Translations under genes and position numbers: made by a program
The notes under the pieces: generated by a model
Seen by the model: only the letters and a program-made list of their open reading frames with translations
What the model was told of the DNA's origin: nothing
Databases searched by the model: none
Assembly: GCF_001956985.1 (NCBI RefSeq)
Contig: NZ_CP019082.1
Location: 1,054,001-1,118,000, forward strand
DNA length: 64,000 nt
Direction: 5' to 3'
From: Paludisphaera borealis
GTDB lineage: Bacteria > Planctomycetota > Planctomycetia > Isosphaerales > Isosphaeraceae
Shown: positions 1-64,000 of the stretch, piece after piece
How the letters are laid out: each line of letters starts with the position of its first letter
How positions within the stretch are numbered: the stretch's first letter is position 1

Positions 1-1180
1 CGTCCTGCCCGACGCGGCGGCCGATCTGCGTCCGGAAGGGGGCCTTCGCGCCGCGCAACTGACCGACGACGGAGTGGCGGCGGTCGTCGACCTGCCGGCC
101 TTCGGATTCGCCTGGATTCCGCGCGAGTGCGATCCCGAACGTCCCGCCGCGCCACTCGGCAACGTCTCGGCGAGCGGGCGCGTTCTCAAAAACGAGTCGA
201 TCGAGGTGGAGATCGACGACGAGAGCGGGGGGATTCGGGGGATCATGGGGGTCGGCGAATCGACGGCCCGGCTGGGCCAGCAGTTCATCATGACGGGCCT
301 CGGCGAGGCCGACGGCAAGCCGATCGTCTCTCGGATGAAGCGCGAACGGTTCGAGGTCGAGTACGCCGGCCCGGCGCTCGTCCAGGCGGTCGCGACGTCA
401 CGGCTCGTCGATCCGGCCGACGGCCGCGCGCTGGCGCGGGTCGATCTTCGCTATCGACTCTGGACCGGCCGGCCGGTCGTCGAGATCGACGTCTCCCTGA
501 GTGACATCGACCCCAACTGGGCCGCCAACGCGGCCGGGGCCGACCCCTGGAAACATTACCTCGCCTGCCGCTGGGCCTGGCCCGATTCGAGCGCGATGCT
601 CAGGCGCACGGTTTTCTTCACGCCCGAGCTGAGCGAGCTGGAGCGGCCGGAGACGCCCGACGCGCTCGACGTCTCGACCCGTCGCCAGCGCACGGCGATG
701 ATCTTCGGCGGCCTCCCCTATCACCAGAAGGCCGGCGGCCGGATGCTCGACACGCTGCTCGTGGCCGGCTCAGAGACCGGGCGCAACTTCCGCGTCGGGG
801 TCGTCCTCGATCTCGAACATCCGTTCCACGCGGCCCAGGACTGGACCTCCCCCGCTCCGGTGGTCGCGACCGACGACGGCCCCCCCGCGATGGGCGATCG
901 CGGCTGGCTGATGAACGTCGACCACAAGGCCGTGGCGGTCACGCACGTCGGGTTCACGCCGACGACCTTCGACGACCGCGGCTGGGGCCTCGTCGTCCAC
1001 CTCGTCGAGACCGCCGGCCAGGCCGCCCGCTGCCGGCTCCGGTTCTTCCGCAACCCGACCTGGGCGCGACAGTGCGACTTCCAGGGCGAGGCCGTCGTCG
1101 ACCTCAACGTCGACGGCGACGCCGTGCTCCTCGACCTCATGCCCAACGAGTTGGCGCGGATCGAGGTCTCGTTCGGTTAG
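1..1180 (+). CDS. GH38-like alpha-mannosidase family protein, C-terminal part (5' truncated by window)
   Basis: The frame is open from base 2, so the gene begins before the window; only about the last 392 residues are seen. The visible part is an all-beta region of the kind that follows the catalytic barrel in glycoside hydrolase family 38: a stretch reading LKNESIEVEIDDESGGI, then arginine- and tryptophan-rich strands, and a C-terminal strand ending in LMPNELARIEVSFG, which resembles the usual GH38 tail. The catalytic barrel and its metal ligands lie outside, so activity cannot be judged. GH38 enzymes remove alpha-mannose from glycans. No downstream partner is obvious; the next gene begins about 125 bases later on the same strand. 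The assignment rests on the overall pattern of the tail and is moderate. Confidence 0.6.
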   Translation, partial: VLPDAAADLRPEGGLRAAQLTDDGVAAVVDLPAFGFAWIPRECDPERPAAPLGNVSASGRVLKNESIEVEIDDESGGIRGIMGVGESTARLGQQFIMTGLGEADGKPIVSRMKRERFEVEYAGPALVQAVATSRLVDPADGRALARVDLRYRLWTGRPVVEIDVSLSDIDPNWAANAAGADPWKHYLACRWAWPDSSAMLRRTVFFTPELSELERPETPDALDVSTRRQRTAMIFGGLPYHQKAGGRMLDTLLVAGSETGRNFRVGVVLDLEHPFHAAQDWTSPAPVVATDDGPPAMGDRGWLMNVDHKAVAVTHVGFTPTTFDDRGWGLVVHLVETAGQAARCRLRFFRNPTWARQCDFQGEAVVDLNVDGDAVLLDLMPNELARIEVSFG

Positions 1181-1304
1181 GGGAGCGCGATCGGCCGGAC
1201 GGTTCCCCTAAGAAACCGCCGTGAGTAACGTATAGATAGAGTACGGATGCCATCTCCGTTCCGGGCTGCGAGACGTCATTTCGCCCGACTCGTGCGAGGT
1301 CACC

Positions 1305-4300
1305 ATGAAACTGTCGAGTCTAGCTCTGATCGCCGCGGCGGGTTCCCTGACGATTCTCTGCGGCGCGTTCGCCGGCCGCCTCGGCGCGGAGCCTCCCAGG
1401 TCTAAGGACGCGTTCGACGCCCTATTCAAGCAGGGGAATTTCAAGGACGCCTATAACGGCTACCGCGCATTGGCCCTCAACCCGTCGGCCGATCAGGGCG
1501 ACGTCGACGTGTCGTTGCGTCAGGGGCTGCAATGTCTGGCGCAACTGGGGCGTGAAGCCGAATCGGACGAGTTCCTCGAAGCCGTCGTCGCCGCGTGGAA
1601 GAACGACGGCCGCGTACTCACGTCCGTGGCCGAGTGCTATCTGGACGGCGTCCAGCACAACGGATCGATCGTCGCCGGCAAGTTCTCCCGAGGGCGACAG
1701 CGCCAGCCGGGGCGGTTCGTGGCCACGGCCGACCGCGACCGCGTCCGGGCCTTGCAATTGCTGCTTCAGGCCATGCCCCAGATGAAAGCCGACCGCGACC
1801 GGAACCGGGCGGGACGGTTCTTCCTGACCCTGGCGAACGCCCTGGCCTTCGAGCGGATTCCCGGGGCCGCCTGGCGGTTTCAGAGCCTGACCTCGCTGGA
1901 GACGCTCCCCGACTACGACGAGCAGCAATACTTCGGAGGATGGCGCGGCGGAGGCGGCGGCGCCACGGGTGCCCCCGTCGACGCCGACGGCAAGCCGGTC
2001 TATTACCAGGTTCCCGAGAGCTTCGAGAAGGCGGCGAACGACGGCCAGCGGTGGCGGTGGGCGCTCGCGCAAGCGGCGGAGGCCAATCCCGAACTGGTCA
2101 ACACGGTCCGTTTCACGCTCGGCCAGTTCGTGCTCAGCCAGTTCGGCGTTCAGACGATCGCGGGTGTTGAACCTTTCCAGGGCGAGGACGGGGAAGCTCC
2201 CGTTACGAGTCCCTACGCGTTCGAAACTCTGCGTGACGACGAGACCATGGCGCGGCTGGCGACGGGTGTCAAACGCTTCACTCTGCCCGACGAGTTCAAC
2301 CCAATCAAGATCTTCCAGGAGATAGTCGAGAAGCCCTCGACCGGCAAGGCTGAGGACGCGGTGCAGATGCTGGCGTCGATCTTCGCCAACCGCCGCCAGT
2401 TCGTCCGCTCGGCCGAATACTGGGCGCTGGCAAAGGCGAAGTACGGCGACCCTCACAAGACGTATCAGAATCAACTTGACCAGATCACCGGCGGATGGGG
2501 CGAGTTCGGAACCCTGGCGACCCAGCCGGCGGGCCGCGGCGCGACGGTCGACTATCGGTTCCGCAACGGCCGGCTCGTCCACTTCGAAGCCCACCGCATC
2601 CTGTTCGACAAGCTGCTCGACGACGTCAAGGCTTATATCAACACGCGACCGCACCAACTCGACTGGCAGCAGCTCAACATCGACGACGTCGGGACACGCC
2701 TGGTGACGCTGAATCAGCAGCAGTATCTCGGCGAGTCGGTCGCGCGCTGGGACCTCGCTCTCGACCCTCTGTCCGGCCATTTCGATAAGCGAATCACCGT
2801 CTCGACTCCCTTGCAGAAAGCCGGCGCCTATCTGCTGACCGCCCGGGTCGAGGGGGGCAACACCAGCCGGATCGTGGTCTGGCTCGACGACACAGTCTTG
2901 ATCCGCAAGCCGATGGAGAAGCAGTCGTATTACTACGCGGCCGATGCGCGGACGGGCAAGCCGATCGCCGGCGCCGACGTCGAGCTGTTCGGCTGGCGGA
3001 TGCGGAACATCATCGGGACCAACAAGTTCGAGACCGACGTCAAGACCGAGGCGTACCGGACCGACGACGCGGGCCAGGTCTTCGCGCCGATCCCCGAGCC
3101 GCGAGCGGACGAGAGAGGCCCGTTTCAGTGGCTGGCGACCGCCCGGACGGCCGACGGACGGCTTGCGCATCTCGGGTTCTCGAACGTCTGGCGGATCGAC
3201 CGGCAAGACCCGTTGTACGATCAGGTCCGCGTTTACACGATCACCGACCGCCCCGTGTACCGGCCCGGCGCCCCGGTGCGGTTCAAGTTCTGGGTCGCGC
3301 GGTCGCGGTACGACCAGCCCGACGCCTCCGACTTCGCCGGACAGGATTTCCAGGTCGAGATCCACAATCCCAAGGGTGAGAAGGTCTTCACCAAGACCCT
3401 CCGTTCCGACGCGTTCGGCGGTTTCGACGGCACGTTCGAGCTACCCTCCGACGCCGCGCTCGGGACGTACCAGGCGGTCGTCGTCGATCGCGGCGGCGGC
3501 ACGTTCCGCGTCGAGGAGTACAAGAAGCCCGAGTTCGAGGTCAAGGTCGACGCTCCGACCAAGCCCGTGATGCTCGGCGAGAAGGTCAAGGCGACGATCA
3601 AGGCCGACTACTACTTCGGCGGCCCCGTCACCGAGGCGAAGGTCAAGTACAAGGTCACCCGCACCAACGCCGACGAGCGTTGGTTCCCGGTCGGCCGCTG
3701 GGATTGGCTTTACGGCTCGGGCTACTGGTGGTTCGCGGCCGACTCTTCGTGGTATCCCGGGTGGTCGCGGTGGGGGATGTTCCGCCGGTCGCCGCCGTGG
3801 TGGGGAAGCCGCCAGGGGCCGCCCGAAGTCGTCGCCCAGGCCGAGGTTCCGATCCGCCCCGACGGCACGATCGAGGTCGAGATCGACACCGCGCTCGCCA
3901 AGGCCTCTCACCCCAACCACGACCATCGTTACGAGATCGAGGCTGAAGTCGTCGATCAGTCGCGGCGGACGATCGTCGGCAACGGCAAGGTTCTGGTCGC
4001 CCGCAAGCCGTTCGCCGTTTATACGTGGGTCGAGCGCGGTCATTACCGCGCGGGCGACGTGATCGAGGCCGGCGTCCGGGCTCAGACGCTCGACAACAAG
4101 CCGGTCGTCGGCAAGGGGACGCTCAAGCTCCTCAAGGTCACGTACGAGGCCGACGGCAAGCCCGTCGAGACGGCCGTCGAAAGCTGGCCGCTGACCCTCG
4201 ACGCCGACGGTCAGACGCATCAGACGATCAAGGCCGCCCAGGACGGCCAGTACCGGCTCTCGGCCGAGGTCGACGACGGCCAGGGACACGCGATCGAAGG

Positions 4301-7300
4301 AGGCTATCTGCTGACCGTCACCGGGCAGGGCTTCGACGGCGCGAGCTTTCGGTTCAACGACCTGGAGATCATCCCCGAGCAGAAGGAATACCGGGCCGGC
4401 GAGAAGATCCGCCTGCTCATCAACGCCAACCAGGTCGATTCGACGGTCCTGCTGTTCGTCCGCCCGGTCGGGGGGACCTACCTTCCACCCCGGGTCGTGC
4501 GGATCAAGGGGAAGAGTACGATCGAGGAGATCGACGTCGCGCCGCGCGACATGCCCAACATGTTCATCGAGGCCCTGACCATCGCCGGCGGCAAGGTGTT
4601 CGACGAGGCCCGCGAGATCGCCGTGCCCCCCGAGTCGCGGGTCGTGAACGTCGAGGTCACTCCGTCGCAGGCGACGTACAAGCCCGGCGAGAAGGCCAAG
4701 ATCGCCCTCAAGCTGACCGGCCCCGACGGCAAGCCGTTCGCCGGCTCGACCGTCGTGACCGTCTACGACAAGGCCGTCGAGTACATCTCGGGCGGCTCGA
4801 ACGTCCCCGAGATCAGGGACGCCTTCTGGAACTGGAAGCGGACGCACAACCCGCAGACCGCTTCGAGCCTCGACCTCAACTTCGGGAACCTGCTCAAGCC
4901 GGGCGAGATCGCGATGCAAACCCTGGGCGCGTTCGGCGGATTCCCCGGCGGCGGGCCCCCATGGCAGGTCGGGTTCACGTTCCAGATGCCGGGTCGTCGG
5001 ATGTTCGGCATGCAGGCCGCGATGGCGCCCGCGCCGATGGCCGCCGGCATGGGCGGTATGGGGGGCGAGATGGAAGGTGCCCGGATGATGGCCAAGGGCG
5101 ACGCCGCCGAGGTAGGCGAAAAGGACAAGGCCGCTGCGGTCCCGAACGGTCCCCAGCCCGTCGTCCGCACGAACTTCGCCGACACCGCGTACTGGGCGGC
5201 GGCCGTCGAGGCCCGGCCCGACGGGACGGCGGACGTCGAGTTCCCGCTGCCCGACAGTCTCACCACCTGGAAGACCCGCGCCTGGACGCTCGGCAAGGGG
5301 ACCCAGGTCGGCCAGGCCGAGGCCGAGATCGTCACGTCCAAGGACCTTCTGGTCCGGCTCCAGGCCCCTCGGTTCTTCGTCCAGAAGGACGAGGTCGTGC
5401 TGTCGGCGGTCGTCCACAATAAGCTCAAGGACGCGAAGCAGGTCCAGGTGATCCTTGAACTCGACGGCAGCGTGCTCGAACCGATGGTCGAGACGTCGAA
5501 GACCGTCATGATCGCCGCCGGCTCCGAGACCCGGGTCGACTGGCGGGTGAAGGTCGCGCACGAAGGCCAGGCCGTGATCCGCATGAAGGCGCTCTCGGAC
5601 GTTGATTCCGACGCCGCCCAGATGAGCTTCCCGGCCTACGTCCACGGCATGCTCAAGATGGAAGCCTTCGCCGGCGCGCTTCGCCCAGACGAGAACGAGG
5701 GCCAGGTGTTTGTGCGCGTCCCCGAAGACCGCCGCCCCGATCAGACGAAGCTCGAAGTGCGGTACTCGCCGACCCTCGCCGGCGCGCTGGTCGACGCTCT
5801 GCCCTACCTCGCCGACTACCCATACGGCTGCACCGAGCAGACGCTCAACCGGTTCCTCCCCACGGTCATCACCCAGCGGGCGATCATCGACCTGGGCGTC
5901 GATCTGAAGGCGGTCCGCGACAAGCACACGAACCTCAACGCCCAGCAGTTGGGCGACGGCCGCGACCAGGCCAGGCGGTTGAAGGTCGGCGACGGCAACC
6001 CGGTCTTCGACGTCGACGAGGTCGTCAAGATGGCCCGCGCGGGCATTCAGCGGCTCGCCGACATGCAGCTCGACGACGGCGGCTGGGGCTGGTTCTCCGG
6101 CTTCGGCGAGCACTCCTCGGCTCACATGACGGCCCTGGTCGTGCACGGGCTCCAGCTCGGCCGGCAGAACGACCTGGCGCTTCCCGAGGGGATGCTCGAA
6201 CGCGGCCTGACGTGGCTCACGACCTACCAGGCCAAGCAGGTCCAGCTTCTGGAGAACGGCGTCAGCGAGGTCAAGCCGTACAAGAAGAACGTCGACGACG
6301 TCGACGCTTTCGTCTTCATGGTCCTGTGCGACGCCGAAGTCCGCAACGAGAAGATGCTCGGCTTCCTCGACCGCGACCGCACCCACCTGGCCGTCTACGG
6401 CAAGTGTCTGTTCGGCCTGGCTCTCGAACGGATCGGCGAGCGCGACAAGCTAGCGATGGTTTTGCAGAACGTCCGCCAGTACCTTGTCGAGGACGACGAG
6501 AACCAGACGGCCTACCTGAAGCTTCCGAACGAAGGCTACTGGTGGAGCTGGCACGGCAGCGACACCGAGACCGACGCCTTCTATCTGAAACTTCTCGTCC
6601 GGACCGACCCCAAGGGCCGGACCACGTCGAGGCTGGTCAAGTACGTCCTCAACAACCGCAAGCACGGCTGTTACTGGAACTCGACCCGCGACACGGCGTT
6701 CAACATCGAGGCCCTGGCTGAATACCTCAAGGCCAGCGGCGAGAACAAGCCCGACATGACCGTCACGGTTGCCGTCGACGGCCAGGCTCGCAAGGAGGTC
6801 CGGATCACCCCCGCCGACCTGTTCAGCTTCGACGGCACGCTGACCCTTGAAGGCAAGGCACTCGACTCGGGCGAGCACAAGATCTCGATCGTCAAGAAGG
6901 GGACCGGGCCGCTCTACTACAACACCTACCTGACCAACTTCACGCTCGAAGACCCGATCACCCGCGCCGGGCTCGAAATCAAGGTCGACCGCAAGGTCTA
7001 TCGCCTGATCCGCGACGACAAGACGGTCGACGCGGCCGGGGGCCGAGGGCAGGTCGTCGGCCATCGCGTCGAGAAGTACAAGCGCGAGCTGCTGCCCGAA
7101 GGGGCGACGCTCAAGAGCGGCGAGCTGGTCGAGGTCGAGCTTGAGATCGACAGCAAGAACGACTACGAGTACCTCGTCTTCGAGGACTACAAGGCGGCCG
7201 GCTTCGAGCCCGTCGAGGTCCGCAGCGGCTACAACGGCAACGACCTCGGCGCCTACGTCGAGTTCCGCGACGAGCGGGTCGCGTTCTTCGTCCCGTCGCT

Positions 7301-7445
7301 CGGCCGGGGCCGCCGCAGCGTCTCGTACCGCCTGCGGGCCGAGATCCCCGGCGCGTTCCACGCCCTGCCCGCCCGAGCCGAGGCCATGTACGCGCCCGAG
7401 CTGAAGGGCAATTCCGACGAGATCAAGCTCAACATCGTCGATTGA
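1305..7445 (+). CDS. alpha-2-macroglobulin family protein with GCTEQ thioester motif
   Basis: A 2046-residue exported protein. Residues 1-29 form a signal peptide (MKLSSLALIAAAGSL then a polar region). A helical, TPR-like N-terminal part (about 35-400) is followed by repeated beta MG-type domains containing RPVYRPGAPVRFKFW near 650. A Trp-rich insertion lies near 790-840, a Gly/Met/Ala-rich bait-like segment near 1200-1280, and the complement-like thioester domain contains YGCTEQT with Cys1509. The Cys and Gln needed for an internal thioester are present (CTEQ, compared with CLEQ in E. coli YfhM). Bacterial members trap attacking proteases near the cell envelope and often pair with PbpC; no penicillin-binding protein is nearby here. 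The ATG start is the first Met in frame and gives a proper signal peptide. Confidence 0.93.
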   Translation: MKLSSLALIAAAGSLTILCGAFAGRLGAEPPRSKDAFDALFKQGNFKDAYNGYRALALNPSADQGDVDVSLRQGLQCLAQLGREAESDEFLEAVVAAWKNDGRVLTSVAECYLDGVQHNGSIVAGKFSRGRQRQPGRFVATADRDRVRALQLLLQAMPQMKADRDRNRAGRFFLTLANALAFERIPGAAWRFQSLTSLETLPDYDEQQYFGGWRGGGGGATGAPVDADGKPVYYQVPESFEKAANDGQRWRWALAQAAEANPELVNTVRFTLGQFVLSQFGVQTIAGVEPFQGEDGEAPVTSPYAFETLRDDETMARLATGVKRFTLPDEFNPIKIFQEIVEKPSTGKAEDAVQMLASIFANRRQFVRSAEYWALAKAKYGDPHKTYQNQLDQITGGWGEFGTLATQPAGRGATVDYRFRNGRLVHFEAHRILFDKLLDDVKAYINTRPHQLDWQQLNIDDVGTRLVTLNQQQYLGESVARWDLALDPLSGHFDKRITVSTPLQKAGAYLLTARVEGGNTSRIVVWLDDTVLIRKPMEKQSYYYAADARTGKPIAGADVELFGWRMRNIIGTNKFETDVKTEAYRTDDAGQVFAPIPEPRADERGPFQWLATARTADGRLAHLGFSNVWRIDRQDPLYDQVRVYTITDRPVYRPGAPVRFKFWVARSRYDQPDASDFAGQDFQVEIHNPKGEKVFTKTLRSDAFGGFDGTFELPSDAALGTYQAVVVDRGGGTFRVEEYKKPEFEVKVDAPTKPVMLGEKVKATIKADYYFGGPVTEAKVKYKVTRTNADERWFPVGRWDWLYGSGYWWFAADSSWYPGWSRWGMFRRSPPWWGSRQGPPEVVAQAEVPIRPDGTIEVEIDTALAKASHPNHDHRYEIEAEVVDQSRRTIVGNGKVLVARKPFAVYTWVERGHYRAGDVIEAGVRAQTLDNKPVVGKGTLKLLKVTYEADGKPVETAVESWPLTLDADGQTHQTIKAAQDGQYRLSAEVDDGQGHAIEGGYLLTVTGQGFDGASFRFNDLEIIPEQKEYRAGEKIRLLINANQVDSTVLLFVRPVGGTYLPPRVVRIKGKSTIEEIDVAPRDMPNMFIEALTIAGGKVFDEAREIAVPPESRVVNVEVTPSQATYKPGEKAKIALKLTGPDGKPFAGSTVVTVYDKAVEYISGGSNVPEIRDAFWNWKRTHNPQTASSLDLNFGNLLKPGEIAMQTLGAFGGFPGGGPPWQVGFTFQMPGRRMFGMQAAMAPAPMAAGMGGMGGEMEGARMMAKGDAAEVGEKDKAAAVPNGPQPVVRTNFADTAYWAAAVEARPDGTADVEFPLPDSLTTWKTRAWTLGKGTQVGQAEAEIVTSKDLLVRLQAPRFFVQKDEVVLSAVVHNKLKDAKQVQVILELDGSVLEPMVETSKTVMIAAGSETRVDWRVKVAHEGQAVIRMKALSDVDSDAAQMSFPAYVHGMLKMEAFAGALRPDENEGQVFVRVPEDRRPDQTKLEVRYSPTLAGALVDALPYLADYPYGCTEQTLNRFLPTVITQRAIIDLGVDLKAVRDKHTNLNAQQLGDGRDQARRLKVGDGNPVFDVDEVVKMARAGIQRLADMQLDDGGWGWFSGFGEHSSAHMTALVVHGLQLGRQNDLALPEGMLERGLTWLTTYQAKQVQLLENGVSEVKPYKKNVDDVDAFVFMVLCDAEVRNEKMLGFLDRDRTHLAVYGKCLFGLALERIGERDKLAMVLQNVRQYLVEDDENQTAYLKLPNEGYWWSWHGSDTETDAFYLKLLVRTDPKGRTTSRLVKYVLNNRKHGCYWNSTRDTAFNIEALAEYLKASGENKPDMTVTVAVDGQARKEVRITPADLFSFDGTLTLEGKALDSGEHKISIVKKGTGPLYYNTYLTNFTLEDPITRAGLEIKVDRKVYRLIRDDKTVDAAGGRGQVVGHRVEKYKRELLPEGATLKSGELVEVELEIDSKNDYEYLVFEDYKAAGFEPVEVRSGYNGNDLGAYVEFRDERVAFFVPSLGRGRRSVSYRLRAEIPGAFHALPARAEAMYAPELKGNSDEIKLNIVD

Positions 7446-7476
7446 GCCGGTGGGACGGGTATGCCGAGCCCCCAAA

Positions 7477-7554
7477 TACGAGCCCGAAACGCCAGCGAGT
7501 GCACGGCTTCGACTGGCCGACCGGAAATGCACTCGCTGGCGCTTCGGGCTTGTA
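7477..7554. repeat. palindromic intergenic repeat, copy 1
   Basis: Two 27-base arms (7477-7503 and 7528-7554) are inverted copies of each other with a mismatch or two, around a 24-base loop. The core of the left arm reads GCCCGAAACGCCAGCGAGTG. The same arm occurs at 40296-40325, 41023-41102 and 43104-43193. It lies between the converging ends of the alpha-2-macroglobulin and ThuA genes, so it could also act as a bidirectional hairpin terminator. It resembles REP-type elements in size and symmetry; no transposase is adjacent. Confidence 0.85.
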
Positions 7555-7645
7555 CGAGGCCGGGTTTCCTACGGCGTCATGATGGTTTGAATTTGGGAGG
7601 AATCCACCTCAGGTCGTGCTCAACCTGATTGGAAACCGCGCTGAC

Positions 7646-8410
7646 TCATCTTTTCCCGGCTGCCCAGTCGATCCCCTGGAGGACCAAGCGGTTGAAACCG
7701 GGGTTGCGGAGCGGGTCGTCCTTGTCCGGCCCGAAGTCGCGGTGGCCGAAGACGGTGTGGAAGACGCGGCCCTTGCCGAAGGTCTGGGTCCATGCGATCG
7801 GCCAGGCGACTCCCTCGAATTCGACGACGGCCAGCGGCTCGACGCCGGGCGTCATCTGGAGGTGGTAGTACAGCTCGTCCTTGAGCGGGAAGTCCGAGAG
7901 CCCCTTCGCGACCGGATTGTCGGGCTGGGCGATCTTGACGGTGTAGTCCCCCTTGCGGACCTTGCCGTCGGGAAGTCCGAAGTGCGAGAAGACGCCGCCG
8001 AGCATGAGCTTGAACTCGGGTTCCCAGTCGGCCGGAGCGTTGTCGCCGCCGTGAATCGAGACGTAGCCCTTGCCCGACTGGACGAAGGCGACGAGGGCCA
8101 ATTGCTGGGCCTTGGTGAGCTTGATCTCGGGCGCGCGGCGATCGGCGATGGCGACGACCAGGTCGTACTTGGCCAGGGCCGGGGTGTCGAGAACGGCGGC
8201 CTCCTCGGTCACGGTCACCTCGTAGCGGCCGGTGTTCTCAAGCTCGGCGGTAAGGTAGAATGCCTGTTCGCGGTATCCGTGATGCTCCCGCTGGCCTCCC
8301 GAGAGCAACAGAACCTTGGCGCCGCCGGGCGCTTTTTTCTGGGCGAGCGCCGGGGCGCACGGGAGGCCGATCAGGCAGAGGCAAAGCCAACCAATCGCGG
8401 ATCGAGTCAC
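7646..8410 (-). CDS. ThuA-like domain secreted protein
   Basis: A 254-residue protein with an N-terminal signal peptide (hydrophobic residues 5-20, then ALAQ|KK). The mature part has the ThuA/glutamine-amidotransferase-like fold pattern: VLLLSGG at the first strand, a YDLVVAIAD strand, GKGYVSIHGGDNA near the middle, and WTQTFGKGRVFHTVFGHRD near the end. ThuA was named from trehalose utilisation, but in planctomycetes such proteins are abundant and usually sit with sugar-acting oxidoreductases; the substrate is unknown. The gene faces the alpha-2-macroglobulin gene tail to tail, with a palindromic repeat between them. Its upstream region is divergent from the small secreted protein at 8533. 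Family call is secure, function is not. Confidence 0.85.
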   Translation of the reverse strand: MTRSAIGWLCLCLIGLPCAPALAQKKAPGGAKVLLLSGGQREHHGYREQAFYLTAELENTGRYEVTVTEEAAVLDTPALAKYDLVVAIADRRAPEIKLTKAQQLALVAFVQSGKGYVSIHGGDNAPADWEPEFKLMLGGVFSHFGLPDGKVRKGDYTVKIAQPDNPVAKGLSDFPLKDELYYHLQMTPGVEPLAVVEFEGVAWPIAWTQTFGKGRVFHTVFGHRDFGPDKDDPLRNPGFNRLVLQGIDWAAGKR

Positions 8411-8532
8411 GGCTGCGCTCCTCGGGGCTGCGGACGTCGGGACGAAGACCTCACGCGTAGGGTAGTCGCAATTTCGGCCCGTCGCAAGCGGCGACGTCGG
8501 CCGACCGTATCAATCAACAGAGAGGACGAATC

Positions 8533-9105
8533 ATGAAGCGTACGTATTTCCAGGCTCGTCGATTCTTCGGCGTCGCCGCGAGCCTCGTCGTGGCCGCGGG
8601 CCTCATGGGCGCCGACGATCCCAAGAAGACGGTCGAAGCGGGCGGAGTGACTTTCAAGGCGCCCGAGTCGTGGAAGTCGGTCCCGACCAAGTCCCAGATG
8701 CGTAAGGCCCAGCTTCGGGTCGAGCCGATCAAGGGCGACGACTTCCCGGCCGACTTGGTCGTCTACGTGTTCCCCGGCGGCGCCGGCAGCGTCGACGCCA
8801 ACGTCGAGCGTTGGCAGAAACAGTTCAAGGATGCCGACGGCAAGACCCCCAAGATCGAGAGCAAGAAGGTCAAGGCGAAGAACGCCGAGGCGACCCGGGT
8901 CGAGACCTCGGGCTTGTACCACCCCACGGCCTTCCCCGGCATGCCCGCCGAGCCCGACCGGCCCAACGCCCGGCTCCTGGGCGCGATCGTCGTGACCGAC
9001 AAGTACGGCTACTTCCTGAAGATGGTCGGACCCGACAAGACCATGAAGGAAGCTTCCAAGGCCTTCGACGAGCTGATCTCCTCGCTCGAGGTCGGCGAGA
9101 ACTGA
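8533..9105 (+). CDS. hypothetical secreted protein
   Basis: I do not recognise a named family. The 190-residue product starts with a signal peptide (MKRTYFQARRFFGVAASLVVAAGLMGA) and the mature part is a small soluble domain: FKAPESWKSVPTKSQMRKAQLRV, a strand reading DLVVYVFPGGAG, a Lys-rich helix, and a C-terminal helix KTMKEASKAFDELISSLEV. This layout (an early strand with PESW, late helix ending the chain) looks like small periplasmic domains that are often attached to membrane proteins in planctomycetes, but that is only an impression. A strong ribosome site (AGAGGACG) sits 5-6 bases before the ATG. The zinc-ribbon gene follows after 15 bases and is probably co-transcribed. Confidence 0.75.
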   Translation: MKRTYFQARRFFGVAASLVVAAGLMGADDPKKTVEAGGVTFKAPESWKSVPTKSQMRKAQLRVEPIKGDDFPADLVVYVFPGGAGSVDANVERWQKQFKDADGKTPKIESKKVKAKNAEATRVETSGLYHPTAFPGMPAEPDRPNARLLGAIVVTDKYGYFLKMVGPDKTMKEASKAFDELISSLEVGEN

Positions 9106-9120
9106 GAGAGGATCGGGTCC

Positions 9121-9687
9121 ATGTCGTCCGCGACCATCGTCTGCGCGCGTTGCACGCTCGCGAACTACGGGACGGACCGCTTCTGCGCGGGCTGCGGGTT
9201 GCCGATGGGCGGCGTGCAGCCCGACGCCGGTGCCGCGGCCGAGGCGCTCGGGCCCTACGAGGCGCCCGAGCCCGCCGACCCCGACGTCGAGCGGACGATT
9301 CACGCGTTCGTCGAGCGCTCCGGCTTCGAGATCGCCCCCGCCCCTCGCGGCTGGCAGGCGACCGTCCCGTTGCGCCTCGACCGCCGGCAGGCCGTCTACC
9401 TCGGCCCGGCGGGCGTCGACGCCGAGGGCCGCGCCCTGGTCGCGTTCGTCTCGGTCTGCGGGCCGGTCAACGACCGCGACTGCCGCATCCTCCTGAAGCT
9501 CAACGCTCGCATGACCGACGGCTGCTTCGCCATCCGCGTCCTGCGCGGCGAGGAGTATTTCGTCTTCGTCGAGAACCTCCCCGTCGCTTTCTGCGCCCTG
9601 ATCGACTCCCAGAAGCTCCTGCGGCGGATCGCCGACCTGGCCGACGGCCTCGAAGACCGCCTCTCGCGCGGCCGCGACCTCTACTGA
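9121..9687 (+). CDS. zinc-ribbon domain hypothetical protein
   Basis: A 188-residue cytoplasmic protein. The first 30 residues hold a two-CXXC zinc ribbon (Cys8, Cys11, Cys22, Cys25; CARC...CAGC). After a Pro/Glu-rich linker (to about residue 55) comes an alpha/beta domain with FVERSGFEIAPAPRGWQATVPL, then LDRRQAVYLGP and a C-terminal helix. No export signal is present. The second domain resembles the YbjN/type III chaperone-like sensory fold in its strand pattern, but I cannot confirm it. The ATG is preceded by GAGAGAGGATCG and lies 15 bases after the secreted protein gene, so the two probably form a transcription unit. Confidence 0.75.
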   Translation: MSSATIVCARCTLANYGTDRFCAGCGLPMGGVQPDAGAAAEALGPYEAPEPADPDVERTIHAFVERSGFEIAPAPRGWQATVPLRLDRRQAVYLGPAGVDAEGRALVAFVSVCGPVNDRDCRILLKLNARMTDGCFAIRVLRGEEYFVFVENLPVAFCALIDSQKLLRRIADLADGLEDRLSRGRDLY

Positions 9688-9856
9688 CCGTCAAACGTCC
9701 TATTTCAACACCACTCGCTGTCCCTCGTGATGGCTTGAGATCTCGTCCGGGATGTGATTGACTATCGAGTATGCATGCATTGTCTCTCGTGCGCCTCGTA
9801 ACCCCGGGGTCATCGGGAGGGGCCATGGTTGCCTCGCGTAGAGTGGAGAAGACCGG

Positions 9857-10201
9857 ATGAGTTCAAAGTACGATCGGGCGAACGTCGTCGGCGAAACGCG
9901 AGCCCGTGCGTTTTTCAAGCCGTTGCTCGTCGGCCAAATCGTCTCTCTCCTGATCCTCTTCGCCGTGTTCAGCGTCGCCGGCTTCTTCGGTGTCGACGTG
10001 ATCTTCCTAAACAGGAGGCCGGTTCATGGGCCTACGGCGCTCGCGGTCGGATCGGTCGTTGCGGTTGTGTTCACGTTAGTATTTGCGCCCTTGTATGCCG
10101 CTTTCGTCTGCCTAGGATTGTGGATCTTCTCGCGCTTCCGGCGACTGATGATCCGCGTCGACTCGACTTACGAAGATCCCTCCGCCGAGTCCGCTATCTG
10201 A
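9857..10201 (+). CDS. small two-helix membrane protein
   Basis: A 114-residue protein of unknown function. Two hydrophobic segments are clear: residues about 22-46 (PLLVGQIVSLLILFAVFSVAGFF region) and 62-92 (a Val/Ala/Phe-rich span ending at LGLWIFSRF). The short N-terminus is polar and charged (MSSKYDRANVVGETRAR) and the C-terminus is acidic, ending in DSTYEDPSAESAI, so both ends are probably cytoplasmic. The coding bias is weaker than in neighbours and no family is recognised. It sits between the zinc-ribbon gene and a convergent glycosyltransferase. It is probably real because the frame is intact and the membrane pattern coherent. Confidence 0.6.
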   Translation: MSSKYDRANVVGETRARAFFKPLLVGQIVSLLILFAVFSVAGFFGVDVIFLNRRPVHGPTALAVGSVVAVVFTLVFAPLYAAFVCLGLWIFSRFRRLMIRVDSTYEDPSAESAI

Positions 10202-10243
10202 CCGCCAATGACCCACGGAGACCGCCGTGCGAAGGCCGCCTTC

Positions 10244-11983
10244 TCAAAGCACATGTCGTGAAACGCTCGCGGAACGTAGGTCGTCACGGCCGATCCGTGC
10301 GTCGACATATCGGTAGATCGCGATCGTCGCGTCGTCCGTCAACGCGACCGGCTCGACCCCGTCGAGCTTCCGGAAGAACCCGGGCGGTGCCCAGGGGCCG
10401 AACTGGAGCGACGCCGAGACGGCGACGTACGCCGTCCGCACCGTCTCCGGAGTGGGCAGCGCCGAGTGGTCGTCGACGGCGTTGACCGTGTAGGATGTTC
10501 CGAGTACGCCGTAGTACGCCGGGTCGGTGTCGCCGAAGTAGTAGAAAGTCAGGTCGCGGAATTCAGGACGGGCTTGCTGGAGTCGTGCGAGCGACTTGAG
10601 CCCCTGGCCCCAATCGAGGTTCGAGTCGGCCAGGATGCGCCGGCCGCCGACCGGTCCTCCCGCGAGAACATGGAAATACGTCAGCTCGTTGGGATGGACG
10701 GCCGCCACGGCGATCGCCTGCCCCACGAGGCCGAGCGCGACGACCGCCTCGCGCATCCGCAGGCGTCGAGGTGGGGCGTCCGGCTTGTCGCGGGCGATCC
10801 GCGAGACCCAGACGATCGCCAGCGGCGCGAGGGGCAAGAGGTAGCGGAAGCCGTAGTTCCGCGACGACCCGACCGCCGTGACGATCAGGAACAGGACCAT
10901 GAACTGGATCAGCATCCGGTCGGACGGCCCGCTTCGGGCTTCGGGCCTGACCGCGATCGCCAACCGCCAGACAGCGAGCAGCCAGAACGTGAGCGGGACT
11001 TTCACGGCCGCCGCCGCCAGGTAGTAGTACCACCAGCCGGTCATGCGGGTTCGGCCCATCAGGTAGCTTGGGCCTCCCGAGAGCTGGTGATGCATCTGCG
11101 TCGCAAAGCCGACCCAATCCTGGGGAAGCGGCGTCTCGTACAGCCGGGCGATCAGCGGCCCAAGTGCGCCGAACCGACCGACGGCGCTCGGGTGCTCACC
11201 GGTTGCCGGGCTGAGGGGCAAAGTCGAAAATCCAGTCAGCGCGAAGTCGCTCAGCAGCAGGGCCGCCACGTACGCCGCCATGCCCACCGCGTTCTGGACC
11301 GTGTGCCGGACAAGCTCCCCCCGCGACATCCCCCGGCGCAGGCCGTCGGCCCACCAGACGAGGGCGAGGATGGGCGGGAAAAGCACGACCGAGAACTTGC
11401 ACGAGAACGCCAGCCCACCGAGGATCGCCGAGGTCCAGAACCAGCGCCGGCGGCCGTTGTTCAAGTAGGCCCAGAAGGCCATGAGCATCGCCGTCGACGC
11501 GGTGGTCAAAGGCGTCTCCATCGTGATCAGCGACCCGTGGGCGATCAGGTTGGGGCTCAAGGCGTACAGCCAGGCGGCCGCCGCCATCGCCTTCGAACCG
11601 TTGAGCCGTCGGGCCCACCAGGCGGTGAGCGCCAGGCCCAGCAGCCAGATCCACGACGCTCCGATTCGGACCAGCGGCAGCAGCTCGGCCTGGCGTTCGA
11701 TGGGGGCATCGATCAGCGCTCCCTTGCCGATCCGGTCGAGGACCCAGTAGACGGGAGCCTGCTGGATCTTCCAGAACAGGATCGGCGAGCCCATCCGGGT
11801 GATCCCGACCCGCTCGCCGGTCCGCCACCAGCGGGCGCCGACCTTGAGGTAGGTGACCTCATCGTAGGTCGCCGACAGGCTTCGGGCCGAGTCCCAGACC
11901 AGCAGCAGGCCGACGACCCCGGCCGCCGCGGCGAGGAGGAGCCAGAGCCGACCGCCGGATGCCCGTTCGCGATCGTGGGCCAC
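10244..11983 (-). CDS. ArnT/PMT-type glycosyltransferase, GT39/GT83-like
   Basis: A 579-residue integral membrane protein with about eleven hydrophobic segments. The first outer loop carries YDEVTYLKVGARWWRTGE just after the first membrane segment; the acidic DE pair in this position is the catalytic feature of GT-C enzymes that take sugars from polyprenyl-phosphate donors. A soluble C-terminal part begins near residue 430 (ILADSNLDWGQGLKSLARL), a motif common in planctomycete ArnT-like proteins. The start is GTG with AGGACG eight bases upstream. It lies 10 bases after the Gfo/Idh/MocA gene and is probably translated from the same mRNA, suggesting glycan or lipid sugar modification. Acceptor unknown. 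Confidence 0.85.
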   Translation of the reverse strand: MAHDRERASGGRLWLLLAAAAGVVGLLLVWDSARSLSATYDEVTYLKVGARWWRTGERVGITRMGSPILFWKIQQAPVYWVLDRIGKGALIDAPIERQAELLPLVRIGASWIWLLGLALTAWWARRLNGSKAMAAAAWLYALSPNLIAHGSLITMETPLTTASTAMLMAFWAYLNNGRRRWFWTSAILGGLAFSCKFSVVLFPPILALVWWADGLRRGMSRGELVRHTVQNAVGMAAYVAALLLSDFALTGFSTLPLSPATGEHPSAVGRFGALGPLIARLYETPLPQDWVGFATQMHHQLSGGPSYLMGRTRMTGWWYYYLAAAAVKVPLTFWLLAVWRLAIAVRPEARSGPSDRMLIQFMVLFLIVTAVGSSRNYGFRYLLPLAPLAIVWVSRIARDKPDAPPRRLRMREAVVALGLVGQAIAVAAVHPNELTYFHVLAGGPVGGRRILADSNLDWGQGLKSLARLQQARPEFRDLTFYYFGDTDPAYYGVLGTSYTVNAVDDHSALPTPETVRTAYVAVSASLQFGPWAPPGFFRKLDGVEPVALTDDATIAIYRYVDARIGRDDLRSASVSRHVL

Positions 11984-11993
11984 GGCTTTCGTC

Positions 11994-13067
11994 CTATTTC
12001 AATGGCGGAGGATCGGACTTCCCGGCCTCGTGCGACCCCCGGCCGACGACGATCCCCTCGGTCTGGCTCCGGCGCAGGTCGTGGACGAGTCGGGCGACGG
12101 CGAGGGCGTCGCGGATTGTGGGGGCGAACGACCGCTCCAGGCGTACGAGGCGATGGAACTGGTCGTTGAGCACGTCGCCGACGGTGGGCTCCAGCGGCAG
12201 CCGCTCCTCGTGGGTGCCGGTCGAGTCCCACCACTGGATGCGGTCGGGCATTTCGAGCCAGGCGGCGCCGCGCTCCGCGAACACCTGGAAGCCGGCGGGG
12301 GGCAGGAACCGGCTGGCCTCGCCCCAGGCTGTGCGGTGGTAGCGGTTATAGGAAATCTGCGCGGCGGCCCCCCCGGGAAACTCCGCCGTGAAGCTCTCGA
12401 AATCGGCCTCGGCGTTCGCGCCTTGCTCCGGGGGCAGGACGACCGAGCGGGCCGACGAGATAGATTCAGGGGGTGCCTGGAAGAGGAACGAGCACCAGTC
12501 GAGCAGGTAGCTGCCGGGATCGATCGTCAGCGGCACCGGGACGACCTGGGTGGTCGGCCCCGGCACGGCGTAGCGGTCGAAGCCGAAGAGTCGCGAATGC
12601 CCGATCACCAGCCTCGATGGGCCCAACGTCGTGGCGAGTAGTTCCTTGAGTCGGAGCGTGGCCGGATAGCAGCGACGGGCGAACTCGGGCATGAAGACGA
12701 CGCCCGACTCCTCGACCCGCTTGACCAGCAGTTCCAGTTCGGCCAGGTCGTCCGACAGCGGCAACGCGCAGTAGATCGGCTTCGAGGCCGCGCAGGCCAG
12801 GTGCACCGGATGGAGTCCGAACCACTGGGGCGAGAGCAGGTACACTGCGTCGACGTCGGGCCGCTCGATCAGCTCGGCCAGCCCCGCGCTCGGCGTGCAG
12901 CCGAGCTGCGCGGCCTCGATCTCGGCCCTCCGGTAGACCTGATCGTACACCGCCGTGACACGGAACCGGTCGTGGAAGCGCGCCAAGGAAGGCTTGTGCC
13001 GGGTCTCCCAGAGCCGTCCCAGACCGATGACTCCGATCCGGAGCGGGAGGTTTTTCGACTCTTCCAA
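11994..13067 (-). CDS. Gfo/Idh/MocA family oxidoreductase
   Basis: A 357-residue NAD(P)-dependent dehydrogenase-like protein. The Rossmann motif [18 protein letters not shown] is at the N-terminus, followed by a strand-helix pattern ending in [37 protein letters not shown], the usual second half of the cofactor domain. In the canonical EKP motif the catalytic lysine is replaced here (CALPLSDD instead of EKPL), so it may lack classical dehydrogenase chemistry or use another residue. I place the start at a TTG because GAGGAGG lies five to six bases before it; a GTG 36 bases earlier would add a charged tail. It is the first gene of a pair with the downstream glycosyltransferase. Substrate unknown. 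Confidence 0.82.
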
Positions 13068-13307
13068 ATCCGCCTCCTCACGCCCTCGCCCGACGGTTCT
13101 CACGGGGCTCGACGATCCAGTTTCCGGTCCTCGCCCACAAAGGTATCACCAATCCGCCCCGCCAACCACCCGGAACGACGCGTCATCGGCCTGCCGCCAG
13201 GCCGGTCAAACCTCGACGCCGGGGCTCCAAGCTCTTCTGATTCGGCTTCGAGCGGGGTTAAGATGTTTGCGGATGTCGTCCCACCCTTCGGCCGGAGATC
13301 GTCTGCG

Positions 13308-13757
13308 ATGCGTGCGGTCGTACAACGAGTGTCGCGGGCGTCGGTCGATGTGGACGGCGCCTGCGTCGGCCGGATCGCCGGCGGCTGGCTCGTGCTTCTT
13401 GGCGTCGGCCGCGAAGACGGCCCCGAGGACGCCGCGCGCCTGGCCGATAAGATCCTGAACCTGCGGGCGTTCGAGGACGAGCAGGGCAAGATGAACCGGA
13501 GCGTCGTCGACGTTAGGGGCGGCCTGCTGGTCGTCAGTCAGTTCACGATCATGGCCGATTGCCGCAGCGGTCGCCGTCCGGGCTTCACCGATGCCGCGGA
13601 CCCGGAAACGGCGGAGGCGCTCTACCTGCATTTCAAGGAACTCCTGGGGACCTCCGGCCTCGAAGTGGCCGCCGGCGTCTTCCGCGCGACGATGCAGGTC
13701 GAGCTGGTCAACGACGGACCGGTGACGTTTCTGCTCGACAGCCGCCGTCTCTTCTAA
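13308..13757 (+). CDS. dtd: D-aminoacyl-tRNA deacylase
   Basis: The 149-residue product matches DTD in length and motifs. It hydrolyses D-amino acids wrongly attached to tRNA in the cytoplasm, a proofreading step. The N-terminus [17 protein letters not shown] is typical. Both active-site signatures are present: [17 protein letters not shown] in the middle (the SQxT motif) and NDGPVTF near the end (the cross-subunit NxGPxT motif containing the Gly-cisPro pair). The chain ends in LLDSRRLF. I chose the ATG at this point because longer in-frame starts would add about 170 unrelated residues. The next gene, an FGGY kinase, follows after 59 bases. Confidence 0.97.
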
Positions 13758-13816
13758 GTGTAGTACCGATCGACCACGATCCAAACCCATTTCCCTCGTT
13801 GACGAGGCCCTCTCCC

Positions 13817-15352
13817 ATGCCTAACCGGACGCCCCACGAATCGCTCGTCCTGGGACTCGACGTCGGCACCCAGAGCCTTCGCGCCGCGCTGGTCGACCTC
13901 CAAGGGAGGACCGTCGCCTTCGGGGTCGCGCCGATCGAGACGACCTACCCCCGACCGACCTGGGCCGAGCAAGACCCGCTCCAGTGGTGGCAGGGCGCCA
14001 AGACGGCCGTCCGCGAGGCGCTGGCAAAGGCCGACGCGACGCCCGATCAGGTCGCGGCGATCGGCCTCGACTGCACCGCCTGCACGGTCCTGGCCTGCGA
14101 TCTCGACGGCCGGCCGCTTCGCCCCGCCCTGCTCTGGATGGACCAGCGGTCGTTCCGCGAGGCCGATGAGATCAGCGCCACGGGCGACCCGATGCTCCGC
14201 TACGTCTCGGGCCGGGTTTCGCCCGAGTGGATGCTCCCCAAGGCCCTCTGGCTCAAGCGGAACGAGCCCGAGACCTACAACCGAGCCGACCGGATCGTCG
14301 AGTGCACGAACTGGATGATGCACCGGCTGACCGGCGAATGGACGCTCTCGCTGAACCACGTGGCGGTCAAGTGGAACTACGCCCGGCCCGACGGCGGCTG
14401 GCCGCTCGGGATGATGGCGGCGGTCGGCCTCGACGACCTGCCGTCCAAGTGGCCCGCCGAGATCGTCCCGCTCGGCAAGGGGGACGCCCGCCTCTGCGCG
14501 CGGGCGGCCGACGAGCTGGGTCTGAAGGCTGGCACGCCCGTGGCCCAGGGGGGCATCGACGCCTACCTCGGCATGCTCGGGCTGGGGGCGACCGGCGACG
14601 GCGACGTCGCCCTGATCGTCGGGTCAAGCACCTGCCACCTGGCCCAGACCCGCGAAGGGGTTTTCGGCTCGGGCGCCGGCGGCTGCTATCCCGACGCCAC
14701 CGTCGAAGGGCTGTACACGCTCGAAGCCGGGCAGACCGCCACGGGCTCGATCCTCGACTGGTACCGTCGCCACTTCGCCGGCCGTGAGCAGGCCGAGGCC
14801 GAGTCGCGCGGGGTCAACGTCTACCAGATCCTGGATGAGCAGGCCGCCGCCGTCCCGCCCGGCAGCGACGGTCTCATCGTCCGCGAAGACTGGCAAGGCA
14901 ACCGCTCCCCGTACAAGAACCCCCAGGCCCGAGGCGCAATCGTCGGGCTGTCGCTGGCCCACGGCCCCGGCCACGTCTTCCGGGCCCTGTACGAGGCCAC
15001 GGCGATGGGCACCCGGCACATCCTCGAAGACGCCTCGGACCACGGGCTGAAGGTCGAGCGGGTGTTCATCGGCGGCGGCGGGGCCAAGTCGCCACTTTGG
15101 CTCCAGATCCACGCCGACGTCCTCAAGAAGCCGGTCCACCTGACCCGCGAGGGGGAGTCGTGCGCCCTGGGCTCGGCCATGACCGCCGCCGTCGCCGCCG
15201 GAGCCTACCGCGATTTCGACGAGGCCGGCCGCGCCATGGTCGCCATCGAGAAGACCGTCGAGCCCAGGCCGGCGAATGAGCAGATCTATGACGAACTATT
15301 CGAGAGATACGTCGATCTCTACGGACGGCTCAACAAGCCTCCTCTTGGATAG
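13817..15352 (+). CDS. FGGY-family carbohydrate kinase
   Basis: A 511-residue sugar kinase. The N-terminal ATP-fold begins LVLGLDVGTQSLRAALVDLQG, the phosphate-1 motif of FGGY kinases. The stretch WAEQDPLQWWQGAKTAVREAL and the following DCTACTVLACDLDGRPLRPALLWMD form the sugar-binding half. The C-terminal signature region reads GHVFRALYEATAMGTRHILE and VFIGGGGAKSPLWLQIHADVLKKPV, the adenosine-binding part. Family members phosphorylate xylulose, ribulose, glycerol or related polyols. The exact sugar cannot be read from sequence, though its pattern is nearer ribulokinase/xylulokinase than glycerol kinase. It follows dtd on the same strand and faces glmU tail to tail with only 25 bases between. 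Confidence 0.9.
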   Translation: MPNRTPHESLVLGLDVGTQSLRAALVDLQGRTVAFGVAPIETTYPRPTWAEQDPLQWWQGAKTAVREALAKADATPDQVAAIGLDCTACTVLACDLDGRPLRPALLWMDQRSFREADEISATGDPMLRYVSGRVSPEWMLPKALWLKRNEPETYNRADRIVECTNWMMHRLTGEWTLSLNHVAVKWNYARPDGGWPLGMMAAVGLDDLPSKWPAEIVPLGKGDARLCARAADELGLKAGTPVAQGGIDAYLGMLGLGATGDGDVALIVGSSTCHLAQTREGVFGSGAGGCYPDATVEGLYTLEAGQTATGSILDWYRRHFAGREQAEAESRGVNVYQILDEQAAAVPPGSDGLIVREDWQGNRSPYKNPQARGAIVGLSLAHGPGHVFRALYEATAMGTRHILEDASDHGLKVERVFIGGGGAKSPLWLQIHADVLKKPVHLTREGESCALGSAMTAAVAAGAYRDFDEAGRAMVAIEKTVEPRPANEQIYDELFERYVDLYGRLNKPPLG

Positions 15353-15377
15353 AACTTCGTGAATGCGTCGGCCCGGC

Positions 15378-16649
15378 TCAATCGGCCTCGGGGACGAGAG
15401 GCCGGGCCGGGACGCCGACGACGGTCGCGCCGGCGGCGACGTCCTTGCCGCGCGTGACGACCGCCCCCGCGCCGACGACCGCGTCGCGGCCGATCTCGAC
15501 GGGCGCGACCAGTACGGCGTTCGCGCCGATCCGGGCATGGTCGCCGATCCGGGTCTCGCTCTTGCGGCTGCCGTCGAAGTTGGCGGTGACGGCGCCGCAA
15601 CCGATGTTGACGTCGCGGCCGACGACGGCGTCGCCCAGGTAGGTCAGGTGGCGAGCGATCGTGCCGCCGTCGAGCTTCGACCGCGCGATTTCGACGAACG
15701 CTCCCACCACGACGTCGTCGGCCAGCTCGGTGCCGGGCCGGAGGTGGGCGAACGGGCCGATCCGGCAGTTCGCGCCGACGCTCACGGGGCCGCCGATCAC
15801 GCTGAACGGGTGGATGATCGTGTCCGGTCCGATCGTCGCCCGGCCGTCGATGTAGGTGTTCCGGGGGGCGACGATCGTGACCCCTTCGGTCATCAGGTGG
15901 TCCTGAATCCGCGACTGCATGATCGCCCCGGCCAGGGCGAGGTGCTGTCGAGTGTTGACGCCCAGGACGTCGTCGGCTCGGAGCACCTTCAGGGCGACGA
16001 CCTTCCGGCCCATCGTCATCAGCCGCTCGGGGGCGTCGGTCAGGTAATACTCGCCCTGGGCGTTGCTGGTGCCGATCTGGTCGAGGGCCTCCCAGAGCAC
16101 CGGCGTCTCGAAGACGTAGCAGCTCGGGTTGACCTCGCGAATCGCCTTCTCCTCGGGCGAGCAGTCGCGCTCCTCGACGATCCGCAGGAACCGGCCGGCC
16201 GAATCGCGGAGGATGCGGCCGAAGCCCGTCGGGTCGGCGAGTTCGGCCGTTCCCAGCAAGCAAGCGGCACCTTCGTGCTTCTGGCGGTTGAGCAGGTCGG
16301 CCAGGGGCTCGGGGCGGAGCAACGGCTCGTCGCCGACCAGGATCAGCGCTGGGCCCTGATAGTCGCCCAGAAGCGGCCGGCAGACCTTGACGGCGTGGCC
16401 GGTGCCGAGCTGTTCCGACTGGGTGGCGAACAGGATGTCGGGCTCATTCTGCAAGGCGGAGTAAAGCTGCTCCGAGGCGTAACCGACGACCACGACGATC
16501 GTCTTCGCCCCCGCCCCCCGAGCCGCGTCGACCACGTACTGAATCATCGGCCGGCCGCAGACCTCGTGGAGGACCTTGGCTTTCTCCGACTTCATCCGCT
16601 TGCCCTGGCCTGCCGCCAGGATGATCGCTACAGGTCCTTTAATCGCCAT
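15378..16649 (-). CDS. glmU: bifunctional GlmU-type UDP-GlcNAc pyrophosphorylase / GlcN-1-P acetyltransferase
   Basis: A 423-residue enzyme making UDP-N-acetylglucosamine for peptidoglycan and lipopolysaccharide. The uridylyltransferase domain (1-230) has LAAGQGKRMKSEKAKVLH with the conserved lysine, and SEQLGTGHAV. The left-handed beta-helix acetyltransferase part (250-415) keeps the residues aligned with E. coli Lys351, His363, Tyr366 and Asn386 (SKLDGG, ARHLTYLGDA, NFDGSRK). It is about 33 residues shorter than E. coli GlmU (456), mostly at the extreme C-terminus, and Tyr387 of E. coli is Phe here. The ATG preceded by AGGATC at eight bases is preferred over a TTG one codon upstream. Confidence 0.93.
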   Translation of the reverse strand: MAIKGPVAIILAAGQGKRMKSEKAKVLHEVCGRPMIQYVVDAARGAGAKTIVVVVGYASEQLYSALQNEPDILFATQSEQLGTGHAVKVCRPLLGDYQGPALILVGDEPLLRPEPLADLLNRQKHEGAACLLGTAELADPTGFGRILRDSAGRFLRIVEERDCSPEEKAIREVNPSCYVFETPVLWEALDQIGTSNAQGEYYLTDAPERLMTMGRKVVALKVLRADDVLGVNTRQHLALAGAIMQSRIQDHLMTEGVTIVAPRNTYIDGRATIGPDTIIHPFSVIGGPVSVGANCRIGPFAHLRPGTELADDVVVGAFVEIARSKLDGGTIARHLTYLGDAVVGRDVNIGCGAVTANFDGSRKSETRIGDHARIGANAVLVAPVEIGRDAVVGAGAVVTRGKDVAAGATVVGVPARPLVPEAD

Positions 16650-16837
16650 CAAGCCGATCCTGGTTGAAAAAGGATTCTTCGACGTCCGTCCTGGCTTCGT
16701 CGTTCCCGCTCATGACCGATCGCATCATAGAAGACCGCCCGTCGGATCGTCAAACCTCGGGGGGGAAGTGAGGGCGTCCGGCGCATCGTGTGCGATCCAC
16801 CGGTGAGCCGGGCTGGCTTCTTTCGGGCCTCAAGGAG

Positions 16838-17383
16838 TTACTTCTTCACGATCGGCATCGTGATGACAAGCCCGGCCGCGCGGCTCTTGTTGCTTGTACG
16901 ACCCGGCAGGTGGCACTTGAGGCACTCGGAACCCAGCGTGATGAGACCGACGCGGCGATAGACTCCGTCCCCGGCGAGGTCGTATTCCTCTTTGCCCGAT
17001 ACAAGGACCTTCACGGCTTCCTTCTCGAATTCATTCCGAGGAGCATGGTCGATGTTCATCGCCTTCGTATCGACGGCGAGCCAGTGGAGTTCGACGCCGT
17101 CGCGCTCAGCCAGCCGTTGAAACACCAGCTTGAGGGTGGCCGCGGGGATCGGCAGCCCTTCATCCTCGCGGTAATACCGGCTGTGGACGATCTGGAGCGT
17201 GTCGTGAATGGTCCCGTGGAGCAACTTCGCCCGCTCGCGAGCCTCGCCCGCCGAGGGGCGCGGGACGACTGCGGCTGTCGCACTCGGCTCGTCCGGCGGG
17301 GTCGCGCCGGAGCTGAAGATCGTCAATGCAAGTCCGGCGATGATCGTTCGCACCACGCAGACCGAGCTCTTGAGTCGATACAT
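16838..17383 (-). CDS. Tll0287-like (DUF3365) heme c domain protein, exported
   Basis: A 181-residue protein with an N-terminal signal/anchor (VCVVRTIIAGLALTIF) and a single heme c attachment site CLKCH about 28 residues from the end. The preceding pattern, with RYYREDEGLPIPAATLKLVF and DHAPRNEFEKEAV, and a final GLVITMPI strand, fits the Tll0287-like/DUF3365 sensory domain, a periplasmic fold related to PAS domains that can carry heme. It probably senses or carries redox state outside the membrane. The start chosen has GGAG six bases upstream (CTGGAGCTTCGC before ATG), whereas an upstream Met would add 27 unlikely residues. It would need the cytochrome c maturation genes located downstream in this window. 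Confidence 0.78.
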   Translation of the reverse strand: MYRLKSSVCVVRTIIAGLALTIFSSGATPPDEPSATAAVVPRPSAGEARERAKLLHGTIHDTLQIVHSRYYREDEGLPIPAATLKLVFQRLAERDGVELHWLAVDTKAMNIDHAPRNEFEKEAVKVLVSGKEEYDLAGDGVYRRVGLITLGSECLKCHLPGRTSNKSRAAGLVITMPIVKK

Positions 17384-17759
17384 GCGAAGCTCCAGATGAT
17401 CGAGGATCGAGGTTTTCGATGACGAATAAGGCGCATGGGGCGGCGGCAGCCACTCCATCAGCAATCAAAGGGGAGCGGATCACCGGCCCGGCGAGCCTGG
17501 CGACCCGAACATGCGGGGAGAAAATTCGGCGTGGTATCTGACCCATCCCGATCCGAGTCGGATGGCACCGGCGCGACACGGCCGGTTCAATCGGAAGAAA
17601 GAGGCTTGACCGTCCGACGCGCGGGCGCGGTCAAGCTGTCCCGTCGGCATGGAAGTCTTCTTAACAGATCGATCTTGTATAACAATGTTTTGTCAGCAAG
17701 GCAATCCGTTCGTCGTCGACCGCTGGAGAAGGAGGAGAATCCAGGGTCGGGCCGCCCGG
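17384..17759. other. intergenic region between antiporter end and heme protein start
   Basis: About 376 bases with no gene I can support. It contains the presumed promoter of the Tll0287-like gene and the 3' side of the antiporter gene. A slightly A/T-richer patch near 17665-17695 (TCTTGTATAACAATGTTTTG) is the only notable feature; the short reading frames here lack plausible products. Confidence 0.5.
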
Positions 17760-19583
17760 TCAATCGCCGGCCGTGTTCCCCTGAACCGCGGCGCTCGTTG
17801 CAGCGTCGTCTTGCGGCTGGCGCGCCTCGCCGCCGCCGCCATTGGCCGCTTCGTCGGAACCGTCCTGGGTGATGGCGGAGAACTCGGCGCGGACGCGGTC
17901 GCGTTCGCGGTCGATTTGATCGGGGGTGGCGCCGAGTCGCTCCAGGAGGAACTCGGTCATCGCCAGGGCGACCTCTCCCTCGCCGGAGAAGACGCTGTCG
18001 GCGCCGGCGGCTCGCAGTTCCGCGACGTCGCGAAGGTAAGCCGTGCGGGCGAGGATGAAGAGGTCGGGGTTGATCTCGCGAGCCAGGCGGATCGTCTCCT
18101 TGCCGCCGTGCATGGTCGAACTGCTGAGGACGAAGCCGACCGCCTTGTCCAACCCGGCGTGATCCAGGACGTCGCGATGCAAGGCGTCGCCGTAGATGGC
18201 CCGGACGCCGTCGTCGCCCAGGCGGCGGACGGTGTCCATGTTGAGCTCGATGACGACCGGATCGATCTGGTTGTCGCGCAGCAAACGGGCGAGCGTCTTA
18301 CCCACCGGCCCATACCCCACGACGACGGCGCGGTGTCGGCCGGAGGCTTCCGGGTCGTCAAGCTCGTGCTGTGGACCGTTCTCCACCGGGGCTGACGTCT
18401 TGATGAAGCGGTTCAGAAGTTTTTCAAGGGGATCGATCAGGCGGTAGAGGATCGGGTTGAGCGTGATCGTGATGATGGCTGCGGCGATGATGACGTTCGT
18501 TGCGTCCTCGTCGATGATTCCCAGGGCCTTGCCGCCCGAGGCCAGGATGAACGAGAACTCGCCGATCTGCGCCAGAACCACGGCGACCGAGACGGCCGCG
18601 CGCGTTGGATACTTCAGCAAGAGGACGATCGTCAGCGCGGCCAGCGGCTTGCCGATCAAGATGACCGCCAGGGTGGCCGCGATTAGCGCGGGCGAGTCGA
18701 ACAGCGCATGCACGTTGAAGAGCATGCCGACCGAGACGAAGAACAGCACCGCGAAGGCGTCGCGCATCGGAAGGGCTTCGGTTGCGGCCCGGAGGCTGAA
18801 CTGCGACCGGCCGACGACCATGCCGGCGAGGAACGCGCCGAGCGCCATCGAGACGTCGAACAGCTTGGCCGCCGAGACGGCGATTCCGAGAGCCACGACG
18901 AGTACTGTCAGCGTGAACAGCTCGCGCGAGCGCGTCGCCGCCACCTTGTCGAGCAGCCAGGGGATCACCCGCTCTCCGACCACGAAGGTGAGCCCGACCA
19001 TCGCCGCGACCTTGACCACGGCGACCCCGACGGCCAAGAGGACGCCGCTCGCCGACGTGGCGCCCGGGCCGAAGACGGCCGGCAGCATGACGAGCGCCAG
19101 GACCGTGAACAGGTCTTCGACCACGAGCCAGCCGACCGCGATGTGGCCGGACTGGGTGTGCAGATCATCGTTGTCCGCGAGCACGCGGATCAGGACGACG
19201 GTGCTGGCCACGGCGATCGACATGCCGAAGACGCATCCGGCCGCCCATCCCCATCCGTACGCATGTCCGACGATCGTGCCGAGGATCGTCGCCACCACGC
19301 TCTGGCAGATCGCTCCCGGGATCGCGACGCGACGAACCGCCAACAGCTCCTTGAGATGGAACTGAAGCCCCACGCCGAACATCAGGAGGATGACGCCGAT
19401 CTCGGCAAGTTGGTCGGCCAGGTGCTGGTCGGCCGTGAAGCCGGGCGTCGTGGGCCCGACGACGATTCCCGCCAGGAGATAGCCGACGATCGGCGACAGC
19501 TTGAGCTTGAACGTGATGAAGCCGAGGACCAGGGCCGCGGCAAGGCCGCCCGTCAGTGTCAAAATCAGGTCGATGTCATGCAT
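17760..19583 (-). CDS. CPA2 family monovalent cation:proton antiporter with RCK/TrkA-N domain
   Basis: A 607-residue membrane transporter of the KefB/YbaL type. Residues 1-390 make 12-13 hydrophobic segments, including SPIVGYLLAGIVVGP in the second, GVILLMFGVGLQFHLKEL, and VGWLVVEDLFTVLALV containing the acidic residue in the exchange helix. From about 420 a Rossmann RCK domain follows: HRAVVVGYGPVGKTLARLL, then VIELNMDTVRRL and GDALHRDVL, which bind nucleotide to gate the transporter. The tail is charged and low-complexity (DEAANGGGGEARQPQ). Such proteins exchange K+ or Na+ for protons. The gene is divergent from gatC. Confidence 0.92.
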   Translation of the reverse strand: MHDIDLILTLTGGLAAALVLGFITFKLKLSPIVGYLLAGIVVGPTTPGFTADQHLADQLAEIGVILLMFGVGLQFHLKELLAVRRVAIPGAICQSVVATILGTIVGHAYGWGWAAGCVFGMSIAVASTVVLIRVLADNDDLHTQSGHIAVGWLVVEDLFTVLALVMLPAVFGPGATSASGVLLAVGVAVVKVAAMVGLTFVVGERVIPWLLDKVAATRSRELFTLTVLVVALGIAVSAAKLFDVSMALGAFLAGMVVGRSQFSLRAATEALPMRDAFAVLFFVSVGMLFNVHALFDSPALIAATLAVILIGKPLAALTIVLLLKYPTRAAVSVAVVLAQIGEFSFILASGGKALGIIDEDATNVIIAAAIITITLNPILYRLIDPLEKLLNRFIKTSAPVENGPQHELDDPEASGRHRAVVVGYGPVGKTLARLLRDNQIDPVVIELNMDTVRRLGDDGVRAIYGDALHRDVLDHAGLDKAVGFVLSSSTMHGGKETIRLAREINPDLFILARTAYLRDVAELRAAGADSVFSGEGEVALAMTEFLLERLGATPDQIDRERDRVRAEFSAITQDGSDEAANGGGGEARQPQDDAATSAAVQGNTAGD

Positions 19584-19936
19584 GGACAGCCAGTCCTCGC
19601 CGTTGATCGCTTCTCTATCCTGCCCACCCTCCCTCTTGGTTGAGGACGAACGGGTCGACGGTGCACCCCTTGTACGGAAGCCACCTTACGGGATCGCCGG
19701 GTAATCGTCATCCCATTATTTTTTTGAGAAGTGCTCGCTCGAATGCGGTGATTCGTCCCCACGGCGGCAGTACGACGCATGGTGGGCTGCGAACCTTGAA
19801 CGCCGGGCCGGAATCTGTCAGACTGGCTCGATGCGCCGGACGCGGCTGAGACGTTTCCAAAACGACGGGCGGAGTATCGACTCCGAGCCGGATGCGACGG
19901 CGAGTTCCGAAGATTATCGCGGGGGATACCAGGCTG
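19584..19936. other. divergent intergenic region antiporter/gatC
   Basis: 353 bases holding both promoters for the leftward antiporter gene and the rightward gatCAB operon. A run of seven T residues (19721-19727) sits in CCCATTATTTTTTTGAG and may be a terminator remnant or part of an A/T-rich promoter. No small gene is convincing. Confidence 0.45.
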
Positions 19937-20224
19937 ATGTCGCTCTCGACCGACGATGTGGCGAAAGTCGCCGTGCTGGCGCGTTTGCGGTTGAGCCCGG
20001 ACGAGCTTCAGACGTTCACCGGGCAGCTCAATTCGATTGTGGAATACGTGGCCCATCTTCAGGAGCCCGACACGACGGGCGTCGAGCCGCTGGCCCACGG
20101 CGTCGAGGTCCGCAACGTGTTCCGCGACGACGTCCGCGGCCCCTCCCTGCCGCGTGAGGCCGCGCTCCTCAATGCACCCAAGCGGAACCTCGACAGCTTC
20201 CTGGTTCCCGCCGTCCTCGACTGA
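19937..20224 (+). CDS. gatC: Asp/Glu-tRNA(Asn/Gln) amidotransferase subunit C
   Basis: A 95-residue protein of the normal GatC size. The N-terminus MSLSTDDVAKVAVLARLRLSP and the stretch LNSIVEYVAHLQEPDTTGVEPLAH match the family closely; the subunit wraps around GatA and stabilises the GatCAB complex that converts Glu-tRNA(Gln) and/or Asp-tRNA(Asn) to the amide in the cytoplasm. A start 45 bases upstream in the same frame would add the residues MRRRVPKIIAGDTRL, which do not fit the family, so the internal ATG is preferred. gatA follows 74 bases later. Confidence 0.95.
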   Translation: MSLSTDDVAKVAVLARLRLSPDELQTFTGQLNSIVEYVAHLQEPDTTGVEPLAHGVEVRNVFRDDVRGPSLPREAALLNAPKRNLDSFLVPAVLD

Positions 20225-20298
20225 GTCGAGTTGAGCCGAGACGTCGCCGACCGATCGAACGAGCTGAGTGAGAATCCGCCTTCAGGACGCCCATTTCG

Positions 20299-21786
20299 AT
20301 GAACAACGCCACCGCCGCCAGCCTCCTGGCGAAACTGAACGCCGGCGAGATCCGCAGCGAGGACCTCGTCCGCCAGTACCTCGACCGCGCCGAGTCGCTC
20401 AAACGCCTCAACGTGTTCGTCCACCTCGACCCCGAACGCGTCCTGGACCAGGCCCGGGCGATCGACGCCAAGCGGCGGGCCGGCGAGCCCGTCGGCGCGC
20501 TGGCGGGGGTGCCGGTCGCGATCAAGGACGTCCTTTGCGTCACCAACGAGCCGACGACCTGCGGCAGCCGGATGCTCAAGTCGTTCCGGCCCCCCTACGA
20601 CGCGACGGTGATCACCAAGTTGAAGGACGCCGGCGCGATCCTGTTCGGTAAGACGAACATGGACGAGTTCGCGATGGGCTCCTCGACCGAAAACAGCGCC
20701 TACGGACCGACGCTCAATCCGTGGGACGAGGAGCGAATCCCGGGCGGTTCTTCGGGAGGCTCGGCCGCCGCGGTCGCCGCCGACCTCGCCCCGGTTTCGC
20801 TCGGCAGCGACACCGGCGGATCGATCCGCCAGCCGGCGGCCGTCTGCGGCATCGTCGGCCTCAAGCCGACGTACGGCCGCGTCAGCCGCTACGGCCTGAT
20901 CGCATTCGCCAGCTCGCTCGACCAGATCGGCCCGTTCGCTCACGACCTGGCCGACGCGGCCCTGCTCTTGAAGGTTATCTCCGGCCACGACGATCGCGAC
21001 GCAACCAGCGTCGACCAGGCTGTTCCGGACTACACAGCCACGCTCGACAAGCCCCCCGGCTCGCTCCGCATCGGCGTCGCCCGCGAGTTCTTCGGCGAAG
21101 GACTCGATCCGGAAGTCGAGGCCGCCGTCCGCGAGGCGATTCGGATCTACGAGAAGGCCGGCGCGATCATCGAGGAAGTCTCGCTGCCGAACTCGAAGTA
21201 CGGCGTGCCCGCGTACTACATCGTGGCTCCCGCCGAGTGTTCGAGCAACCTGGCCCGCTACGACGGCACGATCTTCGGCCATCGCGCCGAGGACTGGTCG
21301 CCCAAGTACCCCGGCGAGGAGAACCTGCACCCGCTGGTCCGCATGATGATGGCCAGCCGCTCCGAGGGGTTCGGCCCCGAGGTCAAGCGGAGGATCATGT
21401 TGGGGACCTTCGCCCTCTCGGCCGGCTACGCCGATCAGTATTACAACCAGGCCCTCAAGGTTCGCCGCCTGATCCGCAACGACTTCGACGAGGCGTTCAA
21501 GAAGGTCGACGTCATCCTCGGCCCCACGTCCCCCTCGCCGGCCTTCAAGCTGGGCGAGCGGACCGCCGACCCGCTGGCGATGTATCTCTCCGACATCTAC
21601 ACGATTACCGCCAACCTCGCCGGCATCCCCGGCCTCAGCGTCCCCTGCGGCCTCACGAAGTCGAACCTGCCGATCGGCCTCCAGCTTCTGGCCCCAGCCT
21701 TCGCCGAGGAAAACCTCCTCCGCACCGCTCGCGTCTTCGAACGCGAGACCGACTGGCATACGAGGCGGCCGGGGCTCGCGGGCTGA
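20299..21786 (+). CDS. gatA: Asp/Glu-tRNA(Asn/Gln) amidotransferase subunit A
   Basis: The 495-residue glutaminase subunit of GatCAB. The amidase signature is intact: Lys76 (VAIKD), cis-Ser151 in GGSSGGS, and nucleophile Ser175 in DTGGSIRQP, at the same spacing as Lys79, Ser154 and Ser178 of S. aureus GatA. It releases ammonia from glutamine and channels it to GatB. Length is normal. Gene order gatC-gatA-gatB on one strand with short gaps argues for a single operon. A weak AGGACG ribosome site lies about ten bases before the ATG. Confidence 0.97.
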   Translation: MNNATAASLLAKLNAGEIRSEDLVRQYLDRAESLKRLNVFVHLDPERVLDQARAIDAKRRAGEPVGALAGVPVAIKDVLCVTNEPTTCGSRMLKSFRPPYDATVITKLKDAGAILFGKTNMDEFAMGSSTENSAYGPTLNPWDEERIPGGSSGGSAAAVAADLAPVSLGSDTGGSIRQPAAVCGIVGLKPTYGRVSRYGLIAFASSLDQIGPFAHDLADAALLLKVISGHDDRDATSVDQAVPDYTATLDKPPGSLRIGVAREFFGEGLDPEVEAAVREAIRIYEKAGAIIEEVSLPNSKYGVPAYYIVAPAECSSNLARYDGTIFGHRAEDWSPKYPGEENLHPLVRMMMASRSEGFGPEVKRRIMLGTFALSAGYADQYYNQALKVRRLIRNDFDEAFKKVDVILGPTSPSPAFKLGERTADPLAMYLSDIYTITANLAGIPGLSVPCGLTKSNLPIGLQLLAPAFAEENLLRTARVFERETDWHTRRPGLAG

Positions 21787-21888
21787 TCGATCGAGGGCTT
21801 ACTGGTTTTAAGCTGGATCGAGTCGAAATATCAGCGGTTCTGGACGATCACTCCAGTATCACAAGAGAGCTAGGCGGGTTTCTTCTCC

Positions 21889-23370
21889 ATGAGTCATCCT
21901 TACGACGTCATTATCGGCCTTGAGATCCACGTTCAGCTCCAGACTGAGAGCAAGATGTTCTCGTGGTGCGGCACCGAGTTCGGCCTGCCGCCGAATACGC
22001 AGACCGACCCGGTCTCGCTCGGGATGCCCGGCACGCTGCCGGTGATGAACCGCAAGGCGTTCGATCTGGCGCTCAAGACGGCGCTCGCCCTGCACGCCGA
22101 GATCGCGCCGTTCACGAAGTGGGACCGCAAGAACTATTACTATCCCGACCTGCCCAAGAACTATCAGATCAGCCAGTACGACCTGCCGTTCTCGCTGGGC
22201 GGCTGGCTCGACATCCCCGAGCGGAAAGACGGGGGCGGCGGCGGCCGCTGCGGGCTGACCCGGGTCCACCTGGAAGAAGACACCGGCAAGCTGACTCACG
22301 CCGCCGGAGGCTTCTCCGAAGTCGACCTGAACCGCGCCGGGATTCCGCTGCTGGAGATCGTCGGCGAGCCCGACATCCGCAACGCGGCCGATGCGCGGGG
22401 GTGCCTTGAAGAACTCCGCCTCACGCTCCGCTACCTGGGCGTCTCCGACTGCGAGATGCAGGAAGGCTCGCTCCGATGCGACGCCAACGTCAACCTGCAC
22501 ATCCACAAGGACGGCCAGAAGATCGCCACCCCGATCGTCGAGATCAAGAACCTCAACAGCTTCCGCGCCGTCGAGAAGGCGCTCAACTACGAGGTCGAGC
22601 GGCAGTACGCCAAGTGGCGGGAAGACGGCCTGACGATCAAGGACTCACCCAAGACCACGCGCGGCTGGAACGACGCCGAGGAGGTCACCAAGCCTCAGCG
22701 CGAGAAGGAGACGGCCGCCGACTACCGCTACTTCCCTGAGCCCGACCTGGTCCCCGTCGTCGTCGACGAAGCCTGGAAGGAGCGGGTCCGCGCGTCGATC
22801 GGCGAGCTTCCCGCGGCCCGTCGGAAGCGGTTTGAGAGCGACTACGAGCTTTCCCCCTACGACGCCAACGTGCTTGTCGAGCAGGGCTCGGACGTCGCCG
22901 ACTATTACGACGCCGTCGCCAAGTCGACGGGCGAGTTCAAGATCGCCAGCAACTGGATCCAACAAGACGTGCTGCGGACGATCAAGGACAAGAAGCAGTC
23001 GATCGCCGAGTTCCCCGTCTCCCCCGAGGCCCTGGCCGACCTGATCAACCGCGTCCATCGCGGCGAGCTGAACACGAACCAGGGGCGCGAAGTTCTCGGC
23101 CGGATGATCGAGACCGGCGACTCCGCCGAGGTCGTCATCGAGATCGGCGGCTACAAGATGGTCTCCGACCGCGACGACATCGCCACGGCCGTCGACGCGG
23201 CGATCGCCGCCAACCCCCAGGCGCTGGAAGACCTGAGAAAAGGCAAGAAGAAGCCCGAGGCCGTGAAGGGCTTCCTCCGCGGCCAGGTCATGAAGCAGAC
23301 CGGCGGCAAGGCCAACCCGGCCGTCGTCGGCGAACTGCTCGAAGCCAAGCTCGCCGAGTTGCTCGCCTGA
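21889..23370 (+). CDS. gatB: Asp/Glu-tRNA(Asn/Gln) amidotransferase subunit B
   Basis: The 493-residue tRNA-binding and kinase subunit of GatCAB. The N-terminus YDVIIGLEIHVQLQTESKMFSWC is the family hallmark; the metal/ATP cradle region LDIPERKDGGGGGRCGLTRVHLEEDTGKLTH follows, and the C-terminal helical and YqeY-like tail (from about 330, ending GKANPAVVGELLEAKLAELLA) binds the tRNA. It activates the side-chain carboxyl of mis-acylated Glu or Asp tRNA before amidation. A glycine run (five Gly) in the first loop is an expansion compared with many relatives. It completes the gatCAB operon. Confidence 0.97.
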   Translation: MSHPYDVIIGLEIHVQLQTESKMFSWCGTEFGLPPNTQTDPVSLGMPGTLPVMNRKAFDLALKTALALHAEIAPFTKWDRKNYYYPDLPKNYQISQYDLPFSLGGWLDIPERKDGGGGGRCGLTRVHLEEDTGKLTHAAGGFSEVDLNRAGIPLLEIVGEPDIRNAADARGCLEELRLTLRYLGVSDCEMQEGSLRCDANVNLHIHKDGQKIATPIVEIKNLNSFRAVEKALNYEVERQYAKWREDGLTIKDSPKTTRGWNDAEEVTKPQREKETAADYRYFPEPDLVPVVVDEAWKERVRASIGELPAARRKRFESDYELSPYDANVLVEQGSDVADYYDAVAKSTGEFKIASNWIQQDVLRTIKDKKQSIAEFPVSPEALADLINRVHRGELNTNQGREVLGRMIETGDSAEVVIEIGGYKMVSDRDDIATAVDAAIAANPQALEDLRKGKKKPEAVKGFLRGQVMKQTGGKANPAVVGELLEAKLAELLA

Positions 23371-23427
23371 ACCGACTTCGATTCTCGTGAACTTGAATGC
23401 AACGCCTTCTCCTTGAGGTGGACGACG

Positions 23428-24303
23428 ATGACGACGATCGACCGCAGAACGTTCCTCGCGGCAGCCGCCGGCGTCGCGGCGGGCGCGGCACTGGGCAAAG
23501 GCGCTGTTGCGGCCGAGGCCGGCAAGCCGCGGTGGAAGCGGGCGTTCATGCTCGGCGGCCTGACCAAGGGGCCCGCGCTGCCGACGTTCCAGCTTCTCAA
23601 AGAGGCCGGTTTCGAGGGCGTCGAACTCATAAGCCCCAACGAGTTCGACCTCGACGAGCTCCTGGCCGCGCGCGACAAGACGGGCCTGTTGATCCACGGC
23701 GTCAGCGGCGGACTGCACTGGCAAAAGCCGCTCTCCGACCCCGATCCCCAGGTGGTCGAGGCCGGGATGGCCGCCATCCGGCAGGAATTCCTCGACTGCA
23801 AGGCTTACGGCGGCACGACCGTCCTGGTCGTCCCGGCCGTGGTCAACAAGAAGGTCTCCTACCGCCAGGCCTACGAGCGATCGCAGGCGAACATCCGCAA
23901 GCTGATCCCGCTGGCCGAGCAAAGCGGCGTCAAGATCGCGGTTGAGGAGGTCTGGAACAAGTTTCTGCTCAGCCCCGTCGAGTTCGCTCGCTACATCGAC
24001 GAATTCCAGAGCCCGACCGTCGGCGCCTATTTCGACGTCGGCAACGTGGTCGAGTTCGGCTACCCCGAGGAGTGGATCCACGAGTTGGGGCACCGTATCC
24101 TCAAGATCCACATCAAGGAATACGCCAAGCCCAAGCGGTTCGACTACCCCCTGGGCGAAGGCGAGATCGACTGGTCCGCCGTTCGCCAGGCGCTGATCGA
24201 TGTCGGATACGAAGGCTGGATCACGGCCGAGGTCGGCCTGGGCGATCTCGAAGCCATGAAGGACGTCGTCAAGCGGATGAGCCGCCTGCTCCAGATCGGC
24301 TGA
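23428..24303 (+). CDS. Tat-exported sugar phosphate isomerase/epimerase-like TIM barrel
   Basis: A 291-residue protein. Residues 4-31 form a Tat signal with the twin arginine in DRRTFLAAAAGVAAG. The mature part is a xylose-isomerase-like TIM barrel: FQLLKEAGFEGVELISP, a conserved Glu in VAVEEVWNK-like context (KIAVEEVWNKF), the GAYFDVGNVVEFGYP strand with an Asp ligand, and ILKIHIKEYAK containing His and Lys. These residues usually bind a divalent metal. Planctomycetes carry many exported members thought to act on sugars outside the cytoplasm; the substrate is not known. The ATG is chosen because GAGG lies nine bases upstream; a TTG 15 bases before it overlaps that site. Confidence 0.85.
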   Translation: MTTIDRRTFLAAAAGVAAGAALGKGAVAAEAGKPRWKRAFMLGGLTKGPALPTFQLLKEAGFEGVELISPNEFDLDELLAARDKTGLLIHGVSGGLHWQKPLSDPDPQVVEAGMAAIRQEFLDCKAYGGTTVLVVPAVVNKKVSYRQAYERSQANIRKLIPLAEQSGVKIAVEEVWNKFLLSPVEFARYIDEFQSPTVGAYFDVGNVVEFGYPEEWIHELGHRILKIHIKEYAKPKRFDYPLGEGEIDWSAVRQALIDVGYEGWITAEVGLGDLEAMKDVVKRMSRLLQIG

Positions 24304-24416
24304 TCCCGAGATCGCCCTCGGCTCGCGAATTCGCCGTCTTGCCCGCCTTGTCCGGACGAACTCATTCGGGGCGTTGGAGGTCGATTGCCGAGAAATCGCC
24401 GACTTCGCCCAGAAAT

Positions 24417-24447
24417 TTGCATTCGTCGGACGCTGAATCGACATAAT
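24417..24447 (+). promoter_or_regulatory. possible promoter of the sigma-cytochrome gene
   Basis: TTGCAT at 24417-24422 and CATAAT at 24442-24447 resemble a housekeeping -35/-10 pair, but the 19-base spacer is long. They lie in the A/T-richest part of the space before the sigma gene. No repeat suggesting autoregulation was seen. Tentative. Confidence 0.25.
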
Positions 24448-24489
24448 ACAGAAGTAAGGCGGACATGAGCGGCCAGGACGAACCGACCG

Positions 24490-25473
24490 ATGATCGATCA
24501 CGCTAGTGACGCGACACTCCTGAAGCGGTTCGCGGAGAGGCGGGAAGAGACCGCCTTCGCGGAGTTGGTCGAGCGCCATGGCCCGGTCGTGCAGCGTGTT
24601 TGTCGACGTTTTCTTCGCAGCGAGCACGACGTCGAGGAAGTCTTTCAGGCGACGTTTTTGATCCTGGCCCTTCGCGCATCGGAAGTCTCATGGAAGCCTT
24701 CCGTGGGAGGCTGGGTGCAAAACGTGGCGCGGCGGCTGGCTCTCCACGCCCGTGGCGAGATCGCCCGGCGGGGGCGCCGCGAGGTCCAGGCGTCGAGCCT
24801 CTACGGCGGGATGCACTCGCCGGAATGCCCGGTTTCGGCCTTCGGCGACGAGGTCGAACGCCAGGACGTTCGGCGGATGATCGATACGGCCGTCGAAGGG
24901 CTCCCCGAGAAGTATCGCGCTCCGCTGGTCCTCTGCTACCTCGAAGGGCTGACCAACCACGAGGCCGCGCAACAGCTCGGGTATCCGGTCGGGTCGATTT
25001 CGAGGCGGCTGGAACGCGCCCGGGGGCTGCTCAAGAAGCAACTGATTGGCTATGGCGTCACGCTGAGCCTGCTGGTCGGCCTCGTCGCCCTGGGCTCCCT
25101 GGCCGCGAATCGGAACGCTCGCAAGCTCGAACCGATCCGTGGCGCGATGGCCCTTGTGGGTTCCGAAACGGCGCATCGGTCCGATCTGAGAGAACTTATC
25201 CAGCCTCTGGAACGTATTGACTGTGGTAGCCTGAGTTTCCCGGATCGCGATCGGATCGGGCGATTGGCGGAACAGTCCGCCTGGGCGGCCGATGCGGTCG
25301 CGCCGTTCGATCCGGGCGTCCGCCGCGACGTGTGGCGAGCTTACGCCGGCGAGATGAAGCTGGCGGCGCTTGAGCTTTCTCGGGTTTACGAGGACGGCCG
25401 CGAGCCCGAGCTGCTCGCGAGCGTCCGCCGTCTGAACGCAACCTGCGTTCAGTGTCATTCGGCGTTCCACTGA
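24490..25473 (+). CDS. ECF sigma factor fused to a membrane anchor and a cytochrome c'-like heme c domain
   Basis: A 327-residue protein built from parts not normally joined. Residues 5-95 are sigma region 2 (DATLLKRFAERREETAF, DVEEVFQATFLILAL, then WVQNVARRLAL). Residues 120-186 are region 4 (GLPEKYRAPLVLCYLEGLTNHEAAQQLG, SISRRLERARGLLKKQL). Residues 188-206 are one membrane segment (GVTLSLLVGLVALGSLA). The rest should be extracytoplasmic and helical, and ends in CVQCHSAFH with Cys319, Cys322 and His323, the C-terminal placement used by cytochrome c'/c556 four-helix bundles. It precedes ResB- and CcsA-like heme attachment genes on the same strand by 187 bases. Known: planctomycete ECF factors often have C-terminal extensions. 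Inferred: heme or its ligand controls release or conformation of the sigma domain. No separate anti-sigma gene is adjacent. Confidence 0.9.
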   Translation: MIDHASDATLLKRFAERREETAFAELVERHGPVVQRVCRRFLRSEHDVEEVFQATFLILALRASEVSWKPSVGGWVQNVARRLALHARGEIARRGRREVQASSLYGGMHSPECPVSAFGDEVERQDVRRMIDTAVEGLPEKYRAPLVLCYLEGLTNHEAAQQLGYPVGSISRRLERARGLLKKQLIGYGVTLSLLVGLVALGSLAANRNARKLEPIRGAMALVGSETAHRSDLRELIQPLERIDCGSLSFPDRDRIGRLAEQSAWAADAVAPFDPGVRRDVWRAYAGEMKLAALELSRVYEDGREPELLASVRRLNATCVQCHSAFH

Positions 25474-25659
25474 TCGAATCAACGCCTTTTACAGTCGTTG
25501 GGCGCGTCGGCCGGGGCTGGCGCGCCGTCACGAGACTGGTCCCCGGCGCAAGCCGCGGATAGAATCTACTGGTACTCGGGGCGACTTCGGAACAGCCGGC
25601 GCCCCGCCCGCCCGATCTCTCCGCGTTCTTGTTCCTCCCTCCTCGGCAGGTGCGATATC

Positions 25660-27864
25660 ATGGCGATGGCCAGCAAGCAGGCTCCAGGTTCCTCATCGTC
25701 TCCTGGCGGTCCTGCCAACGCGAATTCGAGTGCGCGTTCGACGTCCCGGTCGTCGCCCGGCGGCCTGTTCGTCAACGGGATCACCGCCGTCTACCGATTC
25801 CTCGCCTCGCTCAAGCTGGCCGTCCTCAGCTTGACGAGCCTGGCGGCGGCCTTGGCCTTCGCGACCTGGTTCGAGTCGAACTACGGAACCAAGGCCGTCC
25901 AGGACTACCTCTACAAGAGCGCGGCGTTCGCCATCCTGCTCGCGTTTCTGGCGACCAACATCCTCTGCGCCGCCCTCATTCGATACCCATGGAAGAAGCG
26001 GCAGACGGGGTTCGTGATCACGCACATCGGGCTCCTGGTCCTGATCGCCGGCTCGTACGTCCACTTCAAATCGGGCGACGAGGGCATGGTCGGGATGCTC
26101 GAAGGGGAGAAGCGGAGCGAGATGCTCCGGACCGACGCTCCGGTCTTCCGGGTCCGCGAAGTCGATCCCCATGGTCAAGAGTCTTCGCGGTCGTACGAGA
26201 TGCCGTTCGACGCCGGCGGACCGTTCGCGTGGGGCGCGGGACAGTCGCGCATCAACAATATCTTCGATCTGGGGCTTAACTGGCTGAGCGGCGGCCGGCT
26301 CCCCTCGGCGGGCCCCGCCGAGGACGTCCTGAGCAAGTCGGGCGACCCGTTTCGGTTCGCCGTCAAGCAATACCTGCCGTCGTCGGCCCCCGCGATGTTG
26401 CGCGTCGCCGACCCCGCCGGTCAGCCGATGGCCCGGGTCCAGCTTCAGTTCAAGGCGCCGGGAATGCCCGAGCCTCGGCTGGCCACTCCCATCGAAGACG
26501 AGCAGTGGTTCAAGCTCGACCGCCGCTTCTACCGCGCCGCCAAGAGCGACGGCATGCCCGCGCTGTTGACGTTCGCCTACGTGGACAAGCCGGGCCTGCT
26601 CGAAGACTTCCTCAAGCCGCCCCTGGAGAAGAGCGCCGCCGGCGTGGCCCGGTTCCGCTATGCGGACAAGAACGGCAAGGAAAAGGTTTACGACTTCGCG
26701 GTCGACCAGCCGGTGGGCACGGCCCTCACGCTGCCTGACAGCGATCTGAACGTGAAGCTGGAAAAGTTGGCGCACTTCCCGACCGCCGAGGGGGGATTGT
26801 CGCGGGTCGTCGGCGAAGATTCGATTCCGATCGCCATGTTCCAGGTTCGCAAGGGGGAAGGCGCCGAGGTCGAGCACATCGCGATGGGCTCGATGCCGAT
26901 GTTCCCCAACGTGATCCCGCGCCCCAGCGCCGACGGCGGCAAGCCGGCCGAGGCTCTGGTGTCGATTCATCTGATGGTCCCACCCGACCTTGATCCCAAG
27001 ACCAACGGCCGCTTCGGCCAGATCGACGTCCTGGCCGGCCCCGATCACGCGCTCTACTACCGGGTCTTCGGCCGGGGCAAGGAGGGCAAGGTCGAGCTGC
27101 GGTCGTCGGGGCCGCTCGCCCAGCACAAGTGGATCGACGCCTTCGGCGCCGCCGCCGGCGCGGTCATGACGATCGGCTTTCAGGTCGAGGACTACCTGCC
27201 TGCCGGCGTCGAAAAGCAGATCTTCGAGCCGCTGTTCCTGCCCAAGGGCCAGATGGAACAGGCGATGCCCGCCTGCCTCGTCGAACTGACGGTCGGCGAT
27301 CAGTCGAAGGAAATTTGGATCCAGCGCAGCGAGTCGCTCGAATCGCCCTCGTTCCGCCCGGTTCCGTTCGGTGATCGCCTGTACGAAGTCGCCTACGACG
27401 TCGACCGCCGCCCCCTGGGCTTCGAGCTGAAGCTCGACGACTTCGAGGTCGGCTTCGAGCCCGGCACCGAGCAAGCCACGAAGTTCGTCAGCAAGGTGCG
27501 GCTCGACGACCCGTCGACGGGCGTCCGCGACAAGCCATACACGATCTCGATGAACGAGCCCCTGACGCATCGCGGCTACTCGTTCTACCAGATGCGGTAC
27601 TCGCCGATCGTCGATCCTCGCACCAACCAGCGCACCGGTCAGTTCCAGTCGGTCTTCCAGGTGGGGAGCAATCCCGGCCGGCCGATCATCTACGCCGGCT
27701 GTCTGCTGGTGGTGATGGGGGCGTTCGTGCAGTTTTACATGCGGGCCGGCCTCTTCACCGACGGCGGCAAGCGCGAACGCGAGCAAGCGGCTCGCAAAGC
27801 CGGGCTGCCGATCCCCGAGCCGGTCGTGGCGCCGAAGCCTCAGCCCCAGGACGAGATCCTCTAA
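25660..27864 (+). CDS. resB: ResB-like cytochrome c biogenesis protein
   Basis: A 734-residue membrane protein of System II (Ccs) heme attachment. After a Ser/Gly/Ala-rich cytoplasmic tail (1-36), the first helix reads FLASLKLAVLSLTSLAAALAFATWFESNYG, typical of ResB/Ccs1. A second (FAILLAFLATNILCAALI) and third (FVITHIGLLVLIAGSYVHF) segment follow. A long extracytoplasmic domain (about 140-700) ends with YSPIVDPRTNQRTGQFQSV and a last membrane segment GCLLVVMGAFVQFYM. ResB works with CcsA to deliver reduced apocytochrome and heme on the outer side of the membrane. The ATG follows GGCAGG. It is longer than B. subtilis ResB (about 540), mainly in the outer domain. The CcsA-like gene starts 84 bases later. 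Confidence 0.87.
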   Translation: MAMASKQAPGSSSSPGGPANANSSARSTSRSSPGGLFVNGITAVYRFLASLKLAVLSLTSLAAALAFATWFESNYGTKAVQDYLYKSAAFAILLAFLATNILCAALIRYPWKKRQTGFVITHIGLLVLIAGSYVHFKSGDEGMVGMLEGEKRSEMLRTDAPVFRVREVDPHGQESSRSYEMPFDAGGPFAWGAGQSRINNIFDLGLNWLSGGRLPSAGPAEDVLSKSGDPFRFAVKQYLPSSAPAMLRVADPAGQPMARVQLQFKAPGMPEPRLATPIEDEQWFKLDRRFYRAAKSDGMPALLTFAYVDKPGLLEDFLKPPLEKSAAGVARFRYADKNGKEKVYDFAVDQPVGTALTLPDSDLNVKLEKLAHFPTAEGGLSRVVGEDSIPIAMFQVRKGEGAEVEHIAMGSMPMFPNVIPRPSADGGKPAEALVSIHLMVPPDLDPKTNGRFGQIDVLAGPDHALYYRVFGRGKEGKVELRSSGPLAQHKWIDAFGAAAGAVMTIGFQVEDYLPAGVEKQIFEPLFLPKGQMEQAMPACLVELTVGDQSKEIWIQRSESLESPSFRPVPFGDRLYEVAYDVDRRPLGFELKLDDFEVGFEPGTEQATKFVSKVRLDDPSTGVRDKPYTISMNEPLTHRGYSFYQMRYSPIVDPRTNQRTGQFQSVFQVGSNPGRPIIYAGCLLVVMGAFVQFYMRAGLFTDGGKREREQAARKAGLPIPEPVVAPKPQPQDEIL

Positions 27865-27948
27865 CTCAGCTCAAGCGTCGCGCGTGTCAGGAATGGGAAC
27901 CGGTCGTTCGATCCGAATCCGTACACCGCCAGCCACGGGAGAAATGTG

Positions 27949-30561
27949 ATGAGACGATACGGCCGACTTCTCTTTGGACTTGGCCTGTGCGCGCTGCTGA
28001 TCACCACGGTTGCGGCGGTTTCGCCCGGGCAACGCGACGATCAGGGCGTGCGCAAGCTGGGCGTCGGGCCGGCCTACGAGCAGCTCGGCAAGGTCGCTGT
28101 CATGCACCAGGGGCGCGTCAAGCCGCTGGACACGGTCGCCCGCGAGGAGGTCAAGCACGTCTTCAGCCGCGAGACCATCAAGCTGCTCGACGACGAGAAC
28201 CGGGTCGTCGAGACCTGGGGGCCGGTGGCGGCGTTCGTCGACTGGATCGTCCGGCCCGAGTTTTGGGATTCTCAGCCGTTCATCCTGGTCGACTACCTTC
28301 CACTGAAGCGGCAGATCCTCCTGAGTTCGATCCGCGAGCAGCTCGGCGTTGTCGCCGCGAAGTCGACGACCTCGGCCGACGACAAAGGGCGGCTGACCAG
28401 GCTGATCGAGGATTCCGAGATCACCACCGGGATGCTGGCCGAGCTCTTGAAGTCGTCCAAGCTCGCCGCCGACGACCAGAAGACCCTGACCGTACTGGCC
28501 GACAAGCTCCACGAGGAACACAAGTGGCTGACCCCCGACGAACTCGAGAACGCCAAGATCAAGCACGGCGATCATGACGAACCGTTCATGGAGTGGGTCT
28601 CGCAGCTCGACGCGCAGAAGCGGAAATTCGACGCCGATCCGAAGTCGGCCCAGCGGCTCACGGAAATCGAGAAGCGGGCGATCGACGTCGGCCAGCGGCT
28701 GGTGACCTACAAATCGTACAGCGGCGACGAGATGCGGTCCGCCGGCCTGATCCGGATCATGCCCCGGCCGTCGAGCCGGGCGGCCCTCGACTATTATAAA
28801 GAGGTCATCCCCAAGGCACGCTCGGTGCAGGACCCGCGCGAGCTTTCGCGCGTCCTCACCCCGATCGAGTTCGACGCGCTCAAGGCTTTGGATACGTACT
28901 GGAACGACACCCCGCTCGACGATCGCCACACTCCCGGCGAAGACGCCAAGTTCGATGAGAAGTTCAGCGTCTGGCTGAGCGAAAGTTCGGTCTGGGTTCC
29001 CCTGAAGGTCTTGCTCAAGGCGGAACCCGAAGGACTTGTCAAGGCCGGATATCCCGACGCCGACGTCCGCGCGTTCCTGACGGCCTACCGCCAGCTCGAG
29101 AACGCCGAGACGAGCGCTCCGGGACAGGTCGCCGCGGACGCCGCCGCGAACCTCTTGAAGACGTCGAGGGCGCTGGGCGAGGCGGTCAACCCGGGCAAGT
29201 ATCCGACCCTGGCCTCGATGGATCGCGAGTCGCACTTCAACGCGGTTAACCCGTTCTGGCAGGCGCCCTTCGCTTACGGGGCGGCCCTCGCCCTGCTGGC
29301 CGTGAGCCTCGGCTTCGCCGGCGGCCGGCGGTCGGAGATGGGGATCGCCGGCAAGAGCTTCTACACGCTGGGCATGCTCGGCCTGGCGGCCGGAATCGGG
29401 CTGGAAGTCTACGGCTTCTACCTGCGGATCGCCATCTCGGGCTGGGCGCCGGTGACCAACATGTACGAGACGGTCATCTGGGTGGCCCTGGTCACGGCGG
29501 TCCTGTCGTTCACCTTCGAACTGGTCTACCGCCGCACCTTCACGGCCCTGGCCGGAGCGGGCGTGGCCCTGCTGGGAACGATCACCGCGGCCAACGTTCC
29601 GCTGCTCGACCCCAGCATCAAGAGCCTTCAGCCGGTCTTACGGAGCAACCTCTGGCTGACGATCCACGTCTTGACCGAGGTGTCGAGCTACGCCGCGTTC
29701 GGCCTGGCCTGGGGGCTCGGCCTGATCGCGACGTTCTATTACCTGACCGCCACATACCGCCGCACGCCGACGTTCAAGGAGCTGGCGGCGCCGTTGCTCC
29801 CCGGCTTGCCGCTGCTGGCGACGGGCGGGGCCGGCGTGGCGGCGTCTTACGGGTTGTTCGGCGAGTCGTGGACGACCGGCGACCCCCTGTTCTACGTCTT
29901 TGCGATCATGGGCGGAATCGGCTGGATGGTCTCGCTGGGGACGGTCCTGGCCTGCGCCGGCGAGGTCGTCAACCGGCTCACGACGCGCGGTCTGGACGAT
30001 CAGCCGGCCGTCGAGGTCGAGCGGCACGCGGCGGCTGGAAGCCGTCCTCGGCCGTCGGTCGAAGAGATCAAGGCTATGGCCGAGGCCGCTCCGCCGCTCC
30101 AGCTCGACGCCCGAAGCCGGTCCATGCAGCAGACCGCGGCCATGATCAAGCCGCTGTCGAACTTCATCTACCGGGCGATGCAGGTGGGCGTTCTGCTGAT
30201 CGCCGCCGGCACGATCCTCGGAGGCGTCTGGGCCGACTATTCGTGGGGACGCTTCTGGGGATGGGACCCCAAGGAAGTCTGGGCGCTGATCACGCTGCTC
30301 GTCTACCTGGTGCCGCTGCACGGCCGGTTCGCCGGCTGGGTCAATACTTTCGGCCTGGTCTTCGCCTCGGTCGCCTGCTTCCTCTCCGTCGTGATGGCCT
30401 GGTACGGGGTCAACTTCATCCTCGGCGTGGGCCTGCACAGCTACGGGTTCGTCGAGGGAGGCTCGCAGGGCTTCATGAGCTTGATCATCGCCAGCATGAT
30501 GTCGCTGCCGCTGGCCGCCTACTGGCGGCGTTGGCTGGGCTACAACAGCCTCGCCGCCTGA
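27949..30561 (+). CDS. ccsA: CcsA/ResC-like cytochrome c heme lyase component with large N-terminal domain
   Basis: An 870-residue protein. The C-terminal half (from about 440) is the CcsA/ResC/HemX-type multi-helix heme handling domain: IHVLTEVSSYAAFGLAWG contains one conserved His, and the tryptophan-rich WWD-type motif reads SWGRFWGWDPKEVWAL at residues 765-780, followed by LVPLHGRF with a further His. The N-terminal part is a signal-like helix (10-25) and a roughly 400-residue outer domain beginning VAVMHQGRVKPLDTVAREEV, a pattern I recall from fused CcsBA proteins of Bacteroidetes. B. subtilis ResC is under 400 residues, so this is about twice as long. The ATG has GGGAG seven bases upstream; a GTG one codon earlier is possible. 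Confidence 0.9.
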   Translation: MRRYGRLLFGLGLCALLITTVAAVSPGQRDDQGVRKLGVGPAYEQLGKVAVMHQGRVKPLDTVAREEVKHVFSRETIKLLDDENRVVETWGPVAAFVDWIVRPEFWDSQPFILVDYLPLKRQILLSSIREQLGVVAAKSTTSADDKGRLTRLIEDSEITTGMLAELLKSSKLAADDQKTLTVLADKLHEEHKWLTPDELENAKIKHGDHDEPFMEWVSQLDAQKRKFDADPKSAQRLTEIEKRAIDVGQRLVTYKSYSGDEMRSAGLIRIMPRPSSRAALDYYKEVIPKARSVQDPRELSRVLTPIEFDALKALDTYWNDTPLDDRHTPGEDAKFDEKFSVWLSESSVWVPLKVLLKAEPEGLVKAGYPDADVRAFLTAYRQLENAETSAPGQVAADAAANLLKTSRALGEAVNPGKYPTLASMDRESHFNAVNPFWQAPFAYGAALALLAVSLGFAGGRRSEMGIAGKSFYTLGMLGLAAGIGLEVYGFYLRIAISGWAPVTNMYETVIWVALVTAVLSFTFELVYRRTFTALAGAGVALLGTITAANVPLLDPSIKSLQPVLRSNLWLTIHVLTEVSSYAAFGLAWGLGLIATFYYLTATYRRTPTFKELAAPLLPGLPLLATGGAGVAASYGLFGESWTTGDPLFYVFAIMGGIGWMVSLGTVLACAGEVVNRLTTRGLDDQPAVEVERHAAAGSRPRPSVEEIKAMAEAAPPLQLDARSRSMQQTAAMIKPLSNFIYRAMQVGVLLIAAGTILGGVWADYSWGRFWGWDPKEVWALITLLVYLVPLHGRFAGWVNTFGLVFASVACFLSVVMAWYGVNFILGVGLHSYGFVEGGSQGFMSLIIASMMSLPLAAYWRRWLGYNSLAA

Positions 30562-30573
30562 CCCGGTCCGATC

Positions 30574-31413
30574 CTAATCCGCTCCGTCGGCCCTCGCGGC
30601 CGACGGAGCCTTGAGAACCGTGGCGATGCAAGACGCAGCGACGAGCGTCGCGCACATGAACGCGACGAGGCGGCAGAGGCTCGAGCGCGGGATCGGCACA
30701 AACTCCGACTCGAACGGGAAGCAGAACATCTGGATGAGGCCGAAGAGCAACGCGCCGAGGCTGGCGCCCATGACCCCCGCCATCGCGAGCGTCAGCGCTT
30801 CCCTGACGCTCATCCGCGCCCCCAGACCGGCGGCGAGTCCGCAAGCCGCGGCCGCCGCCGAGTGAATCAGGGCGTGCGCCGCAATCGAGATCCTCGTGTC
30901 GGGCGTCTGTAGGATCAACCCGAGGTAGATCGGGACCACGAGCAGGCAGCTTGCGCCGCCGGCCAGCGAGCCCAGCAACAGCCCCCCCGCTCCGGCCCTC
31001 GCGGTCCTTGGGATCGATCGTGAGATGAGGCCGCCCGCCGCGCCGCCGAACAGGCCGAAAAGCCCGCCCAGGAGCGTGAAGACGACGGCCGTCTCCCGTG
31101 CGTACGATCCAATGTGCGACTGAGTGAGCGCCACGGCCGAGAGCTGTCCACGGAGCGCCCATGCGGCCCAGGCCACCGCGAACCCGTCGAGCCCCGACGT
31201 CAACTGGGCCGAGGACTGCATCAGCCACGCGCCGAACGCCCAGACCAGGACCGCGGTGGATATTCCTCCCAGCACCAGCAAGACGCGAACCAACTCGCTC
31301 AACGTCTGTTCCGTCAGCGACTTCAAGAGCTTCGGCGCCATCCGCCTGAGAATCACTAGTCCTTCTTCCCCGCCGTCGACGTCCGAGTAAGGTCTCGACG
31401 ATTCCCTCGGCAT
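30574..31413 (-). CDS. hypothetical multi-pass membrane protein
   Basis: I do not recognise a family for this 279-residue protein. After a 40-residue polar N-terminus it has about six hydrophobic segments (around 44-65, 78-95, 108-130, 140-165, 178-200, 205-230, with a last one at 245-268). The glycine-rich second and third helices (LLGGLFGLFGGAAGGLI, GAGGLLLGSLAGGAS) and the paired layout suggest an internal repeat. The C-terminus (APSAARADGAD) overlaps a strong hairpin at 30582-30608. It converges with the ccsA gene, leaving only 12 bases, so it is not part of that operon. An intact frame with consistent codon use supports it as a real gene. Confidence 0.65.
   Translation of the reverse strand: MPRESSRPYSDVDGGEEGLVILRRMAPKLLKSLTEQTLSELVRVLLVLGGISTAVLVWAFGAWLMQSSAQLTSGLDGFAVAWAAWALRGQLSAVALTQSHIGSYARETAVVFTLLGGLFGLFGGAAGGLISRSIPRTARAGAGGLLLGSLAGGASCLLVVPIYLGLILQTPDTRISIAAHALIHSAAAAACGLAAGLGARMSVREALTLAMAGVMGASLGALLFGLIQMFCFPFESEFVPIPRSSLCRLVAFMCATLVAASCIATVLKAPSAARADGAD
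30582..30608. terminator. bidirectional hairpin at convergent ccsA / membrane protein ends
   Basis: CTCCGTCGGCC and GGCCGACGGAG form a perfect 11-base stem around CTCGC. It lies just past the ccsA stop codon and within the last codons of the opposing gene. There is no strong T-run on either side, so it may be an mRNA-end stabiliser or a weak intrinsic terminator for both genes. Confidence 0.55.
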
Positions 31414-31714
31414 GAGTTCGTTCCTCGCTGTTCGTTGATGAGACGCCGTTACGGCAGGGATTTCCTCGAACTAACGATGCGAGATCAGGCTGGTCCTTTC
31501 TCCGTCGCGAGCGCAGACCTTTCTTCTTGAATCGGGTCGCTCCACGGGTGCGAGCATGCGCCGTGGAAAATCATTGCACGGTCGAATGCAAGGGCGGCTG
31601 GTTGGCACGAACAATGATTGTTAAAAGCTGAGTTTCCGTCACGAATTGTCTGATTTTAGAATGAAAGTTTTTGGATTTCAACAGTCCCGTCGCGATGTGC
31701 CGAATGTTGGAGGA
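31414..31714. other. gene-free, locally A/T-rich intergenic region
   Basis: About 300 bases upstream of the leftward membrane protein gene and downstream of the leftward DUF309 gene. From about 31560 to 31720 the base composition drops clearly below the surroundings (TGATTGTTAAAAGCTGAG, AGAATGAAAGTTTTTGG). A perfect 13-base palindrome AACAATGATTGTT lies at 31610-31622. It probably holds the promoter and perhaps an operator for the membrane protein gene. No coding sequence is convincing. Confidence 0.5.
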
Positions 31715-32251
31715 TTAAGCTGGAAATCGTGGCTCGACGCGGAAGGGAAACACTTCATGTACGGCTGTTTCCGGACGTCCGGCGTCTTCGGGGGGATCGC
31801 ATGCTATGGTTTCCGCGTGTTTGATCCACTGCGTGAGGTCGAGTCCGATCTGGCGGGAGCCCGCCTCGGCCATGGCGTCGGCGAAATGTTCCGCCGCGCG
31901 ACGCGCGTGCGTCCGCGCGCCGGCGACACGTCCCTCGCGGATCTTGACGCCGGCGGCGGCCAGCTTGATGAGCCCTTTGAGGACGGTCGCCGTCGGCCCT
32001 CGTCGTTCGTGCGCGTGCCAGAGCGCTTCCCAGGCTTCGTGAGCCTCCCAATAGTATCCGGCGTTGAACAGTGCGACGCCGCGAAGGTAGGCCTTCGATT
32101 CGGGCCACGCATCGCCTTCGATCGGCGGGGTATGCTCGGGCGGCCTGCCGTGCAGGTGCCCGAGAGGTGAACTGGTCGGGTGCGGCCAGCGCCCGCCTGG
32201 AACGTAGCTGTACGGTGGCAGGGGCGGAGACTCGGATTCTTGACTCGACAT
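31715..32251 (-). CDS. DUF309 domain protein
   Basis: A 178-residue protein. The DUF309 core is clear at about residues 58-135: YLRGVALFNAGYYWEAHEAWEALWHAHE carries the conserved His-Glu-x-x-Glu pattern, then helices GPTATVLKGLIKLAAAGVKIREG and ARTHARRAAEHFADAM complete a small helical bundle. The function of DUF309 is unknown. The first 55 residues are Pro/His/Ser-rich and probably unstructured. The start was set at the ATG following GGAGG with about seven bases, since 33 residues of upstream extension overlap the divergent gene. It is divergent from the phosphodiesterase at 32322, with only 70 bases between start codons. Confidence 0.82.
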   Translation of the reverse strand: MSSQESESPPLPPYSYVPGGRWPHPTSSPLGHLHGRPPEHTPPIEGDAWPESKAYLRGVALFNAGYYWEAHEAWEALWHAHERRGPTATVLKGLIKLAAAGVKIREGRVAGARTHARRAAEHFADAMAEAGSRQIGLDLTQWIKHAETIACDPPEDAGRPETAVHEVFPFRVEPRFPA

Positions 32252-32321
32252 GGATTCGCCTCCGCCTGGTATCCTGGTTTTCTTTACGGAACGATCCTCG
32301 AACCGGGAGTCGCACGGATCC

Positions 32322-33716
32322 ATGTCGCCACCGCCCGTCGTCGTCGTCAACGCCGTTGGATTGACCGCCCGACTCCTCGGTCACGCCCGTCGGTTCCGTG
32401 CGCTGGCCGACGCCGGCTGGGTCCGCTCGCTGCATGAAGTCGCGCCGGCGGTCACCTGCACGGCCCAGGCGAGCTTGCTGACCGGGCGTCCGCCCCAGGA
32501 TCACGGAATTGTAGGCAACGGCTGGCTCTTTCGCGACACACGCGAGGTTCGATTCTGGCAGCAGTCGAGCGCCCTGGTTCAGGCCGAGCCGATCTACTCG
32601 ACGGCCCGGAGGATGGCCCGCGAGCGTGGGCGGTCGTTCCGCGCGGCCAAGCTGTTCTGGTGGTTCAACCAGGGTGCGGACGTCGAGATCAGCGTGACGC
32701 CCAAGCCTTATTACGGGGCCGACGGCGGCAAGGTGTTCGGCGTGTCGGGAACGCCCGAGCCCCTCTGCGGGAGGCTCGAAGCCGAGATCGGCAAGTTCCC
32801 CTTTCACACGTTCTGGGGGCCGAACGCCGGCCTTCCTTGCACCGAGTGGATCGCCCAGGCCGCCGCCGACGTGCTCGAACGCGATCGGCCCGACCTGACG
32901 CTCGTCTATCTGCCGCATCTCGACTACGAGCCCCAGCGCCGCGGGCCCGGCGGCTGCGACATGGCTCGGCTCACGGCCGAACTCGACGCCGCCGCGGCCC
33001 CCCTGCTCGACCGCGCCCGCGCTCTGGGCGCGCGAGTCTGGATCGTCAGCGAGTACGGCCATTGCGACGTCAGTCGGCCGGTCGCGCTCAACCACGTCCT
33101 GCGACGCGCAGGCCTTCTGACCGTTCGCAACGGCCCGTTCGGCGAGACGCTCGACACGTTCGACAGCCGGGCCTTCGCCGTCTGCGATCATCAGTTGGCG
33201 CACGTTTATGTGCGCCGGGCCGGCGACGTCGACCGCGTCCGCGACATGCTCGCTCAGGAGCCGGGGGTCGGCCGGGTCTTCGCGGGCGCCGAGCGCGCCG
33301 AGATCGGGCTCGATCACGACCGCTCCGGCGAGATCGTCGTCCTCTCCGAGCCCGACGCCTGGTTCGCTTACCCGTACTGGCTTGACGACGCCGTCGCCCC
33401 CGACTTCGCGCGGACCGTAGACATCCACCGCAAGCCGGGCTACGACCCTTGCGAGCTGTTTTTCGATCCGACGCTGCTCTGGCCGAAGGGACGCGCCGTG
33501 CGACGACTCATCCAGAAGAAGCTCGGATTCCGGACCCTTTTCGACGTGATCCCGCTCGACCCGACCCTGGTGCGCGGCAGCCACGGCCTCCCCGCCCGCG
33601 ATCCTCTCGACAAGCCAGTCCTCATCGCCGACGGCCCCCCGCCGTCGACCGACGAACTACTGGAGACGACCGATTTCCACGCGTTGCTTCTTAATGCGTT
33701 GGTGAGCGACGGATAA
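32322..33716 (+). CDS. alkaline phosphatase superfamily nucleotide pyrophosphatase/phosphodiesterase
   Basis: A 464-residue metal-dependent phosphodiesterase of the NPP type, apparently cytoplasmic (no signal peptide). The N-terminal core begins PPVVVVNAVGLTARLLG, and VTCTAQASLLTGRPPQDHGIVGNGW contains the likely Thr nucleophile followed by the DHG metal region. PDLTLVYLPHLDYEPQRRGPG and VWIVSEYGHCDVSRPV carry the Asp/His ligands of the two metals, and GSHGLPARD near the end is the last His motif. Similar enzymes hydrolyse nucleotides or phosphodiesters; EboF-type proteins of the edb/eboABCDEF cluster look alike, but no other ebo gene is in the window. The start is the ATG that leaves the core intact. 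Confidence 0.85.
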   Translation: MSPPPVVVVNAVGLTARLLGHARRFRALADAGWVRSLHEVAPAVTCTAQASLLTGRPPQDHGIVGNGWLFRDTREVRFWQQSSALVQAEPIYSTARRMARERGRSFRAAKLFWWFNQGADVEISVTPKPYYGADGGKVFGVSGTPEPLCGRLEAEIGKFPFHTFWGPNAGLPCTEWIAQAAADVLERDRPDLTLVYLPHLDYEPQRRGPGGCDMARLTAELDAAAAPLLDRARALGARVWIVSEYGHCDVSRPVALNHVLRRAGLLTVRNGPFGETLDTFDSRAFAVCDHQLAHVYVRRAGDVDRVRDMLAQEPGVGRVFAGAERAEIGLDHDRSGEIVVLSEPDAWFAYPYWLDDAVAPDFARTVDIHRKPGYDPCELFFDPTLLWPKGRAVRRLIQKKLGFRTLFDVIPLDPTLVRGSHGLPARDPLDKPVLIADGPPPSTDELLETTDFHALLLNALVSDG

Positions 33717-33802
33717 GTGCAACGAAGATGAAAAAGAGAAGCCAATGAATGGATTCATGGTTTCGTCGTCCTCGGCTTGATCTCGGACGCGTGACTGAGT
33801 AA

Positions 33803-34030
33803 GGTTGGACGCACTCGACAGGTGCCCCCTCCCGAGTGTTCGGTCGTGGGGGAGAATAGGGAAGCCGGTGGAAATCCGGCGCGGGGCCGCCGCTGTAATC
33901 GGTCAGGCCATCGGACGAACATGCCACTGCCGCAAGGCGGGAAGGCCGTCCGAAGGCCGCTATGAGCCGTAAGCCAGAAGACCTGCCCGTCGAGACGCAG
34001 TTGTGATGCTTCGGCCTCAAGCATCCGGAC
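33803..34030 (+). promoter_or_regulatory. cobalamin (B12) riboswitch
   Basis: The conserved parts appear in the right order: a leading stem (33810-33856), the core AGCCGGTGGAAATCCGGCGC then GCCGCCGCTGTAA (33873-33898), the B12 box GCCACTG at 33923-33929, CGGGAAGGCCG, and AGCCAGAAGACCTGCC at 33972-33987. A hairpin GATGCTT/AAGCATC at 34005-34025 fits the last stem whose loop pairs with an inner loop. Adenosyl- or aquo-cobalamin binding normally lowers expression of the downstream gene, here the DUF4465 protein. Confidence 0.95.
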
Positions 34031-34483
34031 GCGCGCGGATCGCAGGCTGTCTGCATCGGGCACGTACGGAGGGGTCGAAGCACCGACCATGCCCGGCCCG
34101 GCGGAAAGGTCTGCTCCGATGTCCCCCCGTGCTCCGTCCCCCGCGTGCGCATCCGTGCGCTCTCGCCCCTTAATGCTCATTGAGCCTGGGGAGGCCGCGA
34201 TCCTCACGATCCGGCTCGCCTCCGACACGGCCGCCAAGCCGGATCGATCCGTTGATCCGTGTCCCGCCTCCACGCGGCCGGACCCGTCCAGCACGGGGTG
34301 GAAGGTCATCTCGCCCTGCGCCAGGGCCGGCGGCGAAATCGTAGACGACCACTGACGCCCGCCGCGTCGGTCGCCCGACCGACGTCGGGGATCGCGCGCG
34401 CCGGCCCTCAATCGGGACCGGTGCGCGCTCCACGCCGTTTCCGTGTTCGATTGTTTCATCCCACGCTGTGGAGCTTTCCGAAG
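34031..34483 (+). other. long leader between riboswitch and PEP-CTERM gene
   Basis: About 450 bases separate the B12 aptamer from the start codon. No recognisable gene lies here; an 88-codon frame at 34089-34355 lacks any family signature. A strong hairpin occupies 34394-34428 with a GCGCGCGCCGG-type stem, just before the start region. It could be an attenuator, or the leader could hold a second RNA structure. Confidence 0.5.
34394..34428 (+). terminator. leader hairpin, possible attenuator
   Basis: A G/C-rich stem (34394-34407 with 34414-34428, one or two bulges) encloses a six-base loop. It is followed by CTCCACGCCGTTTCCG, which is only weakly T-rich. It lies between the B12 riboswitch and its presumed target, so it may be the expression platform, though an intrinsic terminator would normally have a longer T-run. 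Confidence 0.35.
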
Positions 34484-35386
34484 ATGCGCTCAAAGAGTAT
34501 TCACAATTTCAAAGTTTTGTTTATGGCTCTCGCCTTCGGCCTGGCGGCCGGCGCGGCGCACGGCGGCGGCGCCGTCGCCACGTTCGACGACCTTCCTCTC
34601 GGCACGGATTCCTTCTGGCGGGGACCCGACCCGAACGGCACGGTGGTTCAGGGGCCGTATGGCGACGTGGTGCGGGGAAGCTTCACGACGGGGGGAGTCG
34701 ACTTCGTCAACAACTACGAGAAGACCTTCGGTAGCTGGAGCGGCTTCGCCTACTCGAACACGACCGACACGACGACCGCCGGCTACCTGAATCAGTTCTC
34801 CGCCTTCCCCGGTTCAGCCCACAGCGGCGACGCCTATGGGGTGGCGTTCGGCTATCAGGATCTGGGCCCGGATGTCCTCCTCAGCCAGCTTCAAGGGCTG
34901 CCGCACTTGACGTTGCCCACAGGCGCCGGCATCGCGGGGATGTTCGTGACGAACACGACCTATGCCGCGCTCTCGATGCTTCGGGGCGACAGTTTCGCCA
35001 AGAAGTTCGGCGGTGCTTCGGGCAACGACCCCGACTGGTTCAAGTTGACCGCCTACGGCTCCGACGCGTCGGGCAAGGTCCTCGAAGCGTCCATCGATTT
35101 CTATCTCGCCGACTATCGCTTCGGCGACAACAAGCAGGATTACATCGTCAAGGACTGGCGGTACATGGACCTTTCCGCCCTGGCCGGCGCCCAGACGATC
35201 TACTTCAACGTGTCGTCCTCCGACGTCGGCCTGTTCGGCATGAACACCCCGGGCTACTTCGCGGTCGACGACGTGCGGTACACTGTCGCTTCCGCCGCCG
35301 TCCCCGAGCCGTCGAGCCTTGTGATGGCGAGCGTCGGAGTCGTGGCTCTCGCCGGCCTGGCCCATCGTCGTCGTCGAGTCGCCTGA
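34484..35386 (+). CDS. DUF4465 domain protein with PEP-CTERM sorting signal
   Basis: A 300-residue exported protein. A signal peptide covers residues 1-25 (LFMALAFGLAAGAAHG). The DUF4465 domain follows: GGVDFVNNYEKTFGSWSGFAYSN, NQFSAFPGSAHSGDAYGVAF, GMFVTNTTYAALSMLRGDSFAKKFGG, DPDWFKLTAYG, FYLADYRFGDNKQDYIVKDW and GMNTPGYFAVDDVRY are all recognisable family blocks. The C-terminus VPEPSSLVMASVGVVALAGLAHRRRR is a PEP-CTERM anchor processed by an exosortase. It lies behind a cobalamin riboswitch, so it is probably made when B12 is scarce; DUF4465 proteins occur in B12-related loci of Bacteroidetes as I recall. An extracellular corrinoid-binding role is inferred. GGAG precedes the ATG by ten bases. 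Confidence 0.92.
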   Translation: MRSKSIHNFKVLFMALAFGLAAGAAHGGGAVATFDDLPLGTDSFWRGPDPNGTVVQGPYGDVVRGSFTTGGVDFVNNYEKTFGSWSGFAYSNTTDTTTAGYLNQFSAFPGSAHSGDAYGVAFGYQDLGPDVLLSQLQGLPHLTLPTGAGIAGMFVTNTTYAALSMLRGDSFAKKFGGASGNDPDWFKLTAYGSDASGKVLEASIDFYLADYRFGDNKQDYIVKDWRYMDLSALAGAQTIYFNVSSSDVGLFGMNTPGYFAVDDVRYTVASAAVPEPSSLVMASVGVVALAGLAHRRRRVA

Positions 35387-35415
35387 CGGTTCGCAATGGG
35401 TGAGGAGTCTTGACT

Positions 35416-35622
35416 GTGTCGTCGACCAGTCCGTGCACCGGGATTTGTCAGATCGAGAAAGACTCCCGCCTTTGCCTCGGTTGCGCCCGAACCCTCGACG
35501 AGATCGCCGCATGGCGGGGGGCGTCGGAAGCCGACAAGCAACGGATCTGGGCCGAGCTTCCCGCGCGTCGCGTGAAGCTCGGCGTCGGATTGTGCGACGT
35601 TCCTCCGGCCGTGCCGGATTAG
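35416..35622 (+). CDS. DUF1289 domain protein
   Basis: A 68-residue cysteine-rich protein. The DUF1289 signature is plain: SPCTGICQIEKDSRLCLGCARTLDEIAAW, with Cys residues that could bind iron-sulfur or zinc, and a following basic helix. Its function is unknown; similar short proteins are common in proteobacteria. I place the start at GTG because GAGGAG lies eight bases upstream; a TTG two codons earlier would sit only two bases from that site. It follows the DUF4465 gene by 29 bases and is likely under the same B12 riboswitch. Its stop codon overlaps that of the convergent asparagine synthetase gene. Confidence 0.8.
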   Translation: MSSTSPCTGICQIEKDSRLCLGCARTLDEIAAWRGASEADKQRIWAELPARRVKLGVGLCDVPPAVPD

Positions 35623-37571
35623 TCGGACGCCTTGACGGGCGGGGTCCAGACGGGGAGGTCGCACAGGCCGCCGCCGCAGAAGATGTGGTGCCAGAGCTGC
35701 GTGGAGGCGACGCAGGTCAGGGCGACGTCGAAGACGAACCGGGCGGGGGTCATTCGTGGAAGTAGAGTTTGCAGCCGCCGCTGTTTCTGGACCGATTCGG
35801 GATCGAAGTAGCCGGTGGCGCGAAGCGAGTCGAGGCTCAGCAACTGGTCGGCCCAGGCGGGGCGTTGGGGGCCGAGAAACGTCTGCGCGAGGTTGGACCG
35901 GAACATCGTTTTGGGACGGTTGGCGATCTGGCTGGGGAGGATGCGGGCGGCGACCTGGCGGAGGATCCATTTCTCGGTCATGCCGCGCAGCTTGTACTCG
36001 GGGGCGATGCCGGCCGAGAACGCGATGACGTCGTCGTCGAGGTACGGGTAGCGCGACTCGACCGAGGCGTTCATGGCGATCCGGTCCCCCTTGGAGATCA
36101 TCAGGAGGCCGGCGAGCATTACCTTGTAGCCGACGTAGAGCGACTGGTTCAACGGATGCCAGCGCTGGATGCGATCGTTGGTGATGTCGAGATCGGCGTA
36201 CGGGCTGTGGCTGTCGAGCCGGTCCTTCATCGCATTCGAGTAGAGGATCGGCTTGCATTGAGATATCATCTCATACATATCCTGCTGCGCCGGGCGGACG
36301 CCGCCGATGGCCTGTTCGGGCGGGATGACCATCCGGCCGCCGGCCACCGAGCGGGCGATCAGGTTGCGGAAGAGCCTCGGAATCGTCCGGCCGATGCGCT
36401 GGTAGGCGCCGTCGCGGATCTTCTGGGACTTGTACCAGACGTATCCCGCGAACGCCTCGTCGGCCCCTTCGCCGGTGAGCACGACCTTGTAGCCCTGGCT
36501 GTGGACGGCCTGCGCGAGTCGCAGCAAGGCCGCGCACGAGGTGTCGAGCACCGGCCCCTCGGCCGCGCGGACCAGCTCGGGGAAGGTCTCGCCGATCTTC
36601 GAGCGATCCATGACCACGGTGGTGAGCGGCGAGCCGAGCATCTCGGCGGCCTCGGTCGAATGGGCCCGCTCGTCGGGCCCCGCGCGGTCGAGCCCGACCG
36701 TGAACGCCGGGATCGGCTCGCGGCGGAGCCGACTGCAAAGGCCGAGCACGACGGTCGAGTCGAGCCCGCCGCTGATGTAGGTGACGACCGGCACGTCGCT
36801 CCGCAGCCGCCGCTCGACGGCCGTCTCCAGGTGGGCCTGGAGCTCCTCGATCAGCGGAGTAGGATCGTCGAGCCGCCGTTCCTGGCCGGCGTCGGGGAAG
36901 TCGAGGTCCCAGTAGAGCTTCTTGGCGATCCGGCCGTCGTTGATGCTGAGGAAGTGGCCAGGGGGAATCGAGTCGATCCCCTCGAAGAACGTCCGGGTCG
37001 TCCCCGCGCAGAAGAACGTGAACAGATGATCGATCCCGCGGACGTCGGCCTGGGCTCGGACCATGCCCGAGGCCAGGATCGCCTTGATCTCGGAGCCCCA
37101 GAGCAGCCAGCCGTCGGCCTTGGCGTAGTAGAGCGGGCAGATGCCGACGCGGTCGCGGCCGAGGATCAGGGTGCGGGTCTTGCGGTCCCAGAGCGAGACG
37201 GCGAACTGCCCGCGCGCCTCCTCGAACATCCGTTCGCCGAGGTCTTCGTAAAGGTGGACCCACGCCTCGGTGTCGCACCGCGTGGTCAGTTGATGGCCGC
37301 GATCGAGCAGCTTCCGGCGGATCTCGGGGTACTCGAACAGCTCGCCGTTGAACGCGACCCAGACCGAGCCGTCCTCATTGCAGAGCGGCTGTCGGCCTCC
37401 CGCGAGGTCGATGATCGACAGCCTGCGGGCACCCAGAGCCACGCCCGGCTCGATGTGGATCTGCTCGTCGTCCGGCCCGCGATGCGCGATCGCGGCGGTC
37501 ATGGCAAGGAGTCGCCGGGCGGGGAATTCCCGCTGTCCGGTCAGGTCAATGGCTCCGGCGATGCCGCACAT
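35619..37571 (-). CDS. asnB: glutamine-hydrolysing asparagine synthetase
   Basis: A 650-residue class-II amidotransferase. The N-terminus is MCGIAGAIDL, with Cys2 as the glutaminase nucleophile once Met is removed. The glutaminase domain runs to about 210 (LSIIDLAGGRQPLCNEDGSVWVAFNGE, RCDTEAW). The synthetase domain has the ATP pyrophosphatase motif SGGLDSTVVLGL near 265 and the GEGADEAFAGY motif near 370. Function: transfers glutamine nitrogen to aspartate, or in some clusters amidates glycans or peptides. The start is the ATG with AGAGG just upstream, one codon beyond a GTG. It is longer than E. coli AsnB (554), mostly at the C-terminus. The neighbour on its upstream side is a toxin-antitoxin pair. 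Confidence 0.93.
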   Translation of the reverse strand: MCGIAGAIDLTGQREFPARRLLAMTAAIAHRGPDDEQIHIEPGVALGARRLSIIDLAGGRQPLCNEDGSVWVAFNGELFEYPEIRRKLLDRGHQLTTRCDTEAWVHLYEDLGERMFEEARGQFAVSLWDRKTRTLILGRDRVGICPLYYAKADGWLLWGSEIKAILASGMVRAQADVRGIDHLFTFFCAGTTRTFFEGIDSIPPGHFLSINDGRIAKKLYWDLDFPDAGQERRLDDPTPLIEELQAHLETAVERRLRSDVPVVTYISGGLDSTVVLGLCSRLRREPIPAFTVGLDRAGPDERAHSTEAAEMLGSPLTTVVMDRSKIGETFPELVRAAEGPVLDTSCAALLRLAQAVHSQGYKVVLTGEGADEAFAGYVWYKSQKIRDGAYQRIGRTIPRLFRNLIARSVAGGRMVIPPEQAIGGVRPAQQDMYEMISQCKPILYSNAMKDRLDSHSPYADLDITNDRIQRWHPLNQSLYVGYKVMLAGLLMISKGDRIAMNASVESRYPYLDDDVIAFSAGIAPEYKLRGMTEKWILRQVAARILPSQIANRPKTMFRSNLAQTFLGPQRPAWADQLLSLDSLRATGYFDPESVQKQRRLQTLLPRMTPARFVFDVALTCVASTQLWHHIFCGGGLCDLPVWTPPVKASD

Positions 37572-37653
37572 GGTCACCTCTGATCAGCTATCGGATTGGA
37601 GTCGGCGTCCGCCGCGACGAAGCTTGGTCGATCCGGCGTTTCGACGAGAGGAT

Positions 37654-38001
37654 TCAGGTGAGCTTCAGGTCGGAGTGCGAGCCGGTCCGCATCAGCCTCA
37701 GCTCCGTCTCCGTGCGTTCGTAGATAGGGATCCAGTCGGGCTCGATGTGACAGTCGCGGTAGCCGGACCACTCACCCGTCAGCGCATGATCCCGATGCTT
37801 GGGTTCCAAGGGTTGGCGGTTCGATAAGGCGACGATGACCGCATGGAGCTTGGCCAGATCCTTACCGCGCGCTTTCTGGCGTGCGACTTCCTTATCGAAT
37901 CGAGCCGACCTGACAGGATTGAGCCTTGGGTGGTCGGCCGGCGTGAGTGGCGTTACGACACCGGTTCGGGCTTGGGCTTTCGCTTCCTGGCCAGATGTCA
38001 C
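37654..38001 (-). CDS. YafQ-type mRNA interferase toxin
   Basis: A 115-residue RelE-fold toxin. The residues shown to matter in E. coli YafQ are present in order: the His in HRDHAL, HIEPDW (the His and the Asp-Trp pair) and RTGSHSDL with the catalytic Arg/His pair. YafQ toxins cut mRNA at the ribosome. The GTG start overlaps the stop codon of the antitoxin by three bases, giving translational coupling. An extra N-terminal 30 residues (EAKAQARTGVVTPLTP) precede the conserved domain, unlike the 92-residue E. coli protein; a later start cannot be excluded because no other Met is present. Confidence 0.85.
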   Translation of the reverse strand: MTSGQEAKAQARTGVVTPLTPADHPRLNPVRSARFDKEVARQKARGKDLAKLHAVIVALSNRQPLEPKHRDHALTGEWSGYRDCHIEPDWIPIYERTETELRLMRTGSHSDLKLT

Positions 38002-38318
38002 ATGCCCAGGTCGGCGAACAGCTCGTCCCAGTTGTCGTATCGCACCAGCCCCTTGCCTTCTCTTGCATCCCGAAGCACCTGTTTGGTCTCTTCATTGAAG
38101 TCAGGTTCGTCCGGTAGCGGGCCGGCCAGGCTTTCGTGGATCGCGGCCTTGGCCTTGGCCTGGAACAGGTGGATCACTTCGTCGGCGACGGCGTCGTCGA
38201 CGTGCTCGTCGAACGGCGGGCGCAGGTCGGCCATCGCCTCGACGGCCTCGCGAGGCAACTGGCGGACGACCGATTCGAGGAACCGCTCCAGAGCTGGCGA
38301 TGCGTGGGTGTGCGACAT
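37998..38318 (-). CDS. antitoxin of the YafQ-type pair
   Basis: A 106-residue protein directly upstream of the toxin and overlapping it. The C-terminus NEETKQVLRDAREGKGLVRYDNWDELFADLGM matches the toxin-neutralising tail of RelB/DinJ-type antitoxins (the ...G.GLxxYxxxxELxxxLG pattern). The N-terminal half is not the short ribbon-helix-helix of classic DinJ but a longer acidic/helical part (FLESVVRQLPREAVEAMADL), so DNA binding is uncertain. The pair probably autoregulates; an imperfect inverted repeat near the start (TATCAGTATACGCC region at 38321) could be an operator, but I cannot establish it. Confidence 0.8.
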   Translation of the reverse strand: MSHTHASPALERFLESVVRQLPREAVEAMADLRPPFDEHVDDAVADEVIHLFQAKAKAAIHESLAGPLPDEPDFNEETKQVLRDAREGKGLVRYDNWDELFADLGM

Positions 38319-38384
38319 GATATCAGTATACGCCGGATCGCCGTCGTCGAGAATCGCGTTCCTGATGAAGGCGAGCCGCCTGGC

Positions 38385-38555
38385 TTACTCGGCGGCGAGG
38401 GCGTCGAGCAGGTGCACCGGCAGCGTGGGATTGGAGAACGCCATATCGCGGCGTCGGCAGGTCTGGCGGTAGGCCATGCCTCCCAGGATGCCGATCACGA
38501 AGGTTCCAAGGCGGAGGACTCCGCCGCGCGGACCGAGGGGGACGTAAAAGACCAC
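38385..38555 (-). CDS. possible small single-pass membrane protein
   Basis: A 56-residue frame, too short for standard ORF cut-offs. It begins at a GTG with GAGG nine bases upstream, only four bases after the nitrilase stop codon, and has one hydrophobic stretch (LRLGTFVIGILGGMAY) in an otherwise basic and soluble tail ending in PVHLLDALAAE. The third codon position is G/C rich as in neighbouring genes. It could be translationally coupled to the nitrilase. No family is recognised; overlapping alternatives cannot be excluded. Confidence 0.4.
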   Translation of the reverse strand: MVFYVPLGPRGGVLRLGTFVIGILGGMAYRQTCRRRDMAFSNPTLPVHLLDALAAE

Positions 38556-38559
38556 GACT

Positions 38560-39354
38560 TCATTCCTCGCTTCGGGTGGATGGTGACGGGAGCCAGAAGG
38601 AGCGCCGGATCAAGGTCGGCCCGGACGGGGGGCCGTGTCGGCCGTCGCAGATGCTGCTGCGACCCGCGAATCGGTCGAGGATCGTCGTGTGAAGGACAGG
38701 GATCGTGGTCCGGGTCTCGCCGCACTGGTTGGCGAACACGACCGGGACGCCGAGATCGACCGCGACCTTGGCGGGGATGTCGCTGCACAGCGGCCCGACG
38801 TGGCCGAGCAGCCAGTGCCGCCGTCCGGTGCCGCGATCGGCGAACTCGGGCCACGCGGCCGAGACCACGGCGAGGTCGATTCGATCGCGATAATCGGTCC
38901 AGACCCGTCGATAGATCATGTCGGCGCAAACGGCGAATCCGACCCGCCCCCAGGGCGTGGCGACGACCATCGGCTGACGACCGGGGCGGAACCGAAACCG
39001 TTCCCAGAACACGAGGTTGCGCTTGCGGTAGATGTGGAGGTCGCCGTCGGGCGTGCAGAAGGCGACGGAATCGTAGAGGTGCCTTCCCTCGCGCTCGACG
39101 TATCCGGCCGCGATGCACATCTTCCATCGTCGGCTGCGCTGGAGCAGGTACGACAAGGTCGGCCCCTCGGCGGTCTCGCTGTGAGGACCGTAGTCGGGGC
39201 AAAGGCTGTAACCCGTGTTGAACAGCTCGGGCAACACGACGAGCTCGGCCCCGGCCTGGCGGGCCTCGCGGAGCAGCCCGTCGGCGCGCTGGAGGTTGGC
39301 CGAAAGGTCGAGCAAGTCGCTCGGCATCTGGATCGCGGCGGCCAGGATCTTCAC
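38560..39354 (-). CDS. carbon-nitrogen hydrolase (nitrilase superfamily)
   Basis: A 264-residue hydrolase. The catalytic triad is complete: Glu43 in LPELFNTGY, Lys111 in YRKRNLVFW, and Cys143 in GFAVCADMIYRR. Such enzymes split or transfer amide or nitrile groups; this one resembles the omega-amidase/N-carbamoylputrescine amidase type in length. The last 30 residues look unusual (PSGPTLIRRSFWLPSPSTRSEE). Another frame would continue GPPVRADLDPALLLAPVTIHPKRG instead, and a run of six C residues on the coding strand (near 38628-38635) could mark a slippage or sequencing error. If so the true protein would be about 20 residues longer and its tail different. Confidence 0.85.
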   Translation of the reverse strand: MKILAAAIQMPSDLLDLSANLQRADGLLREARQAGAELVVLPELFNTGYSLCPDYGPHSETAEGPTLSYLLQRSRRWKMCIAAGYVEREGRHLYDSVAFCTPDGDLHIYRKRNLVFWERFRFRPGRQPMVVATPWGRVGFAVCADMIYRRVWTDYRDRIDLAVVSAAWPEFADRGTGRRHWLLGHVGPLCSDIPAKVAVDLGVPVVFANQCGETRTTIPVLHTTILDRFAGRSSICDGRHGPPSGPTLIRRSFWLPSPSTRSEE

Positions 39355-39538
39355 GTCAGTTCACCTCCACATCCCTGAGGATGGCGAACCCGATGACGGT
39401 TTCCCGTTCGGTTATCCACTCTTCATGAGATCGGACGAAGCTCGGTCTTGGTTGAAGAAAACAACTTGGATGCCGACGGTGCTCTGTCTGGTTTCGGGAC
39501 GGCGCGGTTTCCGATGAATCGCGATGTGCATGTGTGGG

Positions 39539-40009
39539 TCACTCGAATCCGAGCCACGCGAAGAATCCCTTGCGCCTTGGCTTGGGTGCGATTTGCGACT
39601 CGGCCCGCAGCGCCTCGGCGCGATTGTACAGGTCGTTGGCCTGGGGAGGCGTCGCCTGCTGGAGGTCGAACTTGAATTCGCGCTCGTCGCGGAGCGTGAA
39701 CGGCACGAGGTTCTCGGAGAAGAACTCGGTGAACAAGTTGTCCCACCAGGGGGCGGCGACCGGCTGAATGACCGTCTTGGTCTCGTAACCGTCGAGGAGG
39801 AACGTGATCTCGCGATCGCCGTAGTAGGTGAACGACCGCGAGACCGGCGTCGGCCCGATCTCCTCGTCGTTGACGATCGCCAGGGCGCCGGGGGGCTCGG
39901 TGCGGAGGGTGTAACGGCGCACCACGCAGCCCGCGTTCAGGCCGAGCAGCACTGCGCCCAGACCGAGAATCGCCGCCGAGCGGCGACGGACCTTCAGGGA
40001 TCTCACCAT
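39539..40009 (-). CDS. PEGA domain lipoprotein
   Basis: A 156-residue lipoprotein. The signal peptide ends in a lipobox: LGLGAVLLGLNAG|C with Cys28. The PEGA domain follows immediately (LRTEPPGALAIVNDEEIGPTPVSRSFTYYGDREITFLLDGYETKTV), a small beta domain named after its Pro-Glu-Gly-Ala motif and usually found attached to surface proteins. The C-terminal part (DLYNRAEALRAESQIAPKPRRKGFF) is basic. The start was set at ATG preceded by GGGAG with eight bases. Its role is not known; it may link an unknown partner to the envelope. Upstream lies a repeat-rich gene-free stretch. Confidence 0.82.
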   Translation of the reverse strand: MVRSLKVRRRSAAILGLGAVLLGLNAGCVVRRYTLRTEPPGALAIVNDEEIGPTPVSRSFTYYGDREITFLLDGYETKTVIQPVAAPWWDNLFTEFFSENLVPFTLRDEREFKFDLQQATPPQANDLYNRAEALRAESQIAPKPRRKGFFAWLGFE

Positions 40010-40295
40010 CCTTGGCTCTCCCAACTCACCGTTCCGCCGATCCACGCGGCATCCGAACGAGGATCGTTCGATCGCAACAACCCCGGTCGATTCGTTTCGC
40101 CGCAGGCGCGTCGCGACGCTCCTGAGATCGAGGCGGCCGGGATTCTAGCCTTGATGTCGAAACCCGGCAAGGCGGCTTGCGGCGGCTCGATCGTTTCGCA
40201 CTGGACGAGGAAGACAGCGACAGGAGCCCGAGACCTGGCGCGGGTTGCTCACGGGTTGCGGCCGGCCCTTTCCAATGGTGGAAACGCGTCTCCCC

Positions 40296-40325
40296 GATAC
40301 GAGCCCGAAGCGCAAGTGAGTGAAT
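40296..40325 (+). repeat. half copy of the palindromic repeat
   Basis: A 30-base match to one arm of the palindromic family (GATACGAGCCCGAAGCGCAA and onward to GTGAGTGAAT). The expected opposite arm is missing or degraded downstream, so it looks like an eroded copy. It points in the same direction as the left arm at 41023. Confidence 0.7.
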
Positions 40326-40482
40326 CGCATCCCATTCGGCCGCGTCTCGTGAGCAATCTGATCGCAAACCGCGCCAGGACGAGCCGATCCTCCGCGTACG
40401 GCGACGAGCCCGAACTCGGCCCCAACCGAGCAAGCCTCCGACCGCTCCTGACCATCGCCCTGACCGCCCGACCGCTCGGGCC

Positions 40483-40948
40483 GAGTTTGGCTTCGTTTGC
40501 TCCGTATCCGCCCCCGAGCCGTCCGTCCTCCATCCCCTCGGACCGCCCTCCCGGTTCCGCCCCTCCGACAGTCCCTCTCCGGCGGCCCGCTCCCGGTCCA
40601 CCGACCGGATTGGCTTCGTTCGTCGCCCGAGTATGCCGGTCTGACGGTTCCTAAACATGAAGGTCTAAAGACCTTACAGTCGAGGACCCGATTGGCTTCG
40701 ATCGCGCGTGAAACCACGGGATTTCGGTTCGTTCCGGCCCCCCTCGGCCGACTCCCTTCGTCCCGGACGCCCCCGGACCGCCTCTCGAACCCGCCTCGGC
40801 CGATTGGCTCCGTTCGCGCGGTTTTCTGCTCTCTCCCTCTGCCCTGCCCTCCCGGTCAATTGGCTCCGTTCGCGCGGTTTTCGTCTGAAGTCAGCCGACT
40901 CCCGAACGGGCTTCCTCGGTCGATTGGCTCCGTTCGCGCGCTTCTTCT
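40483..40948 (+). repeat. cluster of imperfect direct repeats GATTGGCTYCGTTCGCGCG
   Basis: Six copies of a short motif occur at 40483-40500, 40608-40626, 40689-40708, 40801-40825, 40858-40881 and 40922-40948. The last three share GATTGGCTCCGTTCGCGCGG or a variant closely. Spacing varies (about 57-125 bases), so they are not a tandem array. The three best copies are followed by short T-rich or TTCTGC-rich stretches. Function unknown; protein-binding or recombination sites are possible. Confidence 0.65.
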
Positions 40949-41022
40949 GCCCATCACGACGCCGTGGGGACACCCGGCCTCATGAAAATGAGCTGACAAG
41001 AAGTCACGCGGTCGACCTCCCG

Positions 41023-41102
41023 ATTCGAGCCCGAAGCACCAGCGAGTGAATTTCCAGTTGGCCCTTCGAATCGATTCACTCGCTGGCGCTTCGGGCTCGT
41101 AT
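41023..41102. repeat. palindromic intergenic repeat, copy 2
   Basis: Two 29-base arms (41023-41051 and 41074-41102) form an inverted repeat with one to three mismatches and a 22-base loop. The arm core is GCCCGAAGCACCAGCGAGTG here, otherwise as in copies 1 and 3. It lies just downstream of the glycosyltransferase gene end and may act as a terminator for it. Confidence 0.85.
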
Positions 41103-41194
41103 TGAGAGGCCGCTCGCGGCACGACCCAGAGCCCGTTTTCATGAGGTCGGGCGCCCCAAACTGGGGCATGACGATTCGATCGCCACGGTAAGCC

Positions 41195-42883
41195 CTACTT
41201 ACGCTCCAAGCCCTGGTTGCGAAAGATCAAGATCAGGGGGACGCCCCACTTCGAGGCGAGGACGTTCTCGGACTTGGCTCGCGCGATGACTTCTCGTTCC
41301 AGGTCAGTCAAAAAACCGACGCGGTTCTGGATGATGTACCATTCCGGGACATGTGATGCATACCGCATGGCTTCCGGCCAGAGGAAGTCCGGGCGCAGTT
41401 TGCCTGACTGCCGCAAATACCGAAAGCTCGACGTGTAGGCGGGGAGCAGGAGTGTCTCACCGGGCCGGACGACCGTATTGAGGCGATTGAGAGCGTCCTC
41501 GAATAGGGCGTCCCAGTAGTAGGTCGGTTCCATTCCCAATCGGGCGGCACCTGGCAAACCGCCGACGAGCGGGCTGTAATACGAGAGCGGGACCGGCATC
41601 ATTATCGCGAGGCTCACGGCTCCTTCCGTCAGAGCGGCGATTACCAGAGCCTTTCCCCACCGCCCCAGCGCCTCGACGGCCCAGGCTCCTCCCAGCCCCG
41701 CGACGAGTGCCAGGCAACCGAAGGCCGGCAGGAATTGACGCTCGGCGTCGTGACCCGGAGTATGCGGCAGCGCGCGCAACGCCAGCAGGAACGCCCAGTG
41801 GATCACCACCAGAAGCCATAAGGGCCGCGAGCGCGCTGAGCGCACCGCCCAGACGGTGCCGGCCAGGGCGAGAGCCAGGAACCCGACCGGCGTCACAAAG
41901 GCGGTCCAGACCAGCGTGTTATACCACGGCAGCGACCCCTGAGGGGTAAGGTAGACCTGACCGAGGAATGCGGTGGGGATCTCCGTGGTCTGTCCCCGAC
42001 TCAGATTAGACCGCAGGAAGCGATCGACTCCCGCGATCGGATTGCTCCACCAGGGGGGGATGAGAGCGACGAGGGCAACCAGAGCCACGAGGCCGCCGAC
42101 CGCCAGCGCCAGACCGGCGCGACGGTTGCGGGAGACGGCGGTCCAGGCCAGGAACGGCAAACAAAGGAACCAGCCGGTGAGCTTCGTTCCCGCCGCCGCC
42201 GCCCCGAGCAGGCCGAACGCGACGACCCAGCGCCACCGCGGCCCGGTGGTCGGCGGGTCGCCCGGCTCGACCGCCTTCGTGAAGGCGAGGATCGATCCGA
42301 CCCAAAGGCACGTGAGCAGCGCATCGTAGAGCGCGTAATGACCGTGAGCGAACAGGCGCGGCTGGAAGATCCACGCCCCGGCCGTCGCCGCGCCCGCCCA
42401 GAGGCCCCGGCGACGCGTCATGAAGGCAAACAACGCGCCCGCCGTAAGGCTGAAAGCGATCATCGGGCCGAGGCGGGCGCGAGGCAGCAACTCCCAAGAC
42501 GGCGCCAGCACGTCGCCGGCCATCCCCACGATCGCATAAAATGGAGGATGGCCGTGAGGCTCCTCGCGCGCGAACGGCCAGAACCATTCCACGACCCGAG
42601 AGTCCAGCAACTTGGCGCGCGTATCAACCTGGTCGGGCCGAGGAGGACCGACGCCGACCTGCTGGACGAGATCCTCCAATGGCGACGCCGCCCGCCATGT
42701 CGCGGCGAAGGTCTTCGGGTCGCGCAGCGCGCGCAGCCAGTCGCGAACTCTCCCCTCGCGACCCAGCGTGTACCCCTCATCCCAGACGATCGCCATGCGG
42801 GACTCGGTCGCGATCATCAGGATCAGGGTCATGACCGCGACGCCGATGCCTCCGAGCAGGCTCGCCCGATTCGCGCTCAGCAT
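41195..42883 (-). CDS. ArnT/PMT-like membrane glycosyltransferase
   Basis: A 562-residue integral membrane protein, distant from the one at 10244 but of the same GT-C type. The first outer loop has WDEGYTLGREGRVRDWLRAL, with the Asp-Glu pair expected for polyprenyl-phosphate-sugar transferases, followed by FAREEPHGHPPFYAIVGM. About ten membrane segments follow. The C-terminal 100 residues are soluble (LLLPAYTSSFRYLRQSG to the end). The ATG is preceded by GGGAG at ten bases; an upstream Met would add 12 residues. It stands alone between two palindromic repeats (41023 and 43104), which suggests a recently acquired or rearranged gene. Sugar and acceptor unknown. Confidence 0.8.
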   Translation of the reverse strand: MLSANRASLLGGIGVAVMTLILMIATESRMAIVWDEGYTLGREGRVRDWLRALRDPKTFAATWRAASPLEDLVQQVGVGPPRPDQVDTRAKLLDSRVVEWFWPFAREEPHGHPPFYAIVGMAGDVLAPSWELLPRARLGPMIAFSLTAGALFAFMTRRRGLWAGAATAGAWIFQPRLFAHGHYALYDALLTCLWVGSILAFTKAVEPGDPPTTGPRWRWVVAFGLLGAAAAGTKLTGWFLCLPFLAWTAVSRNRRAGLALAVGGLVALVALVALIPPWWSNPIAGVDRFLRSNLSRGQTTEIPTAFLGQVYLTPQGSLPWYNTLVWTAFVTPVGFLALALAGTVWAVRSARSRPLWLLVVIHWAFLLALRALPHTPGHDAERQFLPAFGCLALVAGLGGAWAVEALGRWGKALVIAALTEGAVSLAIMMPVPLSYYSPLVGGLPGAARLGMEPTYYWDALFEDALNRLNTVVRPGETLLLPAYTSSFRYLRQSGKLRPDFLWPEAMRYASHVPEWYIIQNRVGFLTDLEREVIARAKSENVLASKWGVPLILIFRNQGLERK

Positions 42884-43438
42884 GCGCACTGACTCCCGGG
42901 GACCCCAGACCAGCGGCAAGAGCGAAGACGCGGATCAGCACCAATTCGCGAAACATTCACCGGACGCAGTCGAAACCCGTCCAGGTCCGGTCGTGATCGC
43001 TGTTCTTAGTGTACTCGCGATCGAGATCATCGCTCAAGCGGGTGCGTACGATGGAAGGGAAGACGTCTGCTCTAAAAATTGCCTTGGGACGAACCAGTGC
43101 ATGCCCGAGTATAAGCCCGAAGCGCCAGCGAGTGCATTTCCGATCGGCCGTTCGGGTCCATGCACTCGCTGGCGCTTCGGGCTTGTACTCGGGCCCCGCC
43201 GACCGCATGGGCGGGGGCTGGGAGGGAGGGGCTGCCTCGGGCGAGACGGATTTCCTGTCGGTCGGATGGTGAGACGGTCACGACGTCCGCGACGCCGGGG
43301 ATGTGAATGCCAGTGGGACGGGATGCGCCTTGGCGCGGTCGGAGGGGCTTGCGATCATCGGTTTTCAAGATCCGACCCGTTCTCCGCGAGGCTCGCGGCT
43401 GCGCCCGCGCCTTCTTGCGTAAGGAAGCTTCCGCCATC
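42884..43438. other. intergenic region with palindromic repeat
   Basis: About 555 bases between the divergent glycosyltransferase and pepA genes. Besides copy 3 of the palindromic repeat, it shows GGACGCAGTCGAAACCCG and neighbouring sequence with no gene-like properties. Both promoters must lie here. No small protein is convincing. Confidence 0.5.
43104..43193. repeat. palindromic intergenic repeat, copy 3
   Basis: The longest copy: 33-base arms at 43104-43136 and 43161-43193 pair almost perfectly around a 24-base loop, and the core GCCCGAAGCGCCAGCGAGTG is intact. The outer bases CCCGAGT/ACTCGGG extend the pairing beyond the other copies. It lies in the divergent region between the glycosyltransferase and pepA, so it is not simply a terminator. 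Confidence 0.87.
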
Positions 43439-44941
43439 ATGACTATCAGGATCGTTCGCCAGGCGTCGACGACGGTGGCATCGCAGTGGCTTGTGGTCGG
43501 GGTTTTCGAGAAGAACGGCGAGCTTGCGCCGGAACTTCGGGGGACGCCGGCCGAGGCGCTTTGCGGTCGGTTGATCGCTCAGAAGGAGCTGAACGGATCG
43601 CTGGGCGAACTGACCGCGCTGCACGGGCTGGCCGGTTTCGAGGTGCCGTCGGTCTTGCTTGTGGGTCTCGGGACGCGTAACAAATTCGATGCACTCGCCG
43701 CGTATACGGCTGGCGTCGCTCTGGCCAAGCGGCTCGCGGGCAAGCCTCGGGACTCAGTCGCGGTGAGCCTTGCGAGTCTTCTCGACGGCGGGCATTCCAA
43801 GCTGGCCTCGGCCCTGATCGAAGGCGTGATCGTGGGCCAGCGCAGCGCGGGCCTGCGCAAGAGCGAGCCGAACCGGCACACTTTCGGACGGCTCGACGTC
43901 GTCTTGCCTGCCGAGACGACCGACGAGGCCGCGGCGGCCGTCGAAGCGCTCGTCGCGCGGGCCGAGATCGTCGGCCAGGCCGTCAACCTGGCGCGCGACC
44001 TGGTCAATACGCCCCCCTCGGAGAAGCCTCCGGGCGTACTCGCCGCCTGGGTCGGCAAGCACGCGGCCGACGCCGGGATCGACGTCCAGATCTGGGACGA
44101 GGCCAAGATCCGCGAGGAGCGGTTCGGCGGTCTGCTGGCGGTCGCGGCGGGGTCGGACGAGCCGCCGGCGTTCGTCGTCCTTGAGTACCGCAAGGGGGGC
44201 GAGGCCCCGACGTTGGCACTCGTCGGCAAGGGGGTGACGTTCGACTCGGGCGGCCTGAGCCTCAAGCCGAGCGCGTCGATGGAAGATATGAAAAGCGACA
44301 TGACCGGCGCGGCCGTGGTCGCCGCGACGATGCAGGCCATTGCTCGGCTTGGCCTGGCGGTGAACGTGGTCGGATACCTCGCGATCACCGAGAACATGAC
44401 CGGCGGGCGCGCCATGAAGCTCGGCGACGTCCTGACGATGCGCAACGGTAAGACCGTCGAGGTGCTCAACACCGACGCCGAGGGACGGTTGATCCTCGCG
44501 GACGCGCTCAGCTACGCCGCGGAGAGCCGACCGGCGCGAATTCTCGACCTCGCGACGCTGACGGGCGCCTGCATGGTCGGGCTCGGGCCCAAGATCGCGG
44601 GCCTGTTCAGCAACGACGAAGTTTTCACCCACGAGTTGCTCGAATCGTGCGGGCGGACCGGGGAGCGGGCGTGGGAGATGCCGTTCGACGACGATTTCAA
44701 GGATCAGCTCAAGAGCAACGTCGCCGACCTGAAGAACGTGGGAGGGAAGTGGGGAGGCGCGATCACGGCGGCCAAGTTCCTTGAGGAGTTCACCGCCTCG
44801 ATCCCCTGGATCCACCTGGACATCGCCGGTCCGAGCTGGAACGACGGCGACAGCTCGACGCGCGACGTGGGAGGGACCGGCTGCTTCGTCCGGACGCTGA
44901 CGACCCATCTCGAATCGATCGCATCGACCCGCGTATCGTGA
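43439..44941 (+). CDS. pepA: leucyl aminopeptidase, M17 family
   Basis: A 500-residue cytoplasmic aminopeptidase with two metals. The N-terminal domain (1-170) is variable. The catalytic part has GKGVTFDSGGLSLKPSASMEDMKSDMTGAAVV, containing the Lys and Asp ligands, and the hallmark NTDAEGRLILADAL. It removes N-terminal residues from peptides and may also bind DNA, as E. coli PepA does; that cannot be read here. AAGGAAG precedes the ATG. It converges with the hypothetical gene at 44968, 26 bases away. Length and motifs are normal. Confidence 0.96.
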   Translation: MTIRIVRQASTTVASQWLVVGVFEKNGELAPELRGTPAEALCGRLIAQKELNGSLGELTALHGLAGFEVPSVLLVGLGTRNKFDALAAYTAGVALAKRLAGKPRDSVAVSLASLLDGGHSKLASALIEGVIVGQRSAGLRKSEPNRHTFGRLDVVLPAETTDEAAAAVEALVARAEIVGQAVNLARDLVNTPPSEKPPGVLAAWVGKHAADAGIDVQIWDEAKIREERFGGLLAVAAGSDEPPAFVVLEYRKGGEAPTLALVGKGVTFDSGGLSLKPSASMEDMKSDMTGAAVVAATMQAIARLGLAVNVVGYLAITENMTGGRAMKLGDVLTMRNGKTVEVLNTDAEGRLILADALSYAAESRPARILDLATLTGACMVGLGPKIAGLFSNDEVFTHELLESCGRTGERAWEMPFDDDFKDQLKSNVADLKNVGGKWGGAITAAKFLEEFTASIPWIHLDIAGPSWNDGDSSTRDVGGTGCFVRTLTTHLESIASTRVS

Positions 44942-44967
44942 ACCAACCGGGGCCGACGCGTCGCCGG

Positions 44968-45498
44968 TCAGCCTGCCGCGCTGCGGTAGCGCTGGCCCGA
45001 CGGGTCGAACTGACACTGAATCCGCGCGCTGTTGACGTCGAGCGTGGTCAAGATGTCGCGGACTTCCTCCATCGGAAGCCGTTCCTGCATGGCCCAGAGC
45101 AGGATGTCGAGGTTCTCGTGACCCCTCTTGAAGTGATCGATGATCGGATCGATCAACCTTGAGCCGGCGAAACAGGTTCGGAGGACGCCGAAGTCGCGAT
45201 GGTCGAGCTCGACCCAGAAGGCCTTGCCCTGAAGGTGTTCGAGCCAACGCTGGCGCAGGAAGCTGTTCCAGTGTCGACAGATCCATAAGCGGATCGCCGT
45301 TTCGCCAAGGTCGCGGCCGGCCTTCTCGCTCTCAATCCATTTGAACCGCTGAGCTTCTTCCTCTCCACACTGGTGCAGACTCAACTGGAATTCGGGTTCG
45401 ACCTCAAGATCCATCGTTGCAAGCGAAGGCAGCATCGACGCCTCCAAGTAAGGATGCACTTCCATTCCATGGAATGTCCGGAACCGCTGCATCTCCAT
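44968..45498 (-). CDS. conserved hypothetical protein
   Basis: I do not recognise a family. The 176-residue product has no signal peptide and a mostly helical pattern rich in Trp, Arg and His: ETAIRLWICRHWNSFLRQRWLEHLQGKAFWVELDHRDFGVLRT is the most distinctive stretch, followed by DHFKRGHENLDILLWAMQE. The many aromatic residues and a conserved-looking HLQGKAFW suggest a folded soluble protein. The start at ATG GAG ATG allows a second Met two codons later. It faces pepA convergently and is followed upstream by a long A/T-richer space that may hold its promoter. Two in-frame Met candidates remain. Confidence 0.65.
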   Translation of the reverse strand: MEMQRFRTFHGMEVHPYLEASMLPSLATMDLEVEPEFQLSLHQCGEEEAQRFKWIESEKAGRDLGETAIRLWICRHWNSFLRQRWLEHLQGKAFWVELDHRDFGVLRTCFAGSRLIDPIIDHFKRGHENLDILLWAMQERLPMEEVRDILTTLDVNSARIQCQFDPSGQRYRSAAG

Positions 45499-45775
45499 AA
45501 GGGATTACGAACGTGCCGATCACGCTACTACTCTACTCTTACTCAAAAAAACACGAATCGTGAGGGACCGAATCGCATTTTCTTGAGCACGCGACTCTCG
45601 CCCAAGCTAACGGACGCCTCGCGATCTCGCAAGCATATTGTACGACGCGATTCCACGACCTCAATGATCACGCGAAATTATATCAGGCAAACATGGGTGC
45701 ATGGCGTTTTTTCGCGACGCTTCGTCCGGAGAGGGGAAGGACCGTCGGCTCAGGAAGTTTTGCTCTCGGCTGGAT

Positions 45776-47779
45776 TTAGGTTGGTTCCGAGGCCGGGCCG
45801 CCGCTGTCGAACCATGCGAGGGTCGTGCCGATCATCAGGGCGACTCCGGCGCGGCTCGCCGCGCACGGCCCCAGGGGTTGATCGCCGATGATTCTCCATC
45901 TTACGCGTCCGTCCAGCGTTGCGCAGAGGACGTGAACGTCCTTGCGTGTGACGCGCAACGGGATGGAGTCGGGGTCGAGGAAGAAGACGTCGTTCGAGCC
46001 GCCGGTGGGGGCTCCTTCGTAGCGGACGGTTCCCGAGCCGTCGAAGGCCATGGCGCGGCCGTCGGCCGAGGCGATGAGGGCGAGGCCGCCGAGGCGGATG
46101 AGCGACCAGCCTTCCCAGGGAAGCTGGCGGGTCCAGACGGCGTTTCCCTTGAGGGCGTGGCCGGTGAGTTGCTGGGCGCGCCGGGAGAGGGAGATCCAGG
46201 CCAATCCCGGCGGTGAGCCTTCGGGCGCCTCGATGAGCAGGGGAGGATCGGAGGCGTCGAAGCCGGCGGTCGGCTTGACCTCGCCGGCCGGGTCGAAGAC
46301 CAGGAGTCGGCCGTCGTTGGTCGTCGCGGCGGCGAACCCTTCCGAGCCGACCGCCAGGTCTTCGATGGGGGTCGGCAGCTCGTGCTTCCAGACCCATCGG
46401 CCCGCGGGGGTCGCCCGACCGATCCGGTCGCGCTCCTGGACGATCGCCAGGCCGAACGAGTCGGGCTTGATGACCAGATGGGTCAGTTCGACCAGGCTGA
46501 GGTCGAGGCGTTTCTGGGTGTTGCGCCTGAGGTCGCAGAGCATGATCTGGCGGTCGGTGGCCGCGGCCAGCCAGCCCGGCGCGGTGCGGAGGATCCGGCC
46601 GACGCCCGTGATATCGGGGCCTTGCGCGATCGTCTGGCCGGTCGCGTCGTAGATCGCGAGCCGGCGCGGACTGCTGAAGACGGCCGCGCATGGTGGGTCG
46701 TCGCAAACGGTCAGCACGGCGGTTTCGGCCTGGTCTTCGGTCTGGACCGCGGGCACCGCCCAGTCTGGCTGGCGGACCGAACCCGCGCCGCCGCCGCGGG
46801 TTTTGGGACGGTCCGAGCCCAGCGTCCGGGTCGGCTGGGGGGTGGTCGGGCGTCCTGGGGCCGGGCCGAAGAGGTCGAGCCGGGTGATCTCGCCGGTGGA
46901 ACTGCCGTGAATGACGTACCGGCCCAGGGGGTCGATCTCCAGAGCGATCACCGGTCGGGCGAGACGGGTCCGCCACCTGACGTTGCCGGCCGAGTTCATG
47001 ATCGCCAGCTCCCCTTCGAGCGTCGCCGCGGCGATCGATCGGCCGGGGAAGTCGGGGATGGCGTGGGAGACCGTGCCGCCGAGGTGGTACGAGCCTTCGT
47101 TGCGGCCATTGAGGTCGAACCGCTGGATTCCGTGAGTGAAGCAACTCGCCAGGATCATCGAGCCGTCGCCGCTGACCGTCAGCCGGCCGACGTTCGACAT
47201 CAGGCGGTCTTGCCAGACCACTTCGGGGTCGAGCCGGCCGGGCGTTTTCGATGCTTCGAGCTCGACGCCCGCCAGCATGCCGAACGCCGCCGCTCCCACG
47301 ATGAACGGACGATCGGGCACGAAGCAGAGGTGGGCGATGGCCTGGATCGTCTCGATCCGGCCGGCGGCCCGGCCGTGACGATTGACCAGCGTGACGGCTC
47401 CCAGCCGACTTCCCACCGCGACGTACCGGCCGTGAGGGTCGGTGGTGACGAACGACGCCTCACCAGGCGCTGGGCGTTCGGAAACGATCTCGAAGTCGCC
47501 GCTCATGAGCAGCAGGCCGGTGTTCTCGTGCTCGCACAAGAGCGCGATCAACGAGCCGTCGTCGCTGATCGCGCCCGACAGAACCCGACTCGGCGCCCGG
47601 GACGACGACATCGTCTCACCGTGCGTCGTCAGCAGATAGAGCTGGTTCCCCTCGTCCCAGGCCAGGATGCGGCCGGCCTCGCGGGCGAACGCCAGGCCCT
47701 TGAGCGGCGATTCCGTGACCACTGTCCAGGCGACGTCGGGATCGATCCGCGTGTTGTTCCGGTCGGTCATCTCGGACAT
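45776..47779 (-). CDS. beta-propeller (WD40/PQQ-like) repeat protein
   Basis: A 667-residue soluble protein with no signal peptide. Repeated short strands such as GLAFAREAGRILAWDEGNQLYLLTT, VSGDGSMILASCFTHGIQRFDLNG, IDPLGRYVIHGSSTGEITRLDLFG and VGSEGFAAATTNDGRLLVFDPAGEV give at least seven blades of a propeller, interrupted by a Pro/Arg-rich linker near 345-375. Propellers usually mediate protein contacts; the partner is unknown. The start is set at the ATG (or the one three codons later); upstream in-frame sequence overlaps the M56 gene and is not protein-like. It lies downstream of the M56 gene, separated by a hairpin terminator at 47899-47942. Confidence 0.75.
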   Translation of the reverse strand: MSEMTDRNNTRIDPDVAWTVVTESPLKGLAFAREAGRILAWDEGNQLYLLTTHGETMSSSRAPSRVLSGAISDDGSLIALLCEHENTGLLLMSGDFEIVSERPAPGEASFVTTDPHGRYVAVGSRLGAVTLVNRHGRAAGRIETIQAIAHLCFVPDRPFIVGAAAFGMLAGVELEASKTPGRLDPEVVWQDRLMSNVGRLTVSGDGSMILASCFTHGIQRFDLNGRNEGSYHLGGTVSHAIPDFPGRSIAAATLEGELAIMNSAGNVRWRTRLARPVIALEIDPLGRYVIHGSSTGEITRLDLFGPAPGRPTTPQPTRTLGSDRPKTRGGGAGSVRQPDWAVPAVQTEDQAETAVLTVCDDPPCAAVFSSPRRLAIYDATGQTIAQGPDITGVGRILRTAPGWLAAATDRQIMLCDLRRNTQKRLDLSLVELTHLVIKPDSFGLAIVQERDRIGRATPAGRWVWKHELPTPIEDLAVGSEGFAAATTNDGRLLVFDPAGEVKPTAGFDASDPPLLIEAPEGSPPGLAWISLSRRAQQLTGHALKGNAVWTRQLPWEGWSLIRLGGLALIASADGRAMAFDGSGTVRYEGAPTGGSNDVFFLDPDSIPLRVTRKDVHVLCATLDGRVRWRIIGDQPLGPCAASRAGVALMIGTTLAWFDSGGPASEPT

Positions 47780-47898
47780 GAAGGCCGTCTTCGCTCGGAG
47801 ATCGGATTTGGGACGGGTACTGCGCACTCGCACGCGGTTTCCCCAGTCGATCGTCGCCTCTCGTGACCCGAAAGGCAATCCCCAGCCGCGTTCGAAAA

Positions 47899-47942
47899 CG
47901 ACCCGACCGCGTCCGCCCGAGATCGGGGGCGCGGTCGGGTCG
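47899..47942 (-). terminator. intrinsic terminator of the BlaI-M56 unit
   Basis: A 13-base outer stem CGACCCGACCGCG/CGCGGTCGGGTCG, continued inward by CCCGA/TCGGG around a two-base centre, is followed on the minus strand by TTTTCG. It lies after the M56 gene and before the propeller gene, and would end or reduce transcription between them. Confidence 0.8.
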
Positions 47943-47975
47943 TTCGGTGAAAATCCGAGGCGGCGGGCGTTGCGC

Positions 47976-49961
47976 TTACTCTTCGTTCGCGTCGTCCGAT
48001 TCGAGGGCTTTGATCTCCTTGGCCAACTCCTGGAGCTTCGCCTCCAGCATCTTGAGCCGCGCCTTGCGGTCGGCGGCGAGTTTCTTGCGATCCGTGGCGT
48101 CGGGCTTGCGATCCGGGGCGCTGGCTTTGCGGTCCAGGTCGCCGGCCTTGCGGTCCGCGTCCCGCGCCTTGCGGGCGGCGTCACGCTCTTGGCGAGCGGC
48201 TTCGCGGGCTTTGCGATCCGCGGCGCGGGCCTCGCTGTGGTTGGACTTCTCCTTCTCCTTCGCGGCCTTCTCCGACCCTGATGAATCTTCTGAATTTTCC
48301 TCAGCATCGGCTTTCTTGAGGTCGGTGTCTCGCTCGTGGGCCTCGCTCATCTTCTCGGCGACCTTCTTCATCTTCGCCTCGAACTCGGACCCGGGTCCGA
48401 GCTTCTTTTCGAGGTCCTTGCCGATCGATTCCATCTTCTTGGCGAAGTCGGAGCCTTCGCCGAACTTCTTCTCCATCTTCTCGCCGAAGGATTCCATCTT
48501 CTTGGCGAAGTCGGAGCCGTCGCCGAATTTCTCCTCCATCTTTTCGCCGAAGGCTTCCATCTTCTTGGCGAAGTCGGAGCCTTCGCCGAACTTCTTCTCC
48601 ATCTCTTCGCCGAAGGCTTCCATCTTCTCGGCGAAGTCGGAGCCGTCGCCGAGCTTCTCTTCGAGCTTCTCGGCCCAGTCTTCGATCGACTTCTCAAAGT
48701 CGGGACCGAAGGCCGATTCGAGGCTCTTTTCGATGTCCGAGGTGTCGACGTCGATATCAAAATCAAAGTCGAAGGACTTCTTGCTCTCGTCCTTGTCCTT
48801 CTTCTTCTTGGCGTCTTTGTCGTCCTTATCCTTCTTCTTGTCGTGGCCGTTGTCGTCGTCGAACGCGAGGCTCGCCGAGCGGGCGGGCGTGGCCGTCGGC
48901 GTGGTGGCGAGGGTCCACGACGGCAAGGCCGCCAGCGACAGTACGCAGACGCCCATCAGGGCCAAGGGAGAGGGGCGGCACGTCGTTTGATCGCGTAGGA
49001 TCATGTTCAATCGCCTTTCGAAGAAGGGACCGGAGCCGGCGACGCTCAGCGCGGGGGCCGGCGACTTGGCAAGGGACAGGTCGGAACAGATTTGAAGCAG
49101 GACCTGGGCGTAGGTCAGACGGTCGTCGGGCAACGACCAGACCACCCAGGCGTCGCAGGCGAGTTCGGCCTCGGCGTCGAGCCGGCGGCGGGCGGCCCAG
49201 TACAGCGGGTTCCACCACCAGACCAGCTCGGCGGCCAGCTCAAGGCGGCGGACCCAGTGGTCGCGGCGTCGGAGGTGCGCCAGTTCGTGCGCGAGGACGC
49301 CTCTCCACTGATCGGCGGCGATCGACTTGAGCAAGCGGGCGGGGACCAAAAGCTTGGGCCGGCCGAGGCACCAGATCATCGGCGAGCCCAGCTCGGCGAC
49401 CGCCAGCAGCTCGGGAACCTTGACTCCAAGCCGCGCGGCGATCGACTCCGCCTCATCGGCGAGCCACGTCGGCGCGGGGACTGCCTGGCGAAGCCGACGC
49501 TGGAAGTGATGGATGCGAACCACTTGGAACAGTCCGACCGCGATGGCGCCGCCGAGCCATCCGGCGAACAGCCAGCGCTGGATCATTTCCCGAACCACGA
49601 TGGGACGCGCGCCGGCCGGCCTCGGGCTCGGCGCCGTCACGGCTGCCGCCGGCGCGGAATCTCGGTCCTTTTCAGGCGGCGGCCAGGAGACGCGAACGAC
49701 GTGCGGAGCGGGAAGGCTTTCGACGGCCGGGGCCGCGAGCGGGGCGTCGAAACTTGCTCGCTCGATCGCCGGCTTCGTCTCCATCGGCCACGAGACGGCC
49801 CAGGGCGACGAGATCAGCGGCGGCGTGACGAACTTGATCAGGACGGCCAGCCATAACAGGTGGCGCGTCGTCGGAGTGATCGGCCGAAGCCGGGAGAAGC
49901 CCGCCGCAAGCGCCGCGAGCAGACCCGCGACGAGCGACGTTTCCGCGAACCACCAGAGCAT
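47976..49961 (-). CDS. BlaR1/MecR1-like M56 metallopeptidase with repetitive charged C-terminus
   Basis: A 661-residue membrane protein. Four hydrophobic segments occur at about 5-24, 35-55, 128-148 and 333-353. The zinc site HELAH (225-229) with Glu in the following DAEAELACD makes it an M56 peptidase; such proteins sense a signal and trigger cleavage of a BlaI-type repressor. From 362 on the sequence is extremely charged: a Lys/Asp run, then five 21-residue units (424-528, each ending FG-GSDFA or similar; see the repeat entry), then DRKA-type helical repeats to the end. The usual penicillin-binding sensor domain is absent, so beta-lactam sensing is not supported. It follows the BlaI gene by 54 bases. 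Confidence 0.88.
   Translation of the reverse strand: MLWWFAETSLVAGLLAALAAGFSRLRPITPTTRHLLWLAVLIKFVTPPLISSPWAVSWPMETKPAIERASFDAPLAAPAVESLPAPHVVRVSWPPPEKDRDSAPAAAVTAPSPRPAGARPIVVREMIQRWLFAGWLGGAIAVGLFQVVRIHHFQRRLRQAVPAPTWLADEAESIAARLGVKVPELLAVAELGSPMIWCLGRPKLLVPARLLKSIAADQWRGVLAHELAHLRRRDHWVRRLELAAELVWWWNPLYWAARRRLDAEAELACDAWVVWSLPDDRLTYAQVLLQICSDLSLAKSPAPALSVAGSGPFFERRLNMILRDQTTCRPSPLALMGVCVLSLAALPSWTLATTPTATPARSASLAFDDDNGHDKKKDKDDKDAKKKKDKDESKKSFDFDFDIDVDTSDIEKSLESAFGPDFEKSIEDWAEKLEEKLGDGSDFAEKMEAFGEEMEKKFGEGSDFAKKMEAFGEKMEEKFGDGSDFAKKMESFGEKMEKKFGEGSDFAKKMESIGKDLEKKLGPGSEFEAKMKKVAEKMSEAHERDTDLKKADAEENSEDSSGSEKAAKEKEKSNHSEARAADRKAREAARQERDAARKARDADRKAGDLDRKASAPDRKPDATDRKKLAADRKARLKMLEAKLQELAKEIKALESDDANEE
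48378..48692 (-). repeat. five 63-bp tandem units coding 21-residue repeats in the M56 protein
   Basis: Units of 63 bases encode residues 424-528. The typical core reads KKMEAFGEKMEEKFGDG followed by SDFA; the first unit is the most divergent (EDWAEKLEEKLGDG) and the last ends SEFE. The three-residue changes sit at the same positions, which is expected for duplication with drift. The pattern predicts a long regular helix with polar and hydrophobic stripes. Confidence 0.9.
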
Positions 49962-50015
49962 GGTCGACCTCCTGGATCTCTCGGATGATAGGCTGGTTTC
50001 GGACGTCGTCCCCGT

Positions 50016-50417
50016 TCACGATTTCTTGCGCCGGGATTCGTCGCCGGCGGCCTCGTCGAGCAGGCGGCGGAATCGGGCCAGCTCGTCGGCGGAGAAGCGG
50101 TTGCCTTGCACGAGAGCCAGCATCAACGGCGCGGCCTGGCCGTCGCAAAGCTCGTGCGCGGCGTCCTTGAGCCGGCGCTCGAGCAACTCGTCGCGACTGA
50201 CCGTAGCGCGGTAAATGTGCGGCATCACCGACGAATCGGCGGCGGCGTATTGCTTCGTCGCCAAGCGCTGGAGCAGCGTCGAGACCGTCGTGTACGCCCA
50301 CCCCCTGCCCCGCTCCGTGAGCGCATCCTTGATCTCGCGGACCGTCCCCGGCCCCTGGTCCCAGAGCACCCTCAGAACCTCGCGCTCCGCGTCGCTCAAT
50401 CCCGGCTGATTCTCCAT
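50016..50417 (-). CDS. BlaI/MecI/CopY family transcriptional repressor
   Basis: A 133-residue winged-helix repressor. The N-terminus MENQPGLSDAEREVLRVLW and GTVREIKDALTERGRGWAYTTVSTLLQRLATK contain the expected helix-turn-helix; LLERRLKDAAHELCDG is the dimerisation part. It should bind an inverted repeat upstream of its own gene and be inactivated by proteolysis when the M56 receptor is triggered. GGAG precedes the ATG by seven bases; a GTG 18 bases earlier is less likely. It is the first gene of the unit that continues into the M56 gene. Ligand or signal unknown. Confidence 0.92.
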   Translation of the reverse strand: MENQPGLSDAEREVLRVLWDQGPGTVREIKDALTERGRGWAYTTVSTLLQRLATKQYAAADSSVMPHIYRATVSRDELLERRLKDAAHELCDGQAAPLMLALVQGNRFSADELARFRRLLDEAAGDESRRKKS

Positions 50418-50465
50418 CGCCCCACTCCGTTCCACGCATCGGTCTTCGATCGCCTTCTACGTCTT

Positions 50466-50483
50466 GTAGTAGGAATCTACTAC
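50466..50483. promoter_or_regulatory. probable BlaI-family operator
   Basis: A perfect inverted repeat GTAGTAG-GAAT-CTACTAC lies about 50 bases before the repressor start. Extra half sites (CTAC at 50458-50461 and TTGTAG at 50488-50493) flank it. BlaI/MecI boxes are TACxxxxGTA-like, so this is the natural binding site and points to autoregulation. Confidence 0.8.
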
Positions 50484-50579
50484 GCTTTGTAGAAGGGCAC
50501 AAGAGACGATTCGCGGGCCGGCGCGGATTATTGAGGAGGTCAGGTTTTTTTCGAGTGGGGATGCGGACCGGAGGGGGGC

Positions 50580-51476
50580 TTACTTCATCGGGTGCTTCTG
50601 GAAGAACTCCCAGATGAGGTCGTTGGCGGAAACGTCCTTGGTGCTCTTGCCGAGGAAGAACATCTCGGGGTCGCGGCCGGGCCAGGTGTGGCCTCCGCCC
50701 TGGACGGAGTAGAGGACGACTTCGGCGCCGTCGGTTCCCGGTCCGTAGATGGCGCGGCGGATCGGGATCTGATCTTTGAGATGAGGCAGGACGTCGATGG
50801 ACGGGGTGGGCGGGCAGCCGTCGAGCCTCGCCCAGGCCCGCACGGTGTCGTCGACCGAGAGGAATTTGATGTTCGAGGGGGTGCGTTCGTCCGGGCCGTT
50901 GTAGAGGACCACGCCGTCCTTGGTGCCGTGAAAGTGGAGCACGGGGACGGGGCGCTTGGGGTGGCAGTCGTTGATCGCCATGGAGCCGGCGACCGATGCG
51001 ATGGCGGCGATCCGGTTGGACAGCTCGGCGGCGAGCCGGTAGCACATCATGCCGCCGTTGGACATGCCCGCCGCGAAGACCCGCTTGCGGTCGACGTGGA
51101 CCACCGATTCCAGGTCGTCGAGCACCTTGGCGATGAAACCGACGTCGTCGGAGTCCCGGAACTTCACCCCGCCGGCGTCCCAGTATTTGAACAGGGACGT
51201 TGGCCCGGCTCCGTTGGGGTAGACCGCGATGAAGCCGGCCTGGTCGGCCTTGTCGTTCATCCCGCAGAACTTCGCCATCGAGGGGCCGTTCATGAGAGCC
51301 GAGTGGAGGATCAGGACGACCGGCGTGGGCTTGGAGGCGTCGTAACCGGGCGGGATGTGAACCCAGTACGCACGAGGGAGGCCTTCGCTGGTGAGCGACC
51401 GCTGATGGTCGCCGGCGGGGAGTTTCGTCGTGGTGAATGCGGCCAACGCGAGAGCGAGCAGCGGTCCAGCGTTCAT
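50580..51476 (-). CDS. LpqC/PHB-depolymerase-type exported esterase
   Basis: A 298-residue alpha/beta hydrolase with an N-terminal signal peptide (LLALALAAFTTTKLPAGD). The nucleophile elbow is AAGMSNGGMM (Gly-Met-Ser-Asn-Gly), the catalytic His is in GGGHTWPG, and VLHFHGTKDGVV supplies the Asp. The strand PTPVVLILHSALMNG carries the oxyanion region. The family is related to feruloyl esterases and poly-hydroxybutyrate depolymerases (CE1 type); it probably acts on an ester outside the cytoplasm. The start with GAGGA eleven bases before is preferred over one 36 codons upstream that lacks a signal. It ends near the BlaI unit, on the same strand. Confidence 0.87.
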   Translation of the reverse strand: MNAGPLLALALAAFTTTKLPAGDHQRSLTSEGLPRAYWVHIPPGYDASKPTPVVLILHSALMNGPSMAKFCGMNDKADQAGFIAVYPNGAGPTSLFKYWDAGGVKFRDSDDVGFIAKVLDDLESVVHVDRKRVFAAGMSNGGMMCYRLAAELSNRIAAIASVAGSMAINDCHPKRPVPVLHFHGTKDGVVLYNGPDERTPSNIKFLSVDDTVRAWARLDGCPPTPSIDVLPHLKDQIPIRRAIYGPGTDGAEVVLYSVQGGGHTWPGRDPEMFFLGKSTKDVSANDLIWEFFQKHPMK

Positions 51477-51792
51477 CGCAGGCGTCTTCCTCGTTGTGTT
51501 CTCGTGGTGTGGTGAGCCCGCCGATTCCCGCGAGAGGGTGCGAGGCGCGGCGTCCGGGGGGGAACATCTCCAACGGCCGCTCATCCGGCGCTGGTCCGAG
51601 TGCTCAACAGTCTATTCTAGCTCCGTTAGCCGGAGTATCCAGTCGTCCCAGTTTTCTGGGATGACATGATCGCATCACTCGACTCGGTTTCAACACCGTT
51701 CTATGGTCGTCTAGGGCGAGTCGGTACACTCGTCGCTCGGGTTCGCCGCGGACCTGGCTGGATCACTCCTCGTCGTCCGAAAGGATGGTTCG
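51477..51792. other. divergent intergenic region
   Basis: About 316 bases between the leftward esterase and the rightward hypothetical gene. Two small hairpins are visible: CTCCG-TTAGC-CGGAG (51621-51635) and TCCCAG-TTTT-CTGGGA (51646-51661). They could be protein-binding sites or RNA structures; nothing else gene-like was found. Confidence 0.45.
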
Positions 51793-53037
51793 ATGACGCG
51801 CATGGGGATTGCGGTGGCTCTGGGACTCGTCTGGTGCGCGTGGTCGCCCAGTCGGGCCGACGAGTCGCCTTCGATCGAGAAGTACCTGGCGGAGGGAAAG
51901 CTCGCCGAGGGAGAGAAGACGCTGGAAGTGCGATTGAACGCGGCGCCCGACGACGGAAAAGCGCGGTTCGGGCTGGGCGTCGTCCAGTTCGTCCGCGGTG
52001 TCGAGCGGATGGTCCAGTCGTTCCACCGCTACGGGTTGAGGACGAGCCTTCTCGGTAACGCTCTGCCGTTCGAACGCCTACCGATCCCCGAGAACGCGCA
52101 TCCCGAGCCGATCGGCTACGAGGAGCTTCGCCCGATCTTTCAGACCTGGGTCGACGATCTCGCCCGCGCCGAGGCGACGCTCGCCCAGGTGCGGGACGAT
52201 CAGGTGAAGCTGCCGATCCGCATCGGCGAATTACGACTCGATTTCAACGGCGATGGTAAGGCCGACGCCGAGGAGACGCTCTGGAGGATCTTCGCCGAGT
52301 TCAATCGCGCGGCGAACGACCCGGCGATCGCGGCGGCCTCGAAGGAGTTCGTGATCGTACTCGATCGGGCCGACGTCTCCTGGCTTCGCGGGTATTGCCA
52401 CCTGCTCATGGCTTACGGCGAAGTCTACCTGGCCCACGACTGCCGCGAGCTGTTCGACCACACCGGGCCGCTCTTCTTCGGCAACGCCAAGAGCGCGTAT
52501 CCGTTCTTGCAACGCACGGCCGGCGAGCCGGGAGGACGGTTTGAATTCGACGACATCGTCGACGCCGTCGCGTTCATCCACCTGATCCGCCTGCCGGTCG
52601 TCGCGCCCCAGCGCTTGACCGCGACGCTCTCCCACCTGGAATCGATGATCGCGCTGAGCCGGGAGTCGTGGAAGTTCATCCTCGCCGAGACCGACGACGA
52701 CCACGAGTGGGTCCCTTCGCCGAAGCAGCACACGGTGATTCCCGGACTGACGGTGACCGACGAGATGGTGAAGGGCTGGAAGGAGTTTCTCGACGAGGCC
52801 GAGTCGCTGCTGCAAGGCAAGAAGCTCGTTCCGTTCTGGCGAGCCCGGGAGGCGCGCGGAGTCAACCTGCACCGCGTTTTCACCGAGCCGAGGACGTTCG
52901 ACCTCGTCCTCTGGGTTCAAGGAACCGCCGCCGCCCCTTACCTCGAAAACGGCCCCCAGACCTCGGCCGAGACCTGGCGCCGCCTCCAGCGCGTCTTCCA
53001 GGGCGAGTTCATCGGGTTCGCGCTGTGGTTCAATTGA
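51793..53037 (+). CDS. hypothetical exported protein with EF-hand-like loop
   Basis: I do not recognise a named family for this 414-residue protein. A signal peptide covers 1-22 (IAVALGLVWCAWSPSRA). The mature part begins with a TPR-like helix pair (YLAEGKLAEGEKTLEVRLNAAPDDGKARFGLGVV). A 12-residue calcium loop, DFNGDGKADAEE, lies near residue 154 and matches the EF-hand pattern. The second half is helical, with LIRLPVVAPQRLTATLSHLESM and a C-terminal amphipathic helix. The reading frame and codon bias are clean. A hairpin terminator follows the stop codon. It may be a planctomycete-specific envelope protein; no neighbours suggest a role. Confidence 0.7.
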   Translation: MTRMGIAVALGLVWCAWSPSRADESPSIEKYLAEGKLAEGEKTLEVRLNAAPDDGKARFGLGVVQFVRGVERMVQSFHRYGLRTSLLGNALPFERLPIPENAHPEPIGYEELRPIFQTWVDDLARAEATLAQVRDDQVKLPIRIGELRLDFNGDGKADAEETLWRIFAEFNRAANDPAIAAASKEFVIVLDRADVSWLRGYCHLLMAYGEVYLAHDCRELFDHTGPLFFGNAKSAYPFLQRTAGEPGGRFEFDDIVDAVAFIHLIRLPVVAPQRLTATLSHLESMIALSRESWKFILAETDDDHEWVPSPKQHTVIPGLTVTDEMVKGWKEFLDEAESLLQGKKLVPFWRAREARGVNLHRVFTEPRTFDLVLWVQGTAAAPYLENGPQTSAETWRRLQRVFQGEFIGFALWFN

Positions 53038-53054
53038 GATCGGCGGGAAACGGC

Positions 53055-53090
53055 GAGAGGGCCCGTCCGGCGGTCGGGGCGGACCCTCTC
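53055..53090. terminator. bidirectional hairpin terminator
   Basis: GAGAGGG and CCCTCTC form the outer stem and CCGTCC/GGGCGG the inner one. It sits between the converging ends of the hypothetical gene and the DUF1559 gene. The T-run after it is short (ATCGTATGG), so termination efficiency is uncertain. Confidence 0.65.
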
Positions 53091-53133
53091 ATCGTATGGC
53101 GCGCAGTCGAGTCACAGCCGCTCGCGCTCAGCC

Positions 53134-54231
53134 TCAATAGGCGTCCGCGCTGATGACCTCGCCGCCGGCGATCGAGCCTAGCGCCTGGTAGACCCCCGGT
53201 TGTTGAGCGCCGGGGCCTCTGACGTAGCCGGAACCGGTCATGGTGACGCCGGTCGGAAGGCCCGTGGTTGGATCAAGGGCCCAGGTCGAGATGCTGTCCT
53301 TGAGGAACCGGACCGAACCATCGCACATTGCGAAGTTGGCTCCTCCCGGATGAAAGCTCGACGCGGACTGAACGAAGGCGTTGCCGCCGGTGATCGACGG
53401 GTAGTTCGCCTTCTTCTTCTGGATGTTGATGGGATAGAACGTGGTGAAGGTGCTGTCGCCGAAGTCGCCGGAGACCCACCAGTGCCACTTGAAGAAGGAT
53501 CTGTCCGTCTTGCTGAGCAGCCCGTGCGCGTGTTCGCCGAAGCCGATGGTGTTGCTCGTGCCGTCGGTGATCGACGCCAGGCGAACCAGGCTCCGTCCTG
53601 TTCCCGGAACAAGCTGGGGGTATCCCGCCGATACGAAGGCGCCGTTATGCTGGCCGAGCGCCGCGGCGACCTCGGTGGCGCTGAACGGGTTCGTCACCGA
53701 GGTGCCGGTCCAATTGCCGGCCCAGTAGCCGTAGCAGCCGGCGTAGCTCGTGAACGTGAACGTCTGAGGAATGCCGTGCTGAGCGTTGGCGTCCTCGACG
53801 TAGCTGTTGCCCGCCATCTCCGTGTCGCTCGGGCAGAAGAACGCGTTGACCTGCGTGCCGCTGACCGTCGCGTTGGGACTCGTCCGGTAGGCCCAACTCG
53901 AGTTGTAAGCGTTGAAGAGCGGGGCCTGTTCGATGAACGGCAGGAGCTGCGCGAGGCCACTGTAGGCCTGATCGTAACCGTAAGCCGAACCGGGCGCGAG
54001 CTGCGCCGCGAACACCCACGGATACGTTCCATTGGTGCTCTCGTAGTTAGCCAGCGACAGCCCCAGTTGCTTCAAGTTGTTGAGGCACTGCGCGCGTCGA
54101 GCCGCCTCGCGCGCGGACTGGACGGCCGGCAGGAGAAGCGAGATCAAGACGGCGATGATCGCAATCACGACGAGTAGTTCGATGAGCGTGAAGGCGCGAC
54201 GTCGCGCCTCGCTCAGAGGACGAATCAACAT
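53134..54231 (-). CDS. DUF1559 domain protein with prepilin-type N-terminus
   Basis: A 365-residue protein of a family expanded in planctomycetes. The N-terminus [36 protein letters not shown] is a type IV prepilin/pseudopilin leader and helix, with the FTLIE cleavage motif. The DUF1559 part continues with [23 protein letters not shown] and ends with [17 protein letters not shown], the family H-X9-DG motif (His ... Asp-Gly). The protein is probably processed by a prepilin peptidase and assembled in the envelope; precise role unknown. GGAGAA precedes the ATG. The small lipoprotein gene upstream likely shares its mRNA. Confidence 0.93.
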
Positions 54232-54287
54232 GGCGATTTCTCCGGTGGGCGTGGCGATGTGTGGTGGGGTGGGTCGAGCCTCTCGGC

Positions 54288-54476
54288 TCAGTGTTTGGCG
54301 GCCTTCACGGGGCTTCCGCTCTTCTTGGTCGCTTCGATCGGCTTCTTTTCACCGCCCGAGACGGAGCCGACGGCCGGCTGGTCCGGGTCTTGAACCGAGC
54401 ATCCCGCGAAGGTTCCCAGAACGACCGCGAGAAGGGGAATGAGCAGCGTCCGCGTTCGCGCATTGGTGAACGACAT
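54288..54476 (-). CDS. small lipoprotein
   Basis: A 62-residue lipoprotein. The signal is [16 protein letters not shown], giving Cys25 for acylation; the short mature part ([26 protein letters not shown]) is polar and probably flexible. It directly precedes the DUF1559 gene by 56 bases on the same strand. Small lipoproteins next to DUF1559 genes are a common arrangement in planctomycetes as I recall, so the pair may work together. Longer in-frame starts upstream are not plausible because the sequence is not signal-like. Confidence 0.75.
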
Positions 54477-54761
54477 CGTTCTTCGACTCCATTGCGTTCT
54501 CTGATGTATGGCGAGTAGCTGTGGGGATCCAACCAAGGAGGGCGTCATCGCACTCCACCAGGCGGACACGCATTCTACTCGACCAGAGCCGGCGCGAGGT
54601 GAAGATCGGATGGCGGTTGGCCGAAAATGCCGCGAAGGGAAGGCCGCCGTGGAGCGTTCGCCGGGCCGCGGCGTCGAACTGGGAGTCCGTTCAGCGCGCA
54701 CCCGGGTCCGGAGGCCCGGGACGCTTGCTGAGATCGTTGAACCTTCGCCGAACCGCGATTC

Positions 54762-55718
54762 TCAATTCACCACGTTGACCGGCTTGCCCGCCAGGAAGGC
54801 TTTGATGTTGGCGATCGAGGACTCGAGGAGGCGTTCGCGGGCTTCGTTGGTGGTCCAGGCGATGTGCGGCGTGATGAGGCAGTTCTTGGCTTTCAGGAGC
54901 GGGTTGTCGGCCGGGATCGGCTCGCGCGTGACGACGTCGACCGCCGCGCCGGCGATCTCGCCGGCGTTGAGCGCGTCGGCCAGGTCTTGCTCGACGATCA
55001 ACGCGCCGCGAGCCGTGTTGATCAGCAGCATGCCCGGCCGTGCCCGTTGGAGACGCTCGCGGTTCACCATGCCCTTGGTCGTGTCGGTGAGCGGACAGTG
55101 CAGGCTGACTACGTCGGACCGCTCGAACAGCTCGTCGAGGGTGCAGGTGGCGACGGAATCGCTTTCGCGATCGACCTTGCCGCTGGGGCGGTAGGCGACG
55201 ACGTTCATGCCGAAAGCGCTGGCGACGTCGGCGACGCGGCGGCCGATCCGACCATAGCCCGCGATCCCTAGCGTTTTGCCCGCCAACTCGACGAGCGGCG
55301 TCTTGCGGAGCGAGAAATCGGGCTGGTTGGTCCACTCGCCGGCTTTCACCGCTTCGGCATGCAGGCCGACCTGCTGGCACAGTTCCAGCAGCAAGGCAAA
55401 TGTGAACTGTGCGACCGAGTACGTGCTGTACTCGGGGACGTTCGAGACAGGGATTCCGCGCTCGCGGGCGGCGTCGAGATCGACGCAGTCGAAGCCGGTG
55501 GCGGTGACGGTGATGAATTTCAGGTCGGGCAGCTTGGCGATCAGGTCACGCCGGAGCGGGAACTTGTTCGTGACCAGGATCGTCGCGCCAGCGGCTCGTT
55601 CGAGGACGTCCTCGGGCTGACTGACCTCGTAATAAGCGACTTCGCCGAGCGAGTCGAGCCCGGCCCACGCGGTGCGATCAGAGTTCAACGTCCGACCGTC
55701 GAGTACGACGATTTTCAC
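54762..55718 (-). CDS. D-2-hydroxyacid dehydrogenase (glycerate/phosphoglycerate dehydrogenase type)
   Basis: A 318-residue NAD(P)-dependent enzyme. The catalytic residues are present: Arg237 in NTARGALI, Glu266 in TREPIPADNP and His285 in TPHIAWTT. The nucleotide-binding loop is GIAGYGRIGRRV (153-162). The pattern ATGFDCVDLDAARERGIPVSNVPEYSTYSVAQ fits glycerate or hydroxypyruvate reductases. The start is GTG, with only a weak ribosome site; a closer ATG does not exist. It lies downstream of the S41 protease gene on the same strand, about 100 bases away. Substrate preference cannot be decided. Confidence 0.93.
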   Translation of the reverse strand: MKIVVLDGRTLNSDRTAWAGLDSLGEVAYYEVSQPEDVLERAAGATILVTNKFPLRRDLIAKLPDLKFITVTATGFDCVDLDAARERGIPVSNVPEYSTYSVAQFTFALLLELCQQVGLHAEAVKAGEWTNQPDFSLRKTPLVELAGKTLGIAGYGRIGRRVADVASAFGMNVVAYRPSGKVDRESDSVATCTLDELFERSDVVSLHCPLTDTTKGMVNRERLQRARPGMLLINTARGALIVEQDLADALNAGEIAGAAVDVVTREPIPADNPLLKAKNCLITPHIAWTTNEARERLLESSIANIKAFLAGKPVNVVN

Positions 55719-55823
55719 GATGTTGCAGCCTGTCCAGGTGTCGTTTGCCGATCCGCGTTCCCGTCGATCGACGAGTATACCACAAGCGAACGGCCGTCGA
55801 TCGAGGGGGGCGGAACGAAACGA

Positions 55824-57518
55824 TCAGCGGACCTCGGGGTCCCGGTTCTTGGAGGCGCGAAGGGCGGCGGCGAGGACGACGTCGAACTTGGGATCGCCGA
55901 TCAGCGACTCGTCGACACCCTCCTTGTCGGCCTCTTTCTCGCCGGCGACGGGTTTGGCCGCGACGCGGGTCTTGATCGGCATGTCGGGCGTGACCCCTTG
56001 CTCGCTGTAGGCCCGGTCGCGCGGCGAGTAGAATTTGGCCGTCGTGAGCTTGAGGCCCGCCGGCGCCGAGCGGAGCGAGAAGATGCTCTGCACCGATCCC
56101 TTGCCGTAAGTCCGCTCGCCGACGATCGTGGCGCGATGATGGTCCTGGAGCGCGCCGGCGAGGATCTCGCTGGCGCTGGCGCTGTCGTGGTCGACCAGGA
56201 CGTACACCGGCATCCGCCACCGCGCCCGGCCGTCCGCCTTGAACATCTGGCTCTGGCCGGCGGCCCGGCCTCGGGTCGACACGATCACGCCGTCTTCGAT
56301 GAACCGGTCGGCGATGTCGACGGCGACGTTCAGCAGGCCGCCAGGGTTGCCCCGGAGGTCGAGCACCAGGGTCCGCATACCCAGGTTCTGGAGCCCGGAG
56401 ACGGCCTGATCGATCTCCTCTGCCGACGACTTCTGAAAGCCGGAGAGCTGGATGTAACCGACCCCTTCGGCCTCGTCGACGATCTTGGCCCGGGTGACGC
56501 TCTCGACGTCGACGTGACGGCGGACCAGGCGGAGCGACTGGATCGAGGCGTCGCGCTTGAGGATCTCCAGGTCGACGCTGGTCCCCTCGGTCCCTTGCAG
56601 ACGATTGGCCGCGTCGTCGAGGCTCAGGCCCTTGACCACCTGGCCGGCGATCTTGACGATCTGGTCACCCGAAACGAGCCCGGCCTCCCATGCCGGCCCG
56701 CCCCGAATCACGCCCACCAGCCGGAGCCCGTTCGGGGTTCCCTTCAGCTCGACGCCCAGGCCGACGAAATTACCGTCGATCATGGCGTACAGGTCTTCGA
56801 GCTTGTCAGGAGTCAGGTAGCTCGTGAAATCGTCCAGGGCGTCGCAGGCCCCGCAAGTGAATTCGAGCAAAACCGGCGTGGCCGTCAGGCCCAAGCCCTG
56901 GCTCGCCAGGTTCGAGGCCGCGAGCGCCACCTCGACCGCCGCGTTCCGGTCCGGGACCGCAAGCTGGGCGCGCATCGTCCGAAGCTGCCCGCGCAGCCAC
57001 TCCACGCGCTCCGGCGTCGCGGTCGCCGCGTTGACCTGGAGGAACGACGGGTCGCGGAGGGCCACTTCCAGGTTGTCGAGGCCATGACGGATCAGCGGTT
57101 CGAGCGGAACCGGGTCGACGTAGAAGTTCTGGATCCGTTCGAGGACCTCGCTGTACAGTTCGATCGACTGCTCGCGCGGCAGCTTCAGCAACACGCCCCG
57201 AAAGCTCGCGTCGTGATAGCGGCGCACCAGCTTGAAATGCAGCTCGCAGAGCCGCAGCCGCCTGCTGAAATCGGTCCGGCTCGGCCAGTGCTCGAGCGCC
57301 CCGCGGTAGGTCTCGATGGCCGCCGCCCAGTTGCGGCCGCGCTCGTGGCCGAGACCGCGTTCGAGCGCCGCTTCCGGGCCGTCGTCGATCTTGCGATCGG
57401 CCGGGCTCGCCGAGGCCGTCGACTCGTCGGGGGGCGCGGCCCAGCTCGTGGGGAGGTTCGTCCATGCGAGCACAGCCGCTAACAACCAAGCCGTGCAGGG
57501 AAGCCCGATGCGGCGCAT
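55824..57518 (-). CDS. S41 family C-terminal processing protease
   Basis: A 564-residue exported protease. A signal peptide ends near TSWA|APP. The N-terminal helical part (50-240) is longer than in Ctp proteins. The PDZ domain is near 250-330 (GVELKGTPNGLRLVGVIRGGPAWEAGLVSGDQIVKI). The S41 catalytic domain follows, with GMRTLVLDLRGNPGGLL and the dyad Ser448 (in HDSASASEI) and Lys473 (GKGSVQ), spaced 25 residues as in E. coli Prc. It should cleave exported or damaged proteins near their C-termini. Starts at ATG. The hydroxyacid dehydrogenase gene is next downstream. Confidence 0.94.
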   Translation of the reverse strand: MRRIGLPCTAWLLAAVLAWTNLPTSWAAPPDESTASASPADRKIDDGPEAALERGLGHERGRNWAAAIETYRGALEHWPSRTDFSRRLRLCELHFKLVRRYHDASFRGVLLKLPREQSIELYSEVLERIQNFYVDPVPLEPLIRHGLDNLEVALRDPSFLQVNAATATPERVEWLRGQLRTMRAQLAVPDRNAAVEVALAASNLASQGLGLTATPVLLEFTCGACDALDDFTSYLTPDKLEDLYAMIDGNFVGLGVELKGTPNGLRLVGVIRGGPAWEAGLVSGDQIVKIAGQVVKGLSLDDAANRLQGTEGTSVDLEILKRDASIQSLRLVRRHVDVESVTRAKIVDEAEGVGYIQLSGFQKSSAEEIDQAVSGLQNLGMRTLVLDLRGNPGGLLNVAVDIADRFIEDGVIVSTRGRAAGQSQMFKADGRARWRMPVYVLVDHDSASASEILAGALQDHHRATIVGERTYGKGSVQSIFSLRSAPAGLKLTTAKFYSPRDRAYSEQGVTPDMPIKTRVAAKPVAGEKEADKEGVDESLIGDPKFDVVLAAALRASKNRDPEVR

Positions 57519-57971
57519 GGTGGACCATCCTCCGAATTGGAGGCGGTGCGGCGAACGTCTCGGTTTCTCCTGACCGCGTCGGGACCGTTTCCGAATGCTG
57601 AGGCCGAACCGGTGATGCTCGGATCGAATACCGTTGTTCGTCCTGGAAGCGGAACTCTCTCGGGCTAAGAGATTTGCGTTCGCTCAGACCGCTCCGTTGG
57701 TGCGACTCTCAAGTAGGTGTTCTTCACTTGGCGGCCATGACGAACGCGGGGCCGGACGATGCGTCGCCCGGCTCGCCATCTGTCGGACCGGAACGGAAAA
57801 CCGGGTTCCACCGGCTTCCCTTCGTCGGGAATTATAACACACCGGAAAATGACTCAAGGCGCGGAATCCAAGACGAATGGATTGTCTCGTCGCGCGGTCC
57901 CGCATTCTCGATTCAACCGGGAGGCATCGCCGGACTGATCGGACCGGTTTCCCGCCGCGAAGCGTCGGCGG
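57519..57971. other. gene-free intergenic region
   Basis: About 450 bases upstream of the leftward S41 gene and downstream of the leftward FG-GAP gene. It includes CTGAGGCCGAACCGGTGATG near 57597 and a locally A/T-richer patch (GGGAATTATAACACACCGG) near 57830 that may contain a promoter. A few short frames are present but none resembles a protein. Confidence 0.45.
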
Positions 57972-59798
57972 TTACTTGAGGCCGGCGGTCTCGTCGACGT
58001 GGTACGACTGGTCGGCCTTGAGGTTTTCGAGCTTGGTGGTCTTGCCCGAGGGCCAGGTGACGACCAGCTCGTCGATTTTCTCGGCCTTGCCGAGTCCGAA
58101 CGTCAGCGGCAGCTCGACCGACGACAGGTAGCTCTTGGCGGGGAACAGTTGACGGCGGGACGTCTGGCCGCCGATCCTGGCCGCGACCTTGGCACCGATG
58201 GCGTCGCGGTTCGAGCCCTTGCCGTCGCCGGTGAGGCGGACGCGGACCCAGTGGTTGGCGTCGCTGCCGTCGTTGCGAAGGAGGCGGGCCGGCCCGTTGT
58301 TGACCGTCAGGACGACGTCGAGGTCGCCGTCACCGTCGATGTCGGCGTACGCGCTGCCGCGGCCGACGATGGGCTTGAACAGGTCGGGCCCGGCGGACTC
58401 GGGGCCGATGTTGACGTACAGGTTGCGCCCCCCCTTCCCCGAGTTCCAGAGAAGCTGGGCGGCTTGCTCGTAGTGTTCGGCGGCCTGGACCTTGGAGATC
58501 TCGGGTTCGAGGTGGCCGTTGGCCGAGAGCAGATCGAGGCCGCCATCGAGGTCGTAGTCGAAGAAGAAAAGCCCGAACTTGAGCGGCGGCTGCGTCGGGG
58601 CGCCCAGGCCGTACATGTTGGCGAGGTCCGAGAACTGGAGGCTCGACGGCTGGTCGCTGACGTACAGCGCGGTCATCTCGTTGGCGAAGTTGCCGATCGC
58701 CAGCCCGAGCCGGTCGTCGTTCAGAAAATAGGCCCAGTCGCAGCCCATTCCCCCCCGCGGTGATCCCGATTGGTCGAAGGCGACCCCCGCTAGCAGCGCG
58801 ATCTCCTCGAACTTTCCGCCCCCCTTGTTGTGGAAGAGGAAGTTCTGCACGGTGTCGTTCGAGACGGCGACGTCGACGAGGCCGTCGCCGTCCAGGTCGA
58901 ACGGGGCCACGCCCAGCGACTTGCCGAGTGGAACCTTCTGGTCGGGCGTCCGGACCTGAACGCCTGAGGTCTCGCTGATGTCGGTGAACCGCCCGCCGTC
59001 GTTGCGCAAGAGCGCGCAGAGCGAGCCGTTGAACGAAGTCGGCGGCCCGTAGGCGCGGCCCAGGCCGGTGAGCTGAAAGCCCTGCACCTTGTCGATCTCG
59101 GGGGTCCAGGTGATGTAGTTGCAGATGAACAGGTCGAGGTCGCCGTCGTTGTCGATGTCGAGGAACGCCGCGCCGGTGAGCCAGCCGTTGGGCCCCTTGG
59201 CATTGGCGGCCTCGGTCGCGTCCTCGAAACGGCCTTTGCCGTCGTTGCGAAGCAGGTAGCCTCGGCCGATCGCCGTGATGTAGACGTCGAGGTCGCCGTC
59301 GTTGTCGTAATCGCCGATCGCAACGCCCTGGCCGTAGAACGTCTTGTCGAGCCCGGCCTCCTTGGTCACGTCTTCGAAGTGGCCCTTGCCGTCGTTGCAG
59401 TAGAGGCGCTGGGTCGGCGCGGGATCGACTTCATGGCCGGGCCAGGGAGCCGAATTGACGAACAGCAGATCCTGGTCGCCGTCATTGTCGTAGTCGAAAA
59501 ACGCCGCGCCGGCACCCATCGTCTCGGGCAAGAGCTTCTCCCCGAAGGCTCCGTTGAAGTGGGTGAACGCGACGCCCGATTCCTTGGTGACGTCGACGAA
59601 CTTGACGGTCGGCAGGTTCTCGGCTTTTGATGGCGCGGTCGTCGTCCGTGCGTTGAAGGGCGAGGAGGAGATTATCGCCGGCTCCGGTTTCTTGCCGCAG
59701 CCGACCAGAGCCAGAGCCAGGGCCAACGCGAGGGCGAGGGCCGGTCGGCGAGGACGGGCGGTGCGGGTCGTGGGATCCAGCGCGACGCAATCGATCAT
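57972..59798 (-). CDS. FG-GAP/ASPIC-UnbV repeat lipoprotein
   Basis: A 608-residue lipoprotein. The signal peptide ends in LALALVG|C with Cys34 after an unusual Ala-Leu repeat (residues 20-31). The mature part has many calcium-binding FG-GAP blades of the form DYDNDGDQDLLFVN, DYDNDGDLDVYIT, DIDNDGDLDLFI and DIDGDGDLDVVLT, followed by the ASPIC/UnbV domain (from about 500, NHWVRVRLTGDGKGSNRDAIGAKVA and the closing WPSGKTTKLEN). Such CRTAC1-like proteins form a beta-propeller on the cell surface; their role in planctomycetes is unknown. GGAGAG precedes the ATG. It is divergent from the ABC permease gene. Confidence 0.93.
   Translation of the reverse strand: MIDCVALDPTTRTARPRRPALALALALALALVGCGKKPEPAIISSSPFNARTTTAPSKAENLPTVKFVDVTKESGVAFTHFNGAFGEKLLPETMGAGAAFFDYDNDGDQDLLFVNSAPWPGHEVDPAPTQRLYCNDGKGHFEDVTKEAGLDKTFYGQGVAIGDYDNDGDLDVYITAIGRGYLLRNDGKGRFEDATEAANAKGPNGWLTGAAFLDIDNDGDLDLFICNYITWTPEIDKVQGFQLTGLGRAYGPPTSFNGSLCALLRNDGGRFTDISETSGVQVRTPDQKVPLGKSLGVAPFDLDGDGLVDVAVSNDTVQNFLFHNKGGGKFEEIALLAGVAFDQSGSPRGGMGCDWAYFLNDDRLGLAIGNFANEMTALYVSDQPSSLQFSDLANMYGLGAPTQPPLKFGLFFFDYDLDGGLDLLSANGHLEPEISKVQAAEHYEQAAQLLWNSGKGGRNLYVNIGPESAGPDLFKPIVGRGSAYADIDGDGDLDVVLTVNNGPARLLRNDGSDANHWVRVRLTGDGKGSNRDAIGAKVAARIGGQTSRRQLFPAKSYLSSVELPLTFGLGKAEKIDELVVTWPSGKTTKLENLKADQSYHVDETAGLK
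59706..59741 (-). repeat. six Ala-Leu codon pairs in a lipoprotein signal peptide
   Basis: 36 bases code six Ala-Leu pairs using hexamers GCCCTC (two), GCGTTG, GCCCTG and GCTCTG (two). The run sits in the hydrophobic core just before the lipobox. Repeat-length changes here would shift the frame only in multiples of two codons and alter signal length. Confidence 0.8.
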
Positions 59799-60177
59799 TC
59801 TTCGCTCTCCTTCGGATACCGGCGGGGGCTCAGCCTGGAAAGTAAGTGAGAAGGCGAACCGAAGTCAACCACCGGCATGCCGTCGCGCCGGGCGAGACCC
59901 CTTGGTCAGAAATTCGCCGGTCTGATATATTTGTAGAGTCGAGCCGTCGACTCCCGTCGCATCGGCTCGCGACGCGCTGGTCGCGGATGAATCAAGAAGA
60001 AGCATCATCGACGGACCGTATCCGATTATTTGAACGACGTCGCGCGATTTTTTCGCGAACCGAGTGCGCGCCGGGTTCGTAGGGTTCGGTAACTCGGGCT
60101 GCACGGGCGGCCGGGTTGCGCGTTCGCCTTCGCGTTCACACCCGCCCGCATGTTCGCCGACCGTTGGGAGAGTGGCC
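59799..60177. other. divergent intergenic region
   Basis: About 380 bases between the FG-GAP lipoprotein and the ABC permease. TCTGATATATTTGTAGAG near 59920 is the most promoter-like A/T-rich patch, and GCGCGATTTTTTCGCGAAC near 60043 is hairpin-like. No gene is convincing. Confidence 0.4.
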
Positions 60178-62118
60178 TTGTTCGCTGGACCGATCATCTC
60201 CCGAGAAGTACTCACCACTCCTCGGCCGTTGCGCTATTACCTCTGGCGAGCGTCATTCGCCGGTTTCCTGTTCATTCTGCTGTGGACCGCCTGGCAGTCG
60301 ATCGTCGGCTGGCAGGACGTTCGGGAGCTGGGGGTCATGGCGCGGTTCGGCGGCGTGCTTTACGGCATGTTCGCGATGCTTCAACTCACGCTGATGCTCT
60401 TCTTCGCGCCGCTGTCGACGGCCGCGGCGGTCGCTTACGAGAAGGACCGTCGCACTTTCACGCTCTTGATGATGACGGCCCTCAGCGACCTCGAAATCGT
60501 GCTCGGTAAGCTGGTCGCGGGGCTCTTGCACATTCTGACCATCCTCGGGGCGGGCGTCGGCCTGCTCTCGCTCTGTACGCTGTTCGGCGGGATCTCGTTC
60601 GGCCAGGTCCTCAACCTGTTCGCGGTCACGGCGGCGTCGGGAGTCGCGGGCGGGGCGATGGGGCTGTTGATCGCCCTCTGGCGCGACCGGACGTTCCAGT
60701 CGATCTCGCTGACGATTTTGATGGTCGTGTTCTCGGTGACCGGGGTCGAGCTGGTCTCGGTGCTCTATCCCAACCTCGAATTCCTCGGCGTGCCGGTCAA
60801 CGAGGTGCTCAACCCCTACCGGGCGATGATCGCGGTGTTGTATCCGCCGTCGGACCAGATGACCGGCGTGGTGCGGACGTCGAGCCTGGTCTATATCGGC
60901 GTGCGACTGACGTTCGCGGCCGTCATCGTGGCGTTCGGCACGTTCATGCTTCGCAAGTGGAATCCCGGCCATAACGAGCCTCGCGAACTCTCCGACGAGG
61001 ACGCCGAGGTGGTCGAGACGCTCATCGAGATCGAAGAGGAAGCCCAGGCGCCCGTCTCGCTCGCCGCCGCGAAGTCCGTCGTCCGCCACGAAGGGGGAAC
61101 GACCGACCGAACCGCCGACCGCGGCGCGGCGGCCGTATCAACCGCGAGGCCCGGCGATTCGGGATTCGACGACACCACCGGTCCGACGACGGGGCTTCAC
61201 GTCCCTCGTCGCACGCATCGGCGGGTGGCGGCCGCTCCCAAGCCCTACCGTCGCGCCTGGGCCAACCCGATCCTCTGGCGCGAGTTGAAGACCCGCGCCT
61301 ACGGCACCAAGCCGCTGATCATCAAGGCCTGCTACGTGCTCCTCTTCGCGCTGGGCGCCGGCTTCTTCCTCAGCCTCGGCCATGGGTTGGAAAGCCCGTT
61401 GAGCACGGGCCTGGCGCTCATTCCCGTCGGTCTGACGATCCTCAGCCTCGTCCTCATCAACGCGCAAGGCGTCACGTCGCTGACCAGCGAGCGCGACACC
61501 GGCGCACTCGACCTCCTGCTGGTCACCGAGCTTTCGCCGGGCGATTTCATCTACGGCAAGCTCTACGGCGTGCTCTACAACTCCAAGGAGATGGTGATCC
61601 TGCCGGTGATCTCGGCCCTCTTCTTGTGGTGGACCGAGCGACTCTCGGGGGAGAACCTGGTTTTCTTCCTGATCGATTACCTGCTGCTCTGCCACTTCGC
61701 CGCGATGCTCGGCTTGCACGCCGCCATCACGTACATCAGCAGCCGGACCGCCGTGGCGCACAGCCTGGGGACGATCTTCTTCCTGATGGTCGGAATCCTC
61801 CTCTGCGCCTACCTGATCATCTTCAGCGACCGCGAGTTCGGCCGGCAGCTTCTGAGCTTCATGATCTTCATCGGCGCGGGGAGCGTGGCCCTGTTCGGGT
61901 CGATGGGATCCAAGAACCCGTCGCGGGCGATCGCCCTGGTCGCGTTGCTGACCCCGTTTTGGTCGTTCTACTGCATCATCAGCCTGCTGAACGGCGAATT
62001 CCTCGCCGCGTTCTTGTTCAGCGCCGGGATCTACGGCTTCGCCTTGCTGGCGATGCTGGTCCCCGCCGTCGGCGACTTCGACATCGCCCTGGGACGCACT
62101 AACGCCATCCAGGGTTGA
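60178..62118 (+). CDS. ABC-2 type transporter permease, two fused half-modules
   Basis: A 646-residue membrane protein. Two homologous-looking blocks of about six membrane helices are separated by a soluble charged linker (about 275-385: DEDAEVVETLIEIEEE and DRGAAAVSTARP). Each block starts with a conserved pattern typical of ABC-2/NosY-type permeases, AGPIISREVLTTPRPLRYYLWR at residue 3 and WANPILWRELKTRAYG near 394, followed by a TSERDTGALDLLLVTELSP or YEKDRRTFTLLMMTALSDLE stretch. No ATPase gene is next to it in the window. The TTG start is favoured because GGGAG precedes it by seven bases and upstream codons lack a membrane pattern. Substrate unknown. Confidence 0.85.
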   Translation: MFAGPIISREVLTTPRPLRYYLWRASFAGFLFILLWTAWQSIVGWQDVRELGVMARFGGVLYGMFAMLQLTLMLFFAPLSTAAAVAYEKDRRTFTLLMMTALSDLEIVLGKLVAGLLHILTILGAGVGLLSLCTLFGGISFGQVLNLFAVTAASGVAGGAMGLLIALWRDRTFQSISLTILMVVFSVTGVELVSVLYPNLEFLGVPVNEVLNPYRAMIAVLYPPSDQMTGVVRTSSLVYIGVRLTFAAVIVAFGTFMLRKWNPGHNEPRELSDEDAEVVETLIEIEEEAQAPVSLAAAKSVVRHEGGTTDRTADRGAAAVSTARPGDSGFDDTTGPTTGLHVPRRTHRRVAAAPKPYRRAWANPILWRELKTRAYGTKPLIIKACYVLLFALGAGFFLSLGHGLESPLSTGLALIPVGLTILSLVLINAQGVTSLTSERDTGALDLLLVTELSPGDFIYGKLYGVLYNSKEMVILPVISALFLWWTERLSGENLVFFLIDYLLLCHFAAMLGLHAAITYISSRTAVAHSLGTIFFLMVGILLCAYLIIFSDREFGRQLLSFMIFIGAGSVALFGSMGSKNPSRAIALVALLTPFWSFYCIISLLNGEFLAAFLFSAGIYGFALLAMLVPAVGDFDIALGRTNAIQG

Positions 62119-62243
62119 TCCGCTCCATGTCGGTTCGCTCCCGCCTCGTGTAGAATCATCGTCGCGAGCCGTCTCCCCGGTTCGCGACGGCGGTGGAAAC
62201 GAGTAGATCGAGGCGCTGCGGCGTCGATCGCGGGGAACGAAAC

Positions 62244-64000
62244 ATGATGTGGTGCGTTCGAGCCTTTCTCCTGGCGTCGGCACTGGGAACGACCTTCAGC
62301 CTGCAAGCTCAGGACGAGCTGGCGCGCGAGCTGCCGAGGATTCCGGCTCGCGAACCGGCCGAGGCGCTCAAGTCGTTCGTCCTGCATCCGGGGTTCCGCC
62401 TCGAAGCCGTGGCGACGGAGCCGATGGCGGCGAGCCCGGTCAGCGTCTGCTACGACGCCGACGGCCGGCTCTACGTGGTCGAGATGCGCGGCTATCCCTA
62501 CGTCGAGGACAAGCCCAGCGGCGCGGTGGTCCGGCTCGAAGATCGCGACGGCGACGGTCGGTTCGAAAGTCGCACGAAGTTTCTCGACGCCCTGACGTGG
62601 CCGACGGGCGTGGTTCCCTACGACGGCGGCGTCTTCGTGACCGCCGCGCCCGAGATCATCTACGCCAAGGACACCGACGGCGACGGCGTGGCCGACGTCC
62701 GTGAGGTCGTCTTCACCGGCTTCGGGACGAGCAACGTCCAGGGGTTGCTCAACGGCCTGCTCTGGGGGCCGGACGGCTGGATCTACGGCGTCGCCAGCGC
62801 CAACGGCGGAGAGATCCGCAACCTGGCGCACCCCGAACTCGGCCCCGTCTCGGTACGCGGCCGCGACTTCCGGTTCAAGCCCGACGGCTCGGCCTTCGAG
62901 TCGATCTCCGGGGGCGGCCAGAACGGGCACAGCCTCGATGACTGGGGGCACCGCTTCACGTGCAGCAACAGCAACCACATCCGCCAGATCGTTCTGCCCG
63001 CGCACGACCTCGATCGCAACCCGTCGTACGTTCCTCCCGGCGTGATCCTGGACATTCCGAGCGACGGCGCGGCGGCCCCGGTGTTCCGGATCAGCGCCCC
63101 TGAGCCCTGGCGAATCGTCCGGACCCGCCAGCGCGCCGCCGACCCCGAGATGCGCAAGCGTCTGGCCCCCACCGAGCTGTTCGCGGCCGGCTTTTTCACG
63201 TCGGCGACCGGCGTCACGATCTATCGAGGATCGGCCTATCCGGAAGCCTACCGGGGCAACGCCTTCATCGGCGACGTCGGCGGCAACCTCGTGCATCGCA
63301 AGACGCTCGCCGTCGCCGGCTCGACCTATTCTGCCGAACGCGCCGATCCGAAGGCGGAGTTCCTGGCCTCGACCGACAACTGGTTCCGCCCCGTCAACTT
63401 CGCCAACACACCCAACGGGACGCTCTTGATCGTGGATATGTATCGGGAGACCATCGAGCATCCCGTGTCGATCCCCGAACCGATCAAGAAGCACCTCGAC
63501 CTGACCAGCGGCAAGGATCGCGGCCGGCTCTACGAGCTGGTTTCCGAGGGCGGGCGCCGGCTGCGGAGCCCCCGCTTGAGCCATGCCGCGACGGCCGACC
63601 TCGTCGCGCTGCTGGCCGACCCCGACGCCTGGTGGCGCGAGACCGCCCAGCGTCTGCTGGTCGAGCGCAAGGACGTCCAGGCGGCGGCCGCGCTCCGTGA
63701 ACTGGCGAGTCGGCGACCGACCGCTCTGGGACGCCTTCACGCCCTCTGGACGCTCGACGCCCTCGGCCTTCTCGAAAGCCGGGACCTCGAACTCGGCCTG
63801 ACCGACCCCGAGCCCCGGCTCCGCGAACAGGCCGCCCGCCTCGCGGAGCACCGCATCAAGGCCGATCAGAGGCTGTTCGAGCACGTGCTCCCGCTGGCCG
63901 CCGATCCCGATTCGATGGTCCGGTTCCAGGTCGCGCTGACTCTCGGCGAAGCCGGCGACGACCGCCGCGCCCTTGAGGCCCTTGCGACCATCGCCACACG
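62244..64000 (+). CDS. TIGR02604-type membrane-bound dehydrogenase, 3' truncated by window
   Basis: The gene runs off the window after about 585 codons. A signal peptide (VRAFLLASALGTTFSLQAQ) leads into a six-bladed propeller region: HPGFRLEAVATEPMAASPVSVCYDADGRLYVVEMRGYPY, DGDGRFESRTKFLDALTWPTGVVPYDGG and GLLWGPDGWIYGVA, the pattern of the planctomycete-specific PSD-type sugar dehydrogenases. HEAT-like repeats start near residue 450 (DLVALLADPDAWWRETAQRLLVE). Members usually continue with HEAT repeats and a C-terminal heme c domain with CXXCH, which is beyond the edge here. They oxidise sugars or alcohols with an unknown acceptor. ATG follows CGGGGAACG; a second ATG directly follows. Confidence 0.9.
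   Translation, partial: MMWCVRAFLLASALGTTFSLQAQDELARELPRIPAREPAEALKSFVLHPGFRLEAVATEPMAASPVSVCYDADGRLYVVEMRGYPYVEDKPSGAVVRLEDRDGDGRFESRTKFLDALTWPTGVVPYDGGVFVTAAPEIIYAKDTDGDGVADVREVVFTGFGTSNVQGLLNGLLWGPDGWIYGVASANGGEIRNLAHPELGPVSVRGRDFRFKPDGSAFESISGGGQNGHSLDDWGHRFTCSNSNHIRQIVLPAHDLDRNPSYVPPGVILDIPSDGAAAPVFRISAPEPWRIVRTRQRAADPEMRKRLAPTELFAAGFFTSATGVTIYRGSAYPEAYRGNAFIGDVGGNLVHRKTLAVAGSTYSAERADPKAEFLASTDNWFRPVNFANTPNGTLLIVDMYRETIEHPVSIPEPIKKHLDLTSGKDRGRLYELVSEGGRRLRSPRLSHAATADLVALLADPDAWWRETAQRLLVERKDVQAAAALRELASRRPTALGRLHALWTLDALGLLESRDLELGLTDPEPRLREQAARLAEHRIKADQRLFEHVLPLAADPDSMVRFQVALTLGEAGDDRRALEALATIAT

Follow-up and report, generated by a model that had tools for sequence, protein, structure and literature searches.

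A membrane-anchored ECF sigma factor with a predicted cytochrome c'-like outer domain, encoded beside cytochrome c synthetase genes in Paludisphaera borealis

Planctomycete ECF sigma factors with C-terminal extensions, WD40 types included, are known from the literature, including the consulted parts of PMC8999054, PMC8103513 and PMC8567305, and a preliminary description of the present locus had noted them. According to the accessible part of a 2022 review (PMC8999054), 15 of 26 ECF groups with regulatory extensions were then unstudied. ECF57 and its relatives join ECF regions 2 and 4 to a C-terminal extension, which is a WD40 domain in some of them. Two conserved cysteines of ECF57 are thought to link sigma2 and sigma4 (PMC8999054, accessible part). 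In IutY and in ECF52-type factors, sigma, membrane helix and outer regulatory part lie in a single chain, the extensions being of anti-sigma or zinc-finger/carbohydrate-binding type, and IutY is freed by proteolysis, as given in the same portion of that review. Sensors of the sCache_heme type, such as GSU0582, GSU0935 and Tll0287, have a strictly conserved CXXCH and carry covalent heme c in an outer sensory domain (PMC12889525, in the portion consulted).

The locus described here lies in a 64,000-nucleotide stretch of the P. borealis genome (RefSeq assembly GCF_001956985.1, contig NZ_CP019082.1, positions 1,054,001 to 1,118,000; hereafter the window). Like ECF57, its product has regions 2 and 4 and a C-terminal extension, but that extension is a short helical domain with a CXXCH motif. 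Its C38 and C149, invariant in 15 of 15 rows, are likened to the ECF57 cysteines by their description in the consulted text of the review, not by position. The protein resembles IutY and the ECF52 type (PMC8999054, accessible part) in its one-chain layout, and differs in having the CXXCH domain where those factors have the extensions named above. With the sCache_heme sensors it shares a strictly conserved CXXCH in an outer, putatively sensory domain, whereas those sensors, as far as the consulted portion of PMC12889525 describes them, have a Cache fold and other signalling outputs. In cytochromes c' (PF01322) and their small exported relatives from the same genomes, CXXCH likewise sits close to where the last helix ends, and the profiles are similar; those are free proteins, whereas the present domain is the outer part of a sigma fusion.

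The words heme and cytochrome are absent from the consulted part of PMC8999054, as are the terms sigma factor and ECF from that of PMC12889525. Our literature search found no sigma factor with a cytochrome domain, and unseen papers or supplements may mention one. Membrane-fused ECF factors and covalent-heme sensors are each known; we found no printed account that unites the two or ties such a protein to cytochrome c synthesis. To our knowledge, no protein has been described that directly senses heme ligation during the making of cytochrome c. A sigma factor with a heme-attachment site, encoded beside the synthetase genes, would make sensing of heme ligation testable in one protein.

The protein matched the NCBIfam sigma70-ECF profile (TIGR02937) at 83 bits, against a cut-off of 42.9, and belongs to that family. 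The reading frame had been described as containing complete sigma regions 2 and 4, and both Pfam domains indeed scored above their cut-offs (Table 1). A single membrane segment had been placed at residues 188-206; one segment was seen, but slightly earlier, the best 19-residue hydrophobic window being 185-203 (mean Kyte-Doolittle 1.92). Five Lys/Arg residues lie in the 12 positions before this segment and three in the 12 after it. CVQCH occupies residues 319-323 and the C-terminus follows four residues later, so that the chain ends in CVQCHSAFH, with the two cysteines and the histidine numbered as first reported. Across 18 aligned homologues, the hydropathy maximum ranged from 1.48 to 2.29, falling below 1.6 in two (L062 and L067). 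In all 18 rows the Lys/Arg count was higher in the 12 residues before the membrane segment than in the 12 after it, which places the C-terminus outside. The charge pattern thus favours, in 18 of 18 homologues, the original view that the motif lies outside and not in the cytoplasm. At the level of sequence, the architecture, the topology and the cytochrome c' kinship of the window protein are all supported.

Table 1. Positions in the window of the sigma fusion gene, its predicted parts and adjoining features.
Feature	Position	Strand	Evidence or remark
Promoter-like motif GCATTCG-N16-CATAAT	24419..24447	+	42 bases before sigma start
ECF sigma–membrane segment–outer cytochrome c'-like domain protein	24490..25473	+	327 aa, ATG start
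Sigma-70 region 2, residues 26-87	24565..24750	+	Pfam PF04542, 37.5 bits (cut-off 24)
Sigma-70 region 4 (Sigma70_r4_2), residues 129-178	24874..25023	+	Pfam PF08281, 49.9 bits (cut-off 25.7)
Membrane segment, residues 185-203	25042..25098	+	Hydropathy and charge counts; positive side faces sigma part
Outer helical domain, residues 208-327	25111..25470	+	PF01322 below cut-off; model helices
CXXCH heme-attachment motif (putative), Cys319/Cys322/His323	25444..25458	+	Invariant in 18/18 outer domains
TAGAAT, candidate -10 of separate resB promoter	25560..25565	+	In 10/16 sigma-resB gaps
ResB (System II cytochrome c synthesis)	25660..27864	+	PF05140, 63.9 bits (cut-off 24.6)
CcsA/CcsB-type cytochrome c assembly protein, System II	27946..30561	+	PF01578, 97.6 bits (cut-off 29.9)

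The strongest context for the sigma fusion, absent from the preliminary description, is the presence of resB and ccsA directly downstream. The products of these System II synthetase genes both scored above their Pfam cut-offs (Table 1), and the CcsA/CcsB-type protein matched TIGR03144 at 147.7 bits, below the cut-off of 187.6. The listed ResB frame opens at a TTG (25498), but tblastn starts of most homologues agree better with an in-frame ATG at 25660. Upstream, on the same strand, lie genes for GatA and GatB (named from sequence) and for a TIM-barrel isomerase-like protein (PF01261, 141.7 bits), the latter with a Tat-like start that scored 19.6 bits with PF10518, below the cut-off of 22.7.

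This arrangement recurred in related genomes. Of 18 genomes of the order with the sigma gene, 16 have resB as the next gene on the same strand. Fifteen of the 16 then have ccsA, and in the sixteenth the contig ends at resB. In G290, a genome of another family, resB lies one gene further downstream of the sigma fusion. The intervening gene (L112:2156-3280, minus strand) is lipoprotein-like, and its product gave no Pfam match at E 0.001. The sigma gene stands apart from resB in the remaining two genomes of the order, G014 and G031, whose stretches are 82.5-88.3% identical. In G014 it sits among GFO/IDH oxidoreductase and glycosidase genes, and a protein with a cytochrome c domain (PF00034, 31.7 bits) is encoded about 2 kb away. 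We also took 15 ResB loci from genomes, or parts of genomes, in which no fusion was known; one of them, in G018, has a sigma fusion gene. Upstream of resB in G048, which belongs to another family, we found a distant ECF gene without CXXCH (L083:11023-11739, minus strand); it scored 18.7 bits with the sigma profile, lies outside the fusion group and looks ordinary, which shows that ECF genes without CXXCH can also occur near resB. Linkage between the sigma gene and resB is strong, yet neither universal nor required for resB.

We searched for homologues with the outer domain and with the sigma part separately. With the outer domain as the sole query and a limit of E 0.01, 14 rows were obtained from 13 of 59 genomes. 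Ten of the 14, the window included, were sigma fusions, all with a membrane segment and CXXCH, and the other four (L019-L022) were not sigma fusions. The outer-domain fusion profile (A2) matched in 32 of the 45 genomes of the order, and among the matches listed (30 loci) 17 were sigma fusions, every one with CXXCH. The copy in G004 is broken by a run of N. An eighteenth fusion, in G018, first drew attention because a sigma gene precedes resB there; its product ends in CLRCHLAARD. To remove bias towards CXXCH, the same 45 genomes were searched with the sigma part only (A5). This gave 17 hits in 17 genomes at 295-326 bits, the next best scoring 194.6. All 17 are fusions already identified by the other routes, and all have a membrane segment and a C-terminal CXXCH. 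Since the sigma-only query still returned CXXCH in 17 of 17 cases, the uninterrupted members of this sigma group all carry the motif. Search bias as the source of the CXXCH enrichment was countered by this query and by the discovery of the G018 fusion through gene order. The proposed search for further proteins with sigma regions, a membrane helix and a C-terminal CXXCH was thus productive, with 17 of 17 uninterrupted homologues in the order having this layout; homologues without CXXCH, which had been held to speak against a heme domain, were not encountered in the sigma group of the 45 genomes.

The fusion gene was not found in 27 of the 45 genomes of the order. ResB was still present in 11 of the 14 fusion-free genomes of the order searched for it, suggesting that the sigma fusion is dispensable. 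In the class and phylum searches, at most 11 initial candidates per genome were scored, so that their fusion counts are minimum values. In the class-wide search, 134 of 397 genomes had a match at 1e-5; L100, one of the 12 new loci examined (L100-L111), is a sigma fusion, and the other 11 have no sigma part. L100 is the fusion of G290, giving at least one further fusion in the 397 class genomes. A draw of 392 genomes from the phylum gave at least two with a match at 1e-8, both known members of the order. A contig scan returned a single locus, L023, whose match was confined to the sigma region.

In a tree of 53 sigma parts, the fusions grouped on one branch with a support of 87/99, present in 89% of bootstrap trees, where the bootstrap was not quite settled and the G290 row fills only 46% of columns. 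The 18 fusions in the tree were 17 from the order, without the interrupted copy, and that of G290; 34 paralogues from the window's own genome fell separately. This genome contains dozens of ECF paralogues. Among the 34 examined, two of them cut by the end of the stretch, CXXCH was found in the extension of one. The idea that CXXCH is a common trait of the long ECF factors of this genome was rejected on this count, the single case being of a different, di-heme type.

Conservation within the outer domain was assessed in an 18-row alignment, over 109 well-filled columns with at most five gaps each. The only invariant columns were the C, C and H of CXXCH. The homologous domains are 18-38% identical to that of the window protein, and the distance from the membrane segment to the His is 88-122 residues. 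A Met in helix 1, which we take to be a candidate sixth heme ligand, is present in 10 of the 18 domains and absent in 8, and the +4 position after the CXXCH His is Arg in 12 and His in 4. As CXXCH is invariant and the Met and Arg occur in 10 and 12 of 18, respectively, conservation seems to act on attachment itself and not on a particular ligand pocket. In all 18 domains the motif lies near the C-terminus, a cytochrome c' trait. A chance occurrence of CXXCH was considered and rejected, as its three residues form the sole invariant columns and 17 of 17 uninterrupted members of the sigma group carry it. We regard covalent heme on the outer domain as very probable. Five of the sigma fusions (L056, L057, L058, L059 and L065) have 98-109 extra residues after CXXCH, in which no conserved feature was seen.

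The suggested kinship to cytochrome c' was examined by profile comparison. PF01322 (Cytochrom_C_2) matched residues 207-327 of the window protein with E=0.0038 and 18.6 bits, below the cut-off of 26.5, and the whole protein with E 0.02. At E up to 1, this profile matched 11 of the 18 outer domains, the best at 9.6e-07. The homologue in G290 exceeds the curated cut-off (27.5 vs 26.5 bits), and the G018 fusion protein gave no PF01322 match at E 0.01. A relationship was therefore borne out, with 11 of 18 homologues matching, but the score of the window's own domain stayed below the cut-off. On these profile matches we class the outer domain as a divergent cytochrome c' relative, outside PF01322 membership. 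Small exported cytochrome c'-like proteins with a C-terminal CXXCH were also observed (L041-L043, L045-L050 and L052), many of which begin like IKxIMxKLxKGPxSLT. PF01322 at E up to 1 matched 10 of 10 aligned stand-alone proteins of this kind from the same genomes. Comparison of the outer domains with the exported proteins by hhalign gave 97% and 1e-10, a match that is partly circular because it was the outer-domain profile that had retrieved the exported proteins. This circularity does not affect the Pfam matches.

The preliminary description had expected a helical domain around CXXCH. A single-sequence AlphaFold2 model of the outer domain, made with no alignment (mean pLDDT 63.5, pTM 0.58), has five helices, at domain residues 7-16, 23-34, 46-63, 72-94 and 98-119. 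The last two were modelled most surely, and CXXCH lies near the end of the final one. Weak as this model is, it agrees with that expectation. The single-sequence model of the full-length protein had a mean pLDDT of 38.7, too low for use. No Foldseek match to the outer-domain model reached E 0.001; cytochromes c' and cb562 appeared within the top 50 rows at E 0.15-0.70, beside other bundles. With VIA-align, the cytochrome c' structure 3vrc scored Z 9.8 (rmsd 2.6 over 99) in rows spanning 9.3-11.5. Neither program singled out cytochrome c' above unrelated helical bundles. A phmmer search against the PDB gave one weak, irrelevant match, and a profile search of the PDB matched an engineered cytochrome b562 (E 0.008); cytochromes c' came only at E values of at least 0.33, ranked below designed bundles and a chemoreceptor. 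The model work supports a helical bundle and nothing narrower.

We then considered how the fusion gene might be transcribed. The promoter-like motif upstream of it (Table 1) forms an aligned conserved block, GCATTCG-N-CATAAT, in the otherwise divergent upstream DNA of five genus members. The pattern GCATYYR-N15/16-RCATNA, which was written after seeing the sites, occurs within 150 bases upstream of 17 of 19 sigma fusion genes. A matrix made from five rows and compared with shuffles gave P <=0.05 in 12 of the 14 rows not used for the matrix, these 14 rows being mutually related, with G004 in the same genus and the start of L064 uncertain. The two failures, G014 and G031, have the variant GCATTT-N-GGCAATA, found at three sites in these two genomes, two of them at the sigma gene, against one site for the reversed control. 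In G290 the site reads TTGCATTCG-N16-GCATAATAC and lies 38 bases before the start.

Narrow forms of the motif came close to one site per genome. GCATTYGN{14,18}CATAAT had seven sites in six genus genomes, six of them at the sigma gene, and its reversed-pattern control had none. When one mismatch was allowed at fixed spacing, seven sites were found in three genomes (three at the sigma gene; control, two), and TGCATTYGN{15,16}RCATNA had 11 sites in 13 genomes (five at the sigma gene; control, two). One extra site, in the window's genome (G000), falls within a gene-like frame on the minus strand and is probably due to chance. A wider regulon was set aside, as few sites lie beyond the sigma gene, though further targets may exist. 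The presence of the motif before 17 of 19 sigma genes, together with the rarity of its narrow forms elsewhere, suggests autoregulation. We infer that it acts as the promoter of its own sigma factor, likely an autoregulatory ECF promoter with few other targets.

The motif was absent from all 16 gaps between sigma gene and resB, that of the window included. TAGAAT-like elements precede resB in G011 and G014 also, where no sigma gene adjoins, and TAGAAT is a candidate housekeeping promoter element of resB-ccsA. A simple sigma-70 scan of positions 24250-25750 found no consensus site and did not list TAGAAT; no terminator-like site was found in the same interval. As the gaps lack the motif and 10 of 16 contain TAGAAT, control of resB by the sigma factor would occur by read-through at best.

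Sequence shows how the protein is built, that its CXXCH is strictly kept, that its gene is linked to resB-ccsA and that a motif lies upstream. These findings can be combined in a scheme in which a one-protein, membrane-anchored, self-regulating sigma factor senses heme attachment through its outer domain and so acts as a homeostat of cytochrome c maturation. This is the reading we favour, although we judge it slightly less likely than not. The outer domain would be a small c'-like helical bundle with one covalent heme, attached at CXXCH by the ResB-CcsA synthetase (System II) whose genes come next. The sigma part would recognise GCATYYR-N15/16-RCATNA as its own promoter and thereby drive its own transcription, which may read through into resB-ccsA. 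As for the signal and its sign, we infer that when heme attachment lags, the unfolded apo-domain would leave the sigma part active, most simply because proteolysis would cut it loose from the membrane, for which IutY is a precedent. Once heme is attached, the outer domain would fold and the sigma part would be held inactive. More guardedly still, we propose that the cytochrome c synthetase takes the sigma factor itself as a substrate, which would make it a feedback sensor of heme attachment with transcription control, membrane anchor and heme acceptor in a single chain, and that this belongs to a wider use of c-type cytochrome domains as outer parts of sigma factors in the lineage. If true, covalent heme would join the inputs of ECF sigma factors and offer a compact heme- or redox-controlled switch for engineering.

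Alternatively, the outer domain might always be loaded with heme, the sigma factor being switched by binding of NO, CO or O2 or by a redox change, and resB-ccsA might answer to the state of respiration. The domain is related, if distantly, to cytochrome c', and cytochrome c' proteins bind NO and CO. The helix-1 Met, the candidate sixth ligand, is retained in 10 of 18 domains but missing from 8, and besides C, C and H nothing is invariant. Covalent-heme outer sensors do exist, the sCache_heme type having NO-sensor properties (PMC12889525, consulted portion). This explanation, unlikely in our view yet worth serious consideration, does not by itself account for linkage of the sigma gene to a synthetase; an oxidase or NO reductase would be the expected neighbour. 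Because CXXCH is kept while other residues vary, sensing of attachment, and hence of maturation capacity or heme supply, is preferred over sensing of a bound gas.

It is very improbable that the protein is a heme-free thiol or metal switch, in which CXXCH would form a disulfide or bind zinc and so register the thiol balance outside, on which System II also depends. Zinc-finger and metal-binding Cys-rich ECF extensions are known (PMC8999054, accessible part), but an exact CXXCH placed towards the end of a helix like that of cytochrome c', followed by Arg at +4 in 12 of 18 domains, tells against such a site here, as do the Pfam kinship to cytochrome c' and the linkage to heme ligation genes. The heme domain could also be electron-transfer or decorative cargo with no control over sigma, and the linkage to resB a frozen gene order. 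The order GatA-GatB-isomerase-sigma-resB-ccsA is kept in several genomes, so the linkage partly reflects common ancestry, and it is absent in G014 and G031. In G021, however, the genes are linked without the isomerase or GatA/GatB in an 18-kb stretch, and in G290 both the linkage, with one gene between, and the motif are kept in another family; we consider the cargo explanation improbable.

A second sigma–cytochrome fusion is encoded in the same genome (L142:1373-3784, minus strand, within G000:C1:2898700-2902700). It has ECF regions 2 and 4, a hydrophobic segment and an outer di-heme DHOR domain (PF06537, 97.4 bits) with two CXXCH. In L198 (G028:C1 near 8043649-8045599), the sigma and DHOR parts lie in separate, overlapping frames, which may represent either a split form or a frameshift of a relative of the di-heme fusion. 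Frames with the sigma profile and two CXXCH were also found in G001, G005 and G018, and frames of 910-944 aa matching both the sigma and the DHOR parts occurred in six more genomes.
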